From Rhizobium sp. Leaf371 (lineage in GTDB: Bacteria; Pseudomonadota; Alphaproteobacteria; Rhizobiales; Rhizobiaceae): a stretch of 64,000 bases of DNA. Shown in pieces: positions 1 through 64,000 of the stretch (its first letter is position 1; each line of letters begins with the position of its first letter). The notes beneath the pieces were generated by a model, which was not told the origin of the DNA, ran no database searches, and saw only the letters and a program-made list of their open reading frames with translations. The stretch is taken from positions 310,001-374,000 of the forward strand of contig NZ_LMQB01000023.1 in NCBI RefSeq assembly GCF_001424045.1, written 5' to 3'. The position numbers and the translations under genes were made by a program.

Positions 1-369
1 GAAGGCCGCCAGGCCGTAATAGATCGCAAGCACCGCGGGCAGCCCGACGACGGCGAGCGGCAGCGCCCAGGCGAAGGTATCGGCCTCGACCAGAAGTGCG
101 TTGCCGAGCCACCAGAGGCTGCCGAGGAAATAGCCGAAGCCGAACCACCAGCCGAGCGCGAAGGCCGGCAGTGCCCGGCGAAGCGGCCCGTGCCCGGGAT
201 GGCCGGATGTGCCGTCGAGCAACCAGACGAGAACGGGAAATGTGAGGAACGGAACAGCGAAGATGTTGAAAGGCGGCAGGGCGAGGACGGTGAGCAGCCC
301 GGCCAGAAACCCGAGAGATGCCCGTCGCAGACCCGACGACAGCATGACCCTGCCCGCCAAACGTTCCAT
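1..369 (-). CDS. lnt: Apolipoprotein N-acyltransferase, N-terminal part (cut by window edge)
   Basis: Lnt adds the third (N-linked) acyl chain to outer-membrane lipoproteins at the periplasmic face of the inner membrane. Only the first 123 codons are present; the gene runs off the left edge. The visible part is hydrophobic, with a first membrane segment near residues 18-40 holding the ALPPF stretch typical of Lnt N-termini, then a WW-rich second segment ([18 protein letters not shown]). The catalytic domain lies outside the window. I take the ATG at 369; an in-frame ATG two codons upstream (375) has a GGAG four bases before it and is equally possible. The neighbouring ybeX-ybeY-phoH-miaB order supports the call. 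Confidence 0.87.
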
Positions 370-578
370 GCGCATTCCACTCCGCTCGCCGGGATCCGGT
401 CACCCGGCACCCCCCGCCGCGATGATCGCGCGGCGTCTGTCGATGTCCTCGCCCGTTCATGACGCATCAGCCATGCCCAGAGCATGCGTCACCGCGCGCG
501 ACGACCCACCGGTAGCATTGTCAGGGATCTCGTCGAATCACGGCCCGCCCCCTCGGGCTCGAACGACATGTCGATCCG

Positions 579-1802
579 TCAGCGACCTGCGCGGTCGGAA
601 GGCTCTTCCGTCGAGGCGGTTTCCGGGCGGAAAGCCTCGACGCCTGCGTCGTCCTCGCCCTTGAGCGCGGTGCGCCGGCGGGCGGGCGGGCGCTTGCGCA
701 CGATCCGGACCTTCTTCACGCGCCGGGGATCGGCATCCAGAACCTGGAATTCGAAGCCCGGCAGCGCCTGCACGACTTCGCCGCGGGCGGGGATACGGCC
801 GAGGGAGGCAAACACCAGCCCGCCCAGCGTATCCACTTCTTCCAGCTGCTCGCGCACGTCGAAATCGGGACCGATCGCGGCTGCGATCACCTCGAGCTCG
901 ACGCGGGCGTCGGCCACGAAGATGTCGTCCGACGTGCGGGAGAACATGACTTCGCTGTCGTCATGCTCGTCCTCGATGTCACCAACGACCATTTCGACGA
1001 TATCTTCCAGCGAGGCGAGACCGTCGGTGCCGCCATATTCGTCGATGACGAGCGCCATCTGGATGCGCGCGGCCTGCATGCGCTGCATCAGGTCGGATGC
1101 GTGCATGGATGGCGGCACGAACAGAACCTGGCGGACGATGCCGGCCTCCTCCACCGTTTTATCGAGATCGATGCGCGCAAGGTCGATGCCGGCGCGCGGC
1201 TGGCGCTGAACCTTTTGCGGACGATCGGCCGCAATCGCCGCCACGGCCGGCGAGGCCGCCACGCGCGGCGGGCCGCGGCGGCGGGCGCGCGCCTGCTTCG
1301 TCACATAGGACAGGAGGTCGCGGATATGGACCATGCCGCGCGGATCATCCAGGCTCTCGCTGTAGACCGGCATGCGCGAGCGTCCGGACTCCTCGAAGAT
1401 GATCATCAGTTCGCCGATGGTGATGCTCTGGTCCACGGCCTCGATATCGGCACGCGGCACCATCACGTCTTCGACGCGCACTTCGCGGAAGCGCAGGATG
1501 TTGTTGAGCATGGCGCGCTCGGCCGGTGAGAAGACCTCGTCGGTGCCGGGGTCCGCCATCAGGGCGTCTGCGAGATCCTCACGGATCGTGGCGCCGTTCG
1601 GGCTGCGGAACAGGCGGGCGGCGCGGGCCCAGAAGGAGGTATGGTGCCTGTGACCTTCCGGCTTGTGCGCCTCGGGTTTCAGGGCCTCGGCGGCTTCGGC
1701 CTCATAGGCCTGCACCGCGCGACTACTGCCCGGTTCGTCCTGACTGGAGGCGTCCGCGTCGTCTTTGCCAGCCGCGGCAGGCTGTGATCTGAAGTCGCTC
1801 AT
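579..1802 (-). CDS. ybeX: CorC/HlyC-family CBS-domain protein (YbeX/TlyC type)
   Basis: 407 aa, soluble, without the DUF21 membrane domain of larger CNNM relatives, so it belongs to the short YbeX/CorC class. A disordered charged N-terminus (about 1-55) is followed by the VMVPR motif (about 112-116) that opens the CBS pair. The second CBS half ends in DEYGGTDGLASLEDIVEMVVGDI, here seen around 253-277, and a CorC_HlyC domain follows (about 290-370). An Ala/Arg/Pro-rich insertion of about 35 residues (near 168-205) separates the CBS repeats. E. coli YbeX has been linked to ribosome metabolism and Mg/Co handling; the exact role here is not shown. It is 12 bp from ybeY, in the conserved miaB-phoH-ybeY-ybeX-lnt order. 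Confidence 0.87.
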   Translation of the reverse strand: MSDFRSQPAAAGKDDADASSQDEPGSSRAVQAYEAEAAEALKPEAHKPEGHRHHTSFWARAARLFRSPNGATIREDLADALMADPGTDEVFSPAERAMLNNILRFREVRVEDVMVPRADIEAVDQSITIGELMIIFEESGRSRMPVYSESLDDPRGMVHIRDLLSYVTKQARARRRGPPRVAASPAVAAIAADRPQKVQRQPRAGIDLARIDLDKTVEEAGIVRQVLFVPPSMHASDLMQRMQAARIQMALVIDEYGGTDGLASLEDIVEMVVGDIEDEHDDSEVMFSRTSDDIFVADARVELEVIAAAIGPDFDVREQLEEVDTLGGLVFASLGRIPARGEVVQALPGFEFQVLDADPRRVKKVRIVRKRPPARRRTALKGEDDAGVEAFRPETASTEEPSDRAGR

Positions 1803-1814
1803 CGTTCCAAACTG

Positions 1815-2330
1815 TCAAACGGGATCGCTGTCCCCATAGGGATCAGATATCCCAAGACCCGAGAGAATGCGAGTCTCCAGCTGTTCCATTCGCTCCGCAT
1901 CCGCCGTTTCCAGGTGGTCGTAGCCGAAGAGATGCAGGAAACCGTGTACCAGAAGATGTGTCAGGTGATCGTCGAAGGGCTTTCCCAGCTCGTCTGATTC
2001 GCGCACCAGCGTCTCGTACGCCAGCACGATATCGCCCAGCATCGGGCCGGGCATGCCGCCCGGCACCACGGGAAAGGCCGGGAAGGACAGGACGTTGGTC
2101 GGCTTGTCCTGGTCGCGCCACTCGGCGTTGATGCTGCGAATCTCGGCGTCGCTGGTGAAGACGAGCGAAAGCTCCGGGGGCATCTTCGGAAAGGGCTGGC
2201 CTTCCTCGCGGACGAGATAGGCTGCCGCCTGTTCCAGGATGCGGGTGCTCGACGCCTCAAGCACGGCTTCCTCCGGCCAGCCGCCTTCCTCGACGCTGAC
2301 CTGAAGTTCCAGCAGGGATGGACCTGGCAT
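1815..2330 (-). CDS. ybeY: Endoribonuclease YbeY (16S rRNA maturation)
   Basis: 171 aa, within the usual range. YbeY is a zinc-dependent endoribonuclease acting in 16S rRNA 3'-end maturation and ribosome quality control. The diagnostic HGFLHLFGYDH motif (H-x3-H-x5-H, about residues 129-139) supplies the three zinc ligands. The upstream conserved stretch about TNVLSFP (near 78-84) is also present. The gene lies 3 bp downstream of phoH and 12 bp upstream of ybeX, so the three are almost certainly cotranscribed. Confidence 0.93.
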   Translation of the reverse strand: MPGPSLLELQVSVEEGGWPEEAVLEASSTRILEQAAAYLVREEGQPFPKMPPELSLVFTSDAEIRSINAEWRDQDKPTNVLSFPAFPVVPGGMPGPMLGDIVLAYETLVRESDELGKPFDDHLTHLLVHGFLHLFGYDHLETADAERMEQLETRILSGLGISDPYGDSDPV

Positions 2331-2333
2331 GCT

Positions 2334-3380
2334 CTACAGGCTTTCGTCCGGCACAGCCGTCTGCGCCTCATAGGCCCGCACGATGCGCGCGACCATCGGG
2401 TGACGCACGACGTCCACATCCTTGAAGCGCACGACCGAGACGCCCTCGACCTCCTTCAGGATCTGCAGAGCTTCGACCAGACCCGACTTGGTGCCGCGGG
2501 GCAGGTCGACCTGGCTCGGATCGCCGGTCACGATCATGCGGCCGTTTTCGCCGAGACGCGTCAGGAACATCTTCATCTGCATGGTCGTCGTGTTCTGTGC
2601 CTCGTCGAGAATGACGACGGCATTGCCGAGCGTCCGTCCGCGCATGAAGGCGAGCGGCGCGATTTCGATGACGCCGGCGGTGATCGCCCGTTCGACCTTG
2701 TCGCCGGGCATCATGTCGTAAAGCGCATCGTAGAGCGGGCGCAGATACGGATCGACCTTCTCCTTCATGTCGCCGGGCAGGAAGCCCAGACGCTCGCCGG
2801 CCTCGACGGCCGGACGCGACAGGATGATGCGATCGACCGCGCCGCGCTCCAGAAGCTGGGCGGCATAGGCGACCGCGAGATAGGTCTTGCCGGTACCGGC
2901 CGGGCCGACGCCGAAAACGAGTTCGGAGCGTTCCAGCGCGCGGATATAGGCATCCTGCGTCGGCGTGCGGGCGGCAATCGTCTTCTTGCGGGTCGAGATC
3001 TGCGCGAGGTTCAACTTGGCCTTCTTCTCCATGGTGGGAAGCTGCAACTGGTCGTCGGCGGCAACCGCCATGCGGATCGCGCCTTCGACGTCGGAGACAT
3101 CGACCGTGCTGCCCTTCTGCAGGCGACCATAAAGATAATCCAGCGCCCGGCGCGCCTGGTTGGTGGCCGTCACCTCACCCGAGATCGCCACGGAGTTGCC
3201 GCGCGGACGGGCATCCACATGCAGGCGCTGTTCGATGAGCTTGAGGTTCTGGTCGTATTGTCCGAACAGCTCGCTCGCAAAGCGGTTGTTCTCGAATGTG
3301 AGCACGAAGTGATTGGCGTCTGTCGTAGGCGTTGTCTGTGACTGGCGCGGTGGGGTTGAAACCAATTCGTGTCCGTTCAA
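2334..3380 (-). CDS. phoH: PhoH-like ATPase (YbeZ)
   Basis: 348 aa. PhoH/YbeZ proteins are cytoplasmic P-loop ATPases related to superfamily I helicases and work with YbeY in RNA metabolism. Walker A is GPAGTGKT at about 159-166 and Walker B is VVILDEAQN near 254-262, followed by GDPSQVDLP, a conserved sensor motif. The N-terminal 100 residues carry a KH-like segment typical of YbeZ. The protein starts at an ATG at 3380. It lies in the operon with ybeY and ybeX, 40 bp after miaB. Confidence 0.92.
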   Translation of the reverse strand: MNGHELVSTPPRQSQTTPTTDANHFVLTFENNRFASELFGQYDQNLKLIEQRLHVDARPRGNSVAISGEVTATNQARRALDYLYGRLQKGSTVDVSDVEGAIRMAVAADDQLQLPTMEKKAKLNLAQISTRKKTIAARTPTQDAYIRALERSELVFGVGPAGTGKTYLAVAYAAQLLERGAVDRIILSRPAVEAGERLGFLPGDMKEKVDPYLRPLYDALYDMMPGDKVERAITAGVIEIAPLAFMRGRTLGNAVVILDEAQNTTTMQMKMFLTRLGENGRMIVTGDPSQVDLPRGTKSGLVEALQILKEVEGVSVVRFKDVDVVRHPMVARIVRAYEAQTAVPDESL

Positions 3381-3420
3381 GCGGCGGGGCTCCCGAGGAT
3401 GACGTCAGGCCCTGATTGTA

Positions 3421-4812
3421 TCAGTCGTCGACCACGTCGGCAAACAAACTGTTGGGGCCTGCGGCGGTGATTCGTACCTTGATAATGTCACCGATTTCCA
3501 CGCCCTTTGCATCAACATTCACCGATTGAAGCCACGGCGAGCGGCCGATGAGCTGACCGGGCATGCGGCCGGGCTTTTCCAGAAGCAGGTCGATCGTGCG
3601 ACCGATGCAGCTCTCGTTGAAGGCACGCTGCTGCTCGATGAGCAAAGCCTGCAGCGTTTCCAAGCGCTTGGCCTTGATATCCTCGGGCACCTGGTCTTTC
3701 AGGTCGGCGCCGGGCGTGCCGGGACGGGTCGAATATTTGAACGAAAATGCCTGTGCATAACCGATGGTGCGCACGAGATTGAGCGTGTCCTCGAAATCCG
3801 CGTCGGTTTCGCCGGGGAAGCCGACGATGAAATCGCCGGACAGAGCGAGGTCCGGCTGGGCGCGGCGGATCCGCTCGACCAGTGCGACATATTCGGCCGC
3901 CGTGTGGCGACGGTTCATGGCCTTGAGGATGCGGTCCGAGCCGGACTGAACCGGCAGGTGGAGATAGGGCATCAGCGCCGGCAGGGTGCGATGGGCCTCG
4001 ATCAGGCTGTCGTCCATGTCGCGCGGATGGCTGGTGGTGTAGCGCAGCCGGGCAAGACCGGGGATTTCCGACAGCCGCTGCAGCAAGGCACCGAGGCCCT
4101 CGCCGCCCGTGGTGACGACGCCATGCCAGGCATTGACGTTCTGGCCGAGCAGCGTGATCTCGCGAACGCCGGCTGCGACGAGTTTTTCGGCTTCCGCGAC
4201 GATCTGCGCCATCGGCCGCGAGACCTCCGAGCCACGCGTGTAAGGGACGACGCAGAAGGTGCAGAACTTGTCGCAGCCTTCCTGCACGGTCAGAAAGGCT
4301 GTGACGCCGCGGGCACGGGTCTTTGCCTTGTCGGGCGCCGGCAGGTGTTCGAACTTGTCCTCGATCGCATAGTCGGTTTCCAGCACGCGCTCGCCGCGGC
4401 CGACGCGCTTCAGCGCCTCCGGCAGACGGTGATAGGTCTGCGGCCCGATGACGAGATCGACCGCGGGCGCGCGGCGCAGGATTTCGTCGCCTTCGGCCTG
4501 CGCAACGCAGCCGGCCACGCCGATCATCATCTCGCGCCCCTCACCCGCCTTGCGCTTCTTCAGATCGCGCAGGCGGCCAAGGGCGGAATAGACCTTTTCG
4601 GCGGCCTTTTCGCGAATATGGCAGGTGTTCAGAAGAACCAGATCCGCATCCTCGGCATTGTCCGTCGCGACGTAGCCATCCTTTGCCAGAGCGTCCGTCA
4701 TCCGGTCGGAATCATAGACGTTCATCTGGCAGCCATAGGTCTTTACGAAGACCTTCTTCACAGGGGCCGCGGCGGGATGGGAAACGGGAGCAAGGAGCGT
4801 TGGGTCGGTCAT
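3421..4812 (-). CDS. miaB: tRNA-2-methylthio-N6-dimethylallyladenosine synthase MiaB
   Basis: 463 aa. MiaB is a radical-SAM methylthiotransferase that turns i6A37 into ms2i6A37 in tRNAs reading UNN codons. The N-terminal UPF0004 domain shows [17 protein letters not shown] and VAGCVAQ, whose three Cys bind the auxiliary [4Fe-4S] cluster. The radical-SAM motif CDKFCTFC (C-x3-C-x2-C) lies near residue 170, and a C-terminal TRAM domain ends in a DVVDD tail. I use the ATG at 4812; the frame is open 33 codons further upstream, but that stretch is low quality and reaches into the olsA-miaB spacer. Confidence 0.95.
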
Positions 4813-4888
4813 GGCAGCTCCATAGCGTAATTCGGGGTGAAAATGAAGCGATGTGGGTCGGGCGAGGCCGGAGAGGGAGACGCCGCGC

Positions 4889-5677
4889 TCAGCGCCCGCG
4901 AAGCCGCGCAAGAAGCATGGTCTTCATCTGCTTCTCCACGTCCCGGCTCACCTGCTTGCGATTGCTGTCGGCACGGTAGTCGATGGTTTCGCCGAAGACG
5001 AGATCGACATCGACGGCCCCCTCGCGGAGCACCCCCATGAGATGCGGCACGAGCGCGATATCGCCGGGCCAGGCGGCGATGGGCCGGTGATAGCGGCCCA
5101 TCGGCATGCCGTGGACGCGGGTATAGGCAATCGCCACCGGCTGGACATGGACGATGCCGGCCGGCGAAAGCGGAACGGCTGCCGCCGCCGCACCGAAGAG
5201 CGAGGTCTTGATTTCCAGCAGCCGATTGCCGTCGGAGGTGGTTCCCTCCGGAAAGAGCACGACGATTTCGCCCGCGGCAAGGCGCGCGCCGATCTCGTTG
5301 ACCTGGTTTCCGGTCGTGCGCTTCTGCTCGCGTGCCACGAAGATGGTCGCCTGCAACCGGGCGAGCAGGCCGAAGACCGGCCAGGCCTTCACCTCCGCCT
5401 TGGCAATGAAGACGACATCCGCGACCGAGCCGAGGACCAGAATGTCCTTCCAGCTGACGTGGTTGGACACGAGCATCAGAGGCCGGCGCGTGTCGGGAGC
5501 GCCGTGGACATGCACCCGCAGCCCGATCATCCGGCAGGCGATGCCGTGCCAGAGACGTGGAAGGGTCCGCCGTGCCGGCCAATCACGCCACAGCAGAAAC
5601 ATCTGGACCGGCGCGAGCAGAAGTGTCGCCACGATCAGAAGCAAGACGCAGACGAGGACCCGGAGCCAGACGATCAT
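4889..5677 (-). CDS. olsA: Lyso-ornithine-lipid O-acyltransferase (PlsC family, OlsA)
   Basis: 262 aa. PlsC-family acyltransferase with a membrane segment at residues 3-28, the catalytic NHVSWKD (NHx4D) motif at 72-78 and FPEGTTSDG at 142-150. In Sinorhizobium the PlsC-like gene at this position, between miaB and rimI, is OlsA, which acylates lyso-ornithine lipid to ornithine lipid. I assign OlsA rather than the essential 1-acylglycerol-3-phosphate acyltransferase because of that position and because olsB occurs in this window (20108-21016). A housekeeping PlsC role cannot be excluded. The start is the ATG at 5677, 8 bp from the rimI stop. Confidence 0.78.
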
Positions 5678-5685
5678 CGTGCGCG

Positions 5686-6186
5686 TCAGAGATCGAGACG
5701 GAGAATATCGGCACCGCCGGGGGACGCATCCTGCGCGGACGGCTTGTAGTAGGCCTTGCGCTCGCCGACCTTGCGGAAGCCCAGCCGACGGTAGAGCGCC
5801 AAAGCGGCGACGTTCGCCTGATCGACCTCCAGGAACATCGTCTCTGCGCCATCCTGCCGGGCGCGGCCGACCGCCGCCTGCATGAGGCGCCAACCCAGCC
5901 CCGCCCTGCCATAACGCGGGTCAACGCCGACGGTCAGAATCTCCGCCTCGCCGCCGGCCGAACGCGTCAGCACGAAGCCGCCCATTGCCGATCCTCCGCT
6001 CGAATTGTTCTGGCGGGCGACGAAGCCGGAGACGCTGTCCTGCGACAGCAGGCTGTAGAACGCGCTGGCGCTCCAGGCCGGCTTGAAAAGGACGCCGTGG
6101 ATGCGGGCGACATCCGGGAGGTGGTCGCCCGTCATCTGGAAGATGTCGAATTCGGGACGGCGCAGGAAGTAGTCGATCAATGCCAT
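5686..6186 (-). CDS. rimI: Ribosomal protein S18-alanine N-acetyltransferase RimI
   Basis: 166 aa GNAT-fold N-acetyltransferase. The acetyl-CoA loop is VDPRYGRAGLGWRLM (R-x-G-x-G/A type, about 98-112), followed by LEVDQANVAALALYRRLGFRKVGERKAYY, the typical RimI C-terminal half. It is predicted to acetylate the N-terminal Ala of ribosomal protein S18. Its start is one base from the tsaB stop, and tsaB-rimI pairing is usual in bacteria. The C-terminus is slightly extended relative to the E. coli protein (148 aa). Confidence 0.86.
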   Translation of the reverse strand: MALIDYFLRRPEFDIFQMTGDHLPDVARIHGVLFKPAWSASAFYSLLSQDSVSGFVARQNNSSGGSAMGGFVLTRSAGGEAEILTVGVDPRYGRAGLGWRLMQAAVGRARQDGAETMFLEVDQANVAALALYRRLGFRKVGERKAYYKPSAQDASPGGADILRLDL

Positions 6187-6187
6187 C

Positions 6188-6859
6188 TCAGGCGCGCGCC
6201 ACGGCAAAGCCCGCCTGCGAGCGGACATCAGGGCCCCTGAGATACAGCGGCTTCGGCAGGGCGACGGACGGATCGAGAGCCGCACCGAGCTTCGCCACCA
6301 CGGCGATGTCGGCCGTATCGGAGACACGCTCGCTCCCATCGATACCGCCTTCACCGCGCAACAAACCTGCGCCGGAGCCGCTGACGGTGCCGGAAAAGCG
6401 GGCGAACCGCGCCTGGGCGGCGGCGATGTCGAGCGCTTCAGCGTCCGCGAGGGGCTGTCCTGCGGCATCGAAGGACTGGAGATAGACTTCCTCACGCTTC
6501 GCGTCGGTGACGATGAGGACGGGATGGCCCGGCTTGTCGGAAAGCACGGAAAGGCCGAGCGCCTGCAGGATGGAGACGCCGACCACCGGCTTGCCCAGAG
6601 CCAGGCCAAGGCCCCGGGCAGCGGCAACGCCGACGCGGATGCCGGTGAACGAGCCCGGACCGATGGTGACGGCGACGCGATCGATCGCCTCCATCCCGAC
6701 GCCGGCCTTCTCCAGGGCCTCGTCGATGAAGCCCATCAATTGCTCGGCGTGGCCGCGGCCGATGTCGGCGCCGGCGATGCCGAGCGTCGCGTCCCGCGCC
6801 GACTCATAGAGCGCGACGTTGCAGGCCGTGCCGGCAGTATCGATGGCAAGAACGATCAT
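6188..6859 (-). CDS. tsaB: tRNA t6A37 biosynthesis protein TsaB (YeaZ)
   Basis: 223 aa. ASKHA-fold protein that dimerises with TsaD and, with TsaE and TsaC, makes threonylcarbamoyl-adenosine at tRNA position 37. The N-terminus LAIDTAGTACNVAL and the TIGPGSFTGIRVG motif near 65-77 are diagnostic. It lies directly upstream of rimI with almost no spacer. It is separated from the Fe-S scaffold gene upstream by 119 bp. Confidence 0.93.
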   Translation of the reverse strand: MIVLAIDTAGTACNVALYESARDATLGIAGADIGRGHAEQLMGFIDEALEKAGVGMEAIDRVAVTIGPGSFTGIRVGVAAARGLGLALGKPVVGVSILQALGLSVLSDKPGHPVLIVTDAKREEVYLQSFDAAGQPLADAEALDIAAAQARFARFSGTVSGSGAGLLRGEGGIDGSERVSDTADIAVVAKLGAALDPSVALPKPLYLRGPDVRSQAGFAVARA

Positions 6860-6978
6860 GCGAAAGGATGGCCCCGTCTCAGGATGCCCGTGCAGGTTTC
6901 ACCTCCCCGGGCGGTCGTCTCACCCTTCTGGACGCGCCGCCCCTGGCGCTGCCCGAAGAGCCGTTTCATGAATTCGGC

Positions 6979-7545
6979 TCAGACCGCTTCGACGGCCTGA
7001 ACCTCGGGCACGAAATGATGCAGCAGGTTCTGCACGCCGTGCTTCAGGGTTGCCGTGGAGGATGGGCAGCCCGAACAGGCGCCCTTCATATTGAGGAAGA
7101 CCGTGCCGTCGCGAAATCCCTTGAAGGTGATATCGCCACCATCCTGCGCGACGGCCGGCCGGACGCGGGTTTCCAGCAGTTCCTTGATGGTCGCGACGAT
7201 GGTTTCGTCACCCTTCTCGAAGAACTCGCCTTCCTGATCGGCTTCTTCCGCTCGACCCTGCCCCGCCATGATCGGCTGGCCGGACATGAAGTGCTCCATG
7301 ATGGAGCCGAGAATGGCGGGCTTCAGGTGCTGCCACTCGGCATCGGCCTTGGTGACCGTGATGAAGTCGTAGCCGAAATACACGCCGGTGACGCCGGGAA
7401 TGTCGAAGATGCGGGCGGCAAGCGAGGAGCTGGCGCGGGCCTCGGTCTCGTCGCGGAACTCGGCCGTGCCGTTTTCCAGGACGACCTTGCCCGGCAGGAA
7501 CTTCAGCGTTGCGGGGTTCGGGGTCGATTCGGTCTGAATGAACAT
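6979..7545 (-). CDS. NifU/Nfu-family Fe-S cluster scaffold protein
   Basis: 188 aa. The N-terminal half (about 1-88; FIQTESTPNPATLKFLPG) is the Nfu_N domain found in mitochondrial NFU1 and alphaproteobacterial homologues. The C-terminal half carries the NifU domain with the cluster-binding CSGC motif (CxxC). It should receive and deliver [4Fe-4S] clusters. I use the ATG at 7545; the open frame extends upstream but crosses a well-formed promoter (7594-7622). The name nifU is often given to this protein in rhizobia, but nothing here ties it to nitrogen fixation. Confidence 0.9.
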   Translation of the reverse strand: MFIQTESTPNPATLKFLPGKVVLENGTAEFRDETEARASSSLAARIFDIPGVTGVYFGYDFITVTKADAEWQHLKPAILGSIMEHFMSGQPIMAGQGRAEEADQEGEFFEKGDETIVATIKELLETRVRPAVAQDGGDITFKGFRDGTVFLNMKGACSGCPSSTATLKHGVQNLLHHFVPEVQAVEAV

Positions 7546-7593
7546 GATGGTGCTCCCTGTCGGGTAAAGGCCGACGGTGAAAGAATGCGATCG

Positions 7594-7622
7594 AGCATAA
7601 GCGTACGGCGCCTCGCCATCAA
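7594..7622 (-). promoter_or_regulatory. Probable housekeeping sigma promoter of the nfu gene
   Basis: On the minus strand TTGATG is followed by a 17-bp spacer and TATGCT, close to the rhizobial pattern CTTGAC-N17-CTATAT. Predicted transcription would start about 7587, leaving a leader of roughly 42 nt before the ATG at 7545. Confidence 0.5.
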
Positions 7623-7737
7623 GCCTGCGCCCGGACTGTCGCATAGCGATTGCGGGAAAATGGTGATTGCGTGGCCTGCATACCAGAGGTGCCTGTCGTT
7701 CGACAGAAAGATCCGTCGCCGAGAGGCTTCACCCTCG

Positions 7738-8229
7738 TCAGCTCAGCGCATCGATCTCTTCGTCCGTCAGCAAATCCGGTATGACGGTGACCGGGATCGG
7801 GAAGACGGCCGTCTTGCCGGCGATCGAAGCCACCAGCGGGCCGGGACCGTCCTTGTAGGAGCCGGCGGCGAGGACGAGAATGGCGATATCCCGATCCTCC
7901 TCGATCAGGCCGTAGATCTGCTCGGTGGGCATGCCCTCGCGGATGATCATCTCCGGCTCGATGCCGATCTTTTCGCGCACGTCATGGGCGACCTTTGCAA
8001 GCGTCGCTTCGGCTTCCGCACGGGCCTCGGCCCGCATGATCCCCTCGACGCCCAGCCATTGCTGGAAATCGCCATCGGGAATGACATAGAGCAGAACGAG
8101 GGCGCCGGAGGAGTGCCTGGCGCGCATGCCGGCATAATGCACGGCGCGGCCGCATTCCGGGGTGCCGTCGATCACCGCCAGAAACTTGCGGCGGTGACCT
8201 TCCATACGAGAGAGACGTGTCGAGACCAT
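7738..8229 (-). CDS. Universal stress protein (UspA family)
   Basis: 163 aa single Usp domain. The N-terminal FLAVIDGTPECGRAVHYAGMRA and a C-terminal LVLAAGSYKDGPGPLVASIAG loop match the Usp nucleotide-binding fold. The terminal loop departs from the classic G-x2-G-x9-G-S/T ATP motif, so ATP binding is uncertain. Usp proteins act in the cytoplasm under stress or energy limitation; no specific role can be assigned. It follows trpS in the same direction with a 75-bp gap between its start and the trpS stop upstream on the plus-strand map. Confidence 0.82.
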   Translation of the reverse strand: MVSTRLSRMEGHRRKFLAVIDGTPECGRAVHYAGMRARHSSGALVLLYVIPDGDFQQWLGVEGIMRAEARAEAEATLAKVAHDVREKIGIEPEMIIREGMPTEQIYGLIEEDRDIAILVLAAGSYKDGPGPLVASIAGKTAVFPIPVTVIPDLLTDEEIDALS

Positions 8230-8304
8230 GGGCGAACTCTGACACTCGCGCCGGCCCTTCGCAAGACCGTTTTGATGCCGTCCCCGTTCGGGAACGGGAA
8301 TGGC

Positions 8305-9369
8305 CTATTGGAGGAAGCCGATGATGTCGCGAACCTCGCGCATCGTCGTTTCCGCGCGGGACCGTGCCCGCTCGCCGCCATCGCGCAGGATCGCGTCGAT
8401 ATGGCTGGTGTCGGCCATCAGCCGCGACATTTCGCCGGTGATCGGGGCGAGCACGTTGACCGCGAGATCGACCAGCGCCGGCTTGAAGACGGAGAACTGC
8501 TGACCGCCGAACTCGGCCAGGATCTCGGCCTTGGTGCGATCGGCAAGGGCCGCATAGATGCCGACGAGATTGTCGGCTTCCGGGCGGCCGGCAAGGCCTT
8601 CGACCTCCGAGGGCAAGCCGTCCGGATCGGTCTTCGCCTTGCGGATCTTCTTCGAAATCATCTCGGCATCGTCCACGAGGTTGATGCGCGACAGATCCGA
8701 CGGATCGGATTTCGACATCTTCTTCGTACCGTCGCGCAGGCTCATGACCCGCGGCGCGGGGCCGTCGATCATCGGCTCGACCATCGGGAAATAGGCATGC
8801 ACCGGCTCTTCGCCGACGGTGATGTCGATGCCCTTGCCGCCGGTGCGGATATGGGCCTGATAATCGAGGTTGAACTTCATGGCGATGTCGCGCGCGAGTT
8901 CCAGATGCTGCTTCTGGTCGTCGCCGACCGGCACATGCGTTGCACGATAGACGAGAATGTCGGCCGCCATCAGGCTCGGATAGGCGAGCAGGCCGAGCGA
9001 GGCATTTTCCCGATCCTTGCCGGCCTTGTCCTTGAACTGCGTCATGCGGTTCATCCAGCCGATGCGCGCGACACAGTTGAAGATCCAGGCGAGTTCGGCA
9101 TGCTGCGGCACGGCCGACTGGTTGAAGACGATATGGGCCTTGGGATCGATGCCGGATGCGATGAAGGCGGCGGCGATCGAGCGGATCTGCCCCGGCAGGT
9201 CCTCATGCACGAGCTGCGCCGTGATCGAGTGGAGGTCCACCACGCAGTAGATGCAGTCGTTCTTCTCCTGCAGCGCCACGAATTTGCGGATGGCACCGAG
9301 ATAGTTGCCGAGGTGAAGATTGCCTGTCGGCTGGACACCGGAGAAGACGAGCGGCGGAAAGTTTGACAT
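8305..9369 (-). CDS. trpS: Tryptophanyl-tRNA synthetase
   Basis: 354 aa class I aminoacyl-tRNA synthetase. The HIGH-type motif is [12 protein letters not shown] at residues 14-25 and KMSKS is at 217-221. YxxxDLHSIT and the [18 protein letters not shown] stretch are characteristic of TrpRS. The start is the ATG at 9369; the 32 additional upstream codons of open frame overlap a probable promoter (9437-9465) and are not conserved-looking. Confidence 0.96.
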
Positions 9370-9436
9370 GGAAACCTCGATCAGGCGCGGGAAATCATGC
9401 GTTCTGCCGCGGGAACGGCCGGCGGAATTTTCCGGG

Positions 9437-9465
9437 CTTATGCACGGGCGATGCCCGACAATCAA
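9437..9465 (-). promoter_or_regulatory. Probable trpS promoter
   Basis: Minus-strand TTGATT, 17-bp spacer, CATAAG. The start site would fall near 9430, about 60 nt upstream of the trpS ATG. The match to CTTGAC-N17-CTATAT is moderate. Confidence 0.42.
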
Positions 9466-9504
9466 GGTGGTTCTCCGTCGGCCGCGCGTTCCCGCCGCAC
9501 GAGA

Positions 9505-9900
9505 CTATCCGTTGATTGGTTGAAGGAGATCCCAGAGATTGCCGAAGGGGTCGGAAAAGACGGCGACAGTGCCATAGGGCTCGTGCCGCGGCTCCTCCTT
9601 GAACGTGACGCCTTTGGCAAGCATCGCAGCGTGATCGCGGGCGAAATCGTCGGTGAAGAGGAAGAACGAGACCCGTCCGCCAGTCTGGTTGCCGATGGCT
9701 GCCACTTGGCCCACGCCGTCGGCCTTGGCGATCAGAAGCGCTGTTTCCTGCGCGCCCGGTGGCCGCAGGACCACCCAGCGCTTGCCGTCTCCCAGATCGA
9801 CGTCCTCCAGGAGCTCGAAGCCGATATCGTCGCGGTAGAAGGCGATCGCGTCGTCGTAATCGGGCACGACGAGCGTTATGCGGGCGATTGTCTGGGCCAT
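9505..9900 (-). CDS. VOC-family (glyoxalase/bleomycin-resistance fold) protein
   Basis: 131 aa with two beta-alpha-beta-beta-beta modules of the vicinal-oxygen-chelate fold: ITLVVPDYDDAIAFYRDDIGFELLED at the N-terminus and TVAVFSDPFGNLWDLLQP at the C-terminus. The substrate is unknown; such single-domain proteins include glyoxalases, antibiotic-binding proteins and small dioxygenases. It lies 19 bp downstream of the murJ stop, on the same strand. Confidence 0.82.
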   Translation of the reverse strand: MAQTIARITLVVPDYDDAIAFYRDDIGFELLEDVDLGDGKRWVVLRPPGAQETALLIAKADGVGQVAAIGNQTGGRVSFFLFTDDFARDHAAMLAKGVTFKEEPRHEPYGTVAVFSDPFGNLWDLLQPING

Positions 9901-9919
9901 CTGTTCCTCTTGAGCGCGG

Positions 9920-11539
9920 TCAGATCTGCGGTGGAGGCAGGACGCTGGTGTCGGCCTCCTCCTTGGCGGTTTGCGGGCGCGGCTTGCGCTTCAGGTTGCG
10001 GCGGAGCATCGAGGCATCCGCGCCACCGATCGCAAAGGCGAGCACGAAATAGACCATCATCGCCATCCCGATCAGCAGCATCAATGCGGTCAGCTGCGTC
10101 AGGAGACGCGCCTGCGGGGTCAGCCAGTCGGCGAGGTAGCCGGAGGCATAGTGGAGCGCGACCGCCATGACGGCCGTTGCCGCGAGAAGGCGCAGGACGC
10201 GCGAGAAGAGCGCGGGCTCCCACGCCCAGTGACCGCGGCGCACGAGCGTGACGAAGAGCAGCACCGTCGTCAGCCAGCCGGAGGCGGCTTCGGCGGTGGC
10301 AATGCCGCGTTCCCCGTAGAGCGGAAAGAGGGAGACGGCCAGCAGGCAGTTGAAAGCGACCGAAATGCCGGTGAACCGCATCGGCGTCTTGGTGTCCTCG
10401 CGCGCGAAGAAGCCCGGATTGAGCGCCTTGATCATGACGAAGGCGGGAAGACCGAGGCCGTAGATCGCGAGCGTCGAGGCGACGGTTGCCGTGGTCGCCG
10501 GCGAAAAGGCGCCGCGCTCGTAGAGCACCCGCACGATCTCGTCGGAGATGACCCAGATGGCGCCAGCGGCCGGCAGGGTGAGAAACAGGACGAATTCGAG
10601 CGAGCGGTTCTGCAGGTTCGCCGCTTCCTTCATCGCACCCCCGCGCAGCGCGCGCGACAGTTCGGGCAGGAGCACGACGCCGACGGCGATGCCGACGACG
10701 CCGAGCGGCAACTGGTACACCCGGTCGGCATATTGCAGCACGGCGATGGCGCCGTCCTTGGTGGAGGCGATCATCTGCCCGATCAGCTGGTTGATCTGGG
10801 TGATGCCGCCGGTGATTGCGGCGGGAAAGGCAAGCACCAGCAGGCGTTTAACGTTCGGCGTATAGCGCGGGCGGCGAAGGCCGAACCGCATGCCGGCATG
10901 GCGCACGCCTGCATAGAGCACAGCCATCTGAAGGATGCCCGCAACGAGCACGCCCCAGGAGAGATACCAGGCCGTCATCAGCGGATCGGCACCGGTCCAC
11001 AGGCCGTAGGCGAGCGCCGTGATCAGGGTCAGATTGAGAAAGACCGGGGCGATGGCGGCTGCGAAATAATGATGCAGCGAGTTCAGCATGCCCGACAGCA
11101 TCGCCGTCAGCGACATGCACATCAGATAGGGAAACATGACGACGGCAAGCTTCACCGTGATGTCGAACTTCTCGGCATCGCCGACGAAGCCGGGCGCAAT
11201 GATCGTCGAGACGATCAGCGGCATGGCCAGTTCCATCGCGATGGTGATGACGAGCAGCACGGTGAAGAGAACGCCGAGGACCTCCTCGGAGAAGCGCTTC
11301 GCGCCATCGATGCCGTTCGCCTCGATCTCCTTGGCAAACAGCGGCACGAAAGCGGCGTTGAAGGCACCTTCGGCAAAGAGCCGGCGGAAGAGATTGGGGA
11401 AGCGGAAGGCGGCGTAGAAGGCATCGGCCATGGGACCGGTGCCGAGCGCTGCAGCCATCAGCGTTTCGCGGCCAAAGCCGAGCAGTCGGCTGCCGAGCGT
11501 GGCTCCGCCGACGGTTGCAAACTTGCGCGCGAGACTCAT
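9920..11539 (-). CDS. murJ: Lipid II flippase MurJ (MviN)
   Basis: 539 aa inner-membrane protein of the MOP superfamily that flips lipid II for peptidoglycan synthesis. The N-terminus [25 protein letters not shown] and repeated hydrophobic segments along the protein (about 14) fit MurJ. Its ATG overlaps the glnD stop by four bases (ATGA at 11536-11539), so the two are translationally coupled. The C-terminal tail beyond about 510 is Lys/Arg- and Pro-rich. Confidence 0.94.
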
Positions 11540-14500
11540 CCTTCGGCCTTCATTTTGCGGGGTCCTGCAGGCCGCGTGTTCGGCGGCGGTGCAGCGGCAC
11601 CCGGCGCCGGTTGACCCTGCGGGGCATTGCCCGGGGCAACCTGGCCCGGTGGTTCCTTACCCATGGGAACATGGCCTAGGGGTGCGATCCCCTGGGCGAT
11701 GATGCCGGCCGGCATGCGGTCGCGCACCTCGTCGGCCTGTTCGGCCATCACCGCCTTCAGGCGGGCGGTGATGTGGCCGTGCCGCGTCTCGTTGGTGATC
11801 TTCGCGCCCACGAGATCGGTGACGTAGAAGGTGTCGATGACCTTTTCGCCGAAGGTGGTGATGTGGGCGGAGTGGATATCGAGCGACAGGTCCGCCAGCA
11901 CCGCCGTGATTTCGGACAGAAGACCGGTCCGGTCGAGGCACTCGACCTCGATGACCGTGAACTTGTTCGACAGCGAATTGCTGATCGTGACGGCCGGGGG
12001 CACGGTGAAGGTCTTGTTGCGCTTGCGCCCCTTGGTGCGGCTGGCGATGACGCCCGGCAGATCCTTCTTGCCGGACAGAACGTCCTCGATCATGCGGCCG
12101 ATGCTTGCAGCACGTCGCGTTTCGTCGTCATCGACCGTGAATTCGCGGTTGATGAGAATGGTATCGAGCGCGCGCCCGTCCGACGTCGTGAAAATCTGCG
12201 CATCAACGATGTTGGCACCCGCCGCCGCGCAGGCGCCGGCGATGATGGCCAGCAGGCGCGGATGGTCGGGTGCGAGCACCGTGATCTCGGTAATGGCGTG
12301 GAACTGGTGCGTCCGCACCATGGTCGCCAGCGTCCGCGCGGCCTTGTCCGTCTCCCGGATGAAACGGGCATGCCGCACTTGATCGTCCAGCGACACCGAT
12401 AGAAGATAGGGCTGGTAGTGCAGCCGCGAATAGGTCTTGCGATCCTTCTGGCTGAAATCGGCCAGCGCATCGAAGAGCAGCGAGGCCGCATGTGCAGCCC
12501 GCTCCTTGCGCGGCACGTCCGAAAATCCGCCGGACAGCAGCAGCTCCGTCTCATAGTATAGCGTGCGCAGCAGCTGGCCCTTCCAGCCGTTCCACACGCC
12601 GGGGCCGACGGCGCGGATGTCGCAGACCGTCAGGATCATCAGCATCTTCAATCGGTCGAGCGACTGGACGCGTTCGGCGAAGTCGAGGATCGTCTTGCGG
12701 TCGTTGAGGTCGCGCGTCTGCGCGACCATCGACATCGTCAGATGCTCCTCGATCAGCCACGCCACCGTTTCCGTCTGCTTGTGCGTCAGTCGGAGGCGGG
12801 GTCCGAGACGGCGGGCGAGCCGCGCGCCGGCCTGGGAATGATCCTCCGGACGCCCCTTGGCGACATCGTGCAGAAGCACGGCGACATAAAGCGCGGTGCG
12901 CTCCTCGACCTGCGGCATGAGCTTGCCGGCGAGCGGATGAATGTCCTGGTCGAGCCCGCGATCGATGCGCGACAGCATGTCCACGGACCGCAGCAGATGC
13001 TCGTCCACCGTATAGTGGTGGTACATGTTGAACTGCATCAGCGAGACGATGCGGCCGAACTCGGGAATGAAGCGTCCGAGCACGCCGGCCTCGTTCATGC
13101 GGCGCAAGACGAGTTCCGGGTCGCGGCGCGAGGTGAGGATGGAGATGAAGAGGCGGTTCGCCTCCTCGTTTTCCCGCAGGGCCGGCGTGATGAGGCCGAG
13201 CGAGCGCGTCAGCTGCTTGAGCGCGGCCGGGTGGAACTCCAATCCGTTGACATCGGCGATGTGGAAGAAGCGGATGAGGTTGACCGGGTCGCGCCGGAAG
13301 ATGTCGGGGCTCGCCAGCGCAATGCGGCCGCCATCGTCGACGAATTCGAGCGAACCGGGAATTTTCCGCACACGGCGGCGGAAGCGGTTGATGACGGCGG
13401 AGAAGCCCGGCAGTTCCTTGGCCTGCTGGTCTTCCAGCGCCGCGCAGAAGATGCGCGTGAGGTCGCCGACATTCTTGGCGACCAGAAAATAGTGCTTCAT
13501 GAAGCGCTCGACGGAAGTCATGCCGGGATGATCCTGATAGCCGAGGCTCTCGGCGATCTCGCGCTGGATGTCGAACGACAGGCGCTCCTCGGATTTTCCG
13601 GTCAGGAAGTGCATGTGGCAGCGCACGGCCCAGAGGAAATCGTCGGACTTGCGGAACAGGTGGTATTCGGAGCGCGAGAGAACGCCGAGCTTCACCAAAT
13701 CGGCCGATTCGCGGACGCGGTAATAATATTTCGCAATCCAGAACAGCGTGTGCAGATCGCGCAGGCCGCCTTTGCCTTCCTTGACGTTCGGCTCTACGAG
13801 ATAGCGCGTATCGCCGGCCTTGCGGTGGCGCTCGTTGCGCTCGGCGAGCTTGGCGGCGATGAATTGCGGGCCGGTATTGCGCACGATCTCGTCGTCGAAC
13901 CGGGCTTCCAGATCGTCCACCAGTCCGGCGCAGCCGCAGATCAGGCGCGCTTCGAGAATGGCGGTGCGGATCGTCATATCCTCTTCCGACAGACGGATGC
14001 ACTCTTCGACCGTGCGGGTGGCGTGGCCGACCTTGAAACCCATGTCCCACAGAAGATAGAGCATGTATTCGATCGCCGGCTCGCAGAAGGGCATCTTCTT
14101 GGACGGCAGGAGAAACAGGAGATCGATGTCGGAACCGGGCGCCAGCGTGCCGCGGCCGTAGCCGCCGACGGCCGCCACCGCGATCTGCATGGAGGGCGGC
14201 ACGCTCGAGGCGCTGAAGATGTGGTGCAGCACGAAATCGTGCAGGATGGCGATCAGCCGGTCCTGCAGCCAGGAAATGCGCGCCGCACAGGCAAGCCCGC
14301 CGCCGTCCTGCTTGAGCAGTTCGTAGGCCTTGGCACGTCCACGAACATTGGCGTCCTTGAGCGTGGCGAGCAAGGCCTGCCGCATGGGATCGCGCTGCTC
14401 GGCATGCGCCGATGCGATGAAATCCACCTTGGCCTTGAGGGCTGCGATGTCCAGGATGTCGCTGAAGTCGATGTCCTGTCTCCTTGGCGCCGGCCGGATG

Positions 14501-14541
14501 TACTCCGGGCGCGCGATAGCTGCGAGCCGCTCTTTTGGCAT
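11536..14541 (-). CDS. glnD: [PII] uridylyltransferase / uridylyl-removing enzyme GlnD
   Basis: 1001 aa nitrogen sensor that uridylylates PII proteins (GlnB/GlnK) when glutamine is low and reverses this when it is high. Domains in order: nucleotidyltransferase with [17 protein letters not shown] at 126-142, HD hydrolase with [12 protein letters not shown] in the middle, then two C-terminal ACT domains that bind glutamine ([33 protein letters not shown]). A Pro/Gly/Ala-rich tail of about 55 residues follows the second ACT domain and is unusual. I use the ATG at 14541 (MPKERL...); 52 further open codons upstream look non-coding. Confidence 0.94.
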
Positions 14542-14754
14542 CACATTCCGAACCTTCCGCCCTTCCGGCGTCTCTCTGCCACCGGTCGCGGCTCGATCGT
14601 CGCTTGCGCCCCACCCCCGAATTCCCATGGGGCCTGAAGACGATAGGGCCAAACGATTGCCAAGACGTTTCCGTCCGGGCCGATCCGTTGCTTCCAAGCG
14701 GGCAAATGCGCCCTTTCAAAGGCGTCTTTAAGCCGCCCGCCTGACCCAGGGCTG

Positions 14755-14784
14755 GATATGCTCGCGGCGCGCCGGAAAGGTCAA
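14755..14784 (-). promoter_or_regulatory. Possible glnD-murJ promoter
   Basis: Minus-strand TTGACC, 18-bp spacer, CATATC in the 298-bp region between mutS and glnD. It would give a leader of about 200 nt. The rest of 14542-14839 shows no other recognisable element. Confidence 0.35.
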
Positions 14785-14839
14785 GCGGGGGCGGACAGGA
14801 TCCTGCGCGGCCCCGCCTCAGGCACGGGCGTTACAGGCG

Positions 14840-17569
14840 TCAGGAGAGCTGCTTCTTCAGGGCGTAGAGCGCGTCCATCGCCTCGCGCGGCGTCATGTCG
14901 TCGGGGTTGAGCCGCCTCAGCGCATCTTCGACCGCGGACGGTTTGGCGCGCGCGACCTCCTCGCGGCGGATGGCCACCTGGAACAGAGGAAGATCGTCGA
15001 TCAGCTGGCTCGCCGGGTTTTTCCGGTCGGCATCCTCGAGTTTCGCCAGCACGTCCTTTGCGCGCGCGACGACGGCAGCCGGCAGGCCGGCCAGACGTGC
15101 GACCTGGATGCCGTAGGAGCGATCGGCCGAACCCGGGCCCACCTCGTGCAGAAAGATCACGTCGCCGTCCCATTCCTTGACGCGCATGGTGACGTTGGAC
15201 AGGCGTTTGAGCTTCTCCGAAAGCACGGTCAGCTCGTGGAAATGCGTGGCGAACAGGCCGCGGCAACGATTGGCCTCGTGCAGATGCTCGACGGCCGCCC
15301 AGGCGATCGACAGACCGTCGAAGGTCGCCGTGCCCCGGCCAATTTCGTCGAGAATGACGAGCGAGCGATCCGTCGCCTGATTGAGGATGGCCGCCGTCTC
15401 GACCATCTCGACCATGAACGTCGATCGCCCGCGCGCGAGATCGTCGGAGGCGCCGACACGGGAGAAGAGGCGATCGACCACGCCGATATGGGCGCTGGCG
15501 GCAGGCACATAGGAGCCCATCTGCGCCATGATGGCGATCAGCGCGTTCTGGCGAAGAAAGGTCGATTTACCGCCCATGTTGGGGCCGGTCAGCAGCCACA
15601 GGGCGCCATCGCCTTCTGGCGACAGGGGCGAGAGATCGCAGGTATTGGCGACGAAGGCGGCGGATGCCTGGCGGCGCAGCGCCTGCTCGACCACCGGATG
15701 CCGGCCCCCGTCGATCGCAAACATCTTCGAGGCATCCACCGTCGGACGTCGGTAATCCTGCTCTTCGGCAAGCACGGCAAGCCCGGCGGAGACGTCGAGA
15801 ATGGCAAGCGCCAACGCCGCCGCCTTGATCTCCTCGGCTGCGGCAATGACGGCTTCGACCATGCTGTCGAAGGCGGCAAGCTCGATCCCGAGTGCCCGGT
15901 CGGCGGCATTGGCGATCTTGGTCTCGAGGTCCGCAAGCTCGGTGGTGGTGAACCGCATCGAATTCGCCATGGTCTGGCGGTGGATGAAGCGGGCTTTGGC
16001 GCCCTCTCCGTCCGTCATGGGACCGGCATTGCCTGCCGTCACCTCGATGAAATAGCCGAGCACATTGTTGTACTTGATCTTCAGCGAGCGGATGCCGGTT
16101 TCCTCGGCATAGCTCAGCTGCAGCGCGGCGATGACCCGGCGGGACTGGTCGCGCAGCGCGCGCATCTCGTCGAGCTCGGCATGGCAGCCATCCCGCAGGA
16201 AGCCGCCGTCGCGCTTCAGGAGCGGCAGGTCGTCGGCGAGCATGCCGGACAGTTTTTCGGACAGTTGGGAGGGCAACCGGGCAAGCGAGGTGCGTGCCGC
16301 TTCCAGCTCCGGCGGCAGGTCCGGCTGGCCGATCAGCCGGGCGATCTCGGAACCGGTCCGGATGCCGATCAGCACCGCGCCGAGATCGCGCGGACCACCG
16401 CGGCCGAGCGAGAGGCGCGACAGGGCGCGCGGCATGTCCGGCACATGCTTCAGCGCCGCCCGCAGATCGGCCGAGAGCGACGGCTGCGCGAGGATCGTGG
16501 CGATGGAGTCGAGACGCGTGCGGATGCGGTCCGGATCGGTCAAAGGCGACATCAGCCGCTCGGCGAGAAGACGGCCGCCGCCGCCGGTCACGGTGCGGTC
16601 GAGGGCTCGCAGCAGGGAACCGTCCCGGCTGCCCGAGAGGGTCTTGACCAGTTCCAGGTTCGCGCGCGTGGCGGGATCGATGAAGAGCGTCGAGGCGGCG
16701 CTTTCGCGCTCGGGGATGTCGAGCGGCGGGCGTTCGGCGAGCTGGGTTTTTTCGACATAGCCGACGGCGGCCGAGGCGGCGGCCAGCTCGGCGCGGGAAA
16801 ACTGGCCGAAACCATCGAGCGTCTTCACGCCGTAATAACGGGCCAGACGGTTTTCGGCGGTGGCGCTATCGAACAGGATGGCCGGCTGCGGCACGGCAAC
16901 GCGCCCGATGACATCGAGCACGGGGCGCATGTCGGGATCGTAGAACAGCGTGTCGGCGAGGATGAGTTCGCGCGGCTCGATGCGCAGGATATCGGCGAGA
17001 AGCCGCGTTTCCGTCGTTTCGGAGAGACGGAAGATGCCGGTGGAAATATCGATCCAGGCAAGCGCAAAGGCCGGCTCGGCGCTGCCGCGCAGACGCGCCA
17101 TGGCCATCAGGTAGTTGCTCTCCGACGCGACGAGCAGCTTTTCCTCGGTGATGGTTCCCGGCGTGACCAGACGCACGACGTCCCGCTTGACGACCGACTT
17201 GGAGCCGCGCTTGCGGGCCTCGGCCGGGTCTTCCGTCTGTTCGCAAACGGCGACGCGGAAGCCGAGGCCGATCAGCTTCTGCAGGTAATCATCGGCAGCG
17301 TGGATCGGCACGCCGCACATGGGAATGTCCTGACCGAGGTGCTGCCCACGCTTCGTCAACACGATCCCGAGTGCGCGCGAGGCTTCCAGAGCATCGTCGA
17401 AGAACAGCTCGTAAAAATCCCCCATGCGATAGAACAGGAGGGAGCCGGGATTGTTGGCCTTGATCTCGATATACTGTTCCATCATCGGCGTCGCCTGCAC
17501 GCGCACTTCGGGCGGCACCGCGGATGACGCAGCCGTTGCTTCGGCCGTCGAGGGGAAATGTGTCGTCAA
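14840..17569 (-). CDS. mutS: DNA mismatch repair protein MutS
   Basis: 909 aa from a TTG start at 17569. MutS recognises mismatches and recruits MutL. The mismatch-binding domain begins with [13 protein letters not shown] and contains the essential [11 protein letters not shown] (Phe-x-Glu mismatch wedge). The ATPase has Walker [15 protein letters not shown] and the downstream [15 protein letters not shown]. No ATG occurs in frame between the upstream non-coding region and the conserved core except the internal MM pair. The TTG gives the length expected for rhizobial MutS; a GTG at 17623 is an alternative. Confidence 0.95.
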
Positions 17570-17713
17570 GATATACCAGATTTCGCTAAAAAAGCCGCCA
17601 GCCGGCCAAAAAGACAGTGTCACCCTAGCGAACGGCGTCTATAGAAGACAACAAGAAAGCGCGGCCGGGGGTGGCCGCCCACAGAAGCTTGAGGGATCCG
17701 AGGGAGCATCGAC

Positions 17714-19996
17714 ATGGCAAACGAACGCAAGGCCCGTGCAGGCGGTACAGCCGTCACCGATCAGGAAGCGCTGGATTTTCACGCGCAGGGACGCCCCGGC
17801 AAGCTGGAGATCACGCCGACGAAGCCGATGGCAACGCAGCGCGATCTGTCGCTCGCCTACTCGCCCGGCGTCGCGGTTCCCGTGAAGGCGATCGCCGCCG
17901 ATCCGGCAACGGCCTATGATTATACGACGCGCGGCAACATGGTCGCCGTCATCTCCAACGGCACCGCCATTCTCGGCCTCGGCAATCTCGGCGCCCTCGC
18001 CTCCAAGCCCGTCATGGAAGGCAAGTCGGTTCTCTTCAAGCGGTTTGCGGACGTCGATTCCATCGACCTCGAAGTCGATACCGAAGATGCGGACACCTTC
18101 ATCAACTGCGTGCGCTATCTCGGGCCCTCTTTCGGTGGCATCAATCTCGAGGATATCAAGGCGCCGGAATGCTTCATCATCGAGCAGAAGCTGCGCGAGA
18201 TCATGGACATTCCGGTGTTTCACGACGACCAGCACGGCACCGCGATCATCGCGACGGCCGGCCTGATCAACGCGCTGGAGCTGACCGGCCGCGACCTGAA
18301 GACCACCCGGCTCGTCTGCAACGGCGCGGGTGCTGCGGCCATCGCCTGCGTCGAACTGATCAAGTCGCTCGGCTTTGCGCCCGAGAACATCATCATGTGC
18401 GACACCAAGGGCGTGATCTACCAGGGCCGCACCGAGGGCATGAACCAGTGGAAGTCGGCCCATGCGGTCAAGACCGACCGGCGGACGCTGGAAGAGGCGA
18501 TGGACGGCGCGGACGTCGTGCTCGGCCTGTCGCAGAAGGGCGCTTTCTCCGAAGCCATGATCCGCTCGATGGCGCCGCAGCCGATCATTTTCGCCATGGC
18601 CAATCCCGATCCGGAAATCACGCCGGAAGAGGTTGCCTCCATCCGTGACGACGCGATCATGGCGACCGGGCGCTCCGACTATCCGAACCAGGTCAACAAC
18701 GTTCTCTGCTTCCCCTACATGTTCCGCGGCGCGCTGGACGTGCGGGCGACCACGATCAACGAGGACATGAAGATCGCCGCGGCGCGGGCGCTCGCAAGCC
18801 TTGCCAAGGAGGATGTGCCCGACGACGTCGCGGCTGCCTATCAGGGCAACCGTCCCCGGTTCGGCGCGCAGTACATCATTCCCGTGCCCTTCGATCCGCG
18901 CCTGATCTCGTCGATTCCGGTCGCCGTCGCCAAGGCCGCGATGGAAAGCGGCGTGGCGCAGAAGCCGATCGCCGATCTCGCCGCCTACGGCCACCAGCTT
19001 TCGATGCGCCGCGACCCCATCGCCTCGACGCTCGCACGGATCTACGAGCGGGTGCGGCTTGCGCCGAAGCGGATCGTCTTTACCGAGGGCGAGGAAGTGC
19101 CGATGATGCGCTCGGCCCTCGCCTATGCCAATCAGAAGCTCGGTACGGCCCTGCTGCTCGGCCGCGAGGACCGCATGCGCGAGACGGCGGCGCGCGAGGG
19201 CATCGATCTCGACCGCCCCGGCATCAAGCTCGTCAATGCCCGCATTTCCGATCGCACCGGCGCCTACACGGACTATCTCTATGCCCGCCTGCAGCGGGAG
19301 GGTTACCTGTTTCGCGACGCGCAGCGGCTGATCAACAACGACCGCAACCACTTCGCCGCCTGCATGGTCGCGCTGGGTGACGCCGACGGCATGGTGACAG
19401 GCATCACCCGCAACTACTCGACCGCCCTCGACGATGTCAGGCGCTGTATCGATGCCAAGCCGGGGCACCGGGTGATCGGCGTGTCGATCGCGCTCTGCCG
19501 GGGCCGCACGGTTCTGGTCGCGGATACGGCGGTGCACGACATGCCGTCCTCCGAGGAACTGGCGGATATCGCCGTGGAGGCCGCAGGGCTCGCAAGACGC
19601 CTCGGCTATGTCCCGCGCGTGGCGATGCTGGCCTACTCCACCTTCGGGCATCCGCATGGCGAGCGCTCGGACCGGGTCCGCGAGGCTGTGAAGATCCTCG
19701 ACCGGCGTCGCGTCGATTTCGAGTATGACGGGGAAATGGCGGCCGATGTCGCGCTGAACATGAAAGCGATGGAGCAGTATCCGTTCTGCCGTCTGTCAGG
19801 CCCGGCCACGGTGCTCGTGATGCCGGCGTTCCATTCCGCCTCCATCTCGACCAAGATGCTGCAGGAACTGGGCGGTGCCACGATCATCGGCCCGCTGCTG
19901 GTCGGCCTCGACAAGCCCGTGCAGATCGTCTCCCTGACGGCCAAGGACTCCGAGATCGTCAACATGGCGGCGCTGGCCGCTTATAACGCCGGGTAA
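17714..19996 (+). CDS. tme: NADP-dependent malic enzyme with phosphotransacetylase-like C-terminal domain
   Basis: 760 aa. The N-terminal 430 residues form malic enzyme ([43 protein letters not shown], and a Rossmann [10 protein letters not shown]). It decarboxylates malate to pyruvate. Residues from about 440 resemble phosphate acetyltransferase, a fusion known in rhizobial DME and TME that is regulatory and inactive as PTA. The place next to mutS-glnD matches Sinorhizobium tme, the NADP-type enzyme; cofactor choice is inferred, not read from sequence. GGGAG 7 bp before the ATG is a good ribosome-binding site. Confidence 0.88.
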
Positions 19997-20026
19997 CGCG
20001 GGGGCCTTCCCGAACCCCAACGAAAA

Positions 20027-20053
20027 ATGCCCTTCCCGGTCTGGGAAGGGCAT
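20027..20053 (-). terminator. Intrinsic terminator of olsB
   Basis: Perfect 11-bp stem ATGCCCTTCCC / GGGAAGGGCAT with a 5-base loop. On the minus strand the stem is followed by a T-run (complement of the A-run at 20023-20027), so it terminates olsB. It also lies 30 bp past the tme stop and may stop plus-strand transcripts. Confidence 0.85.
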
Positions 20054-20107
20054 GAGATCCGGGAACCCGCGCGATCACGCCTCTTTTTCAGAGAGCGAAA
20101 CGGCTGT

Positions 20108-21016
20108 TCAAAGCGCGAAGCGGGTGGCGTCGGCGCCGTAGTAATTCAGGTAACGGCCGGCGATGTTGGTGATGGGCAGGACGACGAGAATGTCAGTCGT
20201 GCGGAAGGCCTCGTCCACCACGGCGCCGTCGCCGACCATGGCGCCGATGCGCAGATAGCCCTTGATCAGTGGCGGCATGGCGGAGAGGGCGGCACGCGCC
20301 TGGATCGCCTCGACCGGCATGAGGTCCATGACGCGGTAAAGTTCCGGTCGCGCTTCCACCTGCCAATCGCCGCTGGCCGGCACCGTGTGATGCAGGAAGG
20401 ACAGAGCCAGCGCGTGATGTTCCGGAATGGTGCCGGGGAACGAGGCACAGCCGAACATCGCATCGATGCCATGCTTCAGCGCATAGGCCCAATTGCCCTG
20501 CCACAAAAGCTCCACGGTCCGCTTGGTGCGATAGGACGGCAGGACGCAGGAGCGGCCGAGTTCCATGAACCGCTTGCCGGGGTGACGGGCGATCATCGGG
20601 TCGATCAGGAATTCCGAGGCCGAATAAAAACCCTGGGCGGCGACGGCTACATCCTGTCGCAGCAAGCGGTAGGTTCCGACGATCTGGGCTTCCGACTGTC
20701 CGGGAAGCGAGGTGTCGAGCACGAGGAGATGGTCGCAGACGGCATCCCAGCCATCGATATCGCGGCCGATCAGGGCGGCACCAGCCGGGACGCGGGCGCC
20801 CATTTCCTCGACGAACACCTTGTAGCGCAGGGCCTGTGCGGCATCGATCTCAGAGGGCGTGCGGGCGATCCGCGTTTCGAGCGGCCCGATGCGGCCGAGC
20901 ACATCGCTGGCCGGCGCGAGATCGCGCGGCGGGCGGGCCCGAGCAAGGGTCGGGCTCGCCACGGGCACGGACAGGGTGCGCAGAGCCGTCATGGATTCCA
21001 GAATTTCGATCGTCAT
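20108..21016 (-). CDS. olsB: L-ornithine N-alpha-acyltransferase OlsB
   Basis: 302 aa GNAT-related acyltransferase. OlsB transfers a 3-hydroxyacyl chain from acyl-ACP to ornithine, making lyso-ornithine lipid, the substrate of OlsA. The core ALRYKVFVEEMGA, the motif QIVGTYRLLR and ELGRSCVLPSYRTKRTVELLW are typical of OlsB and the old hemolysin-like acyltransferase family. In Sinorhizobium olsB lies beside tme, as here. The gene is convergent with tme and shares a terminator region. Confidence 0.88.
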   Translation of the reverse strand: MTIEILESMTALRTLSVPVASPTLARARPPRDLAPASDVLGRIGPLETRIARTPSEIDAAQALRYKVFVEEMGARVPAGAALIGRDIDGWDAVCDHLLVLDTSLPGQSEAQIVGTYRLLRQDVAVAAQGFYSASEFLIDPMIARHPGKRFMELGRSCVLPSYRTKRTVELLWQGNWAYALKHGIDAMFGCASFPGTIPEHHALALSFLHHTVPASGDWQVEARPELYRVMDLMPVEAIQARAALSAMPPLIKGYLRIGAMVGDGAVVDEAFRTTDILVVLPITNIAGRYLNYYGADATRFAL

Positions 21017-21150
21017 CGCAGATTACCCCTAATCGCGAGCATGCGCCTGCACGTAAACCGCGAACGCTGAGGGAAGAAAACGGGTATTTTCCCGACATTT
21101 TCCGAATCACGCCCGGGCTGCGGTGGCAGTCCGCTTCCTGCAGGCCTTTA

Positions 21151-21179
21151 AGCATGTCACTGCAACAAGACCGTGACAA
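21151..21179 (-). promoter_or_regulatory. Probable olsB promoter with overlapping inverted repeat
   Basis: Minus-strand TTGTCA, 17-bp spacer, CATGCT, about 135 bp upstream of the olsB ATG. The same stretch holds the inverted repeat TGTCAC-N12-GTGACA (21155-21178), which covers both promoter hexamers and could be an operator. It does not match the direct-repeat layout of a Pho box. Confidence 0.42.
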
Positions 21180-21196
21180 GGCTTGAGTGGTGATCC

Positions 21197-23515
21197 TTAG
21201 CCGGCAATCAATCGCGTGACCAGATCGATCAGAAGCTTGGGGTCGGCAGGCTTGGCCAGCACCGCATCCGCACCCGCCTCCAGCAAGGCGCGATGGGTTT
21301 CCGGTCGGCGGTCGGAGGTCTGCACGATGACGGGAAGCCGGGACGCGGCGTCCGTCGATTGCTCGGACAGACGCAGCCGACGCAGCGTCGTCAAAGCGTC
21401 GCCCGAGGGCATGTTGAGGTCCGTGATCAGGATTTTTGGCGCAGGCCCCTTGCCAGCAGCCTCCGGTGCTTCGCGATCGAGCAGGTCGTCCAATGCGGCA
21501 AAGTCCACGACATGGCGAACGGCGTGCCCCGCGCGCTCCAGCGTGCTTTTCAGGATCGCCGCATTGACCGGATCGTCCTCCCCGAGCAGCACGGTCGGCT
21601 CGACCAGCGCAACGGCTGAGGATGCGGTATCCATCTCGTCCCGAAGGAGCATCTCATCCCGAAGGACGGGGCGGTTGTCGTTGATGGCGTCGCGAACCTC
21701 GATGCCCCTCAGCTGGCCTTTGAGCACGGCCACCAGCGAGCGTTCCCGCAGCGGGCGAATGAGCCAGGCGTGAAAGCCGTCCGTCTGGTGCAGCGGCTGC
21801 TGGATGCGCTCTTCCGGATTGGCCAGATAGGTCCGCCGCAGCGGCAAGGCATCGAGGTCGGGCTTGTCGTCGCAGATCCTCCGGAACAGGGCGGCACAGC
21901 GATGATCGACGATGACATCGGTCAGCCGCGCGGCGCCGTCCGTGTCCGTCGTTGCCTGCAGCAGGTGCTCCGCCTGTCCCAAGGAGGAGACGAGGCGGCA
22001 GCGACCGCCCAGCGTCTCGATCGTCGCTGCCAGCGCCTCGGACGCGGGACCTTTCGGCGCGACCAGCAGCACCCGGGAGCTGGAAAGCGTGCGGCTGCGG
22101 GCCGGGGCGAGCGACGGGCCGGATGCCTGCAGGGGAAAGCGGATCTCGAAGAGGCTGCCGGCGCCGAGACGGCTGGAGACGGTGATGTCTCCGCCGAAGG
22201 CCCGGACGATCCGCCGCGAGATGGCGAGGCCGAGGCCGGTGCCGCCGGCCCGGGAGGCCGTGCTGCCGGCCTGTTCGAACGCATCGAAAATGCGCGACTG
22301 GTCGTCCGTCGTCATGCCCGGCCCGGTGTCCGTGACGCGCAGCACGAGGCTGCCCATCTGCTCGGCGCAGCTGACGAGAACGCCGCCCGTCGTCGTGAAC
22401 TTGACGGCATTGCCCACCACGTTGAAGAGGACCTGCTTGAGGCGGGGACCGTCGATCTGCAGCGTGTCGGGCACGTCTGCCGCGATGGTGGAGGCGATTT
22501 CGATGCCTTTGGCGTGCGCACGATGCGACAGCATTTCCACGACGCTCTCGACCAGCGGACGAAGGGCCTGGCGTGTCGGGCGCAGAGCGAACCGCCCTGC
22601 TTCCATCGAGGCACAATCCAGCAGATCATCGACGAGCTGCACGAGGTCGTGACCGGACTGGCGCATGCCGGCAAGATAGTTCGCCTGCTGCGGCGTCAGC
22701 CGGGTCTGGTCGAGCAGGTCGCTCATGCCGAGAATGCCCGACAGCGGCGTGCGGATCTCGTGGCTGACCGTGGCCAGCAGATGCGATTTCGCCTGGCTTT
22801 CGGCCTCGGCTCTTCGCAGCGCCGCCGCGTTGTCGCGCGCCGCACTGACATTGTCGGTGATATCGCGACCAACGCTGACGATGCGCAACGTGCCGGTTCC
22901 GGCCTCGCGCGTCAGCACGTCGTGCCAGTCGAAGCAGCGCGGACCGTCGGGTGTGGGGAATTCGACCGTATAGCGACCGGAGGTGCCGGCAGGACGCAGC
23001 GCAAGCCCGAAGGCCTGACAAAATTGTCCCTCGGGCATCGGCGAGCCGGTGAGCGTGCGAAAGGTCTCGTTGGCTTCGAGAATAAGGCCTCCGGAGTCGC
23101 GCAGCATCGCCACGTCGCCGAGCGCGTCGTGGATCGCGAAGCGCGCCGTGCTGGCTTCGCGGGCTTCCCAGGCGCGATCGCCCGAGCCTTCGGACAGAGC
23201 GCTGCCTCCGCGACGCCCGTCACTGAACAGAAGGGCAATGCCGGCCAAGCCCGCAATGGCGAGGCAAAGCGGCAACAAGATCAGGTTTGCCTGCAGGCCT
23301 TCGGCAAGAATGGCGCCCGAGGCGAGAAGGCCGACGCCGGCAATGGCAGGGCGGAGGGCTAAAAGGCGGGCGCTGCCGGGCGTGATGTCCGTGCCGTCAT
23401 GCTCGGGAAACGCTGCGCGCGCAGGGAGCAATTCGGGCAGCGCGTCGTGCCCCTCAGCAGGGGTCTGCGACAGGTGCTGGACGATCGTGCGCTGCAGTCT
23501 CGAAGGCTCGCTCAT
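21197..23515 (-). CDS. Membrane hybrid sensor histidine kinase with C-terminal receiver
   Basis: 772 aa. Two membrane segments lie near residues 52-97, then a PAS-like region (about 125-235), HisKA with the phospho-His in ATVSHEIRTPLSGILGMSDLL, and HATPase (VVGNAVKFTT, DTGPGMT, GTGLGLAISRRIV). A region near 465-600 resembles a receiver but lacks the acidic pair. A true receiver ends the protein: LLGEDDPVNAAIL, phospho-Asp in LITDLNMPSG, and AVLAKPADP with the conserved Lys. The ligand is unknown and no separate response regulator is adjacent, so phosphate may pass to an Hpt protein elsewhere. Confidence 0.87.
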   Translation of the reverse strand: MSEPSRLQRTIVQHLSQTPAEGHDALPELLPARAAFPEHDGTDITPGSARLLALRPAIAGVGLLASGAILAEGLQANLILLPLCLAIAGLAGIALLFSDGRRGGSALSEGSGDRAWEAREASTARFAIHDALGDVAMLRDSGGLILEANETFRTLTGSPMPEGQFCQAFGLALRPAGTSGRYTVEFPTPDGPRCFDWHDVLTREAGTGTLRIVSVGRDITDNVSAARDNAAALRRAEAESQAKSHLLATVSHEIRTPLSGILGMSDLLDQTRLTPQQANYLAGMRQSGHDLVQLVDDLLDCASMEAGRFALRPTRQALRPLVESVVEMLSHRAHAKGIEIASTIAADVPDTLQIDGPRLKQVLFNVVGNAVKFTTTGGVLVSCAEQMGSLVLRVTDTGPGMTTDDQSRIFDAFEQAGSTASRAGGTGLGLAISRRIVRAFGGDITVSSRLGAGSLFEIRFPLQASGPSLAPARSRTLSSSRVLLVAPKGPASEALAATIETLGGRCRLVSSLGQAEHLLQATTDTDGAARLTDVIVDHRCAALFRRICDDKPDLDALPLRRTYLANPEERIQQPLHQTDGFHAWLIRPLRERSLVAVLKGQLRGIEVRDAINDNRPVLRDEMLLRDEMDTASSAVALVEPTVLLGEDDPVNAAILKSTLERAGHAVRHVVDFAALDDLLDREAPEAAGKGPAPKILITDLNMPSGDALTTLRRLRLSEQSTDAASRLPVIVQTSDRRPETHRALLEAGADAVLAKPADPKLLIDLVTRLIAG

Positions 23516-23569
23516 GCGCTTTGCCTATCATGCAGCCGTTGGAAATGATTTCAGCCGATCGATTGCATT

Positions 23570-24097
23570 TTAACGATCGCGCTTTTTTGCCTGCAGAATC
23601 TCGTCCAGCACGATCGCGCCGGCCCCAACGGAGATGAAGACATCGGCGAGGTTGAAGACGGCGAAAGACCAGGTCTCGGTGTAGAACAGGATATAGTCGA
23701 TCACATAGCCGTAGAGAAACCGGTCGACGAGATTGCCGAGCGCACCGGCGATGATCATGGCATAGCCGAGATGGGCGAAGAAGCGGTCCTTCGGCGTCTT
23801 GCGCCAGAGCCAGAGCACGAAGCAAACCACCACGAGGCGCATGCCCACGATGAACCAGCCTTCCATGCCGGACAGCATGGAGAAGGCGACGCCGTAATTA
23901 TAGACCCGGTAGAGCGCCAGCATGGGGATGACGTGAACGGCCTCCTCCATCGGCAGATAGGCCTCCACCGCCTGCTTGATCGCCTGATCGAGCACAAGCG
24001 CGAGAAGGATGAAGATCGCGATGGGCCTGGGGCGCGAAAACAGGGTCGGCCGGCTTTCGGGCGCGGTCGGGGCGAGAGGTGTCCGGCTGTCGGTCAT
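23570..24097 (-). CDS. lspA: Lipoprotein signal peptidase (signal peptidase II)
   Basis: 175 aa inner-membrane aspartyl protease that cuts lipoprotein signal peptides before the lipidated Cys. Four membrane segments are visible. The catalytic Asp motifs are [16 protein letters not shown] and [11 protein letters not shown]. The ATG at 24097 overlaps the upstream methyltransferase stop by four bases, so it is coupled to that gene. The first 25 residues are a Pro/Thr-rich cytoplasmic tail. Confidence 0.93.
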
Positions 24098-24978
24098 CCG
24101 CGATCGTCCAGTGTCAGCAGGTGGCGCCGGGCCTCGAACAGCATGACGCCGGTGGCGATGGCGAGATTGAGCGAGTCCGCACGTCCGGCTTGGGGGATGC
24201 GGGCGAGCTTGTCGGCCTTGGCCGCAAGTTCGTCCGGCAGCCCGGCCTGCTCGTTGCCCATGAGGACGACGACCGGGCGCGGGCGGTAATCGATCGTGCG
24301 GTAATCGACCGCCCCGGCCAGATGGGTGCCGACGACCATGACGCCGGTCAATTTCTGCCATGCGAGAAACTCGGCCACCGTCGCGCGGAATACGGGCACG
24401 GCGAAGACCGAACCCATGGTCGCCCGCACGGTTTCGAGCGAGAAGGGATCCGTCGTCTCGCCGATCAGGATGACGCCGGAGACGCCGGCCGCATCCGCCG
24501 TGCGGATGATCGTACCGAGATTGCCGGGATCGCGCACCCTGTCGAGCGCCACATAGGTCTCGTTCGCCCGCGGCTTGATATCCTTCAGCATGCCGTAGCG
24601 CTGCTCGAACACGCCGACGACCATCTGCGGATTGTCGCGGCGGGTGACGGTGGCGATCACCTTTTCGCTGACTTCCAGCACGAGGCCGCCGCGCGCCACG
24701 GTGCGTGCGGCGATGTCGTCCACAGGCTTCTTGCCCTTGGCGGCCTTGGCATAGACCAGCGTGCGGATGGTCCAGCCGAGCTCGACCGCGTCGATGACGA
24801 GCTTCAGACCCTCGGCGATGAAGGTGCCGCTCTCGTCGCGCGCCTTCTTCTGGGTGAGCGCACGGATATCCTTGATGATCGGATTGGCAAGGCTCGTGAC
24901 CTCTTTCACCTGTCCGACCCGGCCCTCGCCGCGTCCCACCTGTCCGCGCGGATTGCCGTTGCTGTAATCGCTGCTCAT
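24094..24978 (-). CDS. SpoU/TrmH-family RNA 2'-O-methyltransferase
   Basis: 294 aa. An N-terminal substrate-binding domain ([31 protein letters not shown]) precedes the SPOUT knot domain with [35 protein letters not shown] and a C-terminal [16 protein letters not shown]. These are the SpoU motifs 1-3. The target, 23S rRNA or tRNA, cannot be told from sequence. The ATG at 24978 overlaps the preceding gene's stop (ATGA); a GTG four codons upstream is less likely. Confidence 0.87.
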
Positions 24979-26147
24979 TTCGGCACCCACCGGCTGAAGA
25001 GAGACGTGGACAGCGCCCGGCCGACGCCGGCGTCACCATCCTGTTTGGATCCCGCGTTTTCGCGCAGGATCAGTTCGCCCGATTCGACGACGCCACCACG
25101 GCCGCGCATGATCTCGCGCATCAGCTCGTGGATGGAATAGAAGCTCGCCCGGATGGAATAGGCGGTCAGCACGAGACCGCGTGCGTCGTCGGAGAGGAGT
25201 TCGCGGCAGATGTCGAGCATGCCGGCGAGGTGATCGAACAGGTGCCAGACTTCGCCGTTCGGACCACGGCCGAACTTGGGCGGGTCTGTGAGAATGATGT
25301 CGTAGCGGCTGCCGCGGCGCTCCTCGCGCTGGATGAACTTCATCGCATCGTCGCAGATCCAGCGGATCGGCAGCGCCTCGGCCCGGCCGAGCGCCTGGTT
25401 CTCGCGACCCCAGCCGATCGCCTTTTTCGAGGCGTCGACATGCGTCACCTCAGCGCCGGCCTTCGCCGCAATCAGCGAGGCGACGCCGGTGTAGCCGAAA
25501 AGATTGAGCACTTTCAGCGGCCGGCCGGCCTCCTCCACCTGCGCCTTCATCCACCGCCAGTGCGCCAGCTGCTCGGGAAAGACGCCGACATGGCGGAAGG
25601 AGGTGAAACGGCCAAAGAATTCGGCGTCGAGCAGACGCATCGGCCAGGTCTCGCCGAGCATTTCGCGCGGAAAACGCCAACGGCCCATGCCGTCTTCGTC
25701 GGTGTCACCGGTAAAGATCGCGTCCGCCTGCTCCCAGAGCGGGCCTTGCGACTTCGGCCACAGTGCCTGCGCCTCGGGACGAACGATCGTGTAGGGGCCG
25801 TATTGCTCGAGCTTAAGCGCATCGCCGCTGTCGATCAGGCGATAATCCGCCTCCCCCGCCGTCTCCAGGATCACAGGCACGCGCTCCCCCGGCTTGGTGC
25901 CGGCGCGCTGACGCATGGTGACGGGCGTGGATGTATCCGAAGTTGGCTCTGCCGGCGACGGACGCGAGGTTGCCGGCTGCGGGCGGCTCGACGAGCGCTT
26001 CCCGTGCGGTTCCTGTCTCGAAGGCTCCTGCTTTGACGGTTTGGAACCGGCGTCCGAGCGCGCCGGGCCGGCGATCGGCGGACCCTTGCGGAACGGACCG
26101 GATTTCGGAGGCGCCTTACCGGGCGATCGTCTCTGCTTGTCCTTCAA
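24975..26147 (-). CDS. Class I SAM-dependent RNA methyltransferase, RlmI-like (COG1092)
   Basis: 390 aa from a TTG start. The first 78 residues are Lys/Arg/Pro/Ser-rich and low complexity. The remaining part holds the SAM site [25 protein letters not shown] and the catalytic-loop motif TDPPKF, as in bifunctional rRNA m5C methyltransferases of the RlmI/COG1092 group. A second candidate start is the ATG at 25916, just before the conserved part. It forms a tight operon with the SpoU gene and lspA. Its RNA target is unknown. Confidence 0.83.
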
Positions 26148-26304
26148 GGGGCGTCATTTCCCGTTTCTTCAGCGTGTGGCGTGCAAATAGCATCGCAACT
26201 GCTCTTGGCAAAGCGGTTTCCGCCCGTAGATTTCGGTGCAAGGCGCGGCCGGGCGGGCGTAATCAGGATGGCCGCCGCTTGGCATGAGATCGAGGAGACT
26301 ATCC

Positions 26305-26760
26305 ATGGACATGACCGGTGAAGAGCGGATCTCCGCCCCGCGCGATGCCGTCTGGGCTGCCCTCAACGATCCCGAGGTGCTGAAGGGCTGTATTCCCGGC
26401 TGCACGCGGCTCGAATGGACCTCTCCCACAACATTGGATGCCGTCGTCACGGTCAAGTTCGGTTTCATGTCCATGGCGTTTTCGGGCGTCATCACGCTCA
26501 CGAACATGAACCCGCCCGAGAGCTATACGATCTCCGGTGAAGGCAAGGGCGGCCTTGCCGGATATGCGAAGGGTGGAGCAGATGTGCGGCTGGTCGAGGA
26601 TGGCGAGGAGACGATCCTGCATTACGCCATTGTTGCCGACGTCTCGGGCAAGATCGCAGCGCTCGGATCGAAGCTCGTGCAATCCGGCGCAAACCGGATC
26701 GCGAGCCGCTTCTTTTCGGACTTTACGTCCGCCGCCAATGCGAAGGCTGCAAAGGCCTGA
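26305..26760 (+). CDS. CoxG-like SRPBCC protein
   Basis: 151 aa. The sequence MDMTGEERISAPRDAVWAALNDPEVLKGCIPGC is typical of the carbon monoxide dehydrogenase subunit G family (SRPBCC hydrophobic-cavity fold). In Oligotropha CoxG helps membrane anchoring of CO dehydrogenase, but here no coxSML genes are nearby, so that function should not be assumed. GAGGAG 8 bp before the ATG at 26305 supports this start. It is convergent with lapA with a 3-bp gap. Confidence 0.83.
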   Translation: MDMTGEERISAPRDAVWAALNDPEVLKGCIPGCTRLEWTSPTTLDAVVTVKFGFMSMAFSGVITLTNMNPPESYTISGEGKGGLAGYAKGGADVRLVEDGEETILHYAIVADVSGKIAALGSKLVQSGANRIASRFFSDFTSAANAKAAKA

Positions 26761-26763
26761 GCC

Positions 26764-27159
26764 CTACTTCTGCTGGGCTGCGATCATCGTCGGGCTGGAG
26801 CCTTGAAATGCCGGGCGATCGATCGGCGCGTTTGCGGCCTGCGCCGAAACGATCGCTTCCTGCTGCTGGCGACGCTTTTCGGCCTCCGTGTGCCATTTCA
26901 GCGCTTCCTTCGCCTCGACGCGCGAGCGCTTGCGATACTTGCCCTGACTGAACCAGACGGCGCAGGCACCGATCACGAGACCGAGAATGACGGCGAGAAA
27001 CAGGAAGACGAAGAACGGCCCCGAGATCGCCAGAACCGTGTCGGACGGATCGAACGGATTGAAGCCGAGCGTGACCTGCTGCCGGTTTGCGACACAGAGC
27101 ACGATAAGCACGATCCCGAGCGGAACGAGAACGACGATGTTCAGAATTTTACGCAGCAT
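26764..27159 (-). CDS. lapA: LapA-domain (DUF1049) inner-membrane protein
   Basis: 131 aa. Two membrane segments (about 5-25 and 47-70) are followed by a charged coiled stretch rich in Arg, Lys, Glu and Gln, as in LapA/YciS. In E. coli LapA works with LapB in control of LPS synthesis through FtsH and LpxC. Position beside ihfB is shared with many proteobacteria. No lapB is in this window. Confidence 0.78.
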   Translation of the reverse strand: MLRKILNIVVLVPLGIVLIVLCVANRQQVTLGFNPFDPSDTVLAISGPFFVFLFLAVILGLVIGACAVWFSQGKYRKRSRVEAKEALKWHTEAEKRRQQQEAIVSAQAANAPIDRPAFQGSSPTMIAAQQK

Positions 27160-27260
27160 GCGAGCCGGTCTCCGCGTCTATCAGGGCCTGACGACAAGAT
27201 GGGCGTCAAACGCGCCGGGTCAAGATCATGCGATCATGTGCTGATACAGCGATCGCGAAA

Positions 27261-27575
27261 TCAGTCTTCGTCTTCCTCGTCGACATCCGCGTCGGAACCG
27301 GGATTCAGCCGTTCGCGCAGCTCCTTACCGGTCTTGAAGAACGGCACCCATTTTTCCTCGACGAAGACGCTGTCGCCCGTGCGCGGATTGCGGCCCGAGC
27401 GGGAGGGTCGGTTCTTGACGGAGAAGGCGCCGAAGCCGCGCAACTCGACGCGATTGCCCCCCGCCAGCGCATCCGTAATCTCATCGAGAACGGCGTTGAC
27501 GATGTTCTCGACATCGCGGTGATAGAGGTGCGGGTTTCGAGCCGCCACAATCTGCACCAGTTCCGACTTGATCAC
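27261..27575 (-). CDS. ihfB: Integration host factor beta subunit
   Basis: 104 aa HU/IHF-family DNA-bending protein. [33 protein letters not shown] and [27 protein letters not shown] match IHF-beta; the acidic C-terminal tail ([10 protein letters not shown]) is a common alphaproteobacterial extension. It heterodimerises with IhfA and shapes promoters, including sigma-54 promoters. It lies 118 bp downstream of sppA on the same strand. Confidence 0.93.
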
Positions 27576-27693
27576 CCTCTGCCCCCTCTTGACGACGTTC
27601 TTCGCGAGACGCCCGTCATCCGCGGGCTAACGATCGAGATCCTTTCGCGGACCGGACACGCTCCAGCGCGGGTTGCCCCGCGCTCGGCGTCTC

Positions 27694-28644
27694 TCAATCG
27701 CGGCCAACCTGCCAAACGGAAACGAGACCGTCAAGAAACAACTTGTCCTGCGCCAGATTTCCCGAAAACGGAAAACCGTCAAATCCCAACGATTTGGCAA
27801 AGATCGCGGCCAGCGAACCCAGCCCGAACGGCAGTCCGGTCTCCGGCTTTTCCCAATCGACGATCGGCAGGGTATCGGCCACGTTCCGGCTCTTGAAATA
27901 GTCGCGGATCTCCCGCTCGCCGCCGAGCTCGTCGATCAGTTTCAGATCGACCGCCTGGCGTCCGGTGAAGATCCGGCCATCGCCGAGGCGCAGGGCTTCC
28001 TCACGCGAAATCTTGCGACGTTCCGCGACGAGATCCACGAACCAGGCGTAGCTGTCGTCGATCATCGACTGGATTACGGCCTTTGCCGCATCGCTCGGCG
28101 GATGAAACGGCGATGGCTCGGCCTTCAGCGGCGCGGACTTGATCTCCTCGAGCGAGACGCCGAGCTTGTCGAGCAGCGTCTTCACCTGCGGATACTGGAA
28201 CAGGACGCCGATGGAACCGGTGATGGACGTATCGCCGGCAACGATCCGGTCGCCCGCAATCGCAACCATGTATCCCGCGGACGCCGCCAGGGTCCGGACG
28301 TCGGACACGACAGGCTTCTTCTCCGCCACCTTGCGGATCGCGTCATAGAGCGTCTCGCCGCCATAGGTGGAGCCGCCGGGTGAATTGATGCTGACGATCA
28401 GGCCCTTGACCTGGTCGGCCTTGGCGATGCGGTCGAGACGTTCGAGCAGCTCGCGATCATCCAGAATGACGCCGGACACGGTGATGCGCGCAACCTGGCT
28501 TGCGCCGAGCACGCCCGAGCGCGACTGGGCGATGCCGACATAGACGCCGATGGCGACGAGCACGATGAGCCCGATGGCCACGAGACGCCAGAAGCCCAGC
28601 TTGCGACGCAGCTGTCGCCGATCGACGAATGCGAGAGGATCCAT
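27694..28644 (-). CDS. sppA: Signal peptide peptidase SppA (S49 family)
   Basis: 316 aa, the short single-domain form. An N-terminal membrane anchor lies at about 18-40. The S49 catalytic Ser is in TLAASAGYMVA, and the catalytic Lys lies further along in the RRKISREEALRLGDGRIFTGRQA region. SppA degrades cleaved signal peptides in the inner membrane. It is followed by ihfB and lapA, probably cotranscribed. Confidence 0.9.
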   Translation of the reverse strand: MDPLAFVDRRQLRRKLGFWRLVAIGLIVLVAIGVYVGIAQSRSGVLGASQVARITVSGVILDDRELLERLDRIAKADQVKGLIVSINSPGGSTYGGETLYDAIRKVAEKKPVVSDVRTLAASAGYMVAIAGDRIVAGDTSITGSIGVLFQYPQVKTLLDKLGVSLEEIKSAPLKAEPSPFHPPSDAAKAVIQSMIDDSYAWFVDLVAERRKISREEALRLGDGRIFTGRQAVDLKLIDELGGEREIRDYFKSRNVADTLPIVDWEKPETGLPFGLGSLAAIFAKSLGFDGFPFSGNLAQDKLFLDGLVSVWQVGRD

Positions 28645-28708
28645 TCCATATTTCCCTGTTCAGCGCGCAGCAGCAAAAGCCGGCACCGGATTTTCCGACG
28701 ACGACTCC

Positions 28709-28736
28709 TACTGCATATTCAAGCGAACCGGTATCG
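28709..28736. repeat. Degenerate TACTGCAT-type intergenic repeat, copy A
   Basis: TACTGCATATTC, five variable bases, then AACCGG-N-ATCG. The same pattern with the same spacing is at 47971-47998. From memory it resembles the 5' half of palindromes common between genes in rhizobia and Brucella. It sits in the 299-bp region between sppA and lptC. Confidence 0.5.
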
Positions 28737-28796
28737 GCGTATGGGAAAAAATCCGTCGCCACGGACGGGCGCGCGTGCTGTTTCCGACACGCCACG

Positions 28797-28853
28797 CTAA
28801 CGCTTGCAGACCCGATCGACAAAGAATTCCACGTATCCATTGTATGGCGACAT
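28797..28853 (-). CDS. Candidate small ORF upstream of sppA
   Basis: An 18-codon frame, MSPYNGYVEFFVDRVCKR, with GGAG placed six bases before its ATG; an in-frame ATG four codons upstream also exists. It ends 152 bp before the sppA start on the same strand. No family is recognised and it may be chance; it is listed because the ribosome-binding site is better than for many real genes here. Confidence 0.2.
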   Translation of the reverse strand: MSPYNGYVEFFVDRVCKR

Positions 28854-28891
28854 AAAAATCTCCATATTCACGCATCTTGACACCATCGGCC

Positions 28892-28917
28892 GACGACGTC
28901 TGGACCCCGACGTCGTC
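28892..28917. promoter_or_regulatory. Palindrome upstream of lptC
   Basis: Perfect 9-bp inverted repeat GACGACGTC-N8-GACGTCGTC, ending 26 bp before the lptC ATG. A TTGACA lies at 28877-28882, so the palindrome would overlap the -10 position of a promoter there. It could be an operator or an RNA hairpin in the leader. Confidence 0.4.
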
Positions 28918-28943
28918 CGACCCCTGGACTTACGGAACCGCTC

Positions 28944-29612
28944 ATGGCGAACGATGTGCATTTTCCCGGCGCCCTGCCGCATACGGGGCCGACGGTCAAC
29001 GACGCCTATGAACGGGCGGCCAGACACTCGCGTCGCGTCAAGCGGCTGAAGATCGTCCTGCCGATCGTCGCCGTCATCATCGCCATCATCTTCGCTGCCG
29101 TTTCGATCATCCGCACCATGCTGCCGGAGGAACTGCACATCGAGAACGCGACGATCGAGAACGGCAAAATCGTCATGCAGAACCCTGCGATTTCAGGGCG
29201 CAACAAGCAGGACATCAGCTATTCGATGAAGGCCGAGCGGGCCCTGCAGGATATCGCCAATCCCGACCTGATCACGCTGGAGAGGATCCATGCGGAAATG
29301 CCGGTCAACGACAAGACGATCGCCACCGTGGATGCGACGAGCGGGCTCTATGATCGTGGCGGCAATACGCTCGACATGAACGCGCCCTTTACGATCTCCA
29401 TGAACAATGGGGTCATCGCCGATTTCCAGGCCGCCTATCTGGATATCAACGCCGGCGAGATGCGGAGCCAGAAGCCCATCGCCATTCGGATGTCCGGTGG
29501 GTCGATTGTTGCGCAAGAGATGAGAATGACGGATAAAGGGCGGGTAATCTCCTTTGAAGGCATGGTGAAGGTCGTCGTCGAGCCGAGCACCATACGCAAG
29601 AACGCAAATTAG
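28944..29612 (+). CDS. lptC: LPS transport protein LptC
   Basis: 222 aa bitopic inner-membrane protein. A single membrane segment (about 34-56: LKIVLPIVAVIIAIIFAAVSI) is followed by a periplasmic beta-jellyroll domain with QDISYSMKAERALQD and conserved Gly and Asn turns. LptC takes LPS from LptB2FG and hands it to LptA. It is 15 bp upstream of lptA, and the lptC-lptA-lptB order is classical. Confidence 0.88.
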   Translation: MANDVHFPGALPHTGPTVNDAYERAARHSRRVKRLKIVLPIVAVIIAIIFAAVSIIRTMLPEELHIENATIENGKIVMQNPAISGRNKQDISYSMKAERALQDIANPDLITLERIHAEMPVNDKTIATVDATSGLYDRGGNTLDMNAPFTISMNNGVIADFQAAYLDINAGEMRSQKPIAIRMSGGSIVAQEMRMTDKGRVISFEGMVKVVVEPSTIRKNAN

Positions 29613-29627
29613 GACCCGGTGCAGCCC

Positions 29628-30215
29628 ATGTCGACCCTCCCTGCCTCCCCTCTCCGCCATGCCTCCCTTCCCCGCCGCAGCCTTCCGCTCGCCGGCCTCC
29701 TCGCCTCGTCTCTCGCCTGCCTCTGCCTGACCTTCATGCCGGCCATGGCCCAGCAGAAGAGCCGGATGAGCGGCATGAAGCTCTCCAACGATCAGCCGAT
29801 CCAGATCGAGAGCGACAAGCTGGAGATCAAGGATCCCGAAAGCAAGGCGATCTTCACCGGCAATGTGAAGGTGGTTCAGGGCGCAACCACGCTGCAGGCC
29901 GGCAACATGGTCGTCTACTACAAGTCCGGCGGCGGCTCGATTTCGGGCGGCAATGCCGAGATCGATCGGATCGAGGTCGACAACAAGGTCTTCCTGCAGT
30001 CGGGAACGCAGCAGGCGACGGCCGACAGCGGCCAGTTCAACATGGCGGCACAGACACTGGTGCTCAAGGGCAAGCAGGTGGTGCTGTCGGAAGGCAAGAA
30101 CGTCTTCAGCGGGTGTCAGCTCAACGTGCATATGGAAACCGGAGAGGCACAGCTGGATTCCTGCGGCGGCCGCGTCCAGATCCAGCTCGATCCGAAATCC
30201 CAGAAGACCAACTGA
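29628..30215 (+). CDS. lptA: LPS transport periplasmic protein LptA
   Basis: 195 aa with a signal peptide: Arg-rich start, hydrophobic core LPLAGLLASSLACLCLTFM and cleavage after PAMA near residue 41. The mature part is an OstA/LptA jellyroll (PIQIESDKLEIKDPESKAIFTGNVKVVQG) that polymerises into the bridge carrying LPS to LptD. The ATG at 29628 is chosen; a GTG nine bases upstream has an AGGA at good spacing and is possible. Two Cys near the C-terminus (SGCQ, DSCGG) may form a disulfide. Confidence 0.9.
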   Translation: MSTLPASPLRHASLPRRSLPLAGLLASSLACLCLTFMPAMAQQKSRMSGMKLSNDQPIQIESDKLEIKDPESKAIFTGNVKVVQGATTLQAGNMVVYYKSGGGSISGGNAEIDRIEVDNKVFLQSGTQQATADSGQFNMAAQTLVLKGKQVVLSEGKNVFSGCQLNVHMETGEAQLDSCGGRVQIQLDPKSQKTN

Positions 30216-30229
30216 CGCAGCCCCAGACC

Positions 30230-31066
30230 GTGAACATTCCTTTCAAGCGCAAGCGCGGCGCCGAGCCCGCCGTTCCGTCCTTTGCCAAGGACCTCGGCAC
30301 CGCCGTATTCGACGACAGAACGCCCGAGGACAAGGCCCGGTACGACGGCACGCTGATCGCCCGGGGCCTGACCAAGAGCTATCGCGACCGCAAGGTGGTG
30401 GGTGGCGTGTCGCTCGTGGTGCGCCGCGGCGAAGCGGTCGGACTGCTCGGCCCGAACGGGGCCGGAAAGACCACGTGCTTCTACATGATCACCGGCCTCG
30501 TTCCTGTCGATGAGGGCACGATCGAGATCAACGGCAACGACGTCACATCCATGCCGATGTATCGACGGGCGCGGCTCGGCGTCGGCTACCTTCCACAGGA
30601 AGCGTCGATCTTCCGCGGACTCTCGGTCGAAGACAACATTCGCGCCGTGCTGGAGCTGCATCAACCGAAGCGCGCGGCACAGGATGCCAAGCTGAATGCG
30701 TTGCTAGATGAGTTCAACATCGCGCATCTGCGCAAGGCGGCGGCGATTTCGCTCTCGGGCGGCGAGCGGCGGCGGCTGGAAATTGCGCGCGCGCTGGCGA
30801 CGGACCCGACCTTCATGCTGCTCGACGAGCCCTTTGCGGGCGTCGATCCCATTTCGGTCGCCGATATCCAGGCGCTCGTGCGCCATCTCACCTCCCGCGG
30901 CATCGGGGTGCTGATCACCGACCACAATGTTCGCGAGACGCTGGGCCTGATCGACCGCGCCTATATCATCCATGCCGGCGAGGTGCTGACGCATGGACGC
31001 GCCAACGACATCGTCAACAATCCGGACGTGCGCCGCCTCTATCTCGGCGATAATTTCAGCCTGTAG
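30230..31066 (+). CDS. lptB: LPS export ABC transporter ATP-binding protein LptB
   Basis: 278 aa from a GTG start (VNIPFKRKRG). Walker A GPNGAGKTT, Q-loop YLPQEAS, signature LSGGERRRLEIARAL, Walker B FMLLDEPFAGVDP and the switch His in ITDHNVRE are all present. LptB powers extraction of LPS by LptFG. The approx 40-residue N-terminal extension before the ABC core is longer than in E. coli and common in rhizobia. No ATG is available in frame between the lptA stop and the core. Confidence 0.92.
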   Translation: MNIPFKRKRGAEPAVPSFAKDLGTAVFDDRTPEDKARYDGTLIARGLTKSYRDRKVVGGVSLVVRRGEAVGLLGPNGAGKTTCFYMITGLVPVDEGTIEINGNDVTSMPMYRRARLGVGYLPQEASIFRGLSVEDNIRAVLELHQPKRAAQDAKLNALLDEFNIAHLRKAAAISLSGGERRRLEIARALATDPTFMLLDEPFAGVDPISVADIQALVRHLTSRGIGVLITDHNVRETLGLIDRAYIIHAGEVLTHGRANDIVNNPDVRRLYLGDNFSL

Positions 31067-31086
31067 ACCCCAGAAAGCGGCGAGAC

Positions 31087-31118
31087 GACGGTCCTGTTTC
31101 CCATGGCACAGGATCGTC
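31087..31118 (+). terminator. Hairpin after lptB
   Basis: An 11-bp stem (one G-U pair) GACGGTCCTGT / ACAGGATCGTC with a 10-base loop, 20 bp after the lptB stop. No T-run follows, so it may be a transcript-stabilising stem or a weak terminator. The rest of the 449-bp spacer 31067-31515 shows no gene or convincing promoter, only an AT-richer patch about 31287-31340. Confidence 0.4.
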
Positions 31119-31515
31119 CGCCGCATCGCCCTTGACGCATCCTTTGGATTGCGCGACGCTCGATCCTGACGTTGCCGGCTCACCCCGTGCGACATCCGCG
31201 TACCGGTACGCCTCGCTCGTCGCGTGGATACGGACAAAGCACGTCCCTGCCGCTGGCGACGGCACCCAAGCTTCGCATGCGGCAATCTTATCAATTTTAT
31301 TACAGCCGCTTGACCAAACCTCCGTAATAAGCAATTTTCGGGCCAGTTGACGAAGTCAGGCGAGATTTCGCGTCGAGGCGAAGATCGTGCCGGACATCCG
31401 GAGCGTTGCGCGTCATCTTCACGATCTCGACTTTGCTCCATGCTTTAAGCTGATGCAGAGGTCGCCGTGCCGCTTCCGGTTCGCGCGATGTCTGACGTAG
31501 GGGAGTTTTGCGTTC

Positions 31516-33057
31516 ATGGCACTTTCGGCCAGCCTGTATCTGCGCCAGTCCCAAAGCCTGGCCATGACGCCGCAGCTGATGCAGTCGATCCAGCTGCTGC
31601 AGATGACGCATTTCGAACTGACCCAGTTCATCGAGCAGGAGGTCGAGAAGAACCCGCTTCTCGAATTCGTGTCCGAAGCCGAACAGCCGAGCGACAGCGC
31701 CCGCGACGACACGTCGCCGGACCATCGCGACTCGGAAGATCTTTCCGGACTGACCGACGTCTATGACGGCACGACGCGCGACGACGCGCTGCGCATGAGC
31801 GAGACGCTCGACGCCAATTTCGAAAACGTCTTCCCGGATGACACGGCACCGCAAAGGGCCGATGCGCCGGAACTGCTCAGCCAGTGGAAATCCATGTCCG
31901 GCGGGGGCGACGGGGAGACGAGCGACGGCTACGACCTCGAGGATTTCGTCGCCAACCGGCTGACCTTGCGCGACGCGCTGAACGAGCAGCTGATCCTCAG
32001 CATCCACGGCGCCCGCGACCGGATGATCGCCCAAACATTGATCGACCAGCTCGACGATGCAGGCTATCTGCATGCGGACACGGCCGAGATCGCCGAGCGG
32101 CTCGGCTGCACGGCGCCCGACGTCGAAGCCGTGCTCGGCACGCTGCAGCGCTTCGATCCGCCCGGTGTCTTCGCCCGCAGCCTCAGCGAATGTCTGGCGA
32201 TCCAGCTGCGCCAGAAGAACCGGCTGGACCCGGCCATGTCGGCCCTGATCGGCAATCTCGAACTGCTGGCGCGACGGGATTTCGCGACATTGAAGAAGCT
32301 CTGCGGCGTCGATGAGGAGGACCTGATCGATATGCTCGGCGAGATCCGCAAGCTCGATCCGAAACCCGGCACGAGCTTCGAGATGACGCCCTGCGAGGCG
32401 ATCGTGCCGGATATCGTCGTTCGCGCCGCGCCCGATGGCACCTGGGCGGTGGAGCTGAACCCGGAAACACTGCCGCGCGTGCTCGTCAACCAGGTCTACT
32501 ACACGACGGTGTCGCGGCATGCGCCCAAGAACAGCGGCGACCATGCCTTCCTGTCGGAGTGCCTGCAGACGGCCAACTGGCTGACGCGAAGCCTCGACCA
32601 GCGCGCCAAGACCATCATGAAGGTGGCGACCGAGATCGTTCGCCAGCAGGATGCCTTTCTGGTCAACGGCGTCGATCATCTGCGTCCGCTCAATCTCAAG
32701 ACCATCGCCGATGCGATCAAGATGCATGAGTCGACGGTCAGCCGCGTCACCTCGAACAAATATATGATGACGCCGCGCGGCCTGTTCGAGCTAAAGTATT
32801 TTTTCACCGTGTCGATCGGTTCGGCGGAGGGCGGCGATGGCCATTCGGCAGAGTCGGTTCGCCACCGCATCCGCAACATGATCGTGCTGGAAAGCCCGGA
32901 GGCCGTGCTGTCGGACGACGACATCGTGGAGATCCTGAAGACGGGCGGCGTCGACCTCGCACGCCGGACGGTCGCAAAATATCGTGAAGCGATGAATATC
33001 CCCTCCTCGGTGCAGCGGCGGCGCGAAAAGCGCGCCATGGCAAAGGTTTCCGCCTAG
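31516..33057 (+). CDS. rpoN: RNA polymerase sigma-54 factor RpoN
   Basis: 513 aa. Region I (about 1-50) is Gln/Leu-rich (QSQSLAMTPQLMQSIQLLQM) and contacts enhancer-binding ATPases. The acidic region II, the core-binding domain, an HTH (KTIADAIKMHESTVSRVTSNKY) and the diagnostic RpoN box ARRTVAKYRE (about 482-491) follow. It directs genes for nitrogen and C4-dicarboxylate use. It lies between the lpt genes and hpf-ptsN, the standard context. AGGGGAGT about 10 bp upstream supports the ATG at 31516. Confidence 0.97.
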   Translation: MALSASLYLRQSQSLAMTPQLMQSIQLLQMTHFELTQFIEQEVEKNPLLEFVSEAEQPSDSARDDTSPDHRDSEDLSGLTDVYDGTTRDDALRMSETLDANFENVFPDDTAPQRADAPELLSQWKSMSGGGDGETSDGYDLEDFVANRLTLRDALNEQLILSIHGARDRMIAQTLIDQLDDAGYLHADTAEIAERLGCTAPDVEAVLGTLQRFDPPGVFARSLSECLAIQLRQKNRLDPAMSALIGNLELLARRDFATLKKLCGVDEEDLIDMLGEIRKLDPKPGTSFEMTPCEAIVPDIVVRAAPDGTWAVELNPETLPRVLVNQVYYTTVSRHAPKNSGDHAFLSECLQTANWLTRSLDQRAKTIMKVATEIVRQQDAFLVNGVDHLRPLNLKTIADAIKMHESTVSRVTSNKYMMTPRGLFELKYFFTVSIGSAEGGDGHSAESVRHRIRNMIVLESPEAVLSDDDIVEILKTGGVDLARRTVAKYREAMNIPSSVQRRREKRAMAKVSA

Positions 33058-33118
33058 AGGCCGGACGGAGACCGCGTGCAGTGCAGCACGGAAACACGCG
33101 CAGGCTGTTCAGCATTCA

Positions 33119-33147
33119 TTGACATTTTTTAGCGGCAAGCTTATAGG
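33119..33147 (+). promoter_or_regulatory. Strong sigma-70-type promoter of hpf
   Basis: TTGACA, 17-bp spacer with a T-run, TATAGG. This is the best housekeeping promoter in the window. Transcription would begin about 33154, giving a leader near 146 nt before hpf. Confidence 0.78.
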
Positions 33148-33299
33148 GCGCGCCGACAGTCATGATTGATAGGCTTCTTTTCCCCCTCTCCCGGACATCG
33201 TCGATCACGCGCAAAGTGAAAACGGCTGCGTGAAAGGCTTGGAGGTGGAAGGCGCTTGGAATAAACTGGGTGCGCAAATCATGAAAGAGAGGAAACTCC

Positions 33300-33872
33300 A
33301 TGAGTGTGCGTGTATCCGGTAAACATATGGAAATCGGCGAGAGCTTTCGTCTTCGTATCGAGGACCAGATCGCTCAGGCGGTCACCAAGTATTTTGACGG
33401 AGGGTATTCGAGCCAGGTCACGGTGGTGAAGTCGGGACCGCGTTTCAGCGCGGACTGCATGATCCATCTGGACACGGGCGCTACGTTGCATGCGAACGGC
33501 GAGGCCACAGAGCCGCAAGCCGCATTCGACGCGGCATCGGAACGGATCGCAAAGCGCATTCGGCGTTACAAGCGCAGGCTGAAGGACCACCATAACGGCA
33601 GTGGTCATGCAGGCCTGGAAGTCGCCTACACGGTCATGGACTCCGTGCCGGATGAAGAGGACGAACTGCCGGAGGATTACGCACCGACGATCGTTGCGGA
33701 AAGCTCCAAGCAGATCCGGACCATGTCGGTGGCGAATGCCGTCATGGCCCTCGATATGACGGACAATCCGGTGCTGATGTTCCGCAACCCCGGCAACGAG
33801 GAACTGAACATCGTCTATCGCCGGACGGACGGAAATATCGGCTGGATCGACACGGCCAGCATGAAGAACTGA
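33300..33872 (+). CDS. hpf: Long-form ribosome hibernation promoting factor
   Basis: 190 aa. The N-terminal S30AE domain (MSVRVSGKHMEIGESFRLRIEDQI ... CMIHLDTGATLHANGEATEPQAAFDAASERIAKRIRRYKRRLKDHH) binds the 30S subunit. The C-terminal domain (VMALDMTDNPVLMFRNPGNEELNIVYRRTDGNIGWID) dimerises ribosomes into 100S particles; its presence makes this the long form. The gene sits between rpoN and ptsN as in many proteobacteria but has its own strong promoter. GAGAGGAA precedes the ATG. Confidence 0.93.
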   Translation: MSVRVSGKHMEIGESFRLRIEDQIAQAVTKYFDGGYSSQVTVVKSGPRFSADCMIHLDTGATLHANGEATEPQAAFDAASERIAKRIRRYKRRLKDHHNGSGHAGLEVAYTVMDSVPDEEDELPEDYAPTIVAESSKQIRTMSVANAVMALDMTDNPVLMFRNPGNEELNIVYRRTDGNIGWIDTASMKN

Positions 33873-33989
33873 CGAAGATGGACGGAGCGCCCGTGTTCGG
33901 ATCGTCACGACGAGGCGGTCCGGGCCGGCGTATGAGACAGACACAGGCCTGACGGAACCCTTCGTTTCGCAGTGTCTGATCAAGAGAAG

Positions 33990-34019
33990 CGAGGCGGCGC
34001 GCGACAAGCGGCCGCCTCG
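33990..34019 (+). terminator. Hairpin between hpf and ptsN
   Basis: Perfect 9-bp stem CGAGGCGGC / GCCGCCTCG with a 12-base loop, 118 bp after hpf. Only a short T-containing stretch follows. It may attenuate readthrough into ptsN. Confidence 0.4.
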
Positions 34020-34136
34020 TTGATAGACGGTGGTCGTCGGGCGCGGGGATGAAGCCTGGCGAGCATCGAGGGAAATGGGCCGCAGAGCCGGCACGTCGTG
34101 CCGTCCGACGCGACCCTGTCAACAAGGTACAAAAAA

Positions 34137-34601
34137 ATGGCTTTGGCAGGTCTGCTGCAGCAAGATGCGATTTTTCCGACCCTTCGGGTGCAGTCCAAGA
34201 AGCAATTGCTTCAGGAACTGGCCATCAAGGCTTCCAAGCTGACCGGCCTGCCCGAGCGCGAGATCTTCGACGTCATCCTGCAGCGGGAGCGCCTGGGCTC
34301 GACGGGCGTCGGCAATGGCATCGCCATCCCGCACGGCAAACTGCCCGGCGTGACCGCCATCGTCGGCATTTTCGCGCGGCTGGAAACGCCCGTGGATTTC
34401 GAGGCGCTCGACGACCAGCCGGTCGATCTTGTGTTCCTTTTGCTCGCGCCGGAAGGGGCCGGTGCCGACCACCTCAAGGCCCTCTCCCGCATCGCCCGCG
34501 TGCTGCGCGATCCCGACATGGTCGCCCGCCTGCGCGGCACCGAGTCGGCCTCGGCGATCTATACCTTCCTCAGCGACGACCAGACCTCCAACGCGGCGTG
34601 A
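34137..34601 (+). CDS. ptsN: Nitrogen PTS phosphocarrier EIIA-Ntr
   Basis: 154 aa, exact size for EIIA-Ntr. The phospho-acceptor His66 is in GNGIAIPHGKLPG. It receives phosphate from PtsP and NPr and regulates potassium uptake, nitrogen metabolism and other targets. The ATG at 34137 is preceded by AAGG at about 8-10 bases and an A-run. The location after rpoN-hpf is conserved. Confidence 0.94.
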   Translation: MALAGLLQQDAIFPTLRVQSKKQLLQELAIKASKLTGLPEREIFDVILQRERLGSTGVGNGIAIPHGKLPGVTAIVGIFARLETPVDFEALDDQPVDLVFLLLAPEGAGADHLKALSRIARVLRDPDMVARLRGTESASAIYTFLSDDQTSNAA

Positions 34602-34709
34602 CGCGCCACGCCGTTCGACCGGATCTTTTCCGCCTGCCTCCCAAGTTGATATCGACAGAACCCGGCGCCCGGTGAATACTCCCGCTCAGCAAACGGGAGA
34701 TGAGACGGC

Positions 34710-35489
34710 ATGGCAGGACCAGGTTCGGGACGATTGGCGGGCAAGATCGCCCTGATCAGCGGCGGTGCCGGCGGCTGCGGCCTTGCCGCGTCGGAACTCT
34801 TCGCCCAGGAAGGCGCGAAGGTCGGCATCGTCGATCTGCCGTCGAGCCGGGGCGAAGAGGTTGCCGCCGGCATTCGCGCCGCCGGAGGCGAAGCGGTGTT
34901 CGCGCCTGCGGACGTGTCTGTCTCGGGCGAGGTGACCGCTGCCGTCAAAGCCGTGCAATCGGCGTTCGGGCCCATCACCGTTCTGTTCAATCATGCCGGC
35001 ATTCTCGCCGTCGGGCCGTTTCTCGAAACGGATGAGGACGAATGGGACCGGCTGATGGCTGTCAACGTCCGCTCCATGTTCCTGATGACCAAGGCGGTTC
35101 TGCCGGGCATGATCGCGGCGGGCGGTGGCAGCATCGTCTCGACCTCCTCGATTTCGGCCGTCGCCGCGACGCCGATGGAGGTGCTTTACGACACGACGAA
35201 AGGCGCCTGCCACATGTTCGCCCGCGCCATAGCGGTGGAATTCCGCGATCGTAACATCCGCTCCAACGCCGTCTGCCCGGGTTTCATCGCGACCGACCAT
35301 GGCAAGCGCGAACTGGTGGGCCTGGCCAAATACGGCATCGACGTCTCGGACGCGGCCATCGCCGCGCAGCAGGGGCGTCTCTGTGAACCGATCGAAGTGG
35401 CGCGCGCGGCCCTGTTTCTGGCCAGCGACGAGGCGAGCTTCATCAACGGCACCCATCTGTTTGTGGATAATGGCTTTACGGCCGTGTGA
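34710..35489 (+). CDS. Short-chain dehydrogenase/reductase (SDR)
   Basis: 259 aa classical SDR. The NAD(P)-binding motif SGGAGGCG is at 17-24, NHAG at 94-97, the catalytic Ser near 145 and YDTTK (Tyr160, Lys164). Asp42 after beta-2 (IVDLP) suggests NAD rather than NADP. The substrate is unknown. GGGAG just before the ATG is the ribosome-binding site. Its stop lies 11 bp before the FAD oxidase ATG, so the two likely act in one sugar or polyol pathway. Confidence 0.85.
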   Translation: MAGPGSGRLAGKIALISGGAGGCGLAASELFAQEGAKVGIVDLPSSRGEEVAAGIRAAGGEAVFAPADVSVSGEVTAAVKAVQSAFGPITVLFNHAGILAVGPFLETDEDEWDRLMAVNVRSMFLMTKAVLPGMIAAGGGSIVSTSSISAVAATPMEVLYDTTKGACHMFARAIAVEFRDRNIRSNAVCPGFIATDHGKRELVGLAKYGIDVSDAAIAAQQGRLCEPIEVARAALFLASDEASFINGTHLFVDNGFTAV

Positions 35490-35500
35490 AAGGAACCGTC

Positions 35501-36751
35501 ATGGACAGCAGGACTTCGCGACAGGCCGGCGGCCTCTGGCGCAACTGGGTGGGAAACCAGGCCTGCATCGTGCGGGCCCGGGGTGCCCCCGGCAGCGAGG
35601 CGGAGCTGGCAGAGATGGTGCGTGCGGCAACCGCCGAAGGCATGGCGGTTCGTTGCGCCGGCTCCGGGCATTCCTTCACGCCTGTGGCCCTCACCAGTGG
35701 CCTGCACCTGACGCTGTCGGGCATGCAGGGCGTGACGGGCATCGACCGCGAGCGCAAGCGAGTCTCCGTCTCGGCGGGAACGACCATCAACGCGCTCGGC
35801 AAGGTGCTGAAGGAAAACGGCCTCTCGCTGATCAACCAGGGCGATATCGACAGTCAGGCACTCGCCGGCGCCTTGACCACGGGGACGCATGGCACGGGCG
35901 CGACGCTCGGCAACATGGCGTCGCAAATCGTCGGAATGCGGATCGTCCAGCCGGACGGCAGCATCCTGATCGCGGATGAAAGCAATCCGGACCTCCTGAA
36001 CGCCGCACGCGTTTCGATCGGCATGCTGGGCGTGATCTCGGAGATCACTCTGCAGGCGATGGACAGCTACCGCCTGCACGAGACGCTCTGGCGCTGCAGC
36101 TTTGACGAATGCATGGAGCAACACGACGAACTTGCGGCCAGGCATCGTCACTTCGGGTTCTTCTGGTGCCCGGTTCCGGAAAGCCGGCACTGCTACTGCC
36201 TGCCGGACACGGCCTCGGTCTCCACGACCGCGAGCCTTTCCGACGTGTGCGAGATGAAAATCATCGACATCACGGGCGCAGATCCGATGGAAGCGGGATT
36301 CGAAAAGATCGCCTATTCCTCGGAGATCTACCCGATCGAATATGTGCCGAATTTCCACGAGCTGGAATATGCGGTCCCCGTGCGATACGGCAAGGAGGCC
36401 TGCCGGGCGGTGCGCGAGCTCATGCTCACCAAGCATCCCACCTGCATCTACCCGATCGAATACCGGTTCACGGCCGGCGATCCCGGCTGGATCAGCCCAT
36501 TCTTCGAGCAGGACTCGATCACCCTCTCGGTGTCCGGGCAGCCGGGAACCGACTACTGGTCCTATCTATCGGATGTCGACGCGATCCTGCGGGCGTTCGG
36601 CTCGCGGCCGCATTGGGGAAAGCTGCATTTCCTGACCGGCGACGACGTGACGGCCCTTTACCCCCGCGCCGGAGACTTCCGCGCCCTGCGGGAGAAGCTC
36701 GATCCCGGCGGGGCCTTTCTCAACGACCATCTGCGGCAGCTCTTCGGGTAG
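35501..36751 (+). CDS. FAD-linked alditol oxidase / D-arabinono-1,4-lactone oxidase family protein
   Basis: 416 aa. An N-terminal PCMH-type FAD-binding domain holds RCAGSGHSFTP (GSGHSF at 54-59; the His is the usual covalent FAD site) and LTTGTHGTG. A C-terminal ALO domain ends in HWGKLH and RALREKLDPGGAFLNDHLRQLFG. Members oxidise alditols such as xylitol or sorbitol, or aldonolactones, using oxygen or a dehydrogenase acceptor. The substrate is not shown. It follows an SDR gene closely. The ATG at 35501 has AAAGGAA upstream. Confidence 0.85.
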   Translation: MDSRTSRQAGGLWRNWVGNQACIVRARGAPGSEAELAEMVRAATAEGMAVRCAGSGHSFTPVALTSGLHLTLSGMQGVTGIDRERKRVSVSAGTTINALGKVLKENGLSLINQGDIDSQALAGALTTGTHGTGATLGNMASQIVGMRIVQPDGSILIADESNPDLLNAARVSIGMLGVISEITLQAMDSYRLHETLWRCSFDECMEQHDELAARHRHFGFFWCPVPESRHCYCLPDTASVSTTASLSDVCEMKIIDITGADPMEAGFEKIAYSSEIYPIEYVPNFHELEYAVPVRYGKEACRAVRELMLTKHPTCIYPIEYRFTAGDPGWISPFFEQDSITLSVSGQPGTDYWSYLSDVDAILRAFGSRPHWGKLHFLTGDDVTALYPRAGDFRALREKLDPGGAFLNDHLRQLFG

Positions 36752-36799
36752 TCCGACCGAAAGAAAACCTGCGTCACGCGGAGCGCGTTGTCTCAAAAA

Positions 36800-36835
36800 A
36801 AGGGCCGGGAAGAGGATTCCCTCTTCCCGGCCCTT
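36800..36835 (-). terminator. Strong intrinsic terminator of grpE
   Basis: Perfect 16-bp stem AAGGGCCGGGAAGAGG / CCTCTTCCCGGCCCTT, four-base loop, followed on the minus strand by seven T. It lies 18 bp past the grpE stop and separates it from the convergent oxidase gene. Confidence 0.92.
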
Positions 36836-36853
36836 GGCTCTTCATCGAAGCAT

Positions 36854-37489
36854 TTAGCTGGCCGAGGCTTCGCCTTCGACGGCCGCGGCCTTCGGCCCGC
36901 CCTTGGCAACGCCGACCATGGCGGGGCGCAGCACGCGCTCGCCGATCGTGAAGCCGGCCTGGACGACCTGGACGACCGTGTTGTGCGGCACGTCGGGATT
37001 GGGAACTTCGAACATGGCCTGGTGGAAGTTCGGGTCGAACTTCTGCCCTTCCGGCTCGAGCTTGCGGACGCCATGCCGCTCCAGCGCCGAGAGCATGGAG
37101 CGCTCGGTCAACTCGACGCCTTCGATCAGCGTGCTGAGGCCCGCGTCGGCCCCGGCCCGCACGTCGGCGGGAATGGCATCGAGCGCGCGGCGAAGATTGT
37201 CGGATACGGCGAGCATGTCGCGTGCAAAGCCTGCGACGGAATAGGACTTGGCGTCCTTGACCTCGCGCTCCGTGCGGCGGCGCAGATTGTCCATGTCGGC
37301 GGCCAGACGAAGGTAGCGATCCCGGAAGTCGGCCGCCTCGGCGCGGGCGGCCTCCAGTTCGCCGGATTCGGCCTGCGTCGCCTCGTCAGCGTCCTCAAAC
37401 ATGTCTTGCACATCAGCCTCGGCCGGCGTGACGATTTCTTCCGCCGGCTTGCTGGCTTCGGCACCGTGTTTGGTCGTTTCGTCGGTCAT
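36854..37489 (-). CDS. grpE: Nucleotide exchange factor GrpE
   Basis: 211 aa. An acidic N-terminus leads into a long coiled coil (about 45-100) and the beta-domain with the GrpE signature around [46 protein letters not shown]. GrpE releases ADP from DnaK. The ATG at 37489 (MTDETTKHG) is chosen over upstream codons that run into the hrcA spacer. It follows hrcA at 114 bp, the usual hrcA-grpE arrangement. Confidence 0.95.
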
Positions 37490-37603
37490 GACGTCTCCGC
37501 ATTCAGGATCGTTTCGGGATTTGATGCCGATATCGAGGTTCGGGCGCCAAAAATCAAGGGTCGTCGCGCCCGACGGCCCGCTGCCGGGCATCATCTGTTC
37601 TGG

Positions 37604-38713
37604 CTAACGTGAAAGGCGCGACATGAGCTGGGCCGTATAATCCACCATCGGCACGATCCGCGCGTAGTTCAGCCGCGTCGGGCCGATGACGCCGACCGCG
37701 CCGATGATCCGGTCGTCTCCATCCCTGTAGGGCGCAACGATGAGGGACGAGCCGGACAGCGAGAACAGCTTGTTCTCCGAGCCGATGAAAATCCGTACGC
37801 CCGGCCCGGTTTCCGCCAGGCTCAGCAGTTCGATCATGCTGTCCTTCTTTTCCAGATCATCGAACAGCATGCGAAGCCGGTCGATGTCCTCGGCGCCGGC
37901 CAGACCTTCGAGAAGATTGGCACGCCCGCGAACGATCAGCTGGGTCGGGTTCTTGTCTTCGGCATCGCCGCCGGACCAGCTGGCAAGGCCGCGCTCGACC
38001 AGATCCTGGGAGAGAACGTCAAGTTCCGTGCGCACGGTTTCCTTGACCTTCTGCAGCTGTCCGCGAACCTCCGCGAGCGTCTGGCCCGCCAGATGCGCAT
38101 TCAGAAAATTCGCCGCCTCGGTCAACTGCGAACTCGTGACGCCTGCCGGAAGCTCGATGATGCGGTTCTCAACCTGATCGTGCTCGCCGACCAGCACCGC
38201 CAAAGCCTTGGTGGGGGCGAGGCGCATGAATTCGACATGCTTGAGAACCGGATCGTTTTTCGCCGTGATGACCAGGCCGGCGCCCCGCGACATGCCGGAG
38301 AGGACCTGGCTTGCCTCGTTGAACAATTGCTCCACCGGCCGGTCGCGATCGCCCCGCCGGACCTGCCTGTCGATGGAGGCCCGGTCTTCGGCCGAGAGAT
38401 TGCCGACCTGCATGAAGGCATCCACGAAAAACCGCAGCCCGATCTGCGTCGGCAGGCGGCCGGCGCTGACATGGGGAGAATAGATGAGGCCGAGATCTTC
38501 CAGATCGCTCATGACATTGCGGACCGAAGCCGGCGACAGCGACATCGGCAGGAGCCGCGACAGACTGCGGGACCCAAGCGGCTCGCCGCTGTCGAGATAG
38601 CTTTCGACGATGCGGCGAAACACCTCGCCGGAGCGCTCGTCGAGGGCCGAGAGCCTGTCGCGCATTGCCGATGTCAGCGCCGCCTTGTCAGCAGATCGTT
38701 CGTTCTGTGCCAT
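37604..38713 (-). CDS. hrcA: Heat-inducible transcription repressor HrcA
   Basis: 369 aa. An N-terminal winged helix ([54 protein letters not shown]) precedes the GAF-like HrcA core ending in [22 protein letters not shown]. HrcA represses groE-type operons at CIRCE elements. I saw no CIRCE element next to it. The ATG at 38713 is used; 88 additional open codons upstream overlap the promoter region and the divergent rph side. Confidence 0.95.
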
Positions 38714-38720
38714 GCTCGAA

Positions 38721-38750
38721 ATATAGTGAGAGGCCGGGCGATCGACAAAG
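38721..38750 (-). promoter_or_regulatory. Possible heat-shock-like promoter of hrcA-grpE
   Basis: Minus-strand CTTTGT, 18-bp spacer, CTATAT followed by TTCG. It resembles loosely the RpoH pattern and would give a very short leader before the hrcA ATG. Confidence 0.3.
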
Positions 38751-38869
38751 GGAAAATTGACGTGCCGGGCCTGCGACGCGTCTTTGACGGGCCTATTTCG
38801 CTGCTCGGCTTTCCTTTGCGCGGCAACATAGGCTAGAAGGCACGCAAGTTTCAGACCAAGGAGTCCAAG

Positions 38870-39586
38870 ATGCGGCCGTCCGGCAGAAAAACAGATCAGA
38901 TGCGCAAGGTCACCTTCGAGCGCAACGTGTCCAAGCATGCCGAAGGCTCCTGCCTGGTCAAGTTCGGCGATACGCATGTGCTCTGCACGGCAAGCCTTGA
39001 AGAAAAGACCCCGCCATGGCTGCGCAACAGCGGCAAGGGCTGGGTGACGGCGGAATACGGCATGCTGCCGCGGGCGACCGGCGACCGCATGAAGCGCGAG
39101 GCTGCAACCGGCAAGCAGAGCGGCCGCACGCAGGAAATCCAGCGCCTCATCGGCCGTTCGCTACGCTCGGTCGTCGATCTGCAGGCGCTCGGCGAACGCC
39201 AGATCTCCCTTGATTGCGATGTGATCCAGGCCGATGGCGGCACCCGCACGGCGTCGATCACCGGCGCCTGGATCGCGCTGCACGACTGCCTGAAGTGGAT
39301 GGAAGCGCGCAACATGACGAAAGTCGAGCGCGTGCTGAAAGACCATGTGGCCGCGATTTCGTGCGGCATCTTTGCCGATCAGGCCGTGATCGATCTGGAC
39401 TACCTCGAGGACAGCGCGGCCGAGACGGATGCCAATTTCGTCATGACCGGCTCCGGCGGCATCGTCGAGATCCAGGGCACGGCCGAAGGCAAGCCCTTCT
39501 CCGAAGCCGAATTCGCAAGCCTCATGGGCCTTGCCAAGAACGGCATCTCGGAGCTCGTGACCCTGCAGAAGCAGATCATCGCCTAA
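38870..39586 (+). CDS. rph: Ribonuclease PH
   Basis: 238 aa phosphorolytic 3'-5' exoribonuclease for tRNA 3' ends. [56 protein letters not shown] and [23 protein letters not shown] are full-length hallmarks. AAGGAG sits 7 bp before the ATG. Divergent from hrcA and followed by a VOC gene, rdgB and hemW. Confidence 0.96.
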
Positions 39587-39600
39587 AGCGGGAGACGGAG

Positions 39601-40020
39601 ATGGTCAGGGCGACACTCGAAGCCATTCTGGAAACGGCGCTCTACGCGTCGGATCTGGACGCTGCCGATCGCTTCTACGGCGACGTGCTCGGACTGGAGC
39701 GCATTGCCCGACTCGATGACCGCCATCTCTTCTTTCGATGCGGACAGGGCGTGCTGCTGATCTTCAACCCGACCGAGACCCTGAAGCCTGCCGCCGACGC
39801 GGCATTGCCGGTTCCGACCCACGGGACGACGGGCCCGGGCCATGCCTGCTTTCGCGTGTCGGCCGACAATCTCGCTCTCCTGCGAGACAGGCTTGCGGCG
39901 GCGGGCGTGATGATCGAAAGTGAGATCACCTGGCCGAACGGCTCGCGATCCTTCTATTTTCGCGATCCGGCCGGCAACAGCCTGGAATGCGCCGAACCGG
40001 GACTCTGGTCCATCGATTGA
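39601..40020 (+). CDS. VOC-family (glyoxalase fold) protein
   Basis: 139 aa. ILETALYASDLDAADRFYGDVLGL and GTTGPGHACFRVSADNLALLRDRLAAAGV show the two-module VOC fold; the C-terminal FYFRDPAGNSLECAEPGLW includes the usual metal Glu. The substrate is unknown. The ATG is 15 bp after the rph stop with GGGAGACGGAG as ribosome-binding region, so it is cotranscribed with rph. Confidence 0.85.
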   Translation: MVRATLEAILETALYASDLDAADRFYGDVLGLERIARLDDRHLFFRCGQGVLLIFNPTETLKPAADAALPVPTHGTTGPGHACFRVSADNLALLRDRLAAAGVMIESEITWPNGSRSFYFRDPAGNSLECAEPGLWSID

Positions 40021-40142
40021 ACCGTTCGCCTCGACACCCTGCCGGGTCATCCGATTGCGTTTGCGCGATCGGATGACCGGTTTTACCGACCCACGTCTCC
40101 GCGGCGTCTCAACGCCCTCCGGTTTACCTTTCGAGACCCATC

Positions 40143-40790
40143 ATGACACGCACGCTTGACGACAAGACCCTCATCGTCGCCAGCCACAATGCCGGCAAGA
40201 TCCGTGAAATTCGCGATCTGATCGGCCCGCTCGGCTTTTCCGCCAAATCCGCGGCCGACCTCAATTTCATCGAGCCGGACGAAACGGGCACGACCTTCGA
40301 GGAAAATGCGACCATCAAGGCACTGGCCTCTGCGCGCGCCTCCGGCCTGCCGGCGCTGTCCGACGATTCCGGACTGGTGGTGGATGCGCTGAACGGCGAT
40401 CCCGGCGTCTACACCGCGAACTGGGCGGAGACGGCCGACGGGACGCGCGACTTCGCCATGGCGATGCACAAGGTGGAGACGGCCCTGCAGGAGGCCGGCG
40501 CAACGACTTCAGCGGCACGCTCCGCGCGCTTCGTCTCCGTGCTCTGCCTGGCCTGGCCGGACGGGCATGTGGAGCTGTTTCGCGGCGAAGTGGAAGGCAC
40601 CGTCGTCTGGCCGCCGCGCGGCAGCCAGGGCTTCGGCTACGATCCGGTCTTCCAGCCGGAGGGCCATGAGCGCACGTTCGGCGAAATGAGCGCGGACGAG
40701 AAGCACGGCTGGAAGCCCGGCGACGCCCATGCTCTTTCCCATCGCGCCCGCGCCTTCAAGGTGTTCGCCGAGACCTGCCTCGGCGCCTGA
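40143..40790 (+). CDS. rdgB: dITP/XTP pyrophosphatase (Ham1/RdgB)
   Basis: 215 aa housecleaning nucleotidase that removes non-canonical purine triphosphates. The substrate loop [11 protein letters not shown] (13-23), the [23 protein letters not shown] motif with the catalytic Asp, and [20 protein letters not shown] are diagnostic. Its stop is 5 bp before the hemW ATG; the pairing rph-rdgB-hemW is widespread. Confidence 0.95.
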
Positions 40791-40795
40791 CGGAT

Positions 40796-41971
40796 ATGGC
40801 TGACTTCTCCTTCATCGGCGACAAGACCGATCCCGGCTTCGGCGTCTACGTGCATTGGCCGTTCTGCGCGGCCAAGTGCCCCTATTGCGACTTCAACAGC
40901 CATGTCCGCCACCAGGGCGTCGATCAGGCCCGCTATGTCGCGGCCTTCCTGAAGGAGATGGAGGAAGCGCGCCGCCTGTCGGGCCCGCGCACCGTGACCA
41001 GCATCTTTCTTGGCGGCGGCACGCCTTCGCTGATGGATCCGGCGACGGTGGATGCCATCATGAACGGCATTTCGCGCTTCTGGCATGTTCCGGACGGCAT
41101 CGAGATTACGCTGGAGGCCAACCCGTCGAGCGTGGAGGCAACGCGCTTCCGTGGCTATCGCTCGGCCGGCGTCAATCGCGTGTCCCTCGGCGTGCAGGCG
41201 CTGAACGACCGTGACCTGAAATTCCTCGGACGCCTTCACAATGTCGAGGACGCGCTGAAGGCGATCGGGCTTGCGCGCGACATCTTTCCGCGCATGTCGT
41301 TCGACCTGATCTACGCGCGGCCGAAACAGACCGTCGAGGACTGGGAAGCGGAGCTTAAGCAGGCCGTATCCTATGCCGTCGACCACCTGTCGCTCTATCA
41401 GCTGACCATCGAGGAAGGCACACCGTTCTTCGGCCTGCACAAGGCCGGCAAGCTGATCGTTCCCGATGGCGACCAGTCGGCGCTTCTCTACGAGGCGACG
41501 CAGGACATCACGGCCTCGATCGGCATGCCGGCCTATGAAGTGTCCAACCATGCGGCCCCGGGAGCGGAAAGCCGCCACAACCTGACCTACTGGCGCTATG
41601 GCGACTATGCCGGTATCGGCCCCGGCGCCCATGGACGCCTGACGATCGGCCGCGAAAAGCTGGCGACGGCGACCGAGCGCAAGCCCGAGACCTGGCTCGA
41701 CCTCGTCGAGGCCAATGGTCACGGGATGATCGACCAGGAGGTGCTCGGCTACGACGAACAGTCCGACGAGCTGCTGCTGATGGGGCTGCGTCTGAAGGAG
41801 GGCATCGACCTCGTGCGCTGGGAGGCCCTGTCCGGCCGCGCGCCCGATCCGGAAAAGGAACGCTTCCTGATCGAGCACGGCTTTATCGAGCGGATCGGCA
41901 ATTCCCGTCTGCGCTGCACCCCCTCCGGCATGCTGATCCTCGATGCCGTCGTCGCGGATCTCGCCTGCTGA
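40796..41971 (+). CDS. hemW: Radical SAM heme chaperone HemW (coproporphyrinogen III oxidase-like)
   Basis: 391 aa. Radical-SAM motif C24-x3-C28-x2-C31 (CAAKCPYC) after VYVHWPFC, then IFLGGGTPSLM, LEANPSS, SLGVQALND and a C-terminal HemN_C domain. The x4 Cys of true HemN is absent (CxxxCxxC followed by D), which fits HemW, a heme-insertion chaperone, rather than coproporphyrinogen dehydrogenase. It lies directly after rdgB. Confidence 0.9.
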   Translation: MADFSFIGDKTDPGFGVYVHWPFCAAKCPYCDFNSHVRHQGVDQARYVAAFLKEMEEARRLSGPRTVTSIFLGGGTPSLMDPATVDAIMNGISRFWHVPDGIEITLEANPSSVEATRFRGYRSAGVNRVSLGVQALNDRDLKFLGRLHNVEDALKAIGLARDIFPRMSFDLIYARPKQTVEDWEAELKQAVSYAVDHLSLYQLTIEEGTPFFGLHKAGKLIVPDGDQSALLYEATQDITASIGMPAYEVSNHAAPGAESRHNLTYWRYGDYAGIGPGAHGRLTIGREKLATATERKPETWLDLVEANGHGMIDQEVLGYDEQSDELLLMGLRLKEGIDLVRWEALSGRAPDPEKERFLIEHGFIERIGNSRLRCTPSGMLILDAVVADLAC

Positions 41972-41994
41972 ACACCAGGGTTTCTGGATGTGGG

Positions 41995-42018
41995 GTGACC
42001 GGCCTTCAGGCCGGTCAC
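41995..42018. terminator. Hairpin between hemW and the aminopeptidase gene
   Basis: Perfect 10-bp stem GTGACCGGCC / GGCCGGTCAC with a TTCA tetraloop between two convergent genes. No T-run on either side, so it may terminate weakly or protect mRNA 3' ends in both directions. Confidence 0.5.
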
Positions 42019-42025
42019 GGGGAGA

Positions 42026-43288
42026 TCAGGCCCATTCGCCGCCGCGCATGACGGGCACGCTCGTCCCATCCTCGCGAAGGCCGTCGATATCGACCTTGTC
42101 GGACCCGATCATCCAGTCGATATGGATGAGGCTGGCGTTGCCGCCCTGTGCGGCGATCTGTTCCTGACTGAGCGACGCGCCATCGAGGAAGCACTTCGAA
42201 TAGCACTGGCCGAGCGCGATGTGGCACGACGCATTCTCGTCGAACAGCGTGTTGTAGAACAGGACGCCGCTGGCTGAGATCGGCGAGGAGTGCGGAACGA
42301 GGGCCACCTCCCCCAGGCGCCGGGCACCTTCGTCCGTATCCAGGACCTTGTTCAACACAGCTTCACCCTTCGACGCCTTGGCCTCGACGATCCGCCCGCC
42401 TTCGAAACGAACCTGAATGTCATCGATCAGTGTTCCCTGGTGCGACAGCGGCTTCGTGCTGGAAACATGGCCTTCCACGCGCAGCGCATGCGGCGTGGTG
42501 AAGACTTCTTCCGTCGGGATGTTCGGATTGCAGGTGATCCCGTTCTTCGCCGTTGAGGCGCCGCCGTGCCATTCGTGGCCATCGGCAAGACCCACGGTCA
42601 GATCGGTCCCCGGGCCTGTGAAGTGGAGCGCCGAGAAGCGCTCGCCGTTCAGCCAGGTCGACCGCTTGCGCAGGTTGGCATTGTGCTCCTTCCAGGCCGC
42701 AACCGGATCCTCGACATCGACGCGGGACGCCGCGAAGATCGCGTTGGCCAGCTTCTCCACGGCCACGTCTTCCGCGTCTCCTGGAAACATCTGTCGGGCC
42801 CAGGACGGATTGGGATAGGAGACGATGTTCCAGTTGATATCGAAGTTCGAAATCTTCTCCAGCGCCGGCTTATAGGCCATCGACATGGCCTTGTTCGCCC
42901 GCGCGACCTTGGCCGGATCCTGGGATGCGAGCAGCATGGGATTGTCGCCGGAGATCGCAAGACGCGCCGCATTGCCCGCATAGGCCTTCGCCATGCCCTC
43001 ATAGAGCCAGTTGCTGGCCCGATCGAAGCTCTCGTCCGGCGCGTGCTCGTAACGCGCCAGCGTGCTTTCCTCGTCGGAATAGAACGTCGTCACCAGACCG
43101 GCACCGGCGAGATAGGCATGCTTGGTGATGAGCCGCACCAAGGGCAGCGCCGCGATCGGCGACGTGATCACCAGATCCTGTCCCCGTTCGAGCCCAAGAC
43201 CGATCCTGACCGCCACTTCGGCCAGCTTCTCAAGTTTGCGGGCATCGATTGGCGGCGTGTGGGGTGTAGCTACTGGCATGTCGAACAT
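42026..43288 (-). CDS. M29-family aminopeptidase (AmpS/thermophilic aminopeptidase type)
   Basis: 420 aa. The C-terminal half carries the metal-ligand region of peptidase family M29: LVPHSSPISASGVLFYNTLFDENASCHIALGQCYS and LIHIDWMIGSDKVDIDG. The N-terminal half (LEKLAEVAVRIGLGLERGQDLVITSPIAALPLVRLITKHAY) is also typical. It is a cytoplasmic metallo-aminopeptidase with broad substrate range. The start is at 43288; an ATG three codons later is possible. Monocistronic between convergent hemW and the export lipoprotein gene. Confidence 0.9.
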   Translation of the reverse strand: MFDMPVATPHTPPIDARKLEKLAEVAVRIGLGLERGQDLVITSPIAALPLVRLITKHAYLAGAGLVTTFYSDEESTLARYEHAPDESFDRASNWLYEGMAKAYAGNAARLAISGDNPMLLASQDPAKVARANKAMSMAYKPALEKISNFDINWNIVSYPNPSWARQMFPGDAEDVAVEKLANAIFAASRVDVEDPVAAWKEHNANLRKRSTWLNGERFSALHFTGPGTDLTVGLADGHEWHGGASTAKNGITCNPNIPTEEVFTTPHALRVEGHVSSTKPLSHQGTLIDDIQVRFEGGRIVEAKASKGEAVLNKVLDTDEGARRLGEVALVPHSSPISASGVLFYNTLFDENASCHIALGQCYSKCFLDGASLSQEQIAAQGGNASLIHIDWMIGSDKVDIDGLREDGTSVPVMRGGEWA

Positions 43289-43401
43289 CTTTCTCCAGGG
43301 AAACGAGGTTCGACGTTAGGATAGGATGCGGGCTATTTGAAGGGAAAACGACAGAGCGCCGGCCCTCCGCGAGCCGACGTCCACGAGGCAACGTCCGTCT
43401 T

Positions 43402-44556
43402 TTACCGGAAGGTGTTGACCGCTCGTCCGACAGTTGCCGCCTGTGCGACCGGCGCCGTTGTCGAGCTTACCAGCGTTGCAAACTTGCGCACCTCTGCCAG
43501 CGACGAATTGGCGATGAAGATCAGGTCGCGGTTCTGCAGGCTGAAGCTTTTCAGCAGGAAGAAGCCGTTCGGGTCCTTCAGGTCGATCTGGTAGATGACG
43601 TTGGTCGTCGGACCGGCCGATGCGACCCTGCCCGGCACCAGTCGCTGGACGAGCGCCGTCGGTTCCGTGCGATAGATGAAGACGCCGCGTGCATTGGCGC
43701 GATCGTCGTTCAGACCGCCGACTTTTGCCAGTGCCTGGTTGAGGAACAGCTGCGACTCGTCGAACTGGATGGACGCATTGCTCGTCGCCGCACCGAACAC
43801 GGTGAAGCTCCGCGGCTGGCGGATCAGCGCGATCACGTCGTCCGACTGCACATAGATGTTTTCCGACGGATCCGAGATCAGCCGTTCCATCGGAATGGTT
43901 TCCGTGCGCTGACCGCGCGTGATCTGGACGGAGAGCTGGTGGGACTCGATGCGGGGGCCGCCGGCCATGGCGATGACGTCGAGCAGCTTTTCGCCGCGCG
44001 GAGACAGGGCGATGCGGCCGCTGCTGGCCACTTCACCCGTGACCGTGACGGTGTTGGATACATTCTTGACGACGCTGACAAGAACCTGCGGCTGGATGGC
44101 GATACGTGCCAGCGCATTCTCGATCGCGGCCTTGACCTGCTGCGGCGTGCGATTGGCAGCCTGCACAGTGCCGGCGTAAGGCACCGAGATCGTCCCGGAT
44201 TCCGAGACCGGCTGTTCCGGTATCTCCGTTCCCCCCTTGACGGAGCCGCCCGAGAAAAGGCCGTCGGGCGACGCTTCCCAGATGGACACGACGACCGTGT
44301 CGCCGACACCGATGATGGACGAGCTGCGCTTGCGCGCGTTGCCGAGCTTGGCGGCAAGCTGCGTTTCCATGCCGCTGGAAAGAAGCGAGATGATGCCGGG
44401 GGTGACGGGGATCACCGTGTAGGGAGAATAGCTTTCCTTGGCTTCTTCGAGAATCTGGGCGGAGCTTGGTCCGGAACTCGGCATGACCGTGCAGGACGTC
44501 GTGGTCAGACAAATAACAGCCAGCGACACACTGGTAAACTTGGTCAAGAACGGCAT
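43402..44556 (-). CDS. Wza-type polysaccharide export outer-membrane lipoprotein
   Basis: 384 aa from the ATG at 44556, with a lipoprotein signal peptide whose lipobox TTSC puts Cys22 at the mature N-terminus. A Poly_export domain (IIGVGDTVVVSIWEASPDGLF ... TISVPYAGTVQAANRTPQQVKAAIENAL) is followed by SLBB repeats (VTVTGEVASSGRIALSPRGEKLLDVIAMAGG; FTVFGAATSNASIQFDESQLFLNQALAKVGG). Such proteins form the outer-membrane channel for capsule or exopolysaccharide. The gene is alone except for the divergent KpsC-like gene. Confidence 0.88.
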   Translation of the reverse strand: MPFLTKFTSVSLAVICLTTTSCTVMPSSGPSSAQILEEAKESYSPYTVIPVTPGIISLLSSGMETQLAAKLGNARKRSSSIIGVGDTVVVSIWEASPDGLFSGGSVKGGTEIPEQPVSESGTISVPYAGTVQAANRTPQQVKAAIENALARIAIQPQVLVSVVKNVSNTVTVTGEVASSGRIALSPRGEKLLDVIAMAGGPRIESHQLSVQITRGQRTETIPMERLISDPSENIYVQSDDVIALIRQPRSFTVFGAATSNASIQFDESQLFLNQALAKVGGLNDDRANARGVFIYRTEPTALVQRLVPGRVASAGPTTNVIYQIDLKDPNGFFLLKSFSLQNRDLIFIANSSLAEVRKFATLVSSTTAPVAQAATVGRAVNTFR

Positions 44557-44605
44557 GGGCACCCTCAAGCGCGGATCCTTCACGAGAAGTTGATCCACTC
44601 CCCCG

Positions 44606-44634
44606 AAATAGCGGTGTTGTTTTGGTTATCTCAA
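44606..44634 (-). promoter_or_regulatory. Probable promoter of the Wza-type gene
   Basis: Minus-strand TTGAGA, 17-bp spacer, CTATTT, giving a leader of about 43 nt before the ATG at 44556. Confidence 0.45.
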
Positions 44635-45238
44635 CACCAACTCGTAAACAATGACTTCAAGGCCGTACCAAAGAAAAACAAACAGGCCACTGCAAAAAGA
44701 GCACAGTGTCTGAGGTCGGCCGCAGCCGGATCGTCATGCAGACGGATCGGCACGGAATCCTTTTATTTTAAGGCCTTGTCAAGCGCACGCGCCTTGGATG
44801 GCGCATCTTCGACAGCGTTCGGTTCCTTCCCGTTTCGATCGAGAAAGCCGATGAAACCGGCTTTGCTCCTTGGTTCCGGCCGTGGCTGACGATGGCCAGC
44901 ATGGGCTTACCATCGGCGCCCTGGCGACGTCGAGCCTGCCATCATCGACCGGCTATCGACCGCCGGACGGCAGGCTTGCAGCCTGGTCGAGGCCGCTCGG
45001 CAGCCAGACGCACGTTCCGTTGTAAGTTTCAGCTATGACCAAACCGTGAAGATGGAGGGATAGCCCGGCGGAACGTCCCAAATTCGAACACGTCACGCTC
45101 CCGCCTTTGCACGTCCATTCTGCTGTTCCCCGGGATCGCGCGTTCCGATAGGGTCTTTTCAACGACCGCCGGGCGGGAGACGCCTCCTCGTCCGGAATGA
45201 AACGACCGCATGACCAACGAGCCGCTGATCGACCCGAC
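44635..45238. other. Long intergenic region without recognised gene
   Basis: About 600 bp between the divergent export genes. 44635-44790 is AT-richer than the surroundings and has A-runs; 44880-45190 has normal GC. I see no coding frame with a family-like sequence, no tRNA and no strong hairpin. It most likely holds regulatory sites of the two polysaccharide genes or decayed sequence. Confidence 0.5.
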
Positions 45239-46498
45239 ATGACGTCCACATTGACCTACGCATTTCATATGCACGCCTGGAAGCGTGATGTGCTGCGCCG
45301 CTATTTTCCCGAGAGAACGTTCGTCTTCGTCCCTTTCTTTCTCAGCGAAACGCGGCTGCGTCGGGATTGGCTCGATCGGATCGATCTTGCCGCTGCGCCC
45401 GAGATCTTCGTCTGGAGCCTGAACCTGCCGGAGACGGTTTCGGCATTTGCGCATCGGCATGCGATCCCGATCCATGTCGTCGAGGATGGCTTCATTCGCT
45501 CGGCCGTTCCGCATGCCGGTCGCACCCCACCCCTGTCCCTGATCGTGGACAGCCGGACCGCCTATTTCGACAGCCGGACGCCATCCGACCTCGAAGACAT
45601 TCTGCAGCATTATGACTTCGACGCCGACCCTGCTTTGATGGAACGGGCGCGTCGGGGAATGGAGGCGCTGCTCTTACAGGGGATCAGCAAATACAACGCG
45701 CCCGTCGATCGGGCCGCATTGCCCTATGGCGCCAAGGGCAGGCGCCGGGTGCTCGCACTCGGCCAGGTGGATGGCGATGCGTCGATCCGCTACGGCTGCC
45801 CCAGTCCCGTGACCAACGAGGAGATGGTCCGGCGGTCGGTGGCCGAGAATCCCGATGCGGAGGTCATCTACAAGCCGCACCCCGATGTCCTCAGCGGCGT
45901 GCGCCGTTCGTCCGCAAACCTGTCCGAACTCGCGCGGATCTGTACGGTGCTGACGGAGCGCATCCCGATGTCGCGCGCTTTCGAGACGATCGACCATGTC
46001 TATGCCATCACCTCCCTCGCCGGATTCGAGGCGGTCATGCGGCGGTTACCCGTCAGCGTCCTGGGCGTGCCCTTCTATGCGGGATGGGGCCTGACGGACG
46101 ATCGGCAGAGCGTGGGGCGCCGGACACGCCAACTGACGGTCGAGCAGGTCTTTGCTGCGGCATTTCTTCTATACCCACGCTATTTCGAGCCGGATACGGG
46201 AGCGACCACGACATTGGAGGCCGTCATCCGGGATCTCCGTCGCCCTGTCGCGCCGGCCTTCGCCCGTCGGAAGCCGCCGGCATGGCCATTGTCAGGCCCT
46301 TACGGGGCGATGGGTTGGCGCCATGCTCTCACGCCGATCGTCGCCGCGGCCGTCAGGCGCGTCGCAACGTCCGAGGATGTGGACTACTATCGGCACTACC
46401 CGATCGACTTCTTCCGCGAGCGACCGGAGCGGGCCTTTCGCATCATCGGACGGCTGCTCTACCCTTTCGATGACAGTCCGGATCGAGAGGCCGCCTGA
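45239..46498 (+). CDS. Single-module KpsC-like capsule polysaccharide (beta-Kdo) transferase
   Basis: 419 aa Capsule_synth family protein. The order of motifs is that of one KpsC module: VEDGFIRSA with PPLSLIVDSRTAYFDSRTPSDLE, LALGQVDGDASIRYG, VIYKPHPDVLSG, TSLAGFEAVMRR and GVPFYAGWGLTDDR. KpsC normally has two such modules (about 670 aa) that add alternating beta-Kdo residues to the capsule lipid anchor; this is about half that. The start is uncertain: ATG 45239 or ATG 45197, neither with a good ribosome-binding site. Divergent from the Wza-type gene. Confidence 0.78.
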   Translation: MTSTLTYAFHMHAWKRDVLRRYFPERTFVFVPFFLSETRLRRDWLDRIDLAAAPEIFVWSLNLPETVSAFAHRHAIPIHVVEDGFIRSAVPHAGRTPPLSLIVDSRTAYFDSRTPSDLEDILQHYDFDADPALMERARRGMEALLLQGISKYNAPVDRAALPYGAKGRRRVLALGQVDGDASIRYGCPSPVTNEEMVRRSVAENPDAEVIYKPHPDVLSGVRRSSANLSELARICTVLTERIPMSRAFETIDHVYAITSLAGFEAVMRRLPVSVLGVPFYAGWGLTDDRQSVGRRTRQLTVEQVFAAAFLLYPRYFEPDTGATTTLEAVIRDLRRPVAPAFARRKPPAWPLSGPYGAMGWRHALTPIVAAAVRRVATSEDVDYYRHYPIDFFRERPERAFRIIGRLLYPFDDSPDREAA

Positions 46499-46502
46499 AG
46501 CC

Positions 46503-46590
46503 TGTCGCGCAAACGTGTGCAGCGGTTGTGCGGTAATGACAGGCGTCAACAAGGACCGAAAGCGCAAGGAGGAGATCTGAAAGATCGCGA
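46503..46590 (+). repeat. RIME-like dispersed intergenic repeat, copy 1
   Basis: 88-bp element that aligns, with one base gap each way and roughly 70% identity by eye, to 58047-58134 on the other strand. Shared blocks include TGTCGCGCAAA, TGTGC, GCGGTT, AAGCGCAA and GAAAGATCGCGA. It starts 5 bp after the KpsC-like stop. It resembles the rhizobial intergenic mosaic elements (RIME) made of two palindromes. Confidence 0.65.
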
Positions 46591-46651
46591 GACGCCTTGG
46601 GCGCCTTGGCCTCTCCCGCCTGACGTCCCGACGCTCGCTTGCCGTCCTCTG

Positions 46652-47872
46652 CTAGTCCTGCGCCTGCGGCATCGGCATCAGCGTGAAGAGTTCCTGCGCC
46701 AGCTTGACGCCACGCAGCGCGTAGCGGCCGATCGAGACGACCTCCCTGTCGCCCGGCGGCGGGGCGCCAGCGACGAAGGGCGAGGACATGACGACCGTCC
46801 GATCGACGAAGCGGCAGAGCGACGCAATTCGGCTGACCTCGTTGACGGCGGGACCGATGACCGTGAAATCGAGGCGGTCCGCGCTGCCGATATTGCCGTA
46901 GAACACATCCCCGATATGCAGCCCGAGATAAACTTCCGTCGTCGGGCGCCCTTCCATGGTGCGGCGCGCATTGAGATCCGCAAGTTTGCCGCGCAGGCGC
47001 CGCTCGGCATCGAGCGCCCGGCGGCAGGCATCCTCCCGTTCTTCCGCCTTGAAGATCGCGAGCGTGCCATCGCCGATCAGCTTCAGCACGTTACCGCCGG
47101 CTTCGTGGATGGAGGTGATGACCGCATCGGCGTAATCGTTGAGGAACGGGATGATCTCGTCCGGGGCGAGGCTCTCGGTGATGCGGGTATAGTTCTGCAG
47201 GTCGGAAAACCAGAGCACGGCCGAGATGCGCTCGGCCTTGCCCCGGGTGATGCGCCCCTCCAGCACGTGGCTTGCCGCATCTTCGCCGAGATAGACCTCC
47301 GCGATCGTGCGGGTGACGCGGTTCAGAGATCCCGCCTTGATGGCCAGTGCCAGCACGGGCACAAGGGACCGCAGGGCCTCCACGCCCTCATCGGTGAAGC
47401 CGTCCTGGTCGGCCGTCGTCCAGTGCGAATAGAAGCAATCCATATCGCCGATATGGCTATCCGGCGAGAAGCGCTGGATCATGGCGATGTAATCGCGATG
47501 ACCTTCCGCCAGCAGCGTGTCGAGCGCATAGAAATCGGTCGGGTCGCCGAAGCCGATGCGGCGGCGCAGCTCGTTGCCGTTGGTCTCGCGCAGGTGATGG
47601 AAGGACGACCGCTTCCAGTTTTCTTCCGAAACGCCCTCGTTCGTCGGGCCGTATTCGAACATGCCCTTGCCGGGCTCGCGACTGTCCCACTGAAACGCGC
47701 GCCCCTCATAGACCGGGTGAAGCGTGTCGATGAGCGCCAGTCCCCGGTCGATCGGCAGCCCGGCGGCGCGGAGATGCTCGCAGAAGCCGCGCATGATCTC
47801 CATCTCGTCGGAACCCTTGAGACCCTGTGTCGTCAACCATGCGGAGATGCGTGCGATTTCGCCTGCGTCCAT
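46652..47872 (-). CDS. Class III adenylate/guanylate cyclase
   Basis: 406 aa, soluble. The N-terminal 200 residues have no recognised domain and no membrane segment. The catalytic domain carries the metal Asp in LWFSDLQNYTRIT, the second metal Asp in LKLIGDGTLAIF and the transition-state Asn/Arg in DFTVIGPAVNEVSRIASLC. These keep full cyclase competence. ATP specificity is inferred. Rhizobia have many such cyclases; the signal sensed by the N-terminal region is unknown. Confidence 0.88.
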   Translation of the reverse strand: MDAGEIARISAWLTTQGLKGSDEMEIMRGFCEHLRAAGLPIDRGLALIDTLHPVYEGRAFQWDSREPGKGMFEYGPTNEGVSEENWKRSSFHHLRETNGNELRRRIGFGDPTDFYALDTLLAEGHRDYIAMIQRFSPDSHIGDMDCFYSHWTTADQDGFTDEGVEALRSLVPVLALAIKAGSLNRVTRTIAEVYLGEDAASHVLEGRITRGKAERISAVLWFSDLQNYTRITESLAPDEIIPFLNDYADAVITSIHEAGGNVLKLIGDGTLAIFKAEEREDACRRALDAERRLRGKLADLNARRTMEGRPTTEVYLGLHIGDVFYGNIGSADRLDFTVIGPAVNEVSRIASLCRFVDRTVVMSSPFVAGAPPPGDREVVSIGRYALRGVKLAQELFTLMPMPQAQD

Positions 47873-47970
47873 ATCCGCCCCTCCCTGTAGCCGTCGTCGT
47901 GATGCCGCGGTTCCCGGTCGCTCGTGATCGAAACGGAACGGCGAAAAAAGGAACCGAGGGCGCCGGGTTC

Positions 47971-47998
47971 TACTGCATATTCCGTCAAACCGGAATCG
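47971..47998. repeat. Degenerate TACTGCAT-type intergenic repeat, copy B
   Basis: TACTGCATATTC, five variable bases, AACCGG-N-ATCG: the same pattern and spacing as 28709-28736. It lies in the 178-bp region upstream of the cyclase gene and downstream of the GntR regulator gene. Confidence 0.5.
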
Positions 47999-48050
47999 TT
48001 TTCAGCCCGAATTCGGAAAGGCCGATGACCATCGAGGGAGCGCCGAGGCT

Positions 48051-48764
48051 TTAAGCGTCCTTCGACGTGTAGAGCGCGCGAGAGCGTTCGAGGTGGCGCA
48101 GCATGGCCTGCTCCGTGGCATCGGCGTCGCGGGCGACGATACAGTCGATGATGGATCTGTGCTCGGCGAGCGTGATCGTTTCCTTACCGGTCCAGATCAG
48201 CATATGCGTGTGATAGCCCCGCAACCAGGCCAGCATGGCTTCGCTGACGGCAACATAGATCGGATTTCCGGAGATGCGGGCGATGCGGCTGTGAAACTCC
48301 ATGTCGGCAGCGATGAAGGCCGAGGCATCCTCCAGTGCCGCTTCCTGGCGGTCGAGGATGAGATTGAGATCCACGATATCGGCGTCCGTCGCCCGGGTTG
48401 CGGCCTCCCGCGCCATGCCCCGCTCGAAGAAAATGCGCGCGCTTTTCAGATGCTCCAGCGTGTCGGAGGATTTCGCCAGCATCATCTGGGCGGTCGTGTC
48501 CACCTGGCGCAGGATCGAGCGGGCCGTGAGCTCCAGCACGCGCGCCCGCTCGCCGTGGGAGATGACGACGAGGCCCATATTGGCCAGAGCCTGCATCGCT
48601 TCGCGGATGGCCGGTCGACCGACACCGAACCGCTCCATCAGCTCCCGTTCGGACGGCATTTCGTCGCCGGGATTGAGTTCGCCGGACGTGATCATCGCCT
48701 GCAGGCGGGAGAAAACCTCGTCGGACAGTTTTCGGCGCGTGATGGTCTCGGTCGGCTGGCTCAT
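48051..48764 (-). CDS. GntR-family regulator (FadR subfamily), probable apiose-cluster repressor
   Basis: 237 aa. Residues about 10-75 form the GntR winged helix (LSDEVFSRLQAMITSGELNPGDEMPSERELMERFGVGRPAIREAMQALANMGLV). The rest is an all-helical FCD effector domain with the metal-binding His pattern DMEFH, AEH and RHLERS. It is divergent from the RuBisCO-like gene, with a palindromic site between them that recurs before apnO. From this arrangement I infer that it controls the apiose genes, with an apiose-pathway intermediate as ligand. Confidence 0.87.
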   Translation of the reverse strand: MSQPTETITRRKLSDEVFSRLQAMITSGELNPGDEMPSERELMERFGVGRPAIREAMQALANMGLVVISHGERARVLELTARSILRQVDTTAQMMLAKSSDTLEHLKSARIFFERGMAREAATRATDADIVDLNLILDRQEAALEDASAFIAADMEFHSRIARISGNPIYVAVSEAMLAWLRGYHTHMLIWTGKETITLAEHRSIIDCIVARDADATEQAMLRHLERSRALYTSKDA

Positions 48765-48924
48765 GAAATCCCGGTCGGTTGTTCAACCCTTGCATCTTCG
48801 CATGCGTACGGCGCCGGGAAAAGCGGAACGCGCGCGCCGCGATGCTTTCTCCCGATATGCAGTTCGTTCCGAATTGAGCGGGGGTCATCCCCGCCAATTT
48901 CTCCGACCCGATATCTTGCGTGAT

Positions 48925-48943
48925 TGTTATACTCATTATACCA
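48925..48943. promoter_or_regulatory. Putative GntR operator, site 1
   Basis: Near-palindrome TGTTATA-CTCAT-TATACCA (one arm mismatch), 54 bp before the RuBisCO-like ATG. The 16 bp ACTCATTATACCAGTT at 48931-48946 recurs exactly at 51595-51610. The TGxT-N11-ACCA layout fits FadR-type operators. A TTGCGT at 48917 places a possible -10 (TATACC) inside the site. Confidence 0.65.
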
Positions 48944-48996
48944 GTTCATCAACAGGGATCCTGCGAAGCGTGGATCGAGCCGGGGAAGACAAGCCG

Positions 48997-50250
48997 ATGA
49001 TCACCGTGACCTACCGCATCGAGACGACGGGCAGCGTCGACGCCATGGCTGCGAAGATCGCAAGCGATCAGTCGACCGGGACATTCGTGCCGGTTCCGGG
49101 TGAAACCGAGGCGCTGAAGGCCCGCGTTGCCGCGCGCGTCACCGCGATCCGGCCGCTCGAGCCCGCGAAAACGCCGAGCTGGCCGGAGGCACCGGCCGGC
49201 CACGGGACGATCCATCGGGCCGATGTCGATATTGCCTTTCCTCTCGATGCCGTGGGAACCGACCTCTCGGCGCTGATGACGATCGCGATCGGCGGCATCT
49301 TCTCGATCAAGGGCATGACGGGGCTCCGCGTCGTCGATCTCAAGCTGCCGCCGGAGTATGGCGCGGCCTATCCGGGCCCCCAGTTCGGCTTGCCGGGCAG
49401 CCGGCGTCTCACGGGCGTCGAGGGCCGCCCGATCATCGGCACGATCGTCAAGCCGGCACTCGGCCTTCGGCCGATGGAGACGGCAGAGCTGGTGGGGGAG
49501 TTGATCGGTTCGGGCGTCGATTTCATCAAGGACGACGAGAAGCTGATGAGCCCGGCCTATTCGCCGCTGAAAGAGCGCGTCGCCGCCATCATGCCGCTGA
49601 TCCTCGATCACGAGCAAAAGACCGGCAAGAAGGTCATGTATGCCTTCGGCATTTCGCACACCGACCCGGACGAGATGATGCGCAACCACGACATGGTGCT
49701 GGCGGCCGGGGGCAACTGTGCGGTCGTCAACATCAACTCGATCGGCATGGGCGGCATGGCTTTCCTGCGCAAGCGCTCCGGCCTCGTGCTGCACGCCCAC
49801 CGCAATGGCTGGGACGTGCTCACCCGGCATCCCGGCATCGGTTTCGACTTCAAGGTCTGGCAGCAGTTCTGGCGGCTGCTCGGCGTGGACCAGTTCCAGA
49901 TCAACGGGATCGGCGTCAAGTACTGGGAGCCGGACGAGAGCTTCGTGGAATCCTTCAAGGCCGTGTCCACGCCGCTGTTCTCGCCGGCGGATTGCCCGCT
50001 TCCCGTGGCCGGATCGGGGCAATGGGGCGGGCAGGCGCCCGAGACCTACCGGCGCACCGGACGCACGACCGATCTTCTCTACCTCTGCGGCGGCGGCATC
50101 GTCAGCCATCCCGGCGGCCCCGCTGCCGGCGTCCATGCCGTTCAACAGGCCTGGGAGGCGGCCGTTGCCGATATCCCATTGGAGACCTACGCGCTCGACC
50201 ATCCCGAGCTTGCCGCATCCCTGAAGACTTTTGGCGGAAAGGATGCCTGA
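48997..50250 (+). CDS. oiaT: RuBisCO-like protein, 3-oxo-isoapionate-4-phosphate transcarboxylase/hydrolase (OiaT; OiaX-type decarboxylase not excluded)
   Basis: 417 aa form IV RuBisCO-like protein. Aligned to RuBisCO numbering, K152 (K175), the carbamylation and metal residues K178-D180-E181 (K201, D203, E204), H268-R269 (H294, R295), K308 (loop 6 K334) and G365-G366 are kept. H327 becomes Q301 and S379 becomes G339, so it is not a carboxylase of RuBP. With OiaK, ApnO, ApsD and ApnL next to it, the known role is to act on 3-oxo-isoapionate 4-phosphate. OiaT yields 3-phosphoglycerate and glycolate; OiaX decarboxylates to an erythrulose phosphate. No erythrulose-phosphate isomerase genes are nearby, which favours OiaT. 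The start is ATG 48997 (GGGGAAG upstream). Confidence 0.8.
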   Translation: MITVTYRIETTGSVDAMAAKIASDQSTGTFVPVPGETEALKARVAARVTAIRPLEPAKTPSWPEAPAGHGTIHRADVDIAFPLDAVGTDLSALMTIAIGGIFSIKGMTGLRVVDLKLPPEYGAAYPGPQFGLPGSRRLTGVEGRPIIGTIVKPALGLRPMETAELVGELIGSGVDFIKDDEKLMSPAYSPLKERVAAIMPLILDHEQKTGKKVMYAFGISHTDPDEMMRNHDMVLAAGGNCAVVNINSIGMGGMAFLRKRSGLVLHAHRNGWDVLTRHPGIGFDFKVWQQFWRLLGVDQFQINGIGVKYWEPDESFVESFKAVSTPLFSPADCPLPVAGSGQWGGQAPETYRRTGRTTDLLYLCGGGIVSHPGGPAAGVHAVQQAWEAAVADIPLETYALDHPELAASLKTFGGKDA

Positions 50251-51595
50251 CGTGGTCGCACCCCTGCTTCTCAGCTACTACGGCGACGACTTCACCGGCT
50301 CGACCGACGTCATGGAGGCCTTGGCCTCCAGAGGCGTAGAGACCGTTCTCTTCCTGCGCATACCCGATGACGCGCTGTTGCAGCGCTTCGCCCATTGCCG
50401 CGCCATCGGCCTTGCCGGCACCAGCCGCAGCGAGACGCCGGGATGGATGGACGATGAACTGAAGCCGGTCTTTGAATGGCTGGAAGCCAGGGAAGCAGCC
50501 ATCTGCCACTACAAGGTCTGCTCGACCTTCGATTCTGCTCCGACGGTCGGCAATATCGGCCGGGCGATCGAGATCGGGCTCGACGTGTTTCGGCAGGACA
50601 TCGCGCCTCTCGTCGTCGGCGCGCCGCAACTGAGACGATACACCGCTTTCGGCCATTTATTTGCCGGCTACCAGAAGGATATCTTCCGCATCGACCGCCA
50701 TCCGGTCATGAGCCGGCATCCGGTAACGCCGATGAACGAGGCCGATCTGACGCTGCATCTCGGGCGCCAGACGGCGCTGCCGATCGCCTTGGCCGATCTG
50801 ACCGCGCTGACAGACGCCGGTGTGGACGCGCGGGTCGCGACGATGGCCGGCAAGGGCATATTGATGCTGGACGTGGACGGGCCGGAGACACAGAAGGCTG
50901 CGGGCGCACAGCTTCTCCGGCTGGCCCAGCGCGGGTCCCGGTTCATGGCGGGCTCGTCGGGCATCGAATACGCGCTCCTTCAGGCCTGGCAGGCCGAAGG
51001 GCTTGTCGAGGGCGTGCGGGCGTTTCCCTCACCAGGCCGAGCGGACAGGATCGCGGTCGTCTCCGGCAGCGTCTCGCCGACCACGGAACGTCAGATCCGG
51101 CAGGCGACAGGTGCCGACGGGTTCGACGGCGTGCCGCTCGACCCTCTTGAACTTCTCGGGGAGAATGGCGAGTATGTGATGGGCCGCGCGGTGGAGGCTG
51201 CCGAGGCAAGCCTTGCTGCCGGCCGCAGCGTCATCCTGCACACCGCCCTTGGACCCGAAGCCGACCGGGGTGGCGAAATCGATCGGGTGGCCGGCAGCCG
51301 GCATCGTCTCGGCCAGATGCTTGGCCGGATTCTGCTGCGGCTGATCGAGACGCAGGGGCTGGGGCGTGCCGTGATCGCGGGCGGCGACACGTCGAGCCAT
51401 GCGCTCGGTGCGCTCAAGGTCGATGCGCTGACGACGTTGCTGCCTTTGCCGGAAACACCGGGATCGCCGCTCTGTACCGCACATGGTCTCCACGCCCCGA
51501 CCAACGGCTTGCAGATCGCCTTGAAGGGCGGACAGGTCGGACGCGACGGCTATTTTGCCCAGATCCGCGATGGGCATGCGACATCAACTGGTTGA
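50243..51595 (+). CDS. oiaK: 3-oxo-isoapionate kinase OiaK (four-carbon acid sugar kinase family)
   Basis: 450 aa. The N-terminal sugar-acid-binding domain begins YYGDDFTGSTDVMEALA (residues 12-28), the family signature of DUF1537 kinases; the C-terminal nucleotide-binding domain has SGSVSPTTERQI and AVIAGGDTSSHALGAL. In apiose pathways this kinase phosphorylates 3-oxo-isoapionate at O4. The ATG at 50243 overlaps the oiaT stop by eight bases with GGCGGAAAGG as ribosome-binding site, so the two are translationally coupled. The stop is at the edge of the second operator site. Confidence 0.85.
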   Translation: MPDVVAPLLLSYYGDDFTGSTDVMEALASRGVETVLFLRIPDDALLQRFAHCRAIGLAGTSRSETPGWMDDELKPVFEWLEAREAAICHYKVCSTFDSAPTVGNIGRAIEIGLDVFRQDIAPLVVGAPQLRRYTAFGHLFAGYQKDIFRIDRHPVMSRHPVTPMNEADLTLHLGRQTALPIALADLTALTDAGVDARVATMAGKGILMLDVDGPETQKAAGAQLLRLAQRGSRFMAGSSGIEYALLQAWQAEGLVEGVRAFPSPGRADRIAVVSGSVSPTTERQIRQATGADGFDGVPLDPLELLGENGEYVMGRAVEAAEASLAAGRSVILHTALGPEADRGGEIDRVAGSRHRLGQMLGRILLRLIETQGLGRAVIAGGDTSSHALGALKVDALTTLLPLPETPGSPLCTAHGLHAPTNGLQIALKGGQVGRDGYFAQIRDGHATSTG

Positions 51596-51607
51596 CTCAT
51601 TATACCA
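51589..51607. promoter_or_regulatory. Putative GntR operator, site 2
   Basis: TGGTTGA-CTCAT-TATACCA, with extended outer arms AACTGGT / ACCAGTT. It shares an exact 16-bp core (51595-51610) with the site at 48931-48946. It overlaps the oiaK stop and lies 40 bp before apnO, which points to a second regulated promoter. Confidence 0.62.
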
Positions 51608-51646
51608 GTTATCGTTAGATGCTCCGACAAAACGGGATCAACACAC

Positions 51647-52493
51647 ATGACATCGATCGCACTTTTCGGCGCCGGCGGCAAAATGGGCACGCGGCTTGCC
51701 CGCAACCTCATCGGCTCGCGCTTCGACATCCTCGATCGCACTTTTCGGCGCCGGCGGCAAAATGGGCACGCGGCTTGCCCGCAACCTCATCGGCTCGCGC
51801 TTCGACATCCGCCCCGTGGAGGTGAGCGAGGCCGGGCAGGCGCGGCTGCAAGCCGATCTCGGGCTCACCTGCCTTCCCATGGAAGAGGCGCTCGAGGGTG
51901 CCGAGGTCGTGGTTCTCGCGGTCCCCGACACGGCCATCGGCAAGGTCGCCTCGGGGATCATCGACAAGCTCGCGCCGGGCACCATGGTCGTCGTGCTCGA
52001 TGCCGCCGCCCCCTTTGCCGGCCATCTGCCGGAACGGGCCGACATCACCTATTTCGTCACCCATCCCTGCCATCCCCCGATCTTCAACGACGAAACGGAG
52101 ATGGCGGCGAAGAAGGATCATTTCGGCGGCATCGCCGCCGAGGTGGCAAAAACCATCTGGGCGCCGGTGATGCGGTCGCATCGGGTGACGGTCGAGCAGA
52201 TGGCGATCCTCGAGCCCGGCCTGTCGGAAACCGTCTGCGCCTCGCTGCTCGTCGTCATGAGCCAGGCGCTGGACGAATGCGTGAAGCGCGGCGTGCCGGA
52301 ACAGGCGGCGCGCGACTTCCTGCTCGGCCACATGAACGTGCTCGGCGCCGTCATCTTCAAGGAAGTGGACGGCGTGTTCTCGGATGCCTGCAACAAGGCA
52401 ATCGAGTTCGGCATCCCCGCGCTGATGCGCGACGACTGGAAGAACGTCTTCGAGCCGCAGGAAATCGCCGAGAGCATTCGGCGGATCACCTGA
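51647..52493 (+). pseudogene. apnO: D-apionate oxidoisomerase ApnO, frameshifted by a 79-bp tandem duplication
   Basis: ApnO moves a hydroxymethyl group and oxidises D-apionate to 3-oxo-isoapionate; it is related to 6-phosphogluconate dehydrogenases. The protein would start MTSIALFGAGGKMGTRLARN with a Rossmann GAGGKMG and continue to 52493 (255 aa if one repeat copy is removed). A perfect 79-bp tandem duplication (51653-51731 and 51732-51810) puts the ATG at 51647 out of frame with the rest. In the correct frame the only start that keeps the whole Rossmann loop is a TTG at 51696 (265 aa, no ribosome-binding site). So it is either inactivated, poorly expressed from the TTG, or an assembly error. 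Confidence 0.8.
51653..51810 (+). repeat. Perfect 79-bp tandem duplication inside apnO
   Basis: Bases 51653-51731 are identical to 51732-51810; the match breaks on both outer sides (A/C at 51652/51731 and T/G at 51732/51811). Copy one contains codons for the N-terminal Rossmann segment. The unit length is not divisible by three. Confidence 0.95.
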
Positions 52494-52537
52494 GCGCCCG
52501 CCGGACACGCAATGACACCTTCTCAAGGATACAGCCG

Positions 52538-53572
52538 ATGCCGAATTTCAAGGGAGCGCTGATCGGTTGCGGCTTCTTCGCCGTCAACCAGATGCATGCC
52601 TGGCAGGATGTGGAGGGTGCGGAGATCGTCGCCATCTGCGACCGCGACCCGGATCGGCTGCGGATCGTCGGCGACCAGTTCGGGATCGCGCGTCGCTATA
52701 GCGATGCCGCGCAAATGATGGCCGATGGCGGTTTCGATTTCGTCGATATCGCCACCACCGTCAACAGCCATCGCGCGCTGGTGGAGATGGCCGCCGCCCA
52801 CCGCCTGCCCGTCATCTGCCAGAAGCCGTTCGCGCCGACACTCGCCGACGCCAAGGCCATGGTCGCCGCCTGCAACGCTGCGGGCGTCCCGCTGATGATC
52901 CACGAGAATTTTCGCTGGCAGACGCCGATCCAGGCCGTGCGCAAGGCACTGGACGCCGCGCAGATCGGCACGCCCTTCTGGGGTCGCTTTTCCTTCCGAT
53001 CCGGCTATGACGTGTTTTCCGGCCAGCCCTATCTGGCCGAAGGTGCGCGCTTCATCATTGAAGACCTGGGCATCCATACGCTCGATATCGCCCGTTACAT
53101 CCTGGGTGACGTGACCTCGCTCACCGCCCGCACCAAGCGCGTCAATCCTGCCATCAAGGGCGAGGACGTGGCGACGATCCTGCTCGATCACGAGACCGGC
53201 GCGACCTCGGTCGTCGATGTCAGCTACGCCACCAAGGCCGCCGTCGAGACTTTTCCCGAAACCCTGATCGAGCTGGATGGAACGGAAGGCTCGCTGCGGC
53301 TGATGCAGGGATATCGGCTGGAGATCACCCATGCGGCGGGCACCGATACGCTCGACGCCTCGCCGACCCTCCTCCCCTGGGCATCGCGCCCCTGGCACAA
53401 TATCCAGGAGAGCGTCCTTGCCATCCAGCAGCACTGGACGGAAAAAATGGCAGAGGGCGCGGAAACCTCGACTTCCGGGGCGGACAATCTGAAGACCTTC
53501 GCCCTGGTGGAAGCGGCCTATGAAAGTGCGGCGACGCTTCAGCCGGTCGCGATCGGCCCGCTGATCGCATGA
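52538..53572 (+). CDS. apsD: D-apiose dehydrogenase ApsD (Gfo/Idh/MocA family)
   Basis: 344 aa. An N-terminal Rossmann GCGFFAVNQMHAW (about 9-21), the family motif CQKPFAPTLADA (QKP in place of the usual EKP, Lys catalytic) and a C-terminal beta-sheet domain with IIEDLGIHTLDIARYILGD. In the apiose pathway it oxidises D-apiose to D-apionolactone with NAD. The ATG at 52538 follows CAAGGAT. The frame is also open backward into apnO (see that entry). The stop overlaps the apnL start (ATGA). Confidence 0.83.
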   Translation: MPNFKGALIGCGFFAVNQMHAWQDVEGAEIVAICDRDPDRLRIVGDQFGIARRYSDAAQMMADGGFDFVDIATTVNSHRALVEMAAAHRLPVICQKPFAPTLADAKAMVAACNAAGVPLMIHENFRWQTPIQAVRKALDAAQIGTPFWGRFSFRSGYDVFSGQPYLAEGARFIIEDLGIHTLDIARYILGDVTSLTARTKRVNPAIKGEDVATILLDHETGATSVVDVSYATKAAVETFPETLIELDGTEGSLRLMQGYRLEITHAAGTDTLDASPTLLPWASRPWHNIQESVLAIQQHWTEKMAEGAETSTSGADNLKTFALVEAAYESAATLQPVAIGPLIA

Positions 53573-55512
53573 CGGAGGACGCGCTCGCCTTTCGCTTGAC
53601 CGGCACGCTCCGGACCGAGCCGGACTGTCTGGTTCTGACGGCCGGCGGTCTTTCCGCCGAGCTGTCCGGCGGCGCCTTGCGGACCATCCGCTATGACGGT
53701 GTCGAGGTGCTTCGCGCCGTCTCCTTCCTCGTGCGCGATCGCGACTGGGGCACCTACGATCCCGCGATCGAGGATCTCGTGGTGGACCAGCGCGCGGACG
53801 GCTTCACCGTATCCTACCGCGCGACATGCCACGGCCCGGACGGCACGCGGCTCGATATGAAGGCCCGGATCGACGGTGAGAACGGCGGTCAATTGCGGTT
53901 TTCCAGCACGGCGACGTCCGAGACGGGGTTCGAGACCAACCGCTGCGGCTTCTGCGTGCTTCACCCGATCGTCGGCATCGCGGGGACGCCGGTTCGGGTC
54001 GAGCATATCGACGGGACCATCGAGGCGACCGTCCTGCCGGATCTCATCGAGCCCTGGCAGCCCTTCAAGGACATGCGGGCCATCACGCATCAGGCCCGGC
54101 CGGGCGTGATGGCGGAATGCCGGATGGAGGGCGATACGTTCGAGATGGAAGACCAGCGCAACTGGTCGGACGCCTCCTACAAGACCTATGTCCGGCCGCT
54201 CGCGCTCCCCTGGCCCTATCAAATCGAGCCGGGCACCGATGTCGCCCAGCAGGTCACCTTGCAGATCGTGGACACGCGGTCCCGCCAGGCCGCTTCCCGC
54301 GCGACGCCATCCGATGCACCTCTGCGACTGACGATGCAGGCCGGCCCGGTACGGAGGCTGCCGCCCATCGGGCTGATCGTCACGCCAAAGGACGCTCACG
54401 CAACGGCTCTCCTGCTGGACGCCGGCCTCGACCCGAAGGTTCAAGCTCTGCTCTTCCATTTCGATCCGCTCGCCGGCCATGATGCGGCTGCGTTTCCTGC
54501 CTTTGCGGCTCTTGCGGCCCGGCATCGGACATCGACCACGCTGGAAATCGCGCTGCCCTGCCGGGAGCCTCTCGATGCCGAACTGCGCGCGATAGCCGCA
54601 GCGATGGACGCTGCGGGCTTCACACCGGATGCCGTGATGGTCTCGCCCGCCGTCGATCGGCAGTCCACACCGCCCGGCAGCGCCTGGCCGGACTGCCCGC
54701 CGCTGGAGGACGTCTATGCCGCGGCCAGGGATGCCTTTCCGTCCGGCATGCTCGGCGGCGGCATGCTCAGCTATTTCACCGAACTCAACCGCAAACGCGT
54801 GCCTGCCGATACGCTGGACTTCATCAGCCATTGCACCAATCCGATCGTGCATGCCGCGGACGATCGCAGCGTCATGCAGACGCTGGAGGCGCTGCCCTTC
54901 ATCACCCGCTCGGTGCGCGAAATCTATGGCGACAGGCGCTATCGCATCGGCCCGTCCACCCTCCCCATGCGGCAAAACCCCTATGGGAGCCGGACGATGG
55001 ACAATCCGGACGGCATCCGGATTCCGATGGCAAACCGCGATCCGCGCCAGAACGGCCTGTTTGCCGCTGCCTATGCCATCGGTTACGCCATTTCCGTCGC
55101 ACCCGCCGGGCTCGACCAGCTGACGCTTTCGGCGCTGACGGGCCCGTTCGGCCTGATCGCCGGCGCTGACGAGCCCGTCGCAAAGGGCGGACGGCGACCC
55201 TTGTTTCATGCTGTCGCCCTGCTTGCGGATCTCGCCGGCGCGAGGGCGAGCGTTCTTGCCTCGGATCGACCGGATCAGGTTCTTGCAATGCGCGTGGAGC
55301 GCAAGGCCGGCCACACGATCGTCCTCGTCAACCTGACGCCCATCCCGCAGGCGCTCGATCTCTCCGGGCTCGACATCCCGGCCGACGCCGCTGTCTACAG
55401 GCTCGATGCGGAAACGATGGTCGTTGCTGCGGCCGGCGCGTTGCAGGCCGAGCGTCTCGGTGAAGGAAACATCCTGCTCGGCGCTTACGGGGTCCTGCGG
55501 ATCGATGCCTGA
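53569..55512 (+). CDS. apnL: D-apionolactonase ApnL
   Basis: 647 aa, no signal peptide. Most databases would once have called it hypothetical. It opens with a beta-rich domain (LSAELSGGALRTIRYDGVEVLRAVSFLVRDRDWGTYDPAIEDLVVDQ), has a middle domain rich in Ala and Asp (about 265-470) and a C-terminal domain after about 490. This layout and the gene neighbours fit the three-domain ApnL family, which hydrolyses D-apionolactone to D-apionate. The assignment rests on recalled sequence character and context, not on a search. It starts by a four-base overlap with apsD and ends the cluster. Confidence 0.78.
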   Translation: MTEDALAFRLTGTLRTEPDCLVLTAGGLSAELSGGALRTIRYDGVEVLRAVSFLVRDRDWGTYDPAIEDLVVDQRADGFTVSYRATCHGPDGTRLDMKARIDGENGGQLRFSSTATSETGFETNRCGFCVLHPIVGIAGTPVRVEHIDGTIEATVLPDLIEPWQPFKDMRAITHQARPGVMAECRMEGDTFEMEDQRNWSDASYKTYVRPLALPWPYQIEPGTDVAQQVTLQIVDTRSRQAASRATPSDAPLRLTMQAGPVRRLPPIGLIVTPKDAHATALLLDAGLDPKVQALLFHFDPLAGHDAAAFPAFAALAARHRTSTTLEIALPCREPLDAELRAIAAAMDAAGFTPDAVMVSPAVDRQSTPPGSAWPDCPPLEDVYAAARDAFPSGMLGGGMLSYFTELNRKRVPADTLDFISHCTNPIVHAADDRSVMQTLEALPFITRSVREIYGDRRYRIGPSTLPMRQNPYGSRTMDNPDGIRIPMANRDPRQNGLFAAAYAIGYAISVAPAGLDQLTLSALTGPFGLIAGADEPVAKGGRRPLFHAVALLADLAGARASVLASDRPDQVLAMRVERKAGHTIVLVNLTPIPQALDLSGLDIPADAAVYRLDAETMVVAAAGALQAERLGEGNILLGAYGVLRIDA

Positions 55513-55614
55513 GCCGGTGTTCTGAACGGGTATTTTTTCGGAAGCGGCGCATCGGCGTTTGGGCTATCCTCTTTGCTTGCGGCCCTGGTCGCCATATCCG
55601 GAGGAGCCCCACGC

Positions 55615-57354
55615 ATGACCCTCATCCGCACCCCTCTCGTGCATCTCGCCCTCGTGATCGGCCTTGCCGTTTCACCGGCGCAGGCAGCCTCGCCGCAGCC
55701 GGTTGCCGGCGAAAACGGCATGGTCGTGACCGCCCAGCATCTGGCCTCGGATGTCGGGGTCGAAATCCTCAAACAGGGCGGCAATGCGGTGGATGCCGCG
55801 GTTGCGGTCGGCTACGCACTGGCGGTCGTCTATCCCACGGCGGGAAACATCGGCGGCGGCGGCTTCATGACGGTGCGCCTTGCCGATGGTCGCACGAGCT
55901 TTCTCGATTTTCGCGAGCGGGCGCCGCTGGCTGCCACCAAGACGATGTATCTCGACGACAAGGGCGAGATCGCCAAAGGGCGCAGCACGGATGGCTATCT
56001 CGCCGTCGGTGTGCCCGGATCGGTCGCCGGATTCGAGGCTGCGCGCACCCGCTTCGGCACCTTGTCGCGCGAGGCGCTTCTCGCACCCGCGATCAAGCTG
56101 GCGGAACAGGGCTTCACCCTCGATGGCGGCGACGTCGCCTCGCTCGGCAACAGCGTCAAGAAGCTCGGCCGGGACCCGGCGGCGGCCGCGATCTTTCTGA
56201 CGCCTGAGGGTCAGGCTCCGAAGATCGGCGCGACGCTGGTGCAGCCGGACCTCGCGCGCAGTCTTGCGGCCATCTCGAAAACGGGGCCAGATGCGTTCTA
56301 CAAGGGCGCGATCGCGGACGATATCGTCAAGGCCAGCACCGACAAGGGCGGCATCCTGACGAAAGAGGATTTCCAGCGCTATACGGTTCGCGAACTGAAG
56401 CCGGTCACCTGCACCTATCGCGGCTACGAGATCATCTCGTCGCCGCCACCAAGCTCGGGCGGCGTCATCCTGTGCGAAATCCTGAACATCCTCGAAGGCT
56501 ATCCGCTCGGCGAACTTGGCGCCGGCTCGGCGGCCACCGCGCATGTCATGATCGAGGCCATGCGCTATGCCTATGTCGATCGCAATTCGGCGCTCGGCGA
56601 TCCCGACTTCGTCAAGAACCCGGTCGAGAAGCTGCTCGACAAGGTCTATGCGCAGGAGATCCGGGGCAAGATCGACCTTGCGAAGGCCGGCGTTTCCGCA
56701 GAGCTTACCCCCAAGGGGCTGGGAGAGAGCCACGAGACGACGCATTACTCGATCATGGACGAGAAGGGCAACGCGGTCTCCGTCACCTATACGCTCAACG
56801 GCTCCTTCGGCGCCGGCGTCGTCGCGCCCGGCACCGGCATCCTGCTCAACAACGAGATGGACGACTTCACGTCCAAGCCCGGCGCGCCGAATCTCTATGG
56901 CCTCGTGCAGGGGGAGGCCAATGCGATTGCGCCGGGGAAGACCCCACTGTCCTCCATGAGCCCGACCATCGTGACGAAGGACGGCAAGCCGTTCATGGTC
57001 ATCGGCAGTCCGGGCGGCGCCCGCATCATCACGATCACGCTCGAGGCCATCCTGAACGTCATCGACCATGGCATGACGCTGCAGGAGGCGATCGATGCGC
57101 CGCGCCTGCACCATCAATGGATGCCGGATTCGGTGGCCATCGAGCCTTTCGCTCTTTCCGCCGACACGCTGAAGATCCTCCAGGGCATGGGCCATGACAT
57201 CGGGCCGGACAAGAACTGGCCCGTCTGGGGTCAGGCGGCCGGCATTCTCGTCGGCGGCAAGACGGCGGCGGAAGCAGCGGCAACGAAAGGCGGCGCCCGC
57301 TACTATGGGGCCATGGACAGCCGCGCGGCATCGGGTGCCGCGCGGGGTTATTGA
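55615..57354 (+). CDS. ggt: Gamma-glutamyltranspeptidase
   Basis: 579 aa with a signal peptide cut after AQA near residue 24, so it is periplasmic. The pro-enzyme is cleaved at Thr375 in SHETTHYSI, where Thr is the N-terminal nucleophile of the small subunit. The small subunit includes the GSFGAGVVAPGTGILLNNEMDDF and SMSPTIV motifs. It hydrolyses glutathione and transfers its gamma-glutamyl group. The ATG at 55615 has GGAGGAG at good spacing. It follows the apiose cluster by 102 bp and is probably unrelated to it. Confidence 0.94.
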   Translation: MTLIRTPLVHLALVIGLAVSPAQAASPQPVAGENGMVVTAQHLASDVGVEILKQGGNAVDAAVAVGYALAVVYPTAGNIGGGGFMTVRLADGRTSFLDFRERAPLAATKTMYLDDKGEIAKGRSTDGYLAVGVPGSVAGFEAARTRFGTLSREALLAPAIKLAEQGFTLDGGDVASLGNSVKKLGRDPAAAAIFLTPEGQAPKIGATLVQPDLARSLAAISKTGPDAFYKGAIADDIVKASTDKGGILTKEDFQRYTVRELKPVTCTYRGYEIISSPPPSSGGVILCEILNILEGYPLGELGAGSAATAHVMIEAMRYAYVDRNSALGDPDFVKNPVEKLLDKVYAQEIRGKIDLAKAGVSAELTPKGLGESHETTHYSIMDEKGNAVSVTYTLNGSFGAGVVAPGTGILLNNEMDDFTSKPGAPNLYGLVQGEANAIAPGKTPLSSMSPTIVTKDGKPFMVIGSPGGARIITITLEAILNVIDHGMTLQEAIDAPRLHHQWMPDSVAIEPFALSADTLKILQGMGHDIGPDKNWPVWGQAAGILVGGKTAAEAAATKGGARYYGAMDSRAASGAARGY

Positions 57355-57358
57355 ACGC

Positions 57359-57961
57359 TCACGCAAACAGCGCGCGCATCGCCTCGATCTCGTTGTCGCG
57401 GATATCGTGGCCACCATTGTGCCAGGAAAGCTGCGTCGTCGCACCCTGTGCCGTGAAATAGTCGGCGAGCGCGATGGTCAGCGGCGTCGGGCAGATGGGA
57501 TCGCGCTCGCCTGCCGTGACGAGAATGCGGCGCCCGGCAAGGCCCGGTGCCGGCGCCGGCTGAAACGGGATCAGCGGATGCAGGAGTGCGGCCCGGTCGA
57601 AGAGATCGGGCGCCTCCACCAGCATATTCGCGAGAATATTGGCGCCATTGGAAAAGCCGAGGCCGAAGATCTCGGATGCTCCGACCGCTTCGGCCTTTTC
57701 GCGCACAAAGGCGGCCAGCTTCTGCGTCCCGCGGGCGAGATCCGCCATGTCGTAGACGCCCTCGCCGGTGCGGCGGAAGAAGCGGGCGGCACCGTGTTCC
57801 GAGATGTCACCGCGCGGCGACAGGATGGTCGCGTCCGGGCGCAGCTGGCTTGCGAAGGTGAAGAACTGGTTTTCGTCGCCGCCGGTTCCATGCAGCGTCA
57901 CGAGAAGCGGTGCGCCCGGTGCGCCCGTCTTCATCAGGTGCGTGTAGTTCCTATCGGTCAT
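57359..57961 (-). CDS. Alpha/beta hydrolase, phospholipase/carboxylesterase family (MhqD-like)
   Basis: 200 aa. The catalytic triad is Ser104 in GLGFSNGAN, Asp154 in GERDPICP and His185 in HNGGHDI; an oxyanion LHGTGGDEN precedes. It belongs to the group with Bacillus MhqD that works with an MhqO dioxygenase on quinones. The start is the ATG at 57961; the longer open frame upstream runs through the RIME-like repeat and is not coding. It is the second gene after the dioxygenase, 177 bp downstream. Confidence 0.85.
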   Translation of the reverse strand: MTDRNYTHLMKTGAPGAPLLVTLHGTGGDENQFFTFASQLRPDATILSPRGDISEHGAARFFRRTGEGVYDMADLARGTQKLAAFVREKAEAVGASEIFGLGFSNGANILANMLVEAPDLFDRAALLHPLIPFQPAPAPGLAGRRILVTAGERDPICPTPLTIALADYFTAQGATTQLSWHNGGHDIRDNEIEAMRALFA

Positions 57962-58035
57962 GACAATGCTCCTGCCGGAGGCCACCGCATGTCTGCGACG
58001 GCTCCGGATTCTGACTGTTCCGTTTTCGGTGGTGG

Positions 58036-58134
58036 CTTGAAGCGCGTCGCGATCTTTCCGATTCGCTCTTTGCGCTTCAAGTCCCTGTTCTAAGCATGCC
58101 GTTGTCGCGAAACCGCGGCACACTTTGCGCGACA
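58036..58134 (-). repeat. RIME-like dispersed intergenic repeat, copy 2
   Basis: Two palindromes in one element. One has perfect 10-bp arms CTTGAAGCGC (58036-58045) and GCGCTTCAAG (58072-58081). The other has TGTCGCG/CGCGACA arms at 58103-58134. The minus strand of 58047-58134 aligns with 46503-46590. It fills the gap between the dioxygenase and hydrolase genes. Confidence 0.7.
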
Positions 58135-58138
58135 CACT

Positions 58139-59068
58139 TTAGTCGAGCTTTTCCAGCTGCTGCTCGAGGATCGGCCGCAGGTGCTTGTGCTGCTGCGGCA
58201 GCTTCAGCGCTTCGCCGAGATGCGCCCGTTCCTCGTCACGCTCGAAGCCCGGCTCGTTGGTGGCGATTTCGAACAGCACGCCGCCCGGCGTGCGGAAGTA
58301 GATCGCCCAGAAGTAATCGCGATCAATCACCGGGGTGACCTGATAGCCCGTGTCCATCAGAGCCTTGCGCACCTCGAGCTGGGCTGCACGATTGTCGACG
58401 GCGAAGGCGACATGGTGGACCGAGCCTGCACCCTGACGGCTGCCGGCTGCGTCCGGCAATGTCTCGATGTCGATGACACCCGCTGCCTTTGCGCCCGGCA
58501 CCAGAAGGCGCGTGACGCCGTCTCGCGTCTCCAGCGTGTCGTAGCCCATGAAACCGAGAAGCTCCGATGTCGCGCCTGCATCCCTCAGCCGCATGGCCAC
58601 CGAGTGGAAGCCGCGAATGGCGTGATCCTCACCGATGCCCCCATTCGTCCAAGGCGTGCGCGGATCGTCGGCCGTCTCGACCAGTGCGAAGCCATCGCCA
58701 TCCGGACCCTTGAACGACAGACGCTTCTCGCCGAAAGTCTCGCTCGGCGTCACCTCGGCCACGCCTTTCTGGGTCAGGCGATCCGCCCAGAAGGGAAGCG
58801 AGCCCTTGGGAACCGCGAAGACGGTCGTGCCGACTTCCCCGGCGCCGGGACGGCCGCGAGCGATATGCGGGAACGGGAAGTAGGTCATGACCGTACCGGG
58901 CGTGCCGATCTCGTCGCCGTAATAGAGGTGATAGACGTCGGGCGCGTCGAAATTGACCGTCTTCTTGATCCGGCGAAGGCCGAGCACATCGGTGAAGAAC
59001 GCATTGTTGACGCGGGCATTGGCCGCCATCGACGTGACGTGATGGAGCCCCTTGATATGGTCGATCAT
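58139..59068 (-). CDS. Ring-cleaving dioxygenase, VOC family (MhqO-like)
   Basis: 309 aa with two VOC modules: IKGLHHVTSMAANARVNNAFFTDVLGLRRIKKTVNFD (1-45) and a second after about 150 (IRGFHSVAMRLRDAG), with metal ligands in HHVTS, HHVAFAV and FEIATNEPGF. It matches the MhqO/PcpA-like dioxygenases that open hydroquinones. Together with the MhqD-like hydrolase it should detoxify quinones. A palindrome at 59177-59206 upstream could be its operator. Confidence 0.88.
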   Translation of the reverse strand: MIDHIKGLHHVTSMAANARVNNAFFTDVLGLRRIKKTVNFDAPDVYHLYYGDEIGTPGTVMTYFPFPHIARGRPGAGEVGTTVFAVPKGSLPFWADRLTQKGVAEVTPSETFGEKRLSFKGPDGDGFALVETADDPRTPWTNGGIGEDHAIRGFHSVAMRLRDAGATSELLGFMGYDTLETRDGVTRLLVPGAKAAGVIDIETLPDAAGSRQGAGSVHHVAFAVDNRAAQLEVRKALMDTGYQVTPVIDRDYFWAIYFRTPGGVLFEIATNEPGFERDEERAHLGEALKLPQQHKHLRPILEQQLEKLD

Positions 59069-59176
59069 GATCTCATCCTTTCCTGCCCGGATGTGTTGCC
59101 GCCGTTTGGCTGCCGGGCGTCTGATGAGGTCAAGATGGTGCAGGAGGCCGGCTGGCGATAGAGGATCGATGCAGGA

Positions 59177-59206
59177 CGGATTGTTCTCAATTTCGAGAAC
59201 AATCCG
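59177..59206. promoter_or_regulatory. Perfect palindrome upstream of the MhqO-like gene
   Basis: 12-bp arms CGGATTGTTCTC / GAGAACAATCCG around a 6-bp centre, 108 bp before the dioxygenase ATG. The inner TTCTC-N6-GAGAA is like MarR-family operators such as that of MhqR. The element has no T-run and is in the spacer before treZ's 3' end. Confidence 0.7.
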
Positions 59207-59272
59207 GTTTCGTTGTTCACACCTCGGAAGCCGGCGGCGAATCCCGTATCCGCCGCCGAAACGCGTCTTCGA

Positions 59273-61075
59273 CTAGGCGCGATCGAGGGCGAAGAGAACC
59301 GAATTTGGCCTCATGCCCTGCGTGCTGTGCTCGCCGTAAAGCGTTTCCCCGGTCGCCGGGGGCAGATCGGCGGGGATGTCACCGAAATTGGCGCGCAGCT
59401 GCAGGCGGCGGTCGCCGAGCTGCCAATCGATGGCGAGCAATCTTCTCTCTGCGGTGAGGATCGTCCCAGCCGAGAGCGTGTTGGGCGCGGCGAGCAGCAG
59501 CGGCACGATCGCACGCTTGCGGATGGCGATCAGATCGCGATAGAGCGCACGCCAAGCCTGCCCCTCCTCGGTCTCGGCCTTCGACCAGTCGAGGCGGGTG
59601 TTCTCCATCGTGTCCAAGGCATTCGGGTCTGCGACATCCTCGACGGACTTGCCCTCCGGCAGACCGCCGAAATTGTCCATGTCGGTGCGCCGGCCCTCGC
59701 GCACGGCCTTGCCGAGTTCGCCGTCGTAATCGGTAAAGAACAGGAAGGGACGCGTCTCGCCATATTCCTCGCCCATGAACAGCATGGGAATATGGGGCGC
59801 GAGCATGGTGACGACGGTCAGGGCCTTGAGCATTTCCTTCGACGTCAGCGTGATCAGGCGATCGCCGAACGCGCGATTGCCGATCTGGTCATGGTTCTGC
59901 AGGAAGCCGACAAAGGCCTCCATCGGCATCGGCTCGCTCATCTCGACCGGCTCCTGACCGGGAAAGATATAGCCTTCGGTCAGTGCACGCGCGAGGTTCT
60001 CGACCGGCTTGTCGATGAACTTGCCGTAGTAGCCCGTCTTCTCGCCCGTGGCGACGACATGTGCCGCATGGTGGTAGTCGTCGTTCCAGTCGGCATCGTA
60101 GAGCAGCGCTTCGTTGTCGTCGCTGCGGCGCAGTTCGATATGGTTGGCGGGGTCCTCGGTGACGAGGTGGATATGGCGGCCTTGAAACTCGGAGCGGGCC
60201 AGGCGTGCGATCTCGATGAGGACATGCGTTTCCGCGTCGTCGAAGATCATGTCGATCGCGTCGAAGCGCAGGCCGTCGATCCGGAATTCACGGAGCCAGT
60301 ACAGTGCGTTGCCGACGAAGAAATCACGCACCGGATCCTTGCTGTAGGCGATGGCCGCGCCCCAGGGCGTCTTCTTGCCCTCGCGGAAGAAATCCGGCGC
60401 ATAGGCACCCAGGTAGTTCCCGTCGGGGCCGAAGTGATTGTAGACGACATCCATGTAGACCATCAGGCCGAAGCCGTGAGCGGCATCGATGAAGGCTTTG
60501 AGGTCGTCCGGCGTCCCGTAGGCATTGTGCGGCGCGTAGGGGTAGACACCGTCGTAACCCCAGCCTCGCGTGCCGCCGAACTGCGAGACGGGCATGATCT
60601 CGACGGCCGTGATGCCGGTTTCCGCCAGATCGGCAAGCTTGTCGATTGCCGCCCGGAATGTGCCTTCCGGCGTAAACGTTCCGATATGAAGTTCATAGAG
60701 GATCGTTTCGGCCCAGGGCATGCCGTTCCAGCCGGTGTTCCGCCATTCATAGGCGTCGGGATCGACCAGCACTGCGGGACCGTGAACGTCCTCCGCGAGC
60801 GCGCGGGCTGCAGGGTCCGGCACGACCTTGCCGTCCGGCAGCACGAAGGCATAGGTCGCACCGGGTTTTGCCTCGGGAATGACGGCCTCGAACCAGCCCT
60901 CGCCTGCCTTGCCCATCTCGTGATCCGCGCCGTCCAGCCGAAGCGTCAGCCGATCCTCGCCCGGCGCCCAGAGACGGAACCGCGCGCCTCCCCCGTCCAG
61001 AAGCTCGGGCCCCCAAGCGGTGGTCTGCTGGTTTGCGGAAGGGTCAACACTCTCGGTTGTCATCAGGGAGTCCAT
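59273..61075 (-). CDS. treZ: Malto-oligosyltrehalose trehalohydrolase
   Basis: 600 aa GH13 enzyme that releases trehalose from maltooligosyl-trehalose made by TreY. An N-terminal CBM48-type domain (GARFRLWAPGEDRLTLRLDG) precedes the barrel with ILYELHIGTFTPEGTF, GWGYDGVYPYAPHNAYG, MDVVYNHFGPDGNYL, the nucleophile Asp in DGLRFDAIDMI, the acid Glu in LVTEDPAN and FLQNHDQIGNRA. The start ATG 61075 has GAGGA upstream. TreY is not in the window. Confidence 0.93.
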   Translation of the reverse strand: MDSLMTTESVDPSANQQTTAWGPELLDGGGARFRLWAPGEDRLTLRLDGADHEMGKAGEGWFEAVIPEAKPGATYAFVLPDGKVVPDPAARALAEDVHGPAVLVDPDAYEWRNTGWNGMPWAETILYELHIGTFTPEGTFRAAIDKLADLAETGITAVEIMPVSQFGGTRGWGYDGVYPYAPHNAYGTPDDLKAFIDAAHGFGLMVYMDVVYNHFGPDGNYLGAYAPDFFREGKKTPWGAAIAYSKDPVRDFFVGNALYWLREFRIDGLRFDAIDMIFDDAETHVLIEIARLARSEFQGRHIHLVTEDPANHIELRRSDDNEALLYDADWNDDYHHAAHVVATGEKTGYYGKFIDKPVENLARALTEGYIFPGQEPVEMSEPMPMEAFVGFLQNHDQIGNRAFGDRLITLTSKEMLKALTVVTMLAPHIPMLFMGEEYGETRPFLFFTDYDGELGKAVREGRRTDMDNFGGLPEGKSVEDVADPNALDTMENTRLDWSKAETEEGQAWRALYRDLIAIRKRAIVPLLLAAPNTLSAGTILTAERRLLAIDWQLGDRRLQLRANFGDIPADLPPATGETLYGEHSTQGMRPNSVLFALDRA

Positions 61076-61446
61076 CCTGTCCTCGTCTCGGTTCTGGCTC
61101 CGGTTTGGCCCGGAGGTGTGGTGCGTCGTGCGCCCCGCATCGGCTTTTATCCGCCCCTCAACAACCGGATCCGGGCAAAGGTTCCGGGTGCGATCAAGCG
61201 AATGCTGCACTGCGAATGCATATGCGTCGCGACGGCCGCACATCCAGGGACGACGATGTCGGACACGCAATGTTTATCGGTGATTGAACTTGTTGTGGCC
61301 ACGCCCGTTAGAGCCCGGATGCGTAGATCAGCGAGGCCCGGCAAGAGCGGAACCATTGGCTATGCCATGAAAAGATTCCCGATGCGCAAGGGAACAAAAT
61401 GATGCGCCGCACAATTTCTGAACGGGCCGAAACAGGGGATGCCGTC
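61076..61446. other. Divergent intergenic region treZ-glgX
   Basis: 371 bp with no gene. It must hold the treZ and glgX promoters, but I see no convincing hexamer pair. A TTGAAC at about 61284 with a weak GTTAGA 17 bp downstream is the best plus-strand candidate. Confidence 0.4.
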
Positions 61447-63537
61447 ATGGACGCCAGAGTCAAACAATATGCAGTCGAGCCGGGGTTCTGGCACACGCTG
61501 GGAGCGACGCCCGACAAGGATGGCGTCAATTTCGCGATCTTCTCCGCCCACGCCGAGCGGATCGAGCTTTGCCTGTTCGACGACAGCGGCGCCGTCGAAG
61601 TCGCCCGGATCGAACTTCCGGAATATACCAACGAGATCTGGCACGGCTACATCCCCGGCCTGAAACCCGGTGCGCTTTACGGCTACCGTGTGCATGGGCC
61701 CTACGATCCGGAGCGTGGTCATCGCTTCAACCCGAACAAGCTTCTGGTGGACCCCTATGCCCGCGAGCTCGTGGGTGACGTTCAATGGTCCAAGGCGCAT
61801 TTCGCCTATGACATGGACGCGGAAGACGACAAGGATCTCACCTTCAACACGCTCGACAGCGCGTCTGTCACGCCGAAGGGGCGGGTCATCGATCCGAAGA
61901 CCTACGACTGGAAGGGCGACCGCGGACCGATCGTCCCATGGTCGAAGACCATCTTCTACGAAACGCACGTCAAAGGCTTCACCAAGCTGCATCCTGCCAT
62001 TCCGGAAAACCTGCGCGGCACCTTCGACGGCATGGGTCACAAGGCCGCCGTCGATTATCTGAAAAGTCTTGGCATAACCTCGGTCGAGCTGCTGCCGACG
62101 CACTTCTTCCCCGACGACAGCATGCTGGTCGACAAGGGCCTGCACAATTACTGGGGCTACAACACGCTCGGTTTCTTCGCGCCGGCAACGCGCTATTACG
62201 GTCCCCGCGCGCTCGACGGCTTCCGCGACATGGTTCGTGCGCTGCACGATGGCGGTATCGAGGTCATTCTCGACGTGGTCTACAACCATACGGCCGAGGG
62301 CAACGAACTCGGACCGACGCTCTCCTTCAAGGGCATCGACAACTTCTCCTACTATCGCACCCTGCCGGATAACCATCGCTATTACATCAACGACACCGGC
62401 ACCGGGAATACGGTCAACACCTCGCATCCCCGCGTCCTGCAGATGGTGACGGATTCACTCCGCTACTGGGTCGAGGACATGCATGTCGATGGCTTCCGCT
62501 TCGACCTCGGCACCATTCTCGGCCGCGAACCCGAGGGCTTCGATGAGCGCGGCGGCTTCTTCGACGCCGTCACGCAGGATCCGGTCCTCTCCAAGGTCAA
62601 GCTCGTCGGCGAGCCGTGGGATATCGGACCGGGCGGCTATCAGGTCGGCGGCTTCCCGCCCGGCTGGGCCGAATGGAACGACAAATATCGCGACACGGTC
62701 CGCGACTACTGGATGGATACGGACGGAACGGCACCGGACTTCGCAGCCCGCTTCTTCGGCTCCGGCGATATCTACGATCTTCGTGGTCGCCGCCCCTGGT
62801 CCAGCGTCAACTTCGTCGCAGCGCATGATGGCTTCACCATCAACGACCTCGTTTCCTATAACGAGAAGCACAACGACGCGAATGGCGAGGACAACAAGGA
62901 CGGCCACGGCGACAATCGCAGCTTCAATTATGGCGCCGAAGGTCCGACCGACGACGAGACCATCAACGCGACCCGCGAGCGCCAGAAGCGCAACTTCCTC
63001 GCCACATTGCTGCTCTCGCACGGCACGCCGATGATTCTGGGCGGCGACGAGTTCGGCCGCAGCCAGATGGGCAATAACAATGGCTACTGCCAGGACAGCG
63101 ATATCAGCTGGATCCACTGGGAGAACCTGCCGCCCAGCGCAGAGGTCCTGCGCGAATTCGTTCGCCGGCTGACGACGCTGCGTGCCAACCAGCCGCTTCT
63201 GCACCGCGAGAACTGGCGCGACGGCATGGTCATCACCTGGTTGAATGCTGGCGGCGGCGAGCAGACCGAGGAGCAGTGGCAGGACGGCGGCGGCACGACG
63301 ATCGGCGCCATGATCTCGCGCGAAGACCTTGTCGAAAAGGACGGCGTCTGGTCACAAATCCTGATGATCTTCAATCCGCATGACGGCGTCGTACCGTTCG
63401 TGCTTCCCGAATGCCCCGGCGGCAACTGGGTCCTCGAACTGACGACGGACGATCCGGACGTTGAGGCGCAGCCTGTCGATGCGGCCGAGCCGTTCGACAT
63501 GCAGGCCCGCAGCCTCGCGGTCTTCCGCCCGGCCTGA
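61447..63537 (+). CDS. glgX: Glycogen debranching enzyme GlgX
   Basis: 696 aa GH13 isoamylase-type enzyme that removes short alpha-1,6 branches from phosphorylase-limited glycogen. VKQYAVEPGFWHTLGATPDKDGVNFAIFSAHAERIELCLFDD is the CBM48 start; LDVVYNHTAEGNELGPTLSF, the nucleophile Asp in DGFRFDLGTILGRE, the acid Glu in LVGEPWDIGPGGYQ and SVNFVAAHDGFTINDLVSYNEKHN are the catalytic blocks. The start is taken at ATG 61447 (GGGG upstream); 61399 would add 16 residues. Confidence 0.94.
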   Translation: MDARVKQYAVEPGFWHTLGATPDKDGVNFAIFSAHAERIELCLFDDSGAVEVARIELPEYTNEIWHGYIPGLKPGALYGYRVHGPYDPERGHRFNPNKLLVDPYARELVGDVQWSKAHFAYDMDAEDDKDLTFNTLDSASVTPKGRVIDPKTYDWKGDRGPIVPWSKTIFYETHVKGFTKLHPAIPENLRGTFDGMGHKAAVDYLKSLGITSVELLPTHFFPDDSMLVDKGLHNYWGYNTLGFFAPATRYYGPRALDGFRDMVRALHDGGIEVILDVVYNHTAEGNELGPTLSFKGIDNFSYYRTLPDNHRYYINDTGTGNTVNTSHPRVLQMVTDSLRYWVEDMHVDGFRFDLGTILGREPEGFDERGGFFDAVTQDPVLSKVKLVGEPWDIGPGGYQVGGFPPGWAEWNDKYRDTVRDYWMDTDGTAPDFAARFFGSGDIYDLRGRRPWSSVNFVAAHDGFTINDLVSYNEKHNDANGEDNKDGHGDNRSFNYGAEGPTDDETINATRERQKRNFLATLLLSHGTPMILGGDEFGRSQMGNNNGYCQDSDISWIHWENLPPSAEVLREFVRRLTTLRANQPLLHRENWRDGMVITWLNAGGGEQTEEQWQDGGGTTIGAMISREDLVEKDGVWSQILMIFNPHDGVVPFVLPECPGGNWVLELTTDDPDVEAQPVDAAEPFDMQARSLAVFRPA

Positions 63538-63587
63538 CCGGTTCCGGCCGGCACGCCGTCTGCGGGCCGGCGGGGATAGCCACACGA

Positions 63588-63622
63588 AAAAGCCGGTCTG
63601 ACACGCGGTCAGGCCGGCTTTT
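63588..63622. terminator. Bidirectional intrinsic terminator between glgX and glgA
   Basis: 15-bp stem with one T-G wobble, AAAAGCCGGTCTGAC / GTCAGGCCGGCTTTT, loop ACGCG. T-rich stretches follow the stem in both directions, so it serves convergent glgX and glgA. Confidence 0.88.
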
Positions 63623-63655
63623 CTTCATTGGTGGTACGAAGCAATCTCAAAGCGA

Positions 63656-64000
63656 TCAGGCGACCGCTTTTCTCGCCTTGGCGATGACCCGGCCGTAGAG
63701 CTCGGCATATTGCTCGGCGCTTCGCTCCCAGGAGAAATTGGCCTTCATGCCCTGGTTCTGCAAGCGGGCCCACTTCTTCGGATCCCGATAGGCATGGAAT
63801 GCCCGGTGGATGGCAAGGCGCAGATTGTCGCTCGTGGCGGGGTGAAACTGAAAGCCGGTGGCCACGCGTGCGGACATGGCCGCATCATTCGCATCGATGA
63901 TCGTTTCCGAAAGGCCGCCGGTGCGCGACACGACCGGCACGGCACCGTAGCGCAGCGCGTAGAGCTGCGTCAGGCCGCAAGGCTCGAAGCGGGATGGCTG
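63656..64000 (-). CDS. glgA: Glycogen synthase GlgA, C-terminal part (cut by window edge)
   Basis: The last 114 residues of an ADP-glucose-dependent GT5 synthase. [33 protein letters not shown] is the GT-B donor-binding signature (S-R-F-E-P-C-G), and the end has [23 protein letters not shown]. The N-terminal part is beyond the right edge. It is convergent with glgX. Confidence 0.93.

Follow-up and report, generated by a model that had tools for sequence, protein, structure and literature searches.

Tandem duplications the size of the 79-bp repeat treated here occur in bacteria, and where a perfect repeat of this length shifts a reading frame, recombination or slippage could in principle restore the single copy. 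Caution is nevertheless needed when such a repeat is met in a draft genome, as it can resemble a genetic switch. PMC9516828 counts gaps that separate the members of a duplicated pair within a scaffold among the marks of false duplications, and Kelley and Salzberg (2010, PMC2864568) describe duplications within a contig as rarely mis-assembled. Among the literature titles listed, none named such an artefact in bacteria. The gene that carries the repeat is one we take to be apnO, after the D-apionate oxidoisomerase ApnO of published D-apiose pathways; the name is a prediction that fits the gene neighbourhood.

The window, i.e. the whole stretch of 64,000 nucleotides that was analysed, lies on contig C23 of a genome of 5,085,900 bases in 29 contigs. 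Its apnO frame gave Pfam matches to PGDH_C and to a NAD-binding domain, and in the NCBIfam search of the window no ApnO model was matched. A related locus, L012, encodes a protein 98% identical to the window frame outside a segment missing from the latter. This relative matched PDB 5T57, the closest solved relative, over the whole 272 residues of L012; 5T57 was deposited as 'Semialdehyde dehydrogenase NAD-binding protein'. Among plasmid records 178 were matched, with identities of 80–90% (150 records) or 60–80% (28 records), none of them covering 80% of the query. The coordinates of the features are collected in the table below.

Features of the apnO locus in window coordinates, with the evidence on which each assignment rests.
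Feature	Position	Strand	Evidence or remark
RuBisCO-like OiaX	49000..50250	+	NCBIfam, 779 bits against a cut-off of 700; start is where the model match begins
OiaK-type kinase	50231..51595	+	NCBIfam OiaK, below cut-off (442 vs 700 bits)
Stretch common to window and C28 locus	51592..52498	+	alignment
Tract identical to C28 apnO, 138 bp (repeat counted once)	51613..51829	+	holds the 79-bp repeat
Out-of-frame ORF, 641 aa, from the expected apnO ATG into the next gene	51647..53572	+	ORF list
79-bp perfect tandem repeat, copy 1	51653..51731	+	sequence, repeat search
79-bp perfect tandem repeat, copy 2	51732..51810	+	sequence, repeat search
Assembled apnO frame (265 aa), starting at a TTG in copy 1	51696..52493	+	ORF list; Pfam PGDH_C and NAD-binding
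Second tract identical to C28 apnO, 107 bp in window coordinates (60 bp uncounted)	52041..52147	+	holds the deletion site
60 bp absent (20 residues, KQHIVSALMQGPEEHYALGE or similar)	52139/52140	+	comparison with both C28 pieces and relatives
Third tract identical to C28 apnO, 167 bp	52233..52399	+	scarred on C28, unscarred in the window
Gfo/Idh/MocA-family oxidoreductase	52538..53572	+	ORF list, Pfam
D-apionate lactonase ApnL	53569..55512	+	NCBIfam, 956 bits against a cut-off of 750

At the start of the window apnO the two copies of the 79-bp unit follow each other with no spacer and no mismatch; the first ends in ...CGACATCC and the second begins with TCGATCGC... at the junction. The repeat is far beyond chance, and its TRF score of 316 was the highest of six tandem-repeat rows in the window, the runner-up scoring 63. 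Neither the junction nor any other position of the window contains an N, so that the mark of a gap is absent. A length of 79 bp is not divisible by 3, so the second copy places the ATG at 51647 outside the apnO frame, and this ATG opens the 641-aa frame instead. The adjacent identical copies and the displaced start had both been reported in a sequence-only reading of this DNA, and both were found in the sequence file as described. The same reading held that one copy alone would restore a protein of 255 aa, which is correct as arithmetic. It overlooked that 60 bp are absent further downstream, and the product with one copy would therefore still be 20 residues short.

The missing 60 bp were recognised by comparison with related loci, taken as the best 80 of 544 confirmed matches to a query of 252 residues. 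All 80 match over 816 bases as against 756 in the window, a difference of 60. When the window was aligned with seven of these loci it alone was without one 20-residue segment, which is present in six congeners as well as in PDB 5T57. The Pfam PGDH_C match of the window frame begins only at profile position 37. In the same 80 loci (best 80 of 544; all other species) the 79-bp start region occurs as a single copy throughout. The loss of 60 bp is probably a second scar of assembly, as judged from the comparisons described next.

Matches to apnO in the genome were found at two places only, in the window on C23 and on contig C28, where the second gene lies at about C28:359509-360923. Its aligned blocks are 97–100% identical to the window gene, and its overlapping pieces together span query residues 9–265, with no internal stop in any of them. 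The genes downstream read as a sugar ABC transporter, as judged by eye from their translations. This copy carries three scars. The first is a 90-bp exact repeat with an insert of 38 bp that occurs letter for letter on C24, within a 40-bp pattern at C24:208424-208463. The second is a 260-bp repeat at 98% identity with a single N between its copies, and the third a 101-bp exact repeat with a spacer of 52 bases, made up of 51 letters and an N; the 51 letters match C1:907-958 on the other strand. Taken together, the three duplicated stretches, the pair of single Ns and the two insertions that match other contigs make the C28 apnO look mis-assembled. The sequence-only reading had predicted that the repeat would stop a pathway, intact in its other parts, at the apionate step. 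This prediction is not supported, as a second apnO is present on C28, at the site of the single apnO of five close congeners, and its pieces are open in frame; a block would be unsupported even if the repeat were real.

The two pieces of the 260-bp repeat, A (L011:8000-8259) and B (following the N), were compared with the window position by position. Ahead of this second repeat, 9 sites distinguish the C28 sequence from the window. Piece A has no substitution relative to the window, including the 5 sites at which piece B differs from it, and carries the 60 bp that the window is missing. Pieces A and B disagree with each other at 6 sites, of which one lies within the 60 bp; there piece A has the base found in all six congeners. 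The first base of piece B (window 52040) is of the window type, so that piece B is not purely of the C28 type. With its congener-type base at the one A/B site inside the 60 bp, where the window has none, piece A could also be a third allele. A third apnO gene could likewise account for piece A, but the search of the genome gave matches at C23 and C28 only. The comparison of alleles suggests that the sequencing data probably held a full-length apnO of the window type, with the 60 bp. Because piece A is of the window type and yet includes this segment, the preferred reading of the window deletion is a loss during assembly.

Near-identical sequence elsewhere in the genome, which would give cause for a contig break, is present on C28, where three tracts of the apnO (138, 107 and 167 bp) agree with the window letter for letter. 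The remaining 17 tracts identical between window and C28 measure from 0 to 65 bp. Two scars in the window and three on C28 give ten piece ends in total; seven of these lie plainly inside tracts of more than 100 bp. Two others just miss a long tract, one by 1 bp on its left side (52040) and one by 2 bp on its right (52401). The right end of the 60-bp loss lies inside a long tract in window coordinates, and in a short one once the A/B difference within the 60 bp is counted. As 412 of the 801 bp of the gene, roughly half, belong to the three tracts, the position of the scars is modest to weak evidence. Such a placement would be expected from short reads of about 100 bases, and the 79-bp exact repeat may be of about read or k-mer length.

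How often such repeats occur was estimated with one rule, namely identical copies of 50 bp or longer at an offset of 20–600 and no more than 200 bp apart. In 1.55 Mb of this assembly, a non-random sample (chosen around the two apnO contigs together with C24, C29 and the first parts of C1 and C2), 10 repeats were detected, four of them with N between the copies. One is the window repeat, three belong to the C28 apnO and six lie at other places; eight measure 70–99 bp, and the remaining two 101 bp and 137 bp. By the same rule there were none in 1,511,587 bases of other genomes. This control combined the 80 related loci with the apnO loci of six congeners and with stretches of 200 kb from both G006 and G002; it is likewise non-random, probably includes about 38 kb twice (L012-L014 and L124-L126, on contigs of equal length) and contains 2,500 Ns in G006. 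Within these non-random samples the same type of scar was thus found elsewhere in the assembly, in part with N, and was rare in other genomes.

The six further repeats, all of 70–99 bp and two of them with N, are L153 (C28:157378), L178 (C23:183654), L197 (C24:172352), L149 (C28:75995), L187 (C29:866) and L207 (C1:1225). Genes at these places should be read cautiously. The repeat at C24:172352 sits in sequence with copies of 97–98% identity on C27 and C12. At the G003 counterpart of C23:183654 no repeat is present, because the two halves overlap by 70 bases. Besides the window repeat, three repeats of the assembly free of N, with units of 66, 67 and 91 bp, show microhomology of 3–4 bp and could be real duplications. 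An odd cluster of ambiguous calls, seven single Ns in 145 bases, was observed at L206 (C29:177150-177294). Some of the single Ns may be doubtful base calls rather than gaps.

We concluded that the 79-bp tandem repeat is very probably an error of genome assembly. We infer that short reads were used and that a joining step was faulty. The genome contains two near-identical apnO genes, and three of their shared tracts are about as long as, or longer than, a short read. At these tracts the assembler would break both genes into contigs with overlapping ends; where such ends were joined and the overlap went unrecognised a repeat would result, and where bases were dropped at the join, a deletion. The outcome would be the 79-bp repeat and the 60-bp loss in the window copy, and on C28 the three repeats, the two single Ns and the two pieces matching other contigs. 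In the living cell apnO is most likely intact at both places. Near-identical paralogues, similar scars and single Ns together make an error likely even without reads. Our confidence is not higher because the junction has no N, some repeats show microhomology, duplications within contigs are described as rarely mis-assembled and some single Ns may be doubtful base calls. Of the three possibilities left side by side in the sequence-only reading, a switchable locus, a recent break and a sequencing or assembly error, it is the third that we favour; for switching no evidence was found, with the repeat in none of the 80 related loci (best 80 of 544).

The window apnO itself is probably not an artefact in our judgement. 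In each of five close congeners (G001-G005) a single apnO was found, at a transporter locus as on C28, and the interval from oiaK to the Gfo/Idh/MocA gene is free of apnO in all five. In G006 oiaK, apnO, transporter, Gfo gene and ApnL follow in succession. As the five congeners are without a gene at this place, the window apnO is an extra copy in the lineage. Their lack of it led us to consider that the window gene might be wholly artefactual; this was rejected, since 19 codons differ from the C28 gene, and the copy was judged real. Of these 19 codons, the stop codon counted, 15 are synonymous, and selection therefore seems to have acted on the window copy until recently. No sign of the relaxed selection of a pseudogene was seen, a comparison that is silent on a very recent break. 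The mostly synonymous differences are ill-suited to an old broken gene.

That the window copy is real and was recently broken by both the duplication and the deletion, while the C28 copy remains functional, is the best of the other explanations and still an unlikely one. It fits the clean junction free of N, and the loss of an extra copy, absent at this place from five close congeners, would cost little. It nevertheless needs two independent lesions in a gene whose substitutions are mostly synonymous, leaves the scarring of C28 in the same region unexplained, and is at odds with the finding that the missing 60 bp sit in a C28 scaffold piece otherwise identical to the window copy.

A 16-bp motif, TGACTCATTATACCAG, was observed directly after oiaK in the window (51593-51608) and in five congeners (L229-L233), and also upstream of apnO on C28 (L011:7503-7518) and in congeners. 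The left edge of the extra apnO stretch (51592-52498) lies at this shared motif. A copy of its 15-bp core with one mismatch precedes oiaX (48930-48944). Two matches in the window were reached by 6 of 100 shuffles, so the copy before oiaX is weak evidence by itself. The motif may be a candidate operator of the adjacent NanR-like GntR regulator (48051-48764, minus strand). Should both the duplication and the 60-bp loss be real, an extra lineage-specific apnO behind TGACTCATTATACCAG would have been freshly broken by a reversible duplication, with the transporter-linked copy sustaining the pathway; we consider this course of events very improbable.

A real and reversible repeat, by which slippage or recombination switches apnO on and off in the population, is hardly credible: the repeat is perfect, but it is found in none of the related loci (0 of 80, best 80 of 544; other species), the genome has a second apnO, and reversion would leave the 60-bp deletion in place, so that no state gives an intact gene. 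Slippage at GACATC, present at both ends of the one-copy unit, was considered as its origin, but would by eye yield a unit of 76 bp and not 79. Equally little is to be expected of expression from the TTG at 51696 in copy 1, with an altered N-terminus of 12 residues and a complete glycine-rich motif, for although the frame up to 52493 is open and spans the whole second copy, the 20 bases upstream (CGGCAAAATGGGCACGCGGC) show by eye no clear ribosome-binding site, the product would be without 20 residues found in relatives, and a real repeat is presupposed.

Reading the repeat as an error of assembly averts the wrong prediction that the bacterium does not use apionate. Among described cases, the duplicated overlapping contigs treated in PMC2864568 are similar in two respects: overlapping ends stay unmerged, with one genomic sequence standing twice nearby, and the duplication is provoked by sequences that are nearly but incompletely identical. 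The cases described there lie between the haplotypes of diploids and between separate contigs, whereas in the window the cause would be a pair of bacterial paralogues, the repeat measures 79 bp and the junction has no gap mark. With respect to ApnO, the window copy as assembled differs in that its ATG is out of frame and in that it is without 20 residues present in L012 and 5T57; it shares the protein family, and its cluster holds OiaX, an OiaK-like kinase and ApnL.
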